Virus record (IMG/VR): IMGVR_UViG_3300036853_000374
Location: 1 to 21,679 of that record
DNA length: 21,679 nt
DNA from: a virus
Direction: 5' to 3' (one strand)
This document shows, piece by piece, positions 1 to 21,679 of the stretch (positions within the stretch are counted from its first letter, which is position 1; each line of letters starts with the position of its first letter). The notes under the pieces are model-generated. The model did not search any database and was not told the origin of the DNA. It saw only the letters and a program-made list of their open reading frames with translations. Both the position numbers and the translations under genes were made by a program.

Positions 1-775
1 GCGTCCGGGTCCCGGCGTAGAGGCCCGCCACACTCCCCGGCGCGATCGCCGCCAGCGTCACGGCGCCCGTGCCGGCGAGCCGGACGACTTCCGTCAACAC
101 ACTCGGCGTCGCATCCGTCGCGACACTGAAGGTCATGACCGTCGGCACCCGCGTCGCGGCAATCGTCCCCGTCGAGACGACGTCGATCGATCCGGACTGG
201 AGGAAATTCGCGGAGTCGTAGCCGCTGAACCGCACGCGGCCGAGTACATCCCCGGTGACGACCGTCGTCGGCGCCGCTTCCGTCCCGCGCGCCTTCCGGA
301 GATGCAGCCGCGCACTGACCGTATCCGTCGAGAACTGCGCGGACATCAACCCGCGCGGATCCGAGGCCGACGTGGAGACGAAATACCCTTCGACGCCCGC
401 GGGCGGACTGACGCCGCCGACTTTCAACGTGGTGAGCGCGCCGATCGTGGTGAGGGTGGTCGATCCCCCCCACGTCGAGAGCGCCGTATTCTCCACACTC
501 CCCAAGCCCACATCGGCTTTCGTGACGGTGACATCCGCCGAGAGGGCGTGGCCGTTGACCGTGCGGGTGGTGACGACCAAGCCCGAGAGATCGACACTGG
601 TCGGCGTCGTCCAGGCGGCGCCCGTCGGGGAGGCTGCACTCCGGGTCACGATCTGCCCGTCAGTCCCGCCGCTGAACAGCCGGGCGGCATTCCACGCACT
701 CGGTTGGAGCTTGGTCAGGTCCGGCCCATCCAGGTAGGGCGAGACAAACGCCGGTTTCAGGAGGACGTCGGCCAT
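1..775 (-). CDS. Tail fibre-like protein, C-terminal part off the left edge
   Basis: The frame is open from the ATG at 775 to the window edge, giving at least 258 residues with no stop. It reads MADVLLKPAFVSPYLDGPDL at the start. Around residues 85-105 it has the segment VTVTKADVGLGSVENTALST, which matches the repeat typical of phage tail fibre and tail collar proteins (NGHxLSADVTVTKADVGLGNV). The rest is Thr/Ser/Val/Gly-rich and looks like beta-structured fibre. The start codon overlaps the stop of the head-closure gene by one base (TGATG), so it is the next gene of the late operon. Its likely role is host recognition or an exposed virion appendage. Finding a fibre-like gene directly after head closure, before tail tube genes, is unusual but not unique. 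The C-terminal half is not visible, so an endosialidase-type chaperone domain cannot be checked. Confidence 0.75.
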   Translation of the reverse strand, partial: MADVLLKPAFVSPYLDGPDLTKLQPSAWNAARLFSGGTDGQIVTRSAASPTGAAWTTPTSVDLSGLVVTTRTVNGHALSADVTVTKADVGLGSVENTALSTWGGSTTLTTIGALTTLKVGGVSPPAGVEGYFVSTSASDPRGLMSAQFSTDTVSARLHLRKARGTEAAPTTVVTGDVLGRVRFSGYDSANFLQSGSIDVVSTGTIAATRVPTVMTFSVATDATPSVLTEVVRLAGTGAVTLAAIAPGSVAGLYAGTRT

Positions 776-1209
776 CAGAACGTCCCTGCCTGCACCCACG
801 CGGGATTGGTGGACAGCCAGCCGGGCTGCATCCAGGCGTGATCGTTGACGAGGTCGGCGCCGAGCAGCTCGACAACCACGAGCTCCATCTCAACGCGCCG
901 TTCGTCGGGACTCCCGCCGCCGGTCACGTTGAACACCCGGCCCCGGTAGATCAGGCGCGTCTGCACCCCGACCTGCGGATGGAACGGGCCCTTGACGATG
1001 TGCGTCGCGGTGGCGAGCACGGTGCCCGCGGCGATCCGCTCGAGCTCGCGCGCCGTCGCCGGGCTGATCGACAGGAACAGATGCGCGGGATCGCAGTCGG
1101 TCCACGCCGTTGTGAACCCGCCTTCGCTGTCGGGGATCGCGGGGCCGGGATTCTGGAGTTGGGTCCAGCAGTGCCGTTCGGCGATGGACGTCCGGTTGAG
1201 CCCGATCAT
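775..1209 (-). CDS. Phage head closure / head-tail joining protein
   Basis: A 144-residue protein starting at the ATG at 1209, inside the end of the connector gene (stop at 1206). It resembles the SPP1 gp16-type head-tail joining family (Phage_H_T_join). In the C-terminal half it has the usual pattern: a block like THIVKGPFHPQVGVQTRLIY, then RGRVFNVTG, then a DERR segment and a hydrophobic strand ending in E. Proteins of this family seal the portal/connector channel and form the tail attachment surface. Its position after the gp6-like connector is the standard order. The longer open frame back to 1440 overlaps the connector in another frame and lacks protein-like sequence, so the ATG at 1209 is preferred. 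Confidence 0.75.
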   Translation of the reverse strand: MIGLNRTSIAERHCWTQLQNPGPAIPDSEGGFTTAWTDCDPAHLFLSISPATARELERIAAGTVLATATHIVKGPFHPQVGVQTRLIYRGRVFNVTGGGSPDERRVEMELVVVELLGADLVNDHAWMQPGWLSTNPAWVQAGTF

Positions 1210-1853
1210 GCGACGACCACCGGGACATAGCTGGCGATCGCGGCCTCGTACCCTTCCGGCGTCGTCGTGATGATGGTGCCGACCGTCGTGAGGTCCCGGC
1301 CCACTGTCGCGTAGTGCGCCGTCAACAGCCCCACCGCGTGCACCAGGAGCGGCGCGTCCGCCGTCAGGAGCTCCACCGTCGCCCACCCGGCCACAATCCG
1401 CAGCACATACGGCTGGAACGGCGCCAGGTCGGTGGGCCACGCGCCCGTGAGGGCCAAGCCGATTCGCGCGCTGGCGAGATCGACGACGTAGATCGCCGGA
1501 TCGAGGACATGCGGCACGCCCGCACTATCCGTAGAGGTGATCGAGGTGAGCGCCTGCAGCGGCTTCGACAACGCCGGCAAGGTCAAAATCCCGCGCACGG
1601 CGTCCAGGTAGATGTCGCGCGTCTGTTCGGGCAAGGCGAGGCCGGTATCCTGCTCGACTTTCGATCGCGCGGCGGCAATGAACCCGCGCATCAAGTCATC
1701 CCGCGGATCGCCGTCGGCCCACTCCAGCCCGGCGCGGAGCTTCCCCTGCGCCACGGTGAGCGGTTCCCACGTCGGCGCGGTCACGAGCACGGAGACAGCA
1801 TGCGGGGCCGTCGCCGTGGCGTGCGCCCAGTTGTTTGGCCAGATGACACTCAC
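1206..1853 (-). CDS. Head-tail connector, gp6-like / phiE125 gp8 family
   Basis: A 215-residue protein from a GTG at 1853 that overlaps the previous stop (GTGA). The N-terminal part, APTWEPLTVAQGKLRAGLEW followed by DDLMRGFIAAARSKVEQDTG, fits the head-tail connector family (HK97 gp6-like, phiE125 gp8 subfamily): a 'PPxxEPVTLAEAK..LRV' strand, then helices that pack as a ring under the portal. The middle has LPALSKPLQALTSITSTDSAG, also typical of the family (LP..PLQSVxSIxY.D..G). It would dock to the portal and extend the DNA channel. A longer frame back to 2018 exists, but the GTGA overlap and the start of family-like sequence support 1853. No strong Shine-Dalgarno is visible (AAAGAAAAAGCC before GTG), so translational coupling is likely. 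Confidence 0.75.
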   Translation of the reverse strand: MSVIWPNNWAHATATAPHAVSVLVTAPTWEPLTVAQGKLRAGLEWADGDPRDDLMRGFIAAARSKVEQDTGLALPEQTRDIYLDAVRGILTLPALSKPLQALTSITSTDSAGVPHVLDPAIYVVDLASARIGLALTGAWPTDLAPFQPYVLRIVAGWATVELLTADAPLLVHAVGLLTAHYATVGRDLTTVGTIITTTPEGYEAAIASYVPVVVA

Positions 1854-2071
1854 GGCTTTTTCTTTGTGCGGTTGCCGCGATACGTGGCGCTCGTGAAGGA
1901 CTCGGGCGGCAGCGTCGCCTGGATGGCGTCGGCCGCGAGGGGCGGCAGCGGAACCGGGATCACCCGGGCGGCCGCCGTCGCCGGCAGCAGCTCGACGAGG
2001 ATCGGCCCGCCGCCGCAACTACAGTGCGCGGCGCCGCAGATCAGACAGGGGCCCGGGTCCTGACGGAACAT
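1850..2071 (-). CDS. Small Cys-containing protein in the head module
   Basis: A 73-residue protein that I do not recognise. An AAGG-type ribosome site lies a few bases before the ATG at 2071, and the stop overlaps the connector's GTG (GTGA). The N-terminus has a CxxC...CxC arrangement (CLICGAAHCSC, residues 9-19), which could be a small zinc knuckle. The remainder is Pro/Ala-rich and ends in a basic tail (RGNRTKKKP). It sits between a small possible virion gene and the connector, so it is cotranscribed with the late genes. It could be a minor virion component or an assembly factor. The sequence alone gives no function. Confidence 0.55.
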   Translation of the reverse strand: MFRQDPGPCLICGAAHCSCGGGPILVELLPATAAARVIPVPLPPLAADAIQATLPPESFTSATYRGNRTKKKP

Positions 2072-2078
2072 CCGACCC

Positions 2079-2441
2079 TTAGCTGATGGCCACGCCGTAC
2101 GCCGTCCCGTCGGGCACCCAGAACCCGTTGTCGGCGAACAGCGAGATGTTGCTGCCGACCTTGTTGGTGAAGGTCAGCACGTCGTCGGCCGCGTTCCCGC
2201 CGAGGCCGCCGGCCAGCGTCACGACGTGCGCGAACGCCGTGCGGCTGACGAGGGTCAGGTGCATCCCTTCCTCCGCCGCCGTCGGGATGGACAGGGTGTA
2301 GGCGCCGACGCTGGCTTTCGTCAGCGCGTGGACGCCCTCCGCGTGGGTGATGGCGCCGTCGACGAGGTTCGCGACATCCGAGTCGGCGTCGAAGCCGTAG
2401 ACGTATTGATTCCGGACCGGATCGTAGCGAGGTTGACCCAT
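2079..2441 (-). CDS. Small protein after the capsid gene, possible decoration protein
   Basis: A 120-residue protein beginning MGQPRYDPVRNQYVYGFDAD. A strong Shine-Dalgarno (AAGGAG, about 8 bases before the ATG) supports the start at 2441. The N-terminal 35 residues are polar. Residues 45-115 look like alternating beta strands with Gly turns (SIPTAAEEGMHLTLVSRTAF, VVTLAGGLGG, GFWVPDGTAYG). Its place directly downstream of the major capsid gene, with its own good ribosome site, is where head-decoration proteins and highly expressed minor head proteins are usually encoded. I do not recognise a specific family. The beta-rich segment also resembles short fibre-tip or capping domains, so a decoration role is inference. 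Confidence 0.6.
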   Translation of the reverse strand: MGQPRYDPVRNQYVYGFDADSDVANLVDGAITHAEGVHALTKASVGAYTLSIPTAAEEGMHLTLVSRTAFAHVVTLAGGLGGNAADDVLTFTNKVGSNISLFADNGFWVPDGTAYGVAIS

Positions 2442-2507
2442 CTCACGTCTCCTTGAAAGAACGGACCGACCCGCCGATCGGCGCGACCGGCGGGTCGATC
2501 ACCCCTG

Positions 2508-3785
2508 CTAGGCCAAACCCGTGACCTTGCCAAAAGCCGCTTCTCGGTATACCGCCAAGGCCAATCTTTCTTCGGCCCTGATGGCGACCAGGTTGTTGAT
2601 GAAGAACGACGCGTGACTGTTGCTCGACTCGACGCGCATCCCGCCGCGGCGGAAAATTTGCGCGCAGGACCGGAAGGCCCCCACGAGCGCCGAGTTCGCC
2701 ACTTCCGACGGCGTGACGGCGACCGGCAGGCCCCAGAGCTGCGTCGGCTGCGCCGGCGCCCACGGGCCGGTGCCCAGATAGTTGCCCGCGGCGTTCTTGG
2801 TGAGCTGAATCGTCTGCCAGTTGATCGGATTCATCACGATGCCGTCGGGCATGATGAACACCGTCGTCGAGATCGCCGTGATCTGTTTGAAGATCGCGTC
2901 GGCGTTGCTGTCGGCGCCGCGCGCGACGGCGGCCGAGAGCCCCGGCAGCGTGTTCAAGCCGAGCAGATGCGGCGCGACGCCGGATCCGTTGAGGAGCTCG
3001 TCCTCTTCAACCAGGTCCACGCCCAGGCGCAACCGCGCGTCGATGATCGAGGCGGTCTGCGCGAAGTCCTCGAGCATTTCCTCGGTGACCGGGATCCAGT
3101 GCGCGATCTTCTGCACGGCACTCGTGGCCGCGGCGAAGACCAGCGTCGATTCCGGTTTGAGCCCGCCTTCGAGCACCGCCGCGGCGGCGTTCGTGAAGGT
3201 CGTTTCCTTCATGTACGAGATGAGATTGCTCGTCGTGGTGCCGGGCGCGATCAGATCGGCGACCACCAACCGCTTGAAGAGCAGCGGCACGATGCCCGGC
3301 TGGTAGTCCGGGAGCACTAGCGGGCCGGCCGATCCGGCCGCCTCACTGACGGTCGTCGCGTGCAGCTCAACGCTGGGGGACAACGAGCCCTGTCGACGGT
3401 GCAGGCCCTCCTTGATCCAGGCGCGGTACGTCGGATCGGCGATGAACTGCTGGCCGAGCGAGCGGAGCTCGCGGACTTCACGGGCCCGGTTCCCCTCGGC
3501 CGCGGCCTGGTGCATCCCGCCGGTCAGGCGTTCGATCTCGGCCATCAGGTTCGTATCGCCCTGCTTGGCGTCGATCTGGGTCTTGATGGCGCGGCCCTCG
3601 GCGGCCAGCGCCTCGAGCTCGGCCCGCTCCTCGGGGGTCCATTCCCGCCCGAGGACGGCCGGCGCGGTCGCGCTGGCCGGGGTGACGACGTGCTCGGCGG
3701 CCGCGTGCATCACGGCCTCCAGCTTGGTTTTCAACTTGGCGGCGATCGCGTCTTTGTCGGCGGTGAGCTGCGCGAGACTTTTCAT
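2508..3785 (-). CDS. Major capsid protein, HK97 fold
   Basis: A 425-residue phage major capsid protein (HK97 family). The ATG at 3785 begins MKSLAQLTADK, with AGGA about 10 bases upstream. Residues 1-115 are charged and helical (AELEALAAEGRAIKTQIDAK and flanking heptads) and fit the scaffold-like delta domain removed by the prohead protease. From about residue 130 (SEAAGSAGPLVLPDYQPGIV) the sequence follows the HK97 mature-domain pattern: the N-arm, a KRLVVADLIAPGTTTSNLIS segment, an E-loop-like stretch (ETTFTNAAAAVLEGGLKPES), the P-domain helix with VTEEMLEDFAQTASIIDARL, and a C-terminal FFINNLVAIRAEERLALAVY strand pair. The length is normal for the family. The S49 protease and portal lie immediately upstream. 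The longer frame to 4877 is antisense noise across the protease gene. Confidence 0.93.
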   Translation of the reverse strand: MKSLAQLTADKDAIAAKLKTKLEAVMHAAAEHVVTPASATAPAVLGREWTPEERAELEALAAEGRAIKTQIDAKQGDTNLMAEIERLTGGMHQAAAEGNRAREVRELRSLGQQFIADPTYRAWIKEGLHRRQGSLSPSVELHATTVSEAAGSAGPLVLPDYQPGIVPLLFKRLVVADLIAPGTTTSNLISYMKETTFTNAAAAVLEGGLKPESTLVFAAATSAVQKIAHWIPVTEEMLEDFAQTASIIDARLRLGVDLVEEDELLNGSGVAPHLLGLNTLPGLSAAVARGADSNADAIFKQITAISTTVFIMPDGIVMNPINWQTIQLTKNAAGNYLGTGPWAPAQPTQLWGLPVAVTPSEVANSALVGAFRSCAQIFRRGGMRVESSNSHASFFINNLVAIRAEERLALAVYREAAFGKVTGLA

Positions 3786-3799
3786 GACGGGGATCCTGT

Positions 3800-4798
3800 T
3801 TACGTGTCGAGTTCGATCAAGAGGCCCTCGAGGACGTTCCGGAGGGCGCGATCCGACGACCGATCCTGGCTGGTGGCCCGGGCGGGCTCCTGCAGCGTGT
3901 CGGGGGCCGGCAGCGAGAAGACGGTTTGCGCCGCGCGGTGATCGGCGGCGTCCGGGGAATCGGTGAGCACGCGCAGCAACGTGTCGTCGAGCGTCGCGAC
4001 CCGGTCGATCATGCCGAGCGCCTGCGCTTCCGCGGCGCCGTAGACGTGCGCTTTCCAGTCCTTCGTGACGCGATCGGCGGTCATGCCCTTCCCGCGCCCG
4101 TTCACGACGGTCGCGACGAACTGGTCGTACGCCTGGTTGACCAACGCCTGGATCCGGGCCTGTCCGGATTCGCTCAACGGTTCCGAATCGTTGCCGTCGA
4201 CCTTGCCCTCGCCGGCGGAGATGAACGTCCGCTTGACGCCGAGCTTCTCGAGCTGGGCCGACAGGTCGTCGTGGATGCCGTAGGTCCCGATGCCCCCGAC
4301 GTGCGCCGAGGGCGACGCCACGATCTCCGTCGCGGCCGCCGACAACTGATACGCCGCCGAGCCCATCGTGTACTGCGCGACCGCGATCACCGGTTTCTTC
4401 GCGCGCGCTTTCATCACTTCGGCCGCGAACTCGGCATTGCCCGCGACGCTGCCGCCTGGCGAATTCACGTCGAACACGATGGTGCGGACGGTCTTGTCGT
4501 TGACGGCGTCGCGGAGCTGCGTGGTGAGCTGCTCGTACGAGGTGCCGCCGGACATCCGGCTGAACATGTTCATGCGCGGCGCGAGCACGCCGTAGATCGG
4601 CAGCACGGCCACACTCCCCACGCGCGGCTGCGGCAGGTTCTTGCGATCGACCAGCGCGGCCTGGATCTGCGCCTGGTCCAGCTCGACGCCCGCGATCCGA
4701 TGGGCGAGAATGCCGGCGATGATGCTCAGCATCTCGGGCAGGACGGCCCAGGGATGCGAGATCGCGAAGCTCAACACGTGGTCGTAGTGGCGGCTCAT
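3800..4798 (-). CDS. Prohead maturation protease, S49 (SppA/ClpP-fold) family
   Basis: A 332-residue S49-family serine peptidase. It starts at the ATG at 4798, which overlaps the portal stop (ATGA). Residues 62-75 form the first strand (SVAVLPIYGVLAP). Residues 107-118 have the oxyanion-hole motif (IVFDVNSPGGSV). The nucleophile is most likely S147 in TMGSAAYQLSAAA, followed by the family sequence EIVASPSAHVGGIGTYG. K199 in SAGEGKVDGNDSEPL is the likely general-base lysine. In phages these enzymes replace the HK97 gp4-type protease and cleave the capsid delta domain during head maturation. The order portal-protease-capsid supports this. The roughly 70 C-terminal residues after LLRVLTDSPDA are polar and could bind capsid or act as a cleavable tail. 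Confidence 0.9.
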   Translation of the reverse strand: MSRHYDHVLSFAISHPWAVLPEMLSIIAGILAHRIAGVELDQAQIQAALVDRKNLPQPRVGSVAVLPIYGVLAPRMNMFSRMSGGTSYEQLTTQLRDAVNDKTVRTIVFDVNSPGGSVAGNAEFAAEVMKARAKKPVIAVAQYTMGSAAYQLSAAATEIVASPSAHVGGIGTYGIHDDLSAQLEKLGVKRTFISAGEGKVDGNDSEPLSESGQARIQALVNQAYDQFVATVVNGRGKGMTADRVTKDWKAHVYGAAEAQALGMIDRVATLDDTLLRVLTDSPDAADHRAAQTVFSLPAPDTLQEPARATSQDRSSDRALRNVLEGLLIELDT

Positions 4799-6270
4799 GC
4801 AGCGTCCTCCGCGTCGAGTTCGGTGAACAGCGCGGTGGTGGCCTCGCCCGCGAGCCGACGCGCGTCGGCCGCGCCACAGATCGGCGTTAAGTCCGCCGTG
4901 AGCTCGCGTGTCCACCGGTCGGCCTGCGCGAAGAACGCCGAAGAGCGCTCCGCTGCGGGCAGCTTCATCAGACGGGCGGTTTGGCGTGCGCGATGCGCCT
5001 GCAGGATGGGCGCGACGGTGGTCGCCTCGGCCGGCGCGTCCGGCTTGGTCATCATCGGCGCCGGGGTGGCGCCCGGATGCACGGATGCATCCGACGGCCC
5101 GCCCTGCTGCGGGGCCACGGTATCGAGCTCGGCGTCATCGATCCGCGGCAGGTTGTCGAGCGCGCGGCCTTCGTTCACCGTCCGCCACGGCCGCCCGATC
5201 GAGATTTGCATCGAACTCGCGCGCTCTTCCGGCGTGCCGGCGAGTTTCTTGTCGATGTTGAACTCGACGTAGACGTCGGCTTGGTCCTCGCACTCGACGA
5301 GGATCTGCCGCTGGAATTCCTGGCGGAGCATCTCGAACCACGGGCCTAGGCAGTCCTGGTACAGGTTCTTATGCTGTTCTTTGATATTGCTGAAGGTGGC
5401 GTGGTCCAAGATGCCCACAAACGGTTGCGGGATCTGGTAGACGGCCGCGCAGACTTCCCGTCGGAGCTTGCCGCCGATCGTGTATTCGGAATCCTTCGCG
5501 GAAAACGACCCGGCTTTGAAGGTCCATCCGGGCTCGAGGAGGGCCACCTGGCCGCCGGCCGAGCCCGTGTAGCGCGCCTGCCACTGCTCGCGCCAGGCGT
5601 TTTTCTGCTCGGGCGTCCATTTGTCGGTCGGGCCGCCGGGCGTCCGTTCGATCACGCCTTCGTGCCGCGCCGCGTTGCGCCAGAAGCCTTCCCGATGGCT
5701 GCCGGCCGCGTCTTCTTCCGCGAGAATGCGGCGCAAGGTCTCGAGCGGCGAGATGCCCCCGGCGTAGCCCGCGAAGTACACGATCTCGGAGGGATCGAAG
5801 TGTTTCTCCCGCCCGTTCACGGTCCAGAGAAACCCGGTCGGCAACAGCCCGCCCTCGACGGTCATCTCGGCCGCCGGCAGCCGCACGAGCCCGATCGCGT
5901 CGCGGTGCGCCGCGTCGAGGTACCGCACCTTCACCCAGAACGCGCGGTCGTAGATCCCCATGTCGGTGATCAGCGCTTCGACCAGCCGGTAGCGGGTCGT
6001 CGCGGGGTTCGGATGGCCCAGCCAGGTGGCCAGATCATGATCGGCGAGGCGCACGCGGTCGGTATCCGACACGCGGCGGAAGACTTGCGGGGCGACATCG
6101 GCGATGTTGCGCGCGAGAAAGTCGATACAAATGCGAACGTTGGGCTGGGTTTTGAACAGATCGAAGTACGTATGGCGGTAGTCGTAGAGCTGGACCGACC
6201 CGCCCGCGGACGCCCAGCGCGGCTGGGGCGTCGTCAGGGCCTGCAGCCCCTCGAACGTGCGGACGATCAC
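4795..6270 (-). CDS. Portal protein, HK97-type
   Basis: A 491-residue phage portal protein from a GTG at 6270 that overlaps the preceding stop (GTGA), with AGGTGG just upstream. It begins IVRTFEGLQ. Residues about 45-75 contain the stem pattern FKTQPNVRICIDFLARNIAD found in HK97-like portals (V..ci..iA..iA..p). Later come YGIYDRAFWVKVRY-like clip strands, the conserved GISPLETLRRIL motif, and the crown helix segment VCAAVYQIPQPFVGILDHAT followed by NIKEQHKNLYQDCLGPWFEM. The twelve-fold ring sits at one capsid vertex, docks terminase and passes DNA. The last 80 residues are Pro/Ala/Asp-rich (PQQGGPSDASVHPGATPAP) and look unstructured, which is common. The open frame continues upstream to 6507, but that part overlaps a small gene and is not portal-like. 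Confidence 0.9.
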   Translation of the reverse strand: MIVRTFEGLQALTTPQPRWASAGGSVQLYDYRHTYFDLFKTQPNVRICIDFLARNIADVAPQVFRRVSDTDRVRLADHDLATWLGHPNPATTRYRLVEALITDMGIYDRAFWVKVRYLDAAHRDAIGLVRLPAAEMTVEGGLLPTGFLWTVNGREKHFDPSEIVYFAGYAGGISPLETLRRILAEEDAAGSHREGFWRNAARHEGVIERTPGGPTDKWTPEQKNAWREQWQARYTGSAGGQVALLEPGWTFKAGSFSAKDSEYTIGGKLRREVCAAVYQIPQPFVGILDHATFSNIKEQHKNLYQDCLGPWFEMLRQEFQRQILVECEDQADVYVEFNIDKKLAGTPEERASSMQISIGRPWRTVNEGRALDNLPRIDDAELDTVAPQQGGPSDASVHPGATPAPMMTKPDAPAEATTVAPILQAHRARQTARLMKLPAAERSSAFFAQADRWTRELTADLTPICGAADARRLAGEATTALFTELDAEDAA

Positions 6271-6449
6271 GGGGCCACCTGCAGGTACGCGACCGTCGAT
6301 CGATCGACGTAGACGTCGCCCGGCATCTTCACCGGCGCCTGGCCCGCTTTCAGCGCGGACGCGTCCTTGAGGATCAGCCACCGCGGCCGAGAGGCCACCA
6401 GCACGCCCTCGATCGCCTCCGATTCGGTGTGCGTGAAATTCACGAGCAC
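6267..6449 (-). CDS. Small hypothetical protein between terminase and portal
   Basis: About 60 residues from a GTG at 6449, reading VLVNFTHTESEAIEGVLVAS at the start and ending DVYVDRSTVAYLQVAP. The stop overlaps the portal start (GTGA). The pattern of short beta strands (VNFTHTESEAIEGVL, RPRWLILKDA, VYVDRSTVAYLQV) resembles the very small beta-barrel proteins often found just upstream of portal genes in HK97-like phages, but I cannot assign a family. The start is uncertain because the frame continues upstream to 6887 and no clear ribosome site is visible. 6450-6559, upstream of it, holds no other convincing gene. Confidence 0.5.
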   Translation of the reverse strand: MLVNFTHTESEAIEGVLVASRPRWLILKDASALKAGQAPVKMPGDVYVDRSTVAYLQVAP

Positions 6450-6559
6450 CCGGTGCGAGAGACACGGCGGCCGCCAGAACAAGAGCCAGCGCACACAGGT
6501 TGCCCACAATCCAGATCGAGTGTGGGGCGTCGGGCGTGGGGCCCGTGATTTGTCGATGT

Positions 6560-6748
6560 TTATTCGGCGCGCCGGGTGAGCTCGCGCCGGATGATCTCGG
6601 GGATCGTGACGTCCTTGCCTTCCGTGCGCGTGAGCCGCTGCGCCCGCCGCGCGTACGCGTCGTATTGCTTCAGCGGGAGCGTGACGCCGACTTCGATCGA
6701 GGTGTCGTCGTCGTCGACGCGGGGCCGGCCGGGATGGGTCCGCTTCAT
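6560..6748 (-). CDS. Ribbon-helix-helix-like small DNA-binding protein
   Basis: A 62-residue basic protein starting at the ATG at 6748, which overlaps the upstream stop (ATGA). After an acidic N-terminus (VDDDDTS) it has a beta strand SIEVGVTLPL, then a helix KQYDAYARRAQRLTRTEG, then a second helix VTIPEIIRRELTRR. That is the strand-helix-helix order of CopG/Arc-type ribbon-helix-helix repressors, including the '(I/V)PEIIRREL' ending. Such proteins act as dimers that insert the paired strands in the major groove. Placed inside the packaging genes, it could autoregulate late transcription or serve a packaging role. The fold call is by pattern only. Confidence 0.55.
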   Translation of the reverse strand: MKRTHPGRPRVDDDDTSIEVGVTLPLKQYDAYARRAQRLTRTEGKDVTIPEIIRRELTRRAE

Positions 6749-6933
6749 CGCTCCCGGGTCCGGAAGATCGGCAACCCGGCGGCGTCCTGTTCGCCGGCGA
6801 ACGTATACGTGGCCTCCCCAAAGCCGCCGTGCGCATAGTCGACGTATGGCATCCGGATCGACAGCCGATCGTCGTCGGGCAGGTCAATGACCTTGGTCCA
6901 GCCGGTCCGGTCGTTGATCACGCGGACCTTCAT
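6745..6933 (-). CDS. Small hypothetical protein after large terminase
   Basis: A 62-residue protein (starts MKVRVINDRTGWTKVIDLPD) whose ATG at 6933 overlaps the large terminase stop and whose own stop overlaps the next ATG. Both junctions are ATGA. It looks like an all-beta small protein: two N-terminal strands, a turn at LPDDDR, then RLSIRMPYVDYAHG and FGEATYTFAGEQ. I do not recognise it. The tight coupling to terminase and a ribbon-helix-helix gene makes it a real gene rather than a shadow. The longer frame reaching 7617 is antisense-like Arg-rich sequence over terminase. Confidence 0.6.
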   Translation of the reverse strand: MKVRVINDRTGWTKVIDLPDDDRLSIRMPYVDYAHGGFGEATYTFAGEQDAAGLPIFRTRER

Positions 6934-8681
6934 CCGACCACCAGATAGGGGTCCTCGGGGGGGCCGACGTCCATCGCCGCGAGCTTCCGCGTCATGATCA
7001 TTGCGACGATGCCGTCGATCCGGCCGGTGCTCCGCTTCTTCACCGGTTTGATGTTGTCGGGCCCGTCGCGGTACACGACGACGTTCGACGCCTGCACCGC
7101 CAGCAGGGGGTTGCCGCCGGCGTCGACGAGCCCGTCGAGCACCTCCGCCTCGAAATCCTTCGAGGGGAGCGTCATGTGTTTGATCGTTTGCGGGATCTCG
7201 AGGACCTCGAACCCGTCCATCTCGAGGTCGTTCTCGATCGTGCCGGCGTTCCACGGGTCGAAGCCCACACGGAGGATGGTGAGCCCGAACAGAGTCTTCG
7301 CGTCCTTCACGGCCTGCCGGATCACCGCCTGGTCGATCCGGTTGCCCGGGTTCGTCGTCAAGTACGGCCACGGCGTGCCCGGAATGAGGTCCGTCGTCCA
7401 CTGCTGATAGGGGGCCCGGTCGCGCCGGGCCCGCGCGAGGAGCGTGTCCGCCGGCGTGAAGCACCGCACGACGTACCGCCAGGCGGTCCGGGTGGCCGTC
7501 GGCGGGAACAGGAACGCGAGCGCGGACAGATCGATCTTGCTCGAGAGGTCCACGGCAGCGAAGCAGGGCTGTCCGCGCAGCTCCTCGAGCGTCCAGGGAC
7601 TCTGCCCCCGCTTCCACCCGTCGATGGACAACCAGGGCGCGTCGGTGTTGACCCAGAGATTCAGGCGCTTCTGCTGGTACGCTGCGGCCGCGCTCGGCAT
7701 CGCCAGGGCTTTCGTGACGAGCGCCGCCAGATCGTCTGGCTTGATCGACACGCCGTAGTTCGGATTCGCCTTCCGCGCGGTCGCGTCGAGCGTCCAGTCG
7801 TCCTCGGGATCCGCGTGCGCGATGAAGGCGAAGAACGTCTCGTCGACGAGGACCTGGTCGAGCAGCTGGCAGGCGTAGAAGTGTTGATCGCCACAGGGCG
7901 AGACGGGGTCGTTGCCCGCCGTCGTGATCTGGAAGTTCAGCGGCTGCCGGCGGGCGCCGGTGGCCGTCTCCATCACGTCGATCGTGTCGCGGTGCTTAAT
8001 CTTGTGGAACTCGTCGACGATGATCAGGTTCGGGTTCAGCCCGTCTTCCGGATCTTTCCCGAGCGGTTCGAGCTTCGAGGATGTGTCGACGCGGTGGAGG
8101 TTCTTCGCCCGGACGGTGATGCGCGCCTTCAGGCCGCTCGACCGGACGAGCTTTTTCATGTCGTTGAAGACGAACATCGCCTGCCCGCGCTTCGTGGCCA
8201 GGCAGTAGCCTTCCGCGCCGGGCTCGCCGTCGTAGAACGTGACGTAGAGCCCGACGATCGCCGCCTCGAGCGACTTGCCGTTCTTGCGGGGAATTTCGTG
8301 GTACGCCGTGCGGAACCGCCGCAGGCCCGTGTCGACGTGGACCCAGCCAAAGATCGAGCCGAGCCGAAACTGCTGAAAGGGCTGGAGGACGATGAACGAG
8401 CCGGCCCATTCGCCCTTGTAGTGTTTGAGCTTGCTGGCAAACCGGAAGAACCGATCGGCCTTGGCCGCGTCGAAGCGGTACGGAAACGCCGCGGTCCCTT
8501 CGCGTTGGCGATCGCGCAGGTGGCGTTCACAACTGAGGCGGTGATACTTCCCCGCCGGGATCGCCCCGGCGACGACGCGGCGCGCGTAGGCGTCGACCGG
8601 ATGGACGAGGCCGAGCACCGTGCCCACGGCGAGCGCGACGCGGACCACGGCCGCCTTAATGGGCTTGGGTAGTCGGCTCAT
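6930..8681 (-). CDS. terL: Terminase large subunit (ATPase and nuclease)
   Basis: A 583-residue Terminase_1-type large subunit. The ATG at 8681 (MSRLPKP) has GGAG four bases upstream and lies inside the end of the small terminase gene. The ATPase half shows a Walker A-type PRKNGKS at about residues 131-137 and a Walker B LIIVDEF at about 219-225. Coupling-motif sequence (NFQITTAGND) follows. The nuclease half begins near CFAAVDLSSKIDLSALAFL, whose first Asp fits the RNase H-like metal site, with VGFDPWNAG and a late GRIDGIVAMIMT as further acidic positions. The protein packages DNA into the prohead through the portal and makes the terminal cut. Length and gene order are normal. A TTG at 8693 in the same frame is a less likely start. 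Confidence 0.95.
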   Translation of the reverse strand: MSRLPKPIKAAVVRVALAVGTVLGLVHPVDAYARRVVAGAIPAGKYHRLSCERHLRDRQREGTAAFPYRFDAAKADRFFRFASKLKHYKGEWAGSFIVLQPFQQFRLGSIFGWVHVDTGLRRFRTAYHEIPRKNGKSLEAAIVGLYVTFYDGEPGAEGYCLATKRGQAMFVFNDMKKLVRSSGLKARITVRAKNLHRVDTSSKLEPLGKDPEDGLNPNLIIVDEFHKIKHRDTIDVMETATGARRQPLNFQITTAGNDPVSPCGDQHFYACQLLDQVLVDETFFAFIAHADPEDDWTLDATARKANPNYGVSIKPDDLAALVTKALAMPSAAAAYQQKRLNLWVNTDAPWLSIDGWKRGQSPWTLEELRGQPCFAAVDLSSKIDLSALAFLFPPTATRTAWRYVVRCFTPADTLLARARRDRAPYQQWTTDLIPGTPWPYLTTNPGNRIDQAVIRQAVKDAKTLFGLTILRVGFDPWNAGTIENDLEMDGFEVLEIPQTIKHMTLPSKDFEAEVLDGLVDAGGNPLLAVQASNVVVYRDGPDNIKPVKKRSTGRIDGIVAMIMTRKLAAMDVGPPEDPYLVVG

Positions 8682-9228
8682 CAAACTCCGCAAACGGATC
8701 CTCGGGCGCCGGCGCGTCGGCGACCTTGACGCGGGATCGAGCCGCCGGCGTCATCCCGAGCTCGACCAGGTACTGGCGCACGGCCATGTGCCCCTGGCGG
8801 AGCTGGGTCGTCGACTTCACCTCGAGTTTCTTGAGCTGGACGATCGACTCGATGGCCCGCACGATCTGCTCGCCGTCTTTGAGCTTGTTGATCGCGGCCT
8901 GCAGCTTCTCGACGAGCGCGACATTCGTGCGATGCGCCACGCTGATCGCTTCGGTCTCGGCGAACAAGCAGCAGTACTGATAGAGCACGGCGTCGTCGAC
9001 GGTCGACAACGTCTTCGCGTCGTCGAGGCGCGCGACCATGCGGTGCCATTCCGCCAGCGCGGGGCCGATCAAGCCGATCGGCGTCGGGGGTTGGCCCTTG
9101 GGTACATCCGGCGTGTCGGCCGACGTCGAGGTCTTCGCGGTCCCGCGATCTTTCCGGCCTGTGCCGGCGAGCGCGTGTGCGCGCTGCGATTTCCTGTTCC
9201 GGCCGCCTGAACTCGAAGTACCTGGCAC
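8656..9228 (-). CDS. terS: Terminase small subunit, P27 family
   Basis: A 190-residue protein from a GTG at 9228 with AGGAG eight bases upstream. After a basic Ser/Thr-rich N-terminus it has the P27-family layout: PPTPIGLIGPALAEWHRMV, then LSTVDDAVLYQYCCLFAETE, a middle helix that binds its neighbours, and a C-terminal acidic tail (APEDPFAEFDEP) expected to contact the large subunit. It would recognise the packaging site and recruit large terminase. It overlaps the large terminase start by 26 bp. The adjacent HNH endonuclease gene is the common partner of P27-type terminases in cos phages. Confidence 0.88.
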   Translation of the reverse strand: MPGTSSSGGRNRKSQRAHALAGTGRKDRGTAKTSTSADTPDVPKGQPPTPIGLIGPALAEWHRMVARLDDAKTLSTVDDAVLYQYCCLFAETEAISVAHRTNVALVEKLQAAINKLKDGEQIVRAIESIVQLKKLEVKSTTQLRQGHMAVRQYLVELGMTPAARSRVKVADAPAPEDPFAEFDEPTTQAH

Positions 9229-9398
9229 TCAAAACGCTCCTAAAATGCGAAATTCATTTGCTGACAGCGCGCGAGGGAACCCTGGAGCGGTTTCCCGGGC
9301 CGCCCAGTCTGGAGAGATTTCGATCCCCCCCCCGCCCGTTGCAGGTCAACGACTTGCGACCGCATCGCGCCGTGTGTGTGGATGTCAAGGACAATCGG
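9229..9398 (-). other. Intergenic spacer with C-run, possible cos region
   Basis: This 170-bp stretch separates the HNH gene from small terminase and holds no convincing gene. It has a nine-C run at 9325-9333 followed by GCCCG, and a more AT-rich piece at about 9240-9260. In cos phages with HNH-TerS-TerL modules, the cohesive-end site usually lies in exactly this interval, so cos is a position-based inference. The ribosome site for small terminase (AGGAG) is at the left end of the spacer. Confidence 0.3.
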
Positions 9399-9737
9399 CT
9401 ATCCCTTGGTCACGTTGCAGCTGCGACAGAGCGACTGGTGATTGCGCGGGTCCATCACCGCCCCACCACGCGCGATCGACACGATGTGATCGACGACCTG
9501 CGCGCGCGTCTTCAGCCCACGTTGGACGCAGCGACTGTGCTCGCGATGGGCGAGGCCATCACCGCGTTGGCCACACCACGGGTACTTGATCAACCAGCTG
9601 CGGGCATACGTGGCCCACTGACTGGTGTAGCCCCGGGCTTGCGCGCTGGGCCTCGGATGATCGGGACACTCGCTGCCGGCTAGCACCAGGCGGGCGCACT
9701 TGGGATGTGTACAGGGACGCGCGGGTGCGAGCGCCAT
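9399..9737 (-). CDS. HNH endonuclease beside terminase
   Basis: A 112-residue HNH nuclease. The ATG at 9737 (MALAPARPC) overlaps the upstream stop (ATGA). The N-terminus has Cys/His pairs (CTHPKC, residues 9-14, and CPDH, 24-27) that may bind zinc. The catalytic region is VVDHIVSIARGG (D83, H84), DPRNHQSLCRSCN (N99, C104, C107) and K111. That is the ordinary HNH spacing with the CxxC that holds the zinc. The last His of the motif is replaced by Asn (CNVTK), a common variant. HNH proteins next to terminase help cut cos DNA during packaging in HK97-like phages. The long frame to 10313 is not protein-like upstream of 9737. Confidence 0.88.
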   Translation of the reverse strand: MALAPARPCTHPKCARLVLAGSECPDHPRPSAQARGYTSQWATYARSWLIKYPWCGQRGDGLAHREHSRCVQRGLKTRAQVVDHIVSIARGGAVMDPRNHQSLCRSCNVTKG

Positions 9738-10015
9738 CAGGCCTTCACCTTGGGCACCCGCTTGGTGGTCAACGTCAACAGCGTCAGCTCCACCACCATC
9801 AAGGCCGGGATGAAGCACACCCCGCGATAGGTGTGCTCGTCGGAGTGTTCGGTGGCTAAGGTCAACCCGGTTTCGTCTTGCCGGAGGAGAAAGCCGTACG
9901 TCGTGTAGTGGGCGGATCGATGGGGTAATTCGTGTTCGGCGTACTCGGTCACTGATCCCGCGGAATGGGCATCCGCCCAGCGGACTGCACAGAAGGTCTT
10001 GTCTAAGAGCTTCAT
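9737..10015 (-). CDS. Small hypothetical phage protein upstream of HNH gene
   Basis: About 92 residues from the ATG at 10015 (MKLLDKTFCAVRWADAHSAG). I do not recognise it by name. The pattern of an N-terminal VRW(A)D strand, a central H/TTYGFLLRQDETGLTLATE, and a late YRGVCFIPALMVVELTLL resembles short phage proteins with a 'T.GWL....d..vvla.....yR....IPkg.Iv..' layout, usually found near replication or packaging genes. The same frame continues upstream to a TTG at 10195. I prefer 10015 because the upstream part is Pro/Arg-rich, but it includes a hydrophobic piece (RMVLFFLWFM) that could belong. The stop overlaps the HNH start (ATGA). Confidence 0.55.
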   Translation of the reverse strand: MKLLDKTFCAVRWADAHSAGSVTEYAEHELPHRSAHYTTYGFLLRQDETGLTLATEHSDEHTYRGVCFIPALMVVELTLLTLTTKRVPKVKA

Positions 10016-10131
10016 GAACCAAAGGAAGAAGAGGACCATGCGCGCGACGCGGACGATCGGCAGCGTCCATCGCCTCCCGTACCGCAGAGGCTGGACGGGG
10101 GTGGTCCGGAGATCGTGGGAGACGACGCCAT
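10012..10131 (-). CDS. Doubtful 39-residue ORF upstream of the 10015 gene
   Basis: An ATG at 10131 follows a good ribosome site (GGGGGAG, six bases before). The 39-codon frame ends in an ATGA overlap with the gene starting at 10015, which is this operon's usual coupling style. The product is Ser/Pro-rich and unlike any family I know. The alternative reading is that the ribosome site serves an N-terminally extended version of the downstream gene in the other frame. Confidence 0.2.
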   Translation of the reverse strand: MASSPTISGPPPSSLCGTGGDGRCRSSASRAWSSSSFGS

Positions 10132-10294
10132 GCGGCACTCCCCCTTCTGGGTTGTGGGTCTGAGGGTTCCAGCCTGGATCGGAACCGGTGGGCAACAGTG
10201 GGCCACGGCGTGCCTGACCCTACGGACGCGTGGCTAATCGTGATCCGGCCGGGCCGAACGGGGCGAGAATCAGAGGACCATACGCAAACGCACC
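10132..10294. promoter_or_regulatory. Divergent control region between late and Ku operons
   Basis: Leftward genes (HNH, terminase, head) and the rightward Ku operon diverge from this interval, so promoters for one or both should be here. I see no strong sigma-70 boxes and no clear terminator. GAGGA at 10273-10277 is a ribosome-site-like motif 17 bases before the ATG at 10295, too far for normal use with that start. The call rests on gene orientation. Confidence 0.35.
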
Positions 10295-10519
10295 ATGCTG
10301 CCGGCCGATCCACTCCTGCCGTTGCCGGGCCATCTGCTCGAGGTGTCCCATGTGGCCTACCGGTTGAGTTTGAGTGAGGACTACGTGCGGCGGTTGATTC
10401 GGGCTAAGAAGATCCCCGTCATTCGGTTGGGGGCCCGGTACCGGATCGACCCGCTGGACTTGCAGGCCTTCATCGAGGCGCAACGCGTCAACGGGAACGG
10501 AAACGGGAAGGACGCGTGA
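10295..10519 (+). CDS. Helix-turn-helix (excisionase/MerR-like) protein
   Basis: A 74-residue protein of the excisionase-type helix-turn-helix group. HLLEVSHVAYRLSLSEDYVR (from about residue 13) is the HTH with the usual SxxYVRRLI recognition helix. It is followed by the wing and final strand, KKIPVIRLGARYRIDPLDLQ, and a short polar tail (NGNGNGKDA). This layout (HTH-KIPAxRxGxRYRxxxxDLxxFI) is typical of small phage and plasmid DNA-binding proteins. It is the first gene of the Ku operon, so it may regulate that operon or the divergent late genes. It is far from the integrase, so an excision role is less likely. The next gene's GTG overlaps its stop (GTGA). Confidence 0.75.
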   Translation: MLPADPLLPLPGHLLEVSHVAYRLSLSEDYVRRLIRAKKIPVIRLGARYRIDPLDLQAFIEAQRVNGNGNGKDA

Positions 10520-10752
10520 GCGAGCCCGACGCCCTCGAACTCGAACTCCGGTACGAATGGTGGCTGAATCACGGGCGGCACTGTCGGCCGTACGGCGACG
10601 ACGGCGAGATGCAGTGCTGTGCGCTGGACTTCAAGCGGATGCCACTCGACGAGCTGCGCGAGCGGGTCCACGACCTCCGGCTGCAGCGCATCAAGGAAGC
10701 ACTGGCGCGCGAAGTAGACGTGCCGTTGCCCTGGCCGGAGGCCTTCGTTTGA
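10516..10752 (+). CDS. Hypothetical protein encoded directly upstream of Ku
   Basis: A 78-residue protein from a GTG at 10516 with GGAAGGA close upstream. It overlaps the preceding stop (GTGA), and its TGA shares one base with the Ku ATG (TGATG). The N-terminal part has HCRPYGDDGEMQCCALDF with three Cys and one His that could hold a metal. The C-terminal part is one long amphipathic helix (LDELRERVHDLRLQRIKEAL). I do not recognise a family. Its invariable coupling to Ku here suggests either a partner of Ku or simply cotranscription. Confidence 0.6.
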   Translation: MSEPDALELELRYEWWLNHGRHCRPYGDDGEMQCCALDFKRMPLDELRERVHDLRLQRIKEALAREVDVPLPWPEAFV

Positions 10753-11624
10753 TGGCGAGCCCCCGCGCGATCTGGAAAGGCACCCTCCAACTCTCTCTGG
10801 TCCAGGTCCCGATCAAGATGTATGCGGCCACTGAAGCCAGCGCGACGATCAGCTTCCATCAAATCCACGACGCGCCCTGCCAGGCCCGCGTGACGCAGAA
10901 GAAGTGGTGTGCGAGCTGCGAACGCGACGTCCTCAGCGATGAGATCGTGAAGGGGTATGAAGTCGCCCCGGGCCAGTACGTCCTCGTCAACGCCGACGAA
11001 CTGGACGCGGTGGCCCCCGACTCGACGCGCGTGATTGCCCTGACGCAGTTCGCGCCGGCCGCATCGTTGCCGTGGCGGGCGATCGACCGGGCCTACTTCC
11101 TGGTGCCCGATGGGCCCGACGGCGGACCCGCCCAAGATGCGTACGCCGTGCTCGTGGACGCGATCGCGGGATCCGTGGGCATCGGCACGCTGGCGATCTA
11201 CGGGCGGGAGTATTTAGTGGCGGTGGCCTCAGGGGATCGCTGCTTGAGTCTATATACCCTGCATCACGCGGCCGAATGGCGATCGGCGCCGTATGGGGCG
11301 GATCGGCGGGCGTTGGTGTCGGCGGCGTTGCGGGGCGCGACGGTCGCCGCGAAATTGGTGGTCGAGGCCTGGACCCAACCCTTGCGCCTGGACGATTTCA
11401 CCGATACGTATCAAGCGGACTTACGCCGCTTGATCGACGCGAAGATCGCGGGGCAGGAGATCGTGCAGCCGGCCGTGGTCGAAACAGGTCGACCGTTGCC
11501 CATCTTGGAGGCGTTGACGCAGAGTCTTGCGTTGGTCGCCGGAAAGAAACCACAGGTCAAAGCCCGGCGCCGCTCGAGCACCGCCCTGCCCGCGGCCCCC
11601 GCGTCCCGAAAGAAGGCGGGGTGA
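10752..11624 (+). CDS. ku: Bacterial-type Ku protein (NHEJ end-binding), phage-encoded
   Basis: A 290-residue Ku homologue of full bacterial length. The opening RAIWKGTLQLSLVQVPIKMY matches the Ku core start (RAIWKGxIxFGLVxVPVxLY). It is followed by SFHQIHDAPC, a KKWCASCERDV element (C53, C56) and EIVKGYEVAPGQYVLVNADE, which corresponds to the family's 'DIVKGYExxxGxYVxLxxEEL'. Then come DRAYFLVPDG and LYTLHHAAEW, at the positions where other Ku proteins have the beta-barrel and arch. The short basic C-terminal tail (KKPQVKARRRSSTALPAAP) fits the DNA-retention extension of bacterial Ku. Ku homodimers thread onto double-strand DNA ends and recruit LigD. No ligase lies in this window, so the protein would need the host's. 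Mycobacteriophages Omega and Corndog also encode Ku. Confidence 0.93.
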   Translation: MASPRAIWKGTLQLSLVQVPIKMYAATEASATISFHQIHDAPCQARVTQKKWCASCERDVLSDEIVKGYEVAPGQYVLVNADELDAVAPDSTRVIALTQFAPAASLPWRAIDRAYFLVPDGPDGGPAQDAYAVLVDAIAGSVGIGTLAIYGREYLVAVASGDRCLSLYTLHHAAEWRSAPYGADRRALVSAALRGATVAAKLVVEAWTQPLRLDDFTDTYQADLRRLIDAKIAGQEIVQPAVVETGRPLPILEALTQSLALVAGKKPQVKARRRSSTALPAAPASRKKAG

Positions 11625-11821
11625 CGGCCTGCATGCGCTGCTTCACCGATGCGGACTTGCGGCGCGGCCTGGCGGCGGTGATCGCCCGGTGGGATGCGTG
11701 TGTCGTGTGCGGCGGCCGAAACGACGACTGGCACGAGCTCGAGACGCATCCCTTTCAGCCGCCCGATCTCCTGACCCTGCTGCTCGAGGCGACGCAGGCG
11801 CAGCCGACCGTCCTGCAGTGA
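11621..11821 (+). CDS. Small Cys-rich protein, possible zinc ribbon
   Basis: A 66-residue protein starting at a GTG at 11621 that overlaps the Ku stop (GTGA). It has two CxxC pairs (CMRC, residues 4-7, and CVVC, 27-30) separated by a helix (LRRGLAAVIARWDA), which is a simple zinc-ribbon-like layout. The rest is hydrophobic helix (PPDLLTLLLEATQA). I do not recognise it. It is in tight operon with Ku and with the next gene (GTGA overlap). Confidence 0.5.
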   Translation: MTACMRCFTDADLRRGLAAVIARWDACVVCGGRNDDWHELETHPFQPPDLLTLLLEATQAQPTVLQ

Positions 11822-11988
11822 AATTGCGCATGGCCAAAGCCCAGCTCCGGATCGTGCCGACGCCCGTGGAGCCCTGGACGCACCCCCTCCGCTTTCCGTT
11901 CCGGACGCGCTGGCGCTTGTGGACGATCCGGGAGCGGGCGACGTGGAAGGCGTGGTGGCACGATCTGATCTATCTGGTGAAGGGGTGA
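11818..11988 (+). CDS. Small basic Trp-rich protein
   Basis: 56 residues from a GTG at 11818 (overlaps the previous stop, GTGA), or 52 from an ATG at 11830. The C-terminal half is Trp- and Arg-rich (FRTRWRLWTIRERATWKAWW), ending in DLIYLVKG. This could be an amphipathic membrane-associating or nucleic-acid-binding peptide. The family is unknown. The stop overlaps the next GTG, keeping the operon continuous. Confidence 0.45.
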   Translation: MKLRMAKAQLRIVPTPVEPWTHPLRFPFRTRWRLWTIRERATWKAWWHDLIYLVKG

Positions 11989-12215
11989 GCGCCTCAGAGT
12001 GTTTAGCGGCGATCTCCCGGGCCTATCAGCAACTGCAGGCGTTACCCGGGGACGAGGGCCAGCGCATCCGCAACGGGGATCCCGCGTATCTGCGGCTCGA
12101 AGCGGAGATCCGATCGTTGGCCGAGCAATACAAAACGCTCACGCGCGTAAGCCCCTTGGAAGCCCCTTCTCAGGTCCTTCAGGGCGCCACCGAAATCTCG
12201 GTCACGACGCGCTGA
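11985..12215 (+). CDS. Small helical hypothetical protein ending the Ku operon
   Basis: 76 residues from a GTG at 11985 (GTGA overlap with the previous gene), starting SASECLAAISRAYQQLQALP after the initiator. It looks mostly alpha-helical with an acidic middle (YLRLEAEIRSLAEQYKTL). The function is unknown. The 3' end overlaps the end of the convergent leftward gene by 37 bp, so the two operons collide with no terminator space between them. Confidence 0.5.
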   Translation: MSASECLAAISRAYQQLQALPGDEGQRIRNGDPAYLRLEAEIRSLAEQYKTLTRVSPLEAPSQVLQGATEISVTTR

Positions 12216-12385
12216 CAGACCGCGCACGTCACGACGAGCACCCCGCGCGCCTTCACGTAGGTCACAATCGTCGCCATGCCCAAGTGACATCGCGCGGCGA
12301 GGACGAGTTCGCAACTGTCGTGGGAGCAGCCCGGCACGGCGCACCGTTGGGCGTCGAGTTCGTGCTGGGTCAGGGGCAGCGCCAC
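12179..12385 (-). CDS. Small Cys/His-rich protein, likely zinc-binding
   Basis: A 68-residue protein from a GTG at 12385 (shares a base with the preceding TAG). It contains CAVPGCSHDSC, then CHLGMATIVTYVKARGVLVV, then CAVC and a final VVTEISVA strand. The order 'CH.G..T.V.Y....G.L...CA.C.R.V..I' is one I associate with small phage zinc-ribbon-like proteins. It is the last gene of the long leftward early operon and overlaps the end of the rightward Ku operon. Confidence 0.6.
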   Translation of the reverse strand: MALPLTQHELDAQRCAVPGCSHDSCELVLAARCHLGMATIVTYVKARGVLVVTCAVCQRVVTEISVAP

Positions 12386-12579
12386 TACGTCACGCCCTTC
12401 GGCCGCTTCTCGACCTCCAGCCGTTCGATCCCGCGCAGCACGTACGGCTGGCCGGTGAGCGTTTCCATCGGCTGGTCGACCGCGATCTGATGGGCTCGCA
12501 GGAAGCGTTCCCGGATGTCGTAGAGCGTCGAGCCATCAGGCACCTCGAAGATCACGGTGGACAGGACGGCGACTTTCAT
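12385..12579 (-). CDS. Small hypothetical protein
   Basis: A 64-residue protein from the ATG at 12579, which overlaps the preceding stop (ATGA). A GTG two codons upstream also exists. It begins with a strand (KVAVLSTVIFEVPDG), followed by a helix (LYDIRERFLRAH) and an acidic/basic end (IERLEVEKRPKG). I do not recognise it. It is part of the coupled early operon. Confidence 0.5.
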   Translation of the reverse strand: MKVAVLSTVIFEVPDGSTLYDIRERFLRAHQIAVDQPMETLTGQPYVLRGIERLEVEKRPKGVT

Positions 12580-12845
12580 TGACACCCCGCTCCCGGCGGG
12601 AGCTGCGCTTTCGAGATCGCCGCGATGGTGAGGTTGGGCGTCCCGCCGTAGTTACTCGCCAGATAGAGACACACCCCGTTCGTATCGAACACGCGGAGGC
12701 GGATCAACTCCGGCCCCGCGACCGGAATCTCCCACTGCTGGGTGCCCTTCTCCGCTTTCTGGGCCGTGAGCGCGCGCATCGCCGCGGAGAAGCCCATGCC
12801 GACCGCGATGCCGAGCACCGCACCCGTGACGTAGGTGAGCTTCAT
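12576..12845 (-). CDS. Small membrane-anchored or secreted protein
   Basis: 89 residues from the ATG at 12845 (ATGA overlap with the upstream stop). The first 26 residues (KLTYVTGAVLGIAVGMGFSA) form an N-terminal hydrophobic segment that could be a signal anchor. A soluble beta-like part with two Cys (VCLYLASNYGGTP and the terminal GAGCQ) follows, possibly outside the membrane. The family is unknown. A superinfection-exclusion type role would fit a prophage accessory gene, but nothing in the sequence shows it. Confidence 0.5.
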   Translation of the reverse strand: MKLTYVTGAVLGIAVGMGFSAAMRALTAQKAEKGTQQWEIPVAGPELIRLRVFDTNGVCLYLASNYGGTPNLTIAAISKAQLPPGAGCQ

Positions 12846-13189
12846 TCGGCTTTCTCCCGGGTGTCGCCCCACCCGATCAAGGGCGTGTCGACCTCCCTTG
12901 TGAGCTGGAAATCTGCGTCCGACGTGACCGACGTCGCCGTGTCAGCGCGCGTCGTCACGACCGTCGCCTTCATCGGTAGGCCTTCCCCGACGTATTCGAA
13001 CTTCCGCTCAAACGCGACTCGCTCCAGGACACAGTGGCGGACGGTGCCTGCCCACTCCGGCTCGACGCGCAAGGGGATGTAGACGACCATCTCTTCGCCC
13101 GTCGTGTGATGGCGACACAGGCAGTCGAACTCGTAGAGCATCCCGACGCCGGTCCGGCCTTCGATCTTCCGATAGACGCCGGTTCTCAT
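12842..13189 (-). CDS. DUF1653-like small protein
   Basis: A 115-residue protein from the ATG at 13189. The N-terminal half, GVYRKIEGRTGVGMLYEFDC then CRHHTTGEEMVVYIPLR, resembles the DUF1653 pattern 'G.YrH.KG..Y.v...a.H..TgE..VvY..L', a small SH3-like domain of unknown function that is common in bacteria and phages. The C-terminal 60 residues (RHCVLERVAFERKFEYVGEG and beyond) are variable. It is separated by one base from the previous stop, so it is in the operon. The family resemblance is by eye only. Confidence 0.5.
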   Translation of the reverse strand: MRTGVYRKIEGRTGVGMLYEFDCLCRHHTTGEEMVVYIPLRVEPEWAGTVRHCVLERVAFERKFEYVGEGLPMKATVVTTRADTATSVTSDADFQLTREVDTPLIGWGDTREKAE

Positions 13190-13190
13190 T

Positions 13191-13439
13191 TCAATGCGCC
13201 TCGCTGATGACCATGCCGGACTGTCGTAGTAGAGCCTTGATGGCTTCCTTCGTCGTCTCGTGAAAGACCACGACGTGCGAGACGTCGGCGAACCGAATAC
13301 CAGGCGGCGGTTGGGCCAACAGCGTCATCCCCGGCGTAGCTCGCAGGTAGTTCAGACCGGTGTTTGTGAGCCCGATCATCACGACCTGTCGACCATCGCC
13401 GTCCTTCCCATAGGCCCACACGATGTGCTCGTTCTTCAC
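13191..13439 (-). CDS. Small hypothetical protein
   Basis: 82 residues from a GTG at 13439, one base after the stop of the first 39-bp gene-end repeat. It begins with strands (NEHIVWAYGKDGDGRQVVMI), has a central loop LAQPPPGIRF, and ends with a helix (ETTKEAIKALLRQSG). I do not recognise it. It is coupled downstream to the DUF1653-like gene. Confidence 0.5.
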   Translation of the reverse strand: MKNEHIVWAYGKDGDGRQVVMIGLTNTGLNYLRATPGMTLLAQPPPGIRFADVSHVVVFHETTKEAIKALLRQSGMVISEAH

Positions 13440-13440
13440 T

Positions 13441-13479
13441 TTAGAGCCCCTCCAAATCCTTCCGTCGAATCCGCCAGCC
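13441..13479 (-). repeat. 39-bp gene-end repeat, copy 1
   Basis: One of three near-identical 39-bp units in 1.1 kb, each ending with a stop codon. This copy matches copy 3 (14515-14553) at 35 of 39 positions by eye. On the minus strand it encodes GWRIRRKDLEGL-stop. An ATG at 13486 that overlaps the DUF1643 stop opens a 14-codon frame (MRGWRIRRKDLEGL) made almost entirely of the repeat, so this is a mini-gene or gene remnant. Confidence 0.8.
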
Positions 13480-13481
13480 TC

Positions 13482-13976
13482 TCATATGGTCCGTTCCAAC
13501 GGTGTCGTGCCGTGGACAAACAGGGGATGCTTCGGCGAGCCGTCCTGATTGCGCCCCAGACAGCGCGTGTGTTCGAGCGACAAAATCCAACCCGCGAGCG
13601 ACGCGCCGTAGCAGTCGAGACGGGCGCGCCCCCACGCCGCGACGATGAGGTCCGCCTTATGCACCATCCACTTGAGCGTGTCCTGATTCAAGGGGCCATA
13701 GATCTCCTCGGCGCCCTGCTTGGCCGCGGCCCACATCACCTTCGGTTTCGTTGCCCGATACGCGTAGATGTTCCCCATCAACAGCCAGTCGAAGCCCCAC
13801 GCGCGCGCGAAGCCGACGCAGCGGCGGATCGTCGGGTCATCCTGTGAGCCGTCCGCCGTGGACGGATTCAGCCCGACGAAGAGCACAAAGCGCTCGCCCA
13901 TCGACAACCGACGCGACAGGGAATAGCGATACACCCCGTCCTCGCTGATGTCGGCCGCGGCGTCCAAGTACTTCAT
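13482..13976 (-). CDS. DUF1643 family protein
   Basis: A 164-residue protein with a clear DUF1643 signature. After RYSLSRRL it has FVLFVGLNPSTADGSQDDPT (residues 30-49), then IRRCVGFARAWGFD, IYAYRATKPKVMWAA, and a late ADLIVAAWG and CLGRNQDGSPKHPLFV. The function of the family is not established. The conserved LNPS-A-DD-T-RR block suggests an enzyme. The ATG at 13976 overlaps the stop of the second gene-end repeat (TGATG on the minus strand), so it is embedded in the coupled operon. The open frame to 14045 adds non-family sequence. DUF1643 is usually a chromosomal accessory gene, but phage copies are known. Confidence 0.88.
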   Translation of the reverse strand: MKYLDAAADISEDGVYRYSLSRRLSMGERFVLFVGLNPSTADGSQDDPTIRRCVGFARAWGFDWLLMGNIYAYRATKPKVMWAAAKQGAEEIYGPLNQDTLKWMVHKADLIVAAWGRARLDCYGASLAGWILSLEHTRCLGRNQDGSPKHPLFVHGTTPLERTI

Positions 13977-14014
13977 CAGAGCTGCTCCAAATCCCGTCGT
14001 CGAATCCGCCAGCC
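13976..14014 (-). repeat. 39-bp gene-end repeat, copy 2
   Basis: Second unit of the three. It differs from copy 3 at four positions, all in the first nine bases. It encodes GWRIRRRDLEQL-stop on the minus strand, and its TGA shares a base with the DUF1643 ATG. Confidence 0.8.
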
Positions 14015-14149
14015 TGGACTCAGGACCGCGTCTCGGCCAGTCCACCGCGGCAGGTCGCGCTTGGGGATCGCGAAGGATTTCCGGTTAGTCGAGTGTGTGC
14101 GTGACGCGTTTCGTTTTGACTTCCCGGAAGTCGTAGATCGCCACCGCAT
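13976..14149 (-). CDS. Possible 57-residue ORF ending in the gene-end repeat
   Basis: An ATG at 14149 opens a frame that overlaps the end of the next upstream gene by 65 bp, then continues through KSFAIPKRDLPRWTGRDAVL and ends with the repeat-encoded GWRIRRRDLEQL. The second half looks protein-like, including a second IPKRDL motif that resembles the repeat's IRRRDL, as if the tail had been duplicated. The first 25 residues are Ser/Arg-rich and probably not coding. It may be a remnant of a helix-turn-helix gene whose 5' part was replaced. Confidence 0.3.
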   Translation of the reverse strand: MRWRSTTSGKSKRNASRTHSTNRKSFAIPKRDLPRWTGRDAVLSPGWRIRRRDLEQL

Positions 14150-14282
14150 CGCCGTCCTCCATGGCCTCCGTCGTCTCGTCGGCCAGCAAATACGAGGCGT
14201 CAGGATCGTTCCGGTCCGTCTCCCGCTTCACGTAGATCCGCCGCGGCCACGTCGCCGCGGGCGACTGCTTCTTCTTCGACAT
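14085..14282 (-). CDS. Small hypothetical phage protein
   Basis: 65 residues with a strong ribosome site (AAAGGAG, six bases before the ATG at 14282). It begins with a Lys-rich end (SKKKQSP), then strands RRIYVKRETDRND, ASYLLADETTEAM and VAIYDFREVKTKRV. That layout ('iYV..e....e.yl.a..t...a......vavYel.ev') is common among small phage proteins of unknown function. It lies inside the 3' end of the upstream helix-turn-helix gene by 83 bp, which is a large overlap for this operon, but its own Shine-Dalgarno is the best in the region. Confidence 0.6.
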   Translation of the reverse strand: MSKKKQSPAATWPRRIYVKRETDRNDPDASYLLADETTEAMEDGDAVAIYDFREVKTKRVTHTLD

Positions 14283-14514
14283 CCGTCGCTCCTTTCGCCC
14301 GTTTCCGCAGGCGCTGTGAGGTCACCGCGATCGTGGCGTACGACGTGCCGAGCACTTCGGCAATCTCTTGGAGGGAGGCGCCCGTGCCTTTCAAGAGCGC
14401 GACGATATCGGTTTGACTCATGTGCTGCCGCAGCCCCGCCGCCAGCAGCACGTTGGTCATCGTGGTCTGGCGGATCAGACGCTCCAGCGGCGGGTCGGAT
14501 TGGGTTTTCGGCAT
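14200..14514 (-). CDS. Small helix-turn-helix protein (sigma region 4-like)
   Basis: 104 residues from the ATG at 14514, directly next to the upstream stop (gap of zero). Residues 21-44 form a helix (NVLLAAGLRQHMSQTDIVAL). Residues 46-72 (ASLQEIAEVLGTSYATIAVT) read as a helix-turn-helix like those of sigma factor region 4, with the recognition helix TSYATIAVTSQRLRK. The C-terminus is acidic. It is likely a DNA-binding regulator of phage genes. The last 83 bp overlap the following gene. Confidence 0.6.
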   Translation of the reverse strand: MPKTQSDPPLERLIRQTTMTNVLLAAGLRQHMSQTDIVALLKGTGASLQEIAEVLGTSYATIAVTSQRLRKRAKGATDVEEEAVARGDVAAADLREAGDGPERS

Positions 14515-14553
14515 TTACAGCCCCTCCAAATCCCGTCGTCGAATCCGCCAGCC
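14515..14553 (-). repeat. 39-bp gene-end repeat, copy 3 (parent copy)
   Basis: Third unit. Here it is the natural 3' end of a complete two-domain helix-turn-helix gene and encodes GWRIRRRDLEGL-stop, where RIRRRDL is the expected last strand of the domain. This makes it the probable source of copies 1 and 2. Confidence 0.8.
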
Positions 14554-15069
14554 CCGATCCCGGATCGCCGGCACGCGCTGGTCGGCAATCGCCCGCCGGA
14601 GATACGCCTGTGAGAGCCGTTTGATCGCGGCCGCCTCCGCCACGGTCACGTACTGCGCCGCGCGTTCGTCCGGACTGAGGGTCTCCGCCACCGTCTCCGA
14701 CACTGGCGGCGATGGCGGGGACTGGTGCAGGGCGTGGAGGTAGCGCAAGGCTTCCGTGAAGAACCGGTGGATCGCGTCGTCGGCCGGCCGCGCGAGGGCC
14801 TCCACAGGGGCTGTATGGGGCCTGCCGTGGCCGTTCCCGGTCCCGACCGCCGGTAAAACGAACGGCGACGGGGCTGGACGGCGCTCAGATGCGAGTCTGG
14901 CCACGTCGTCAGGGTTGTAGACGGCCACCGGCGGCGTGCCCTCCTGGCGGCGGAGACGCTGTTCCAACTTCTTGGCCCGCCCGAGCCGTTCGACGGTCCG
15001 TTTCGAGCAGCCGATCCGCGCGGCGGTTTCGTCCACGGTCCACCAGGCCGACAGGTCAGTCTCCGCCAT
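14515..15069 (-). CDS. Protein with two helix-turn-helix domains
   Basis: 184 residues from the ATG at 15069 (AGG upstream); a GTG at 15114 is an alternative. The N-terminal domain (residues 9-60) has WWTVDETAARIGCSKRTVER and a final VAVYNPDDVARL, a MerR/HTH_17-type layout. The C-terminal domain (residues 139-184) has YVTVAEAAAIKRLSQAYLRR, VPAIRDRGWRIRRRDLEGL and the same fold type. The linker is Pro/Ala-rich. Two HTH_17-like domains in one chain suggest binding of two half-sites, as excisionase-like or partition regulators do. The 3' end carries repeat copy 3. Confidence 0.75.
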   Translation of the reverse strand: MAETDLSAWWTVDETAARIGCSKRTVERLGRAKKLEQRLRRQEGTPPVAVYNPDDVARLASERRPAPSPFVLPAVGTGNGHGRPHTAPVEALARPADDAIHRFFTEALRYLHALHQSPPSPPVSETVAETLSPDERAAQYVTVAEAAAIKRLSQAYLRRAIADQRVPAIRDRGWRIRRRDLEGL

Positions 15070-15120
15070 GCCTGCCCGCCATGCCGCCAGATGGCGGCCA
15101 GTTCCACGTGCCACGAGTCA

Positions 15121-15477
15121 TCATTGATGGCGCCCACTGAGTTCTTTCAGGAGAGCCCGCAGGAGTTCCGCCGCGTTGTTGACGGCCGCCATCGCCTCGG
15201 CGGATCCGCCGGCGTCGGGATGGCGGGTCCGCGTGAGCGCGCGCTGCCCCTGGCGAATGAGTTCGTGCGCAGCGATCACCACGTCCTCGGTCACCGACGC
15301 GCGGGCCCGGTGCGCCTCGCGCACGCGCTGCCGCCGCACGTCTTCCTCGATCACGAATTGCTTCAGGGGTTCGCGGAGTTCGACCGGCGGCGTCAAGAGC
15401 CAGGCGACGTATTGGTCCGGTAACTCCGTCAACAACATGCCCTTGTGCTTCCCAAACGGCATCCGCACGTGTGACAT
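15121..15477 (-). CDS. DUF3820 plus J-domain-like fusion protein
   Basis: 118 residues with a strong ribosome site (AGGAGG, six bases before the ATG at 15477). Residues 5-29 (RMPFGKHKGMLLTELPDQYV then AWLL) are a DUF3820 domain ('MPFGKYKG..L..LP..YL.WL'), which is often seen with exonucleases. Residues 65-112 resemble the end of a DnaJ J-domain, with the catalytic-type motif TRTRHPDAGGSAEAMAAVNN (HPD at 86-88) and a following helix. In J proteins HPD stimulates DnaK. Here it could recruit host DnaK for phage replication, as lambda P and DnaJ do, but that is inference. The stop is next to the downstream helix-turn-helix gene. Confidence 0.75.
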   Translation of the reverse strand: MSHVRMPFGKHKGMLLTELPDQYVAWLLTPPVELREPLKQFVIEEDVRRQRVREAHRARASVTEDVVIAAHELIRQGQRALTRTRHPDAGGSAEAMAAVNNAAELLRALLKELSGRHQ

Positions 15478-15577
15478 CGGCGCCCTCCTGAAAGGCTCCC
15501 CCTGAAGGTGATCGGCGGGCAGTGCGTCAGGAGTCGCACGTGTCGGGTGGCCACCCTAGCCCGCCGAACTTGGTTGC
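15478..15577 (-). promoter_or_regulatory. Intergenic gap with 12-bp palindrome
   Basis: This 100-bp gap follows the replication-initiator gene. It holds a perfect palindrome, GGGTGGCCACCC, at 15545-15556 and the AGGAGG ribosome site of the next gene. The palindrome has no loop or T-run, so it looks more like a protein site than an intrinsic terminator. Confidence 0.3.
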
Positions 15578-16657
15578 TTACGACGCGGCTTCGCGCCGCT
15601 CCATCGCGATCGCGCGGATACAGTCCTCCTCAGAACGACAGCGCGGGGCATGCGGACAGCGGCCATACACCCGGTTGCGAATCGTGCGCGCTTCGTCCAG
15701 TTCCCGACGACTCAACCGGCCGTCGTCCGCGTCGCGTGGCGACCCCCGCGCGGTGCGCTCAGCCGATCGAAGCACGCGCTTCCAAAACGCGAACTCGGTC
15801 TTATCGGGGATCGCCTGCGCGTCCGGAATCGCGGCGAGCTCGTGGGCGTAGCGCGCGAACAACTGCGCGTCGAGGTCCGCGTCCGTCTCGCCGGGCTGCC
15901 GCGCGAGCTTCCGCCGTTCCTCGAGGTGAAACAGCATCGGCACGTGCACGCGGCCGTCGCACCAGGCGTGCGTGGTGCCGAACCACCGACACGGGGGGGG
16001 TGCCGCTCGGGTCGGCGGGCTTTCGGCGGCCGCCGGCGGTGTTGTTGTTGTGGTACGTGAGTTGTTGTACGTAGCGCGCGCGCGCGGGTCTAGGGGAAGG
16101 GGAGGCGCCGGATCACAAGGATCACAAGTACCGATCACAAGTTCGGGCTCACTTGTGTAACTTGTGATCCGGGTGATCGTGCGTTTTACCCAACTTGTGA
16201 TCCTTGTGATCACATGTTGACGCCCTACATGTGATCGAGGACGCGCCGGCGGGTTGCTCGCTAATTGGACGGACGGCGGGTCCGCGAAGAGATCGCCGGT
16301 CGTGTCGTCCGGTCGGGCGCGACGCGGAGGCACCGCCCGGAGATCCGCCCGCAGCGGGAGGGGCACGTCCGTCAGCGGCGCCGCGCCGACCACATGGGCG
16401 AGCGTGTAGCGGGCCCGTCGCCCTTGCCCGCCGTCCACGACGCGCACTTCCCCGATCTCCACCAGCACCGGGAGCCAGGCCCACACCGTCCGCCGATCGA
16501 GATGCGCCAGCGTGGCGAGGGCGCCCATGCTAATCAGGGGCGTCGTGGTCTCCCCGTCCGGAATTAAACGCGCGATCGCCGCGAGCAGAGCGCGGGCCAC
16601 ATCAGTCACCTTCGGATGGGTACAGGTTTCGACGTACTCGAGTGCCGCGCGACTCAC
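15578..16657 (-). CDS. Putative replication initiator with winged-helix N-terminus
   Basis: 359 residues from a GTG at 16657. Residues about 15-85 look like a winged helix-turn-helix (LISMGALATLAHLDRRTVWA, then VLVEIGEVRVVDG, GRRARYTL). Residues 90-235 are a low-complexity Pro/Arg/Thr linker. The C-terminal part is helical and ends with a Cys cluster (CPHAPRCRSEEDC; C334, C340, C346) that could bind zinc. The iterons at 16111-16211 fall in the linker (residues about 149-183). Initiator proteins such as lambda O also have an N-terminal DNA-binding domain, a linker containing the origin iterons, and a C-terminal partner-binding domain. No helicase or loader is visible beside it, so it would use the host's. 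The initiator role is inferred from this architecture. Confidence 0.6.
   Translation of the reverse strand: MSRAALEYVETCTHPKVTDVARALLAAIARLIPDGETTTPLISMGALATLAHLDRRTVWAWLPVLVEIGEVRVVDGGQGRRARYTLAHVVGAAPLTDVPLPLRADLRAVPPRRARPDDTTGDLFADPPSVQLASNPPARPRSHVGRQHVITRITSWVKRTITRITSYTSEPELVIGTCDPCDPAPPLPLDPRARATYNNSRTTTTTPPAAAESPPTRAAPPPCRWFGTTHAWCDGRVHVPMLFHLEERRKLARQPGETDADLDAQLFARYAHELAAIPDAQAIPDKTEFAFWKRVLRSAERTARGSPRDADDGRLSRRELDEARTIRNRVYGRCPHAPRCRSEEDCIRAIAMERREAAS
16111..16211 (+). repeat. Inverted iteron array inside the initiator gene (candidate origin)
   Basis: The 9-mer GATCACAAG occurs at 16111-16119, 16120-16128 and 16133-16141. Its complement CTTGTGATC occurs at 16161-16169, 16194-16202 and 16203-16211, with degenerate copies at 16152-16160 (CTTGTGTAA) and at 16208-16216 and 16228-16236 (CATG in place of CTTG/CAAG). 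The outer tandem pairs form a perfect 18-bp inverted repeat (16111-16128 against 16194-16211). This is the size and spacing of phage/plasmid iterons, and the location inside the initiator gene is like lambda ori in gene O. Confidence 0.75.
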
Positions 16658-16694
16658 GCGCGACGCGGCCGTCTTGCGCGCGATCTCGATCTGA

Positions 16695-16700
16695 AATATA
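16695..16700 (-). promoter_or_regulatory. Possible -10 element upstream of the initiator gene
   Basis: TATATT on the minus strand lies in one of the few AT-rich patches here, about 38 bases before the initiator's GTG. No good -35 hexamer is visible at the right spacing, so this is weak. Confidence 0.25.
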
Positions 16701-16738
16701 TTCCCGTTGAGCTAGCCATTCGACGCGCCCTCGCACCC

Positions 16739-16778
16739 CCGCGCGGTCCGCTGTGCCCACAGAAATGGGACCGCGCGG
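16739..16778. repeat. Inverted repeat with nested hairpin
   Basis: CCGCGCGGTCC (16739-16749) is perfectly complementary to GGACCGCGCGG (16768-16778). Between them is a smaller stem, CTGTG/CACAG (16751-16762, two-base loop). There is no T-run on either side, so an intrinsic terminator is unlikely. It sits in the leader of the initiator gene. Confidence 0.6.
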
Positions 16779-16789
16779 TCGGGTTCCCT

Positions 16790-16921
16790 TCAGTTACACT
16801 TCGCGATTCGGGAAACGGGCGGCGCTGGGATCTCCGCTCTGATCTCGTCGGGCCACGCGGATCGCGGCCGTCCTACGTCCTCCTCGTCAACATCCACCCG
16901 ATCGGCGTGTGTGCCCCGCAC
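16790..16921 (-). CDS. Possible 43-residue protein, low support
   Basis: A GTG at 16921 opens a 43-codon frame containing DVDEEDVGRPRSAWPDEIRA and ending VSRIAKCN. The second half has natural-looking composition, but no ribosome site or coupling is seen, and a second GTG lies within it. Otherwise the interval 16658-16953 holds no convincing gene apart from the hairpin and the weak promoter noted separately. Confidence 0.25.
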   Translation of the reverse strand: MRGTHADRVDVDEEDVGRPRSAWPDEIRAEIPAPPVSRIAKCN

Positions 16922-16953
16922 GCCGACCCGTGGACTCGCGTTCGATTACCGCC

Positions 16954-17100
16954 TTACCAGATATCGCCCCGCTTGCTGTACGACTCCTCATCCCGCCAGG
17001 TCTTCGTCACCGGGGACTCCTGGTGGGTGCGCCAGTAGATCCACAGGCCGGCGATCACCACGCCGGCGCCGCCGAGAGCGAACCAGATCCAGGTTTTCAC
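16954..17100 (-). CDS. Small single-pass membrane protein
   Basis: 48 residues from a GTG at 17100, nine bases after the previous stop. The N-terminus is one clear transmembrane segment (TWIWFALGGAGVVIAGLWIY), then a polar tail with charged residues (RTHQESPVTKTWRDEESY). The order suggests the N-terminus is outside and the tail in the cytoplasm. The family is not recognised. Neighbouring small genes include another membrane protein, so the pair may act at the envelope, for example in exclusion or lysis control. Confidence 0.5.
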   Translation of the reverse strand: MKTWIWFALGGAGVVIAGLWIYWRTHQESPVTKTWRDEESYSKRGDIW

Positions 17101-17109
17101 TACCCCATC

Positions 17110-17385
17110 TCAATGCACCTGGCCGTTGGGCGCGGGCATCGGATGGACTTCGACGCGCACGCCAGGCGGCAAGATCCGCACACACTGCTCCCGGACGAAG
17201 TCCGGCGCTCCGGTCTCCGGCCGCGCGAGATAGGCCACGAACCCCGCGCACGGCAAGAGCTTTTCGATCAAGCGATCCTGGGCGGCGAGTTTCACGCGCC
17301 AGCGTTGTATCAGCCAGCAGTAGCCGGCCGTGGCGGCCACGTTCAGCGCCGTCGCGATCCCGAGCGTGACATCCGGCCAGGTCAT
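17110..17385 (-). CDS. Small membrane-anchored hypothetical protein
   Basis: 91 residues from the ATG at 17385 (ATGA overlap). An N-terminal hydrophobic segment (VTLGIATALNVAATAGYCWL) is followed by a soluble part with two Cys, LLPCAGFVAYLARPETGAPD and VREQCVRILPPGVRVEVHPM. I do not recognise it. It is the second membrane-type gene in the pair. Confidence 0.5.
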   Translation of the reverse strand: MTWPDVTLGIATALNVAATAGYCWLIQRWRVKLAAQDRLIEKLLPCAGFVAYLARPETGAPDFVREQCVRILPPGVRVEVHPMPAPNGQVH

Positions 17386-17669
17386 GGACGCTCCACACTC
17401 GGCGCCGATGCGAGCCACCGGTCGAAGTCCGCCAGCGCGCGCCGCACCCGCTCGAACGCGGCTTCGAAGTGTTCGAACTGGTCCGTGTCCCACGCGGTCA
17501 ACAAGTCCTGCAGCAGTGCGAGATCGCGGCGCCGGACGTCGAGAATGGCGAGGCGCATCGCGTGCGCCACGGTGAGCTTGTGCTCGTCGTCCATCGCGGC
17601 CAGGCAGGCGACTTCTTCCACGGAGAGCTCCGAGGCGTAGCGGGCCTGCGGCATCAAACGTCCCGTCAT
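17382..17669 (-). CDS. Helical hypothetical protein
   Basis: 95 residues from the ATG at 17669, which overlaps the upstream stop (ATGA). It is almost all helix (ELSVEEVACLAAMDDEHKLT, HAMRLAILDVRRRDLALLQD, FEHFEAAFERVRRALADFDR). No motif is recognised. It may form a coiled dimer. Confidence 0.5.
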   Translation of the reverse strand: MTGRLMPQARYASELSVEEVACLAAMDDEHKLTVAHAMRLAILDVRRRDLALLQDLLTAWDTDQFEHFEAAFERVRRALADFDRWLASAPSVERP

Positions 17670-17875
17670 ACTTCCGGCTCCCGCATCAACGACGCCGCGT
17701 CCACCGCCCGGGTGACTTCGGCGCCGTAGCGTTTGTGCAACGTCAGGCGGACCCGGACCCGCGTGTCTGTCTGGCCGACGACGACGCCCGGTAACCGGCC
17801 GTCCGCTTCGAGCACATCCTGGTACGTGCCGGGGGTCGGCTTGTAGCGGATCGCCTCGCCGACCTGGAAGATCAT
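17666..17875 (-). CDS. Small beta-type hypothetical protein
   Basis: 69 residues, ATG at 17875 (ATGA overlap both sides). FQVGEAIRYKPTPGTYQDVL then LPGVVVGQTDTRVRVRLTLH looks like a short SH3/beta-barrel, followed by a basic helix. The function is unknown. Confidence 0.5.
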   Translation of the reverse strand: MIFQVGEAIRYKPTPGTYQDVLEADGRLPGVVVGQTDTRVRVRLTLHKRYGAEVTRAVDAASLMREPEV

Positions 17876-18105
17876 GCGTGCCCTCGCTCGCGCGTCGGCC
17901 GGCCCAACCAGCGGCGGATCCGCGCCGCTTCCGCCGGCAGATGATGCGCGTCACACGCGATCGCTAAGGCGTCCAGGTCTTGGGCGGTATGGTCCGGTTG
18001 CCCGATCTCCGACGCGGAATCCCACGCGATCGCGAGCTGCTGCACGTACTGCTGCAGTTGGCGGCGACAGGCCGCGGGGGTGGATCCGGTGGGCAGGGGG
18101 ATCAT
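17872..18105 (-). CDS. Small helical hypothetical protein
   Basis: 77 residues, ATG at 18105 (ATGA overlap). Two or three helices are visible (AACRRQLQQYVQQLAIAWDS, LDALAIACDAHHLPAEAARI), with basic ends. The layout is reminiscent of small regulators, but no family is recognised. Confidence 0.45.
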   Translation of the reverse strand: MIPLPTGSTPAACRRQLQQYVQQLAIAWDSASEIGQPDHTAQDLDALAIACDAHHLPAEAARIRRWLGRPTRERGHA

Positions 18106-18371
18106 GTGATCCGACCCTTCAGCCAGGCGTCAATCTGCACCCGGCGCGCGGCCCGCGACGGCCGCGGCAACGTCGGCCGCACCACTGACCACCCCGGTAA
18201 TCGCTGCCAGCCAAACGCGGACGCGCACACCGACGTGCGGATCACGGTGGCCGGTGTCTCCTTCCCGGTCCGAAGGTACCGGCGGACCGACTCCGCGGTG
18301 CTCTCCCAGCCGACGCAATCGGCTTGTTGGGCGAGCAGTTCTTTTTCGCGGGGGGTGATCACAGGCAACAT
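18102..18371 (-). CDS. Small hypothetical protein after the 20-bp palindrome
   Basis: 89 residues from the ATG at 18371. It begins LPVITPREKELLAQQADCVG and continues STAESVRRYLRTGKETPATV, with a basic C-terminus. No good ribosome site is visible. The first gene downstream of the palindrome at 18422-18441 could be controlled by it. The function is unknown. Confidence 0.45.
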   Translation of the reverse strand: MLPVITPREKELLAQQADCVGWESTAESVRRYLRTGKETPATVIRTSVCASAFGWQRLPGWSVVRPTLPRPSRAARRVQIDAWLKGRIT

Positions 18372-18421
18372 AGCGTGGCTTATCGGACTCCGTTCCGTTC
18401 CCTACAGAATCCGGGGGGTTT

Positions 18422-18441
18422 CACTTCCGCATGCGGAAGTG
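18422..18441. promoter_or_regulatory. Perfect 20-bp palindrome, likely operator
   Basis: CACTTCCGCATGCGGAAGTG is its own reverse complement over 20 bp. It lies in the gap between two leftward genes, 51 bases before the ATG at 18371. A loop-free palindrome suits a dimeric DNA-binding protein better than an RNA hairpin. It is not followed by a T-run. Confidence 0.6.
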
Positions 18442-18456
18442 CCCTTTCGCCCCCGG

Positions 18457-18810
18457 TCATGACTCGACCAGGCGCAGCCGCGGTTGCCGGTGCCCGCCGA
18501 CCTGGAGCATGCGGAGTCGCACCGCCCGCAGGTGCTGGGCGCGATTCCCTGCCCGCGTCTTCGCTTGCTGCTCCATAAACCGCAGGACCTCGCCTTCGCG
18601 AAAGAGCGCCACGCCCGATCGCGTCCGCTCACACGCGAGCTGCCGATGCGCAGCGAGCCACCGCACCCACCGCGGGGTCACATCCAACATCCGGGCGACG
18701 GCGCCCGTGGTCAGCCGCCGGTAATCCGGCAGCGGTTCCGGGGTCCCGAGAAACCACGAGCCCGCGCGATTGCGACGCGAATCTGGCTGTTGTACTCTGG
18801 ATGTCTGCAT
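18457..18810 (-). CDS. Helix-turn-helix (HTH_17-like) regulator
   Basis: 117 residues from the ATG at 18810. Residues 31-80 (RRLTTGAVARMLDVTPRWVR, then ACERTRSGVALFREGEVLRF) form a MerR/excisionase-type helix-turn-helix with wing and final strand. The N-terminal 30 residues are polar and the C-terminus is Arg-rich (HLRAVRLRMLQVGGHRQPRL). It is likely a DNA-binding regulator. The 20-bp palindrome lies immediately downstream, so an autoregulatory or neighbour-gene role is possible. Confidence 0.65.
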   Translation of the reverse strand: MQTSRVQQPDSRRNRAGSWFLGTPEPLPDYRRLTTGAVARMLDVTPRWVRWLAAHRQLACERTRSGVALFREGEVLRFMEQQAKTRAGNRAQHLRAVRLRMLQVGGHRQPRLRLVES

Positions 18811-18915
18811 GGCTGAGACGGCCTCCTAAGCTCCGTCGACTGTCGTGCGGTGCGGGGGCCGCGGATAGCTTGGTAGGCGGGTCCGCGGTCTCTGGTTTCG
18901 CTTCTCCTTCCCCTG
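18811..18915 (-). other. Intergenic gap, no gene seen
   Basis: 105 bp between two leftward helix-turn-helix genes. I see no strong promoter, hairpin or ribosome site in it. Confidence 0.4.
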
Positions 18916-19107
18916 TTAGCTGGCCTTCCGGAGTGCGGCATCGACGTCCAGGCCGTCGACGAGGATGATCCGTCCGCGGCGTACTGACACAATGCCGTGG
19001 CGGCGCAGCCACGCGCGGCACGCATCCTCGGACGGGAAGCGGAGTTCCGCCGCGAGTTCCTTCACGGTGCGCCAGCCTTTTAACGGCCGCGGCGGCGGGC
19101 GCGTCAT
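18916..19107 (-). CDS. Small helix-turn-helix protein next to the repressor
   Basis: 63 residues from the ATG at 19107 (ATGA overlap with the XRE stop). GWRTVKELAAELRFPSEDAC, then AWLRRHGIVSVRRGRIILVD, is a short HTH_17-type domain with a wing and a terminal DGLDVDAAL helix. It is cotranscribed with the XRE repressor and could act with it. Confidence 0.65.
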   Translation of the reverse strand: MTRPPPRPLKGWRTVKELAAELRFPSEDACRAWLRRHGIVSVRRGRIILVDGLDVDAALRKAS

Positions 19108-19316
19108 GACGCGATCGCGTCGGCTTCCGGGAAGACGTCCGGTGGAGTAACCTTGAACACTCTCGCCAAGCGTTCGCGTTCGTCGGGTCTCGCCTCCACG
19201 TAGCCGTTCTCGATCTGCCAGTACCGATACAGTCCGATCTTGGCCCGCGCCGCGGTATCCATCTGCGAGAGGTCGCGTTCGGCGCGGAGCACTCGAAGGC
19301 GTTTGTTTTTGGGCAT
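19104..19316 (-). CDS. XRE/Cro-CI family repressor candidate
   Basis: 70 residues, ATG at 19316. RLRVLRAERDLSQMDTAARA, then GLYRYWQIENGY, is a Cro/CI helix-turn-helix, ending ERERLARVFKVTPPDVFPEA as usual for the family. There is no C-terminal oligomerisation or cleavage domain, so it is Cro-sized. It heads the long leftward operon and faces the other XRE gene across an operator-like region. A TATAGT -10 element is so close to the ATG that the mRNA would be leaderless or nearly so. It is likely a lysogeny switch component. Confidence 0.8.
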   Translation of the reverse strand: MPKNKRLRVLRAERDLSQMDTAARAKIGLYRYWQIENGYVEARPDERERLARVFKVTPPDVFPEADAIAS

Positions 19317-19325
19317 GCGCCGAGG

Positions 19326-19355
19326 ACTATAGTGCGATGTCCACTACGTTGTCCA
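19326..19355 (-). promoter_or_regulatory. Sigma-70-type promoter of the XRE gene, near-leaderless
   Basis: On the minus strand, TGGACA (positions 19355-19350) and TATAGT (19331-19326) match the -35 and -10 consensus at five of six positions each, spaced 18 bases. Transcription would start about 19319-19320, three or four bases before the ATG at 19316, with no Shine-Dalgarno between. Confidence 0.55.
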
Positions 19356-19359
19356 CAAC
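19338..19359. promoter_or_regulatory. Operator-like repeats over the promoter
   Basis: TGTCCAC occurs twice, at 19338-19344 and 19350-19356, twelve bases apart. The second lies in an inverted repeat, GTTGT-CC-ACAAC (19348-19359). They cover the -35 box, so a bound regulator would block or shape transcription. Confidence 0.5.
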
Positions 19360-19422
19360 AAATTGCCGCAATCCGCAAAGTATTGCATGGCCGGATGTTG
19401 GGGGGCCAGACTTGTTAGAGCG

Positions 19423-20031
19423 GTGACGTATGGCCAGCGCTTTCGGGAACTCCGGCGGCATCTCTGGACAGCGAAGGGCAAGACGGTCCTGGCGCTCGCC
19501 GAGCGGCTCGAGTCGAAGTACGCCGCCACGATCTACAACATCGAACGGCAGTGGCGCGTCCCGTTGTTGCCAACGCTCCTGAGACACGCGGACGCGCTCG
19601 GCTGCCAGCCCTGGGATCTGCTGATCAATGTCGAGACCGAATACGATCTCGTCCGACGCCTGGCCACGCTCCGCCCGGCGGACGCCGAGCGTCGGCTCCG
19701 CGCGCTGGTGCGGCGTTACACGGAATGGACCGACCGTGCGCCAAAGTCGGACACGTCGCGGAAGGGTCGAGCGGGTTCCGCAGGGAAACGCGATGGCGCT
19801 GCCCTTGCTCTAAGGGACGATGCTGACCAAGGTGATCCCGTTCCCCGCGACTCGCGTCCAGCGTACCGCCGCGCGCGTGCTGACCTTGAGCGCCTCACGC
19901 GCGACGCTGAACAACAAGCCGCCCAGTTGGCCCGATCGCCCGCTGCCCCTGGACTCCCTGGGGAACATGCTGCAGCGCCTCGCGATCAAGCGGCCGGCCG
20001 CAGTGCTCGTGCTCGAAAGTCTCGTCGCTGA
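19423..20031 (+). CDS. XRE family regulator, 3' end uncertain
   Basis: A GTG at 19423 begins VTYGQRFRELRRHLWTAKGK. Alternative starts in frame are an ATG at 19387 and a TTG at 19363. Residues 1-70 form a Cro/CI-type domain: LALAERLESKYAATIYNIER, then WRVPLLPTLLRHADALGCQP and WDLL. It is divergent from the other XRE gene, so the pair forms a switch. The frame stays open to 20031, but it then overlaps the next gene by 212 bp in another frame. The last clearly coding part is near 19740 (RRYTEWTDRA). Another frame ends at 19813, seven bases before the next ATG, so a frameshift or a different true end is possible. Confidence 0.6.
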   Translation: MTYGQRFRELRRHLWTAKGKTVLALAERLESKYAATIYNIERQWRVPLLPTLLRHADALGCQPWDLLINVETEYDLVRRLATLRPADAERRLRALVRRYTEWTDRAPKSDTSRKGRAGSAGKRDGAALALRDDADQGDPVPRDSRPAYRRARADLERLTRDAEQQAAQLARSPAAPGLPGEHAAAPRDQAAGRSARARKSRR

Positions 20032-20056
20032 CATGCTCGCCCAGCTCGAACACTGA
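19820..20056 (+). CDS. Small protein upstream of integrase
   Basis: 78 residues from the ATG at 19820, with AAGGGA just upstream. It begins MLTKVIPFPATRVQRTAARV and ends with a helix (AVLVLESLVADMLAQLEH). The 'KVIPFPA' start and final 'P..l.vlE.LV.dML' helix are seen in small phage proteins near integrases. Third codon positions are strongly G/C, supporting this frame over the overlapping one. It ends five bases before the integrase ATG. Confidence 0.65.
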   Translation: MLTKVIPFPATRVQRTAARVLTLSASRATLNNKPPSWPDRPLPLDSLGNMLQRLAIKRPAAVLVLESLVADMLAQLEH

Positions 20057-20061
20057 CCCTC

Positions 20062-21165
20062 ATGGGATCCGCTCGCTACCCGCGCGGGCTGACGAAAGGC
20101 GCGAAGGGCTGGCGGATCAGCCTCCGCGTCCACGGCGCGCTCTATCAACAGCGCTTCCCGTCGAGCACGCCGCAAGCCGACGTCGAAGCCGAACTGACCA
20201 CTGCGCGCGCGCGCCAACGCGCCGGGCATCGGGCGACGCAGGCCGGATCGCTCGCGGCGGACGTGGCCCGCTATCTCGTCGACTACTTCGCCGGCCGACC
20301 GGGCCACGCGGAACGCACGCGCCATCTGCAGCTCTGGGTGGACGCGCTCGGCCCCGACACCACGCGATCCACGGTGTCCCGCGACGATCTCGCGCGGGTG
20401 CTGAATAGCTGGCGCGCCGGCGGGCTCGCGGCGGACACGTGCAACAAACGGCGGACGGCCCTCCTCGCGCTCTATCACGCGCTCGACGGGAAGGGCGGAT
20501 CGAATCCGGTCCGCGAGATCCCGAAGTTCCGGCCGCCCGAGGCGCTGCCGCGCGGCGTGCCCTACGCGCAGATCGAACAGACGCTCGCGCTGCTCCCCGC
20601 GTGCAAGACCGAAGCGCGGCTGCGCGTGATGGCGTACACGGGCCTCCGGCAGTCCCAGATCATGCGGCTCACGCCGGCGGCCTGGGATCCCCGGCGCCGG
20701 CTGTTGATGGTGCCCGGCACGGACAAAGGGCGCGGCACGAAACCCTACACGCTCCCGCTCGGGCGGTCAGCGACGGCGGCGCTCGCCACCTTCGACGCGC
20801 GCGAGGCGTGGGGCCGGTTCACCTGGGCCCCGATGGCGCGCATGTGGCGGGAGGCGTGGCTCGCGATGCGCACGGGCGACGATCGGCTCGCCATCCGCGC
20901 GCACCCGGCGGCGTACGCCCACATCGAGACGCCAGTCCCGTACGACATCCGCCACTCGTTCGGCACGCAGCTCTATCGCAAGACCGGGGATCTCAAGGCC
21001 GTCAAAGAGCTGCTCGGCCACGCGTCGATCCGGATGACCGAGCGCTACACGCTCGCCGCGGTGTCGGAACAGAAGCACAAAGCGATGCAGGCGTTTGAGG
21101 CGAGCGTGGGGCGAAAGTTGCCCCCGCGAGTTGCCCCCCCCGGCAAACTCCGAACGAAAGCGTGA
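20062..21165 (+). CDS. int: Tyrosine-recombinase integrase
   Basis: A 367-residue phage integrase. The N-terminal 60 residues (GWRISLRVHGALYQQRFPSS) look like an AP2-like arm-binding domain. Residues 62-155 are the SAM-like core-binding domain. The catalytic domain has R196 (YTGLRQSQIMRL), K222 (GTDKGRG), R297 in PYDIRHSFGTQL (the usual first His is Tyr294), H320 (LLGHASIRM) and the nucleophile Y329 (TERYTLA). It inserts the phage at the tRNA-derived att core a few dozen bases downstream. The last 20 codons contain two arm-type repeats, so coding and att sequence overlap. Confidence 0.95.
   Translation: MGSARYPRGLTKGAKGWRISLRVHGALYQQRFPSSTPQADVEAELTTARARQRAGHRATQAGSLAADVARYLVDYFAGRPGHAERTRHLQLWVDALGPDTTRSTVSRDDLARVLNSWRAGGLAADTCNKRRTALLALYHALDGKGGSNPVREIPKFRPPEALPRGVPYAQIEQTLALLPACKTEARLRVMAYTGLRQSQIMRLTPAAWDPRRRLLMVPGTDKGRGTKPYTLPLGRSATAALATFDAREAWGRFTWAPMARMWREAWLAMRTGDDRLAIRAHPAAYAHIETPVPYDIRHSFGTQLYRKTGDLKAVKELLGHASIRMTERYTLAAVSEQKHKAMQAFEASVGRKLPPRVAPPGKLRTKA
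21108..21138 (+). repeat. Left arm-type repeats (candidate integrase sites)
   Basis: AGTTGCC occurs at 21116-21122 and 21129-21135 within a unit beginning GGGGCGAAAGTTGCC (21108-21122). The unit recurs on the other side of the att core. It lies inside the 3' end of the integrase gene. Confidence 0.65.
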
Positions 21166-21193
21166 GACGTTGTTTCCCTTTCAAGGCCAAAAC

Positions 21194-21221
21194 ACGGGTT
21201 CGAATCCCGTTGGGGACGCCA
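21194..21221 (+). other. tRNA 3'-end fragment, att core
   Basis: This reads as the T arm and 3' acceptor strand of a tRNA: stem ACGGG/CCCGT around TTCGAAT (21194-21210), acceptor strand TGGGGAC, discriminator G and encoded CCA (21219-21221). The matching 5' half (GTCCCCA about 70 bases upstream) is absent because the integrase gene lies there. It is therefore an att core from a tRNA gene, not a functional tRNA. Confidence 0.85.
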
Positions 21222-21284
21222 GTCTTTCCGGCCTAAACCCGCAGACGTGGACGGATCCAACCACGCCGCAACACGCCACAACGA

Positions 21285-21314
21285 GGGGCGAAAGTTGCCA
21301 CTGAAGTTGCCCCC
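21285..21314 (+). repeat. Right arm-type repeats (candidate integrase sites)
   Basis: GGGGCGAAAGTTGCC (21285-21299) is identical to the left arm unit, and a second AGTTGCCCCC follows at 21305-21314. The core lies between the two arms. Confidence 0.65.
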
Positions 21315-21349
21315 GCACGGCCGCGTCCGCACCCGCCGATACGCTGACC

Positions 21350-21679
21350 GTGACGCCCAGAACAATCGGTCTCGCCTCGCTCGCGATCGGCGGCGTGCTC
21401 CTGGCCTGGACCTGTGCCCCGCCGACCCATCCCGACACGACGCCGCCGGCCCCGCCGGCAGCCCCGGCCACGGCGATCGCGCTGACGGTCGACACGGCCA
21501 CGAGCAATCACGAGAGCCTGTTGAACATCCGCGTCACCTCCGCCACCGGCGCCGGCGTGCCCGATCAGATCGTCACGTTGACCACCTCGTCGGGCACGGT
21601 GAATCATCCGACCCTCGCGACCGGGATCCAAGGGACCGCGCAAGCGATGCTGACCACCGAGGCGGATGCGACCGTCACC
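21350..21679 (+). CDS. Secreted Ig-like domain protein, C-terminus off the right edge
   Basis: The frame from a GTG at 21350 stays open to the window edge (110 residues). An N-terminal hydrophobic stretch (IGLASLAIGGVLLAWTCAPP) looks like a signal peptide, with a Cys that is not in a classic lipobox. A Pro/Thr/Ala linker follows, then a bacterial Ig-like (Big_1/invasin-type) domain: IALTVDTATSNHESLLNIRV, GVPDQIVTLTTSSGTV, GTAQAMLTTEADATVT. If the att site is attP this is a phage gene near the tail end. If the window crosses an integration junction it is host DNA. Confidence 0.6.
   Translation, partial: MTPRTIGLASLAIGGVLLAWTCAPPTHPDTTPPAPPAAPATAIALTVDTATSNHESLLNIRVTSATGAGVPDQIVTLTTSSGTVNHPTLATGIQGTAQAMLTTEADATVT

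Follow-up and report, generated by a model that had tools for sequence, protein, structure and literature searches.

A phage-encoded Ku beside a predicted cos site in phages probably infecting Vicinamibacteria

What use would a phage have for a Ku gene placed next to its packaging genes? Circularization by NHEJ with host LigD has been proposed for mycobacteriophages that combine Ku with cos ends (PMC4351075, PMC3706429, PMC7719229). Here we consider a viral sequence of 21,679 nucleotides (IMG/VR record IMGVR_UViG_3300036853_000374, positions 1 to 21,679; hereafter the window). Our preferred reading, held tentatively and at slightly short of an even chance, is that it belongs to a temperate Vicinamibacteria-type phage with an HK97-type packaging module, whose once-captured Ku lies by a predicted cos site and would aid circularization through a host ligase.

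Ku in an overlapping operon

Ku is the third of six plus-strand genes in the window:

10295..10519, plus strand: HTH_17 (excisionase/MerR-like) DNA-binding protein, 74 aa (PF12728, 6e-10; phrog_66, 2.2e-7)
10516..10752, plus strand: 78-aa protein with H-x3-C-x10-CC, the slot gene between HTH and Ku
10752..11624, plus strand: Ku protein, 290 aa (PF02735, 1.2e-32; phrog_4873, 1.1e-34; PDB Ku chains, 3.6e-25)
11621..11821, plus strand: 66-aa protein, GTG start, two CxxC pairs
11818..11988, plus strand: 56-aa protein (p56), GTG start, conserved C-terminus W.DL.YLV.G
11985..12215, plus strand: 76-aa protein (p76), GTG start

All neighbors overlap by 4 bp or 1 bp, the 78-aa gene by 4 bp with the HTH gene and by 1 bp with Ku, in agreement with the tightly overlapping six-gene operon described in the initial annotation. 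Its call of a full-length phage Ku was likewise borne out: the protein matches PF02735 at 113.8 bits (cut-off 25) over profile positions 2-175 of 190, the matched PHROG family is annotated as "Ku-like DNA end binding," and residues 5-283 align end to end with solved bacterial Ku chains. Judged by its sequence, the protein is unambiguously a bacterial-type Ku (PF02735); an AlphaFold model from an 8-sequence alignment (pLDDT 42) is too poor for judging the ring.

In comparison with the related contig L002, most changes within Ku codons are at the third position (36/20/82; dN 0.09, dS 0.50, dN/dS about 0.18), as are those in the 56-aa (0/0/3) and 76-aa (1/1/10) genes, and this bias argues that all three are coding. 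The 66-aa gene shares 95% identity with that of L002, with changes (3/2/4) too few for a coding call, and its relatives are only L002 and, weakly, L065 (1e-11). A promoter scan of window positions 9700-12700 found nothing exceeding chance.

The small genes had also been suggested to be dedicated partners of Ku, and this suggestion did not hold up. The Cys-containing 78-aa protein directly upstream is present as described, with no family match in Pfam or PHROG and no clear homolog among the relatives; its short H..C..C motif recurs in the L004 and L009 slot genes. Relatives of p56 occur in the Ku-bearing contigs L002, L003, L010, L065, L066, and L068 and also in the Ku-less L079, L080, L083, and L094, all of which carry the HTH gene, while p76 occurs in Ku-bearing L002, L003 (a longer form), L010, and L068 and in Ku-less L080 and L083. 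The HTH gene is retained upstream of Ku in most relatives, which argues that the operon is not a chance grouping; rather, Ku came to occupy a slot in a general operon.

Several variants of this operon were observed. Slot genes with the common motif W..H...C........CDCGLQ (L004:5372-5572, L009:9482-9742, L079:6220-6564) sit between HTH and Ku (or the 56-aa gene), and in L009 a truncated second HTH behind a Tat-like signal start (L009:9834-10004), apparently a duplication remnant, lies directly upstream of Ku. Cold-shock-like short proteins are encoded in the operon downstream of Ku in two contigs (L003:12169-12420, L008:11487-11900). Small NrdR-type zinc-ribbon proteins without the ATP cone occur near Ku or X128 (a family described below) in many relatives (L002:8576-8809, L003:12867-13103, L004 about 6405-6626, L005, L145, L147, L150), that of L003 matching PF22811 (3.7e-18).

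The packaging module and the predicted cos site

Upstream of the operon, HNH, TerS, and TerL lie on the minus strand, so that the Ku operon diverges from them, as first described:

6930..8693, minus strand: terminase large subunit TerL (PF03354, 7.1e-33; PF20441, 5.7e-34; phrog_9, 2.9e-140)
8656..9228, minus strand: terminase small subunit TerS, Terminase_4 (PF05119, 9.9e-12; phrog_83, 7.4e-16)
9249..9334, minus strand: predicted cos site, starting with a G-run, GGGGGGGGGATCGAAATCTCT...GCCCGGGAAACCGC... (nhmmer, 8.8e-18; the window itself contributed to the model)
9399..9740, minus strand: HNH endonuclease of the packaging module (PF01844, 1.4e-7; phrog_144, 1.1e-15)
9737..10195, minus strand: 152-aa protein between HNH and the Ku operon, no family match (80% identity across 105 aa with its L002 counterpart)

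As in an HK97-type module, HNH, TerS, and TerL are adjacent and the predicted cos element occupies the HNH-TerS gap. Most relatives have a conserved element of ~87 bp downstream of HNH on the TerS side, consisting of a G-run, ATCGAAATCTCT, and then often GCCGGGAAACCG. The element model, built from 11 phages, also matched contigs outside the training set, including L007 (2e-12), L069 (6e-9), L151 (1e-6), and L002 (1e-5), with further matches in L076, L008, L005, L073, and others at the equivalent place; the matches were always near HNH on its TerS side. Weak matches (0.09 to 0.8) were obtained in L003, L071, L155, and L072, and none in shuffled sequence. The HK97 record has the same order of HNH, G-run, genome end, and TerS, and the best match of the model in the joined HK97 ends is at the G-run, though weak (E 0.01).

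Among about 40 contigs considered, one relative, G208 (43,912 bp), has both ends inside the element. Its left end lies 36 bp before a methyltransferase-like gene that is followed by TerS and TerL, and its right end 47 bp past HNH; in sequence, the two ends correspond to the tail (left) and the front (right) of the L065 element. Such ends would be expected if the contig came from linear virion DNA that terminates at cos. About 9 bases seem to be absent relative to the L065 element, which would agree with an overhang of around ten, the HK97 case, and not with the four bases of Corndog. From these data we infer that the HNH-TerS element is a predicted cos site, which is in line with the link between Ku and genome ends suggested in the initial annotation: in the window the site lies ~1.4 kb from the Ku start. 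The gene between the predicted cos end and TerS in G208 (L177:37-1278) is ParB/N-methyltransferase-like.

In 14 of 17 contigs the distance between the element and the Ku start is 1.0-2.5 kb, with two of these values (L003, L072) resting on weak element matches in the expected place. In the other three the distance is 4.1, 5.4, and 9.8 kb, the largest in the basal member L073, and in L071 Ku is on the TerS side. Terminase type changes eight times on the Ku tree; PF03237 matched in only one of the 17 records that lack PF03354. The window and L002 share 84% identity in Ku and 29% in TerL, the window and L009 71% in TerL and 45% in Ku. These comparisons indicate that the packaging module is repeatedly exchanged while Ku remains beside the element, an adjacency that may be inheritance in one lineage.

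Positions 20062-21311 of the window hold an integrase (PF00589) and, after it, a partial tRNA gene consisting of the 3' portion (about 21183-21221, ending in GGGTTCGAATCCCGTTGGGGACGCCA), presumably tRNA-Glu, flanked by similar short sequences, GGGCGAAAGTTGCC, near 21109 and 21285. The region is probably attP, and the contig would therefore be the free phage form. Past it, a plus-strand frame (21348-21679) for an Ig-like or fiber-type protein is cut by the contig end.

Origin of the phage Ku and Ku-less operons

Scans of viral contigs gave 25 with a related Ku, some of them fragments or near-identical, and the clade is diverse, with at least 20 distinct contigs. A tree of 55 Kus groups the phage sequences in a single clade (support 100/100) inside the Acidobacteriota chromosomal Ku family, and in a tree with more phages all 19 usable phage Kus again form one clade (97/97). 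The clade is nested in the Vicinamibacteria (Acidobacteriota) family, and neither mycobacteriophage Ku nor the LigD-linked Ku that these hosts also have groups with it. Identity between the window Ku and Vicinamibacteria chromosomal Ku is 41-48%, and a basic C-terminal tail, KRKRA, is common to the host Kus and most phage Kus. In three host loci (L012, L037, L014) the source-family Ku does not adjoin LigD and lies downstream of a gene that we take, from its sequence, to be thymidine-kinase-like; four host genomes have a second Ku that adjoins a ligase (LigD). Ku was most likely captured once, by an ancestor of the phage group, from a host chromosomal Ku.

A profile made from the phage Kus matches 139 of 193 genomes of this class, which together with the nesting of the clade suggests that the host is probably a member of the Vicinamibacteria, soil Acidobacteria; nothing in the window itself identifies the host. 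No integrated copy of the phage Ku clade was recognized among the best 30 Ku loci listed from the 193 genomes, the best of which are of host type, only part of these genomes' Ku loci being placed in the tree.

Contigs that have this operon but lack Ku came up through relatives of the HTH gene. In L080, L083, and L094 HTH is followed by X128 and the 56-aa gene (with the 76-aa gene also in L080 and L083), in L081 by X128, and in L079, which has neither Ku nor X128, by a slot gene and the 56-aa gene. The operon is thus older than its Ku. X128 is an undescribed family of ~128 aa, unrelated to Ku, at the Ku position of the operon. Sequence searches of Pfam, PHROG, and the PDB gave no substantial match for it, and none was found among 50,697 phage records. 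Its model (pLDDT 82.6) has a long helix followed by beta-beta-alpha-alpha-beta; fold matches in the PDB (Z up to 3.2) cover the long helix only and are not convincing, and those to viral proteins are weak and to proteins of unknown function. A relation to Gam was considered and not found in sequence and fold searches, and an assignment to DUF6993 was rejected, the match (6.6e-5) being below the cut-off of that family. In L093 an RNA ligase gene (6306-6965; phrog_14301, 1.3e-43) stands in this same position of the operon, directly after HTH and upstream of X128.

Ku is absent from all 20 X128 records and from the L079 record, and X128 was not found in the 22 Ku records or in that of L079, by a search without a positive control, although another search did detect the family in its own loci. 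On the terminase tree the X128 label changes at least four times with little clustering (the rows scored as having neither, L096 and L099, are contigs ending just after HTH). Given these changes and the lack of co-occurrence, Ku and X128 appear to have replaced one another repeatedly. A further step, that the operon beside cos is an exchangeable site for genome-end handling and X128 a new DNA-end-binding or joining family serving as an alternative to Ku, we regard as rather unlikely at present.

Possible roles of Ku and known systems

Under the preferred reading, the linear genome would enter HNH end first, an order of injection taken from lambda, and by analogy the HTH-Ku operon would be among the first DNA to arrive, with Ku made at once. 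Ku would then thread onto the two cohesive ends, shield them from host nucleases, and hold them together until the circle is sealed by a ligase of the host, either LigD or NAD-dependent LigA. The identity of Ku, its operon, the single phage clade within the host family, the lack of a ligase in the phage records, and the adjacency to a conserved element are observed; the cos nature of that element, the order of injection, end binding during infection, and the choice of ligase are the parts that we infer. The reading draws on the placement of the Ku clade within the host family, on the conserved element with its HK97-like G-run and the G208 ends, on the position of Ku beside the HNH-TerS element in 14 of 17 contigs despite terminase changes, on the basic C-terminal tail, on the distribution of ligases, and on the mycobacteriophage precedent. 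The ATP-dependent ligase family PF01068 is present in all eight host genomes and in none of ten viral records (the window and nine relatives), in which neither LigD nor another ATP-dependent ligase accompanies Ku; this absence is weak for several viral records because they are fragments, the window being a partial genome, and weightier in records of 53.6, 33.9, and 31.8 kb. A passage in PMC4351075, citing Pitcher et al. (2006), provides the precedent and gives the 4-base overhang of Corndog as the rationale for Ku, while PMC1378119 contains nothing on phage circularization.

HK97-type overhangs are of 10 or 12 bases (PMC9410871), and our main doubt is that an overhang of about 10 would anneal without Ku, so that nuclease protection may be the selected function. 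Ku could accordingly be an anti-nuclease cap only, protecting incoming or replicating ends from host enzymes of the AddAB/RecBCD type much as Gam of Mu or lambda does, with joining left to ordinary annealing and LigA, and with X128 as another protein meeting the same need. PF12705, a family that includes AddB-type enzymes, has members in all eight host genomes, and the unrelated Ku and X128 share an operon position without occurring together (0/20, 0/22, L079); however, RecC was not found in these eight genomes, X128 has neither a known function nor a convincing fold match, and protection by Ku is itself a prediction. We consider this explanation unlikely. Joining by Ku is further weakened by its distance of 4-10 kb from the element in three contigs and its location on the TerS side in L071, and relatives with the same operon and no Ku show that it is dispensable.

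More doubtful is a role in which Ku, with host LigD, repairs double-strand breaks made by restriction or CRISPR or promotes recombination between phages, its place near the packaging end being a general site for accessory genes. The operon is indeed variable, holding Ku, X128, the RNA ligase of L093, or cold-shock-like and NrdR zinc-ribbon genes, and Ku phages are over-represented among recently recombined phages (PMC8136500), but such a role does not predict that Ku is kept beside the HNH-TerS element through terminase exchange. It is very unlikely that phage Ku instead disrupts host Ku through mixed non-functional dimers, blocking host NHEJ or an end-sensing defense: a protein derived from the host family could form such dimers and the phage encodes no ligase, yet the purifying selection seen along the entire protein, like the conserved basic tail, suggests that Ku activity is retained. 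Purifying selection, together with the age and diversity of a clade of at least 20 distinct contigs, also makes it highly improbable that Ku is a host gene acquired by chance with no selected role, although many relatives are without it.

What is new here is an independent capture of Ku by phages of another phylum, its place beside the predicted packaging site, and its exchange partner X128. In a search of 50,697 phage records at 1e-5, only 81 matched Ku, 80 Mycobacterium phages and one unclassified fecal contig, and a published list adds the Streptomyces phage BillNye (PMC11936186). With Ku found in few groups of the isolated phages searched, NHEJ-aided circularization had rested on few hosts; the present group offers a second, independent case of Ku use, for which the earlier examples are all phages of mycobacteria and other actinobacteria. 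A second capture, kept beside an HK97-type site through terminase exchange, suggests that help at genome ends is selected more widely, including where overhangs are not very short, and X128, as the exchange partner of Ku, becomes a named candidate, open to testing, for a new protein that handles genome ends.

By analogy, the window Ku may work like that of mycobacteriophages. Omega (cluster J) and Corndog (cluster O) encode Ku in a cos phage, as proposed for the window with its predicted cos, and cluster O phages also have HNH upstream of terminase. Mycobacteriophage Ku is nevertheless a distant clade (26-33% identity) to which the window Ku does not belong, the cluster J protein has a different, Lsr2-like C-terminus (PMC3706429), in Firecracker and Courthouse, unlike the window, the 3 kb on either side of Ku contain no annotated terminase or HNH gene, and the Corndog overhang is of 4 bases where the G208 ends would fit near 10. 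The chromosomal Ku of Vicinamibacteria, the direct source family, has the basic tail in common with the window Ku; it lacks HTH or packaging genes nearby, and in the loci read it is not LigD-adjacent. Mu Gam may have an end-protecting, Ku-like role in common, whereas our searches reported no sequence relation to it and the window Ku is of the bacterial PF02735 type. HK97 has the same order of HNH, cos, TerS, and TerL, with a G-run and then ATCAAATCT before the genome end; its annotated right end has no Ku, whereas in the window an accessory operon with Ku adjoins HNH.

Follow-up and report, generated by a model that had tools for sequence, protein, structure and literature searches.

The stretch of DNA analysed here, referred to as the window, comprises all 21,679 bp of a linear IMG/VR record. 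Genes for a phage head module (terminase, portal, S49 protease and capsid) occupy its minus strand; it also has a tail-fibre-like gene that runs off the record at the left end and, at the right end, an integrase gene oriented toward an att region with a tRNA-derived core, beyond which an Ig-like gene begins. No complete tRNA is present in the window, and the record ends 458 bp past the core, its right edge joined to its left edge by neither a circular contig nor a read. The features of the right end are as follows.

20062-21165, plus strand: tyrosine integrase gene, 367 aa (Pfam PF00589, E 8e-16; PHROG integrase)
21108-21122, plus strand: left arm, unit 1, inside the 3' end of the integrase gene (exact repeat; left-right shuffle test)
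21129-21135, plus strand: left arm, unit 2 (AGTTGCC), 13 bp after unit 1, start-to-start
21176-21221, plus strand: 46-bp core, the part of tRNA-Glu(TTC) that reaches from anticodon stem to CCA (identity with tRNA-Glu of Acidobacteria MAGs)
21285-21299, plus strand: right arm, unit 1 (exact repeat; left-right shuffle test)
21305-21311, plus strand: right arm, unit 2 (AGTTGCC), 12 bp after unit 1, start-to-start
21350-21679, plus strand: incomplete Ig-like (Big_1) gene, of which the 5' part, with a signal-like N-terminus, is present before the record stops (Pfam Big_1, E 1.2e-4, short of the curated cut-off)

Elsewhere on this phage record lies a gene for a Ku70/Ku80 beta-barrel (end-joining) protein (10557-11624, plus strand; Pfam PF02735, E 2e-32). 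Just upstream of the integrase gene, and preceded by an HTH-like gene, is a small ORF (19820-20056, plus strand), a candidate regulator or directionality factor, whose C-terminal end (..LESLVADMLAQLEH) resembles that of a relative (L209, 5173-5508, plus strand; ..IETLVDDMLDELEGRHP). Among 50 records with relatives of the terminase (L002 plus 49 of the 80 loci), 13 matched the integrase; G003, whose terminase is the closest (90%), matches neither the window integrase nor the att region.

The arms were characterized by their repeats. The 15-mer GGGGCGAAAGTTGCC has one copy left of the core, at 21108-21122, inside the final codons of the integrase gene, and one to its right, at 21285-21299, with no other copy in the window even when three mismatches are allowed, and a further 13-mer, AAGTTGCCCCCGC, is common to 21115-21127 and 21304-21316. 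When the 130 bp left of the core were compared, ungapped, with the 160 bp to its right, the best match scored 15, a value reached by none of 200 dinucleotide shuffles (mean 7.8, maximum 11). The right-hand pair alone (score 8) is unremarkable, scores of at least 8 being found in 28 of 300 random 160-mers of the window, and the 15-mer alone occurs in 39 stretches in viral contigs. An earlier note on this DNA had described an identical 15-bp unit left and right of the core, each copy followed 12-13 bp later by a second AGTTGCC; these coordinates are as it gave them, the match is beyond chance, and the spacing is 13 bp on the left and 12 bp on the right. The core itself, first given as 21194-21221, had to be extended to the 46 bp at 21176-21221, and the overlap of the left arm with the integrase gene had gone unmentioned in the note.

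Regarding the identity of this core, an exact 32-mer of it was found in 39 genome loci. Its presence within intact host tRNA genes had been set beforehand as a check, and 35 of the 39 loci end a complete tRNA-Glu(TTC) there, as identified by ARAGORN, the other four being L173, L177 (contig edge), L194 and L196. All 46 letters are present, by our own reading, in 13 of the 39 loci, every one titled Acidobacteria or Acidobacteriota. The host 5' half of the tRNA-Glu is absent from the window, and an anticodon-centred fragment of this kind is one of the crossover classes described for tRNA-gene islands (PMC4383910).

The same core is carried by other phages. A 30-mer of it occurs in nine viral stretches, none of which holds a complete tRNA, while an integrase relative is present in the records of seven of them. 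Seven phage types, with edge or single differences in the core, were defined: the window, G052/G053, G054/G055, G056, G057, G058 and G051. The last was kept for its site, its record having no integrase match, and G059 was left out, as it has no integrase match and a different upstream sequence. By eye, repeats stand left and right of the core in all seven types, and in six of them the left-right match beats all 200 shuffles; G056 fails this test, its score being reached by 67 of 200. The units vary among the phages (AAAGTTGCC, GCGAAACTnCCCACC, AAAAGTTGCCAG, AGAAGTTGTCCC, GAAGCTGTCCC, AAAGGTTAGCAG), with same-phage scores of 13-17 in the six passing types against cross-phage scores among the seven of 6-10, except for one of 14 between the close pair G057 and G058. 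Because left and right match within a phage and differ between phages, the pattern is that expected of cognate integrase sites. One further relative (G001, integrase 57-59%) stops right after the integrase, before any attP would come into view, and its ends do not overlap.

A broader survey took in 80 integrase relatives from viral contigs, seven further variant-core loci (those already in the set being left out), the window and two integrated controls described below. Candidates were tRNA 3' ends within 1.2 kb of the integrase, 44 in number; four without a T-stem were dropped, and the remaining 40 reduced to 34 distinct sites, or 32 without the two controls. A left-right score of at least 11 was found for 20 of the 32, compared with 45 of 992 mismatched pairings, a set that includes some pairs of near relatives, and 12 of the 32 scored under 11. 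Of the 20 matching sites, 16 have a left pair with 13-bp spacing, and in 19 (the exception is L334) the left match stops 42-60 bp short of the core. The right match starts 55-72 bp after the core in the window, G052/53 and L299, and 109-137 bp after it in the rest of those 19 sites.

What an integrated end looks like was assessed from relatives in genomes, where 21 places with an integrase were listed and 17 retrieved; no close relative of the window integrase was found in genome contigs. Two places were scored as attR controls, and L257, L258, L259, L260, L263 and L271 were judged by eye only. In L256 (G247) the integrase is followed by a partial tRNA-Glu core and then by ORFs taken for host genes by inspection, and in L255 (G230) by a partial tRNA-Arg core and an ORF read as a CoA-transferase. 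Both controls have a repeat pair between integrase and core and no matching repeat on the host side, with left-right scores of 6 for L256 and 10 for L255, reached by 198 and 15 of 200 shuffles, respectively. Since the host side holds no match in either, matching repeats on both sides do not come with an integrated end as such, to judge from these two controls, a small number; the far end of neither element was recovered with certainty.

Several tRNA-Arg loci showed further arrangements. In L274 a complete tRNA-Arg is followed by a AAAAGTTAGCAG pair, which made it (L274/L277) a candidate attL of the element in L255; it was not counted as such, given an integrase remnant before the tRNA-Arg and no recognised phage gene after it. 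Complete tRNA-Arg genes preceded by an integrase or its remnant are present in L277 (G230:C426, about 3260-3480), L259 and L260, and repeats of the AGTTAGCAG type follow the tRNA-Arg in L277 and L260, a layout that neither an attL nor an attR of the simple kind explains.

The right flank of the window was compared with host sequences. It does not match what follows the tRNA-Glu in the 39 host loci, and 193 genomes from the class to which G064 belongs gave only short, composition-type matches to it (55 of the 193 genomes with E <= 0.001, each match under about 90 bp), such an absence being weak evidence. A right flank that continues as chromosome after an intact tRNA, the observation named at the outset as decisive against a phage origin, was thus looked for and not found, with the same small weight. 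In a sister pair sharing the core, phage DNA lies on both sides of it, because endolysin and integrase genes stand on opposite sides of the core in G053 (43,144 bp); the endolysin side was read on G052, its 16-kb sister (PHROG 7, E 2.7e-16), in which an internal-virion/head-closure-like protein is encoded farther from the core than the endolysin. With arm repeats on both sides of the core, the DNA right of it in the window is most likely still phage. The earlier note had reached this view and had extended it to the Ig-like gene: the comparative evidence from the arms supports the former, and the latter is most likely phage DNA by position only, because it lies beyond the right arm of the attP, no relative of the gene having been found in viral contigs, phages or the 193 genomes.

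Taken together, these data make it very probable that 21108-21311 is an intact attP and that it belongs to a temperate phage whose integration target is the 3' half of tRNA-Glu(TTC) in Acidobacteriota-type hosts. This is what had been proposed from the arm-type repeats on both sides, and it gains support from the left-right match, the co-variation of the units across phages and the integrated controls without a right copy; the strongest support is comparative and lies in units that match within a phage, differ between phages and are missing from the right side of two integrated relatives. In the mechanism that we consider, which shares this grade, the integrase encoded just left of the site would bind the paired arm units, spaced 12-13 bp, on both sides through its N-terminal domain, bring them onto the core and exchange strands there, probably in the anticodon loop. 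Integration would leave the host a complete tRNA, built with the phage copy of the 3' half, and would leave one arm pair at either end of the prophage. Binding, any bending proteins and the crossover point would follow what is described for lambda (PMC4880445) and the oenophages (PMC8074189), from which we infer them.

Three other explanations have to be weighed against an intact attP. The junction of two prophages in tandem, from one phage or from phages with compatible arms, would be locally identical to attP without being free phage DNA, and tandem arrays at tRNA genes are known, as listed in the Islander table (PMC4383910); however, all seven phage types show two-sided repeats, and free or packaged DNA is a simpler source of contigs classed as viral, so that we regard a tandem junction as unlikely. 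Less likely again is that the site is an integrated end, an attR, with host chromosome right of 21221 and a right repeat due to chance or to host sequence. The short distance from the core to the record end speaks for it, as does the resemblance of the Ig-like protein to a bacterial secreted protein, yet this reading would have to accommodate an exact 15-bp match reached by no shuffle, the same two-sided pattern built from other units in other phages, integrated relatives that lack the right-hand copy, and a right flank without a host match.

The repeats might also be terminators or regulatory hairpins rather than integrase arms, since the left and right copies both read GGGGC(N)GCCCC and a hairpin can therefore form. 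Yet the units of the other phages differ and are mostly non-palindromic (AAAGGTTAGCAG, GAAGCTGTCCC, GCGTGGAAGT) while paired spacing and position are kept, which makes hairpins the least credible of the explanations considered.

The integrase has features consistent with this role. It has a canonical Arg I (YTGLR), the Lys, Arg II and third-box His, and the catalytic Tyr in TERYT; the first His is replaced by Tyr, as in 79 of the 80 aligned integrases (80 parsed of 85 tried). The structure model places a beta-beta-beta-alpha N-terminus (residues 10-57, mean pLDDT 73) before the core-binding and catalytic parts, the domain packing being unreliable at a pTM of 0.41, and full-length lambda Int (1z1g) was among its Foldseek matches (E 4.3e-7). 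The Pfam arm-binding model gave no match in the integrase, and by its modelled fold the N-terminal domain is arm-binding-like. The last 16 residues (352-367), which cover most of the stretch encoded by the left-arm DNA, have low model confidence. The integrases of L002, L213, L216 and L218 end in similar peptides (KLP..VA, KLS..VV), which, judging from the sequences, are probably dictated by the arm DNA, i.e., by a constraint at the DNA level. In these four relatives, too, the left arm was seen in the last integrase codons, with the C-termini reading KLP..VAP and KLS..VVP.

The alignment, in a set that includes L288-L367, L255, L256 and L258, also revealed that 71 of the 80 related integrases are without the canonical Arg I (TGIPP or TP, not TGLR), this column holding Arg in 9, Pro in 47, Thr in 15, Ala in 5, Ser in 2, Gly in 1 and Ile in 1. 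All 71 integrases that lack Arg I carry an Arg two positions ahead of the catalytic Lys, none of the nine with Arg I does, and in a quick tree one change suffices for this relocation (SH-aLRT 88), with the window integrase on the canonical side. Such a relocation is known for CTnDOT integrases, and the Desulfovibrio subgroup IntDes is reported to combine a shift of the first Arg with Tyr in place of the first His (PMC8138268); by sequence comparison, the present one appears similar to that of CTnDOT, in phages whose attP sites look functional. Whether these loci represent a large, little-described integrase group with one attP blueprint and a single Arg I relocation, the window integrase being on the unmoved side, is in our estimate an even call. 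The blueprint would consist of a left arm pair with 13-bp spacing that ends 42-60 bp before the tRNA 3' half and often overlaps the final integrase codons, and of another pair 55-137 bp beyond the tRNA half.

Descriptions of these phages were not found in the literature searched, which was mostly outside subscription journals. The attP reading places the right edge of the record most likely on the phage side of the host boundary, and provides an uncultured phage with a host group, Acidobacteriota, and a target, tRNA-Glu. Moreover, two-sided matching arms offer a cheap test for unintegrated phage DNA in metagenomic contigs, and att sites with different units are natural pairs for mapping the integrase residues that read the arms.

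Among known systems, phage lambda is not known to use a tRNA gene. Its attP and Int have in common with the window an N-terminal arm-binding domain and arm sites in the P and P' arms with the core between them; lambda differs in having five arm sites interposed with IHF, Xis and Fis sites (PMC4880445), the comparison with the window covering the repeats. TRNA-gene islands mapped by Islander, those with an anticodon-centred attP, are alike in that the tRNA fragment restores the gene and in an attP of about 250 bp, but Islander maps integrated islands (PMC4383910), while the window site was recovered in unintegrated form. The closest described case is the attP of Oenococcus oeni phages (IntA at tRNA-Glu, IntB, IntC and IntF), which likewise has a tRNA 3'-end core and, in both arms, short direct repeats that were suggested to serve as integrase arm sites, the repeat sets differing with the integrase N-terminus; there are 4-6 repeats of about 10 bp in that case, compared with two pairs spaced 13 and 12 bp in the window, where the left pair lies inside the integrase gene and hosts and integrases are different (PMC8074189). 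A tRNA core flanked by arms left and right is already established for such integrases, and the window site adds a further case.
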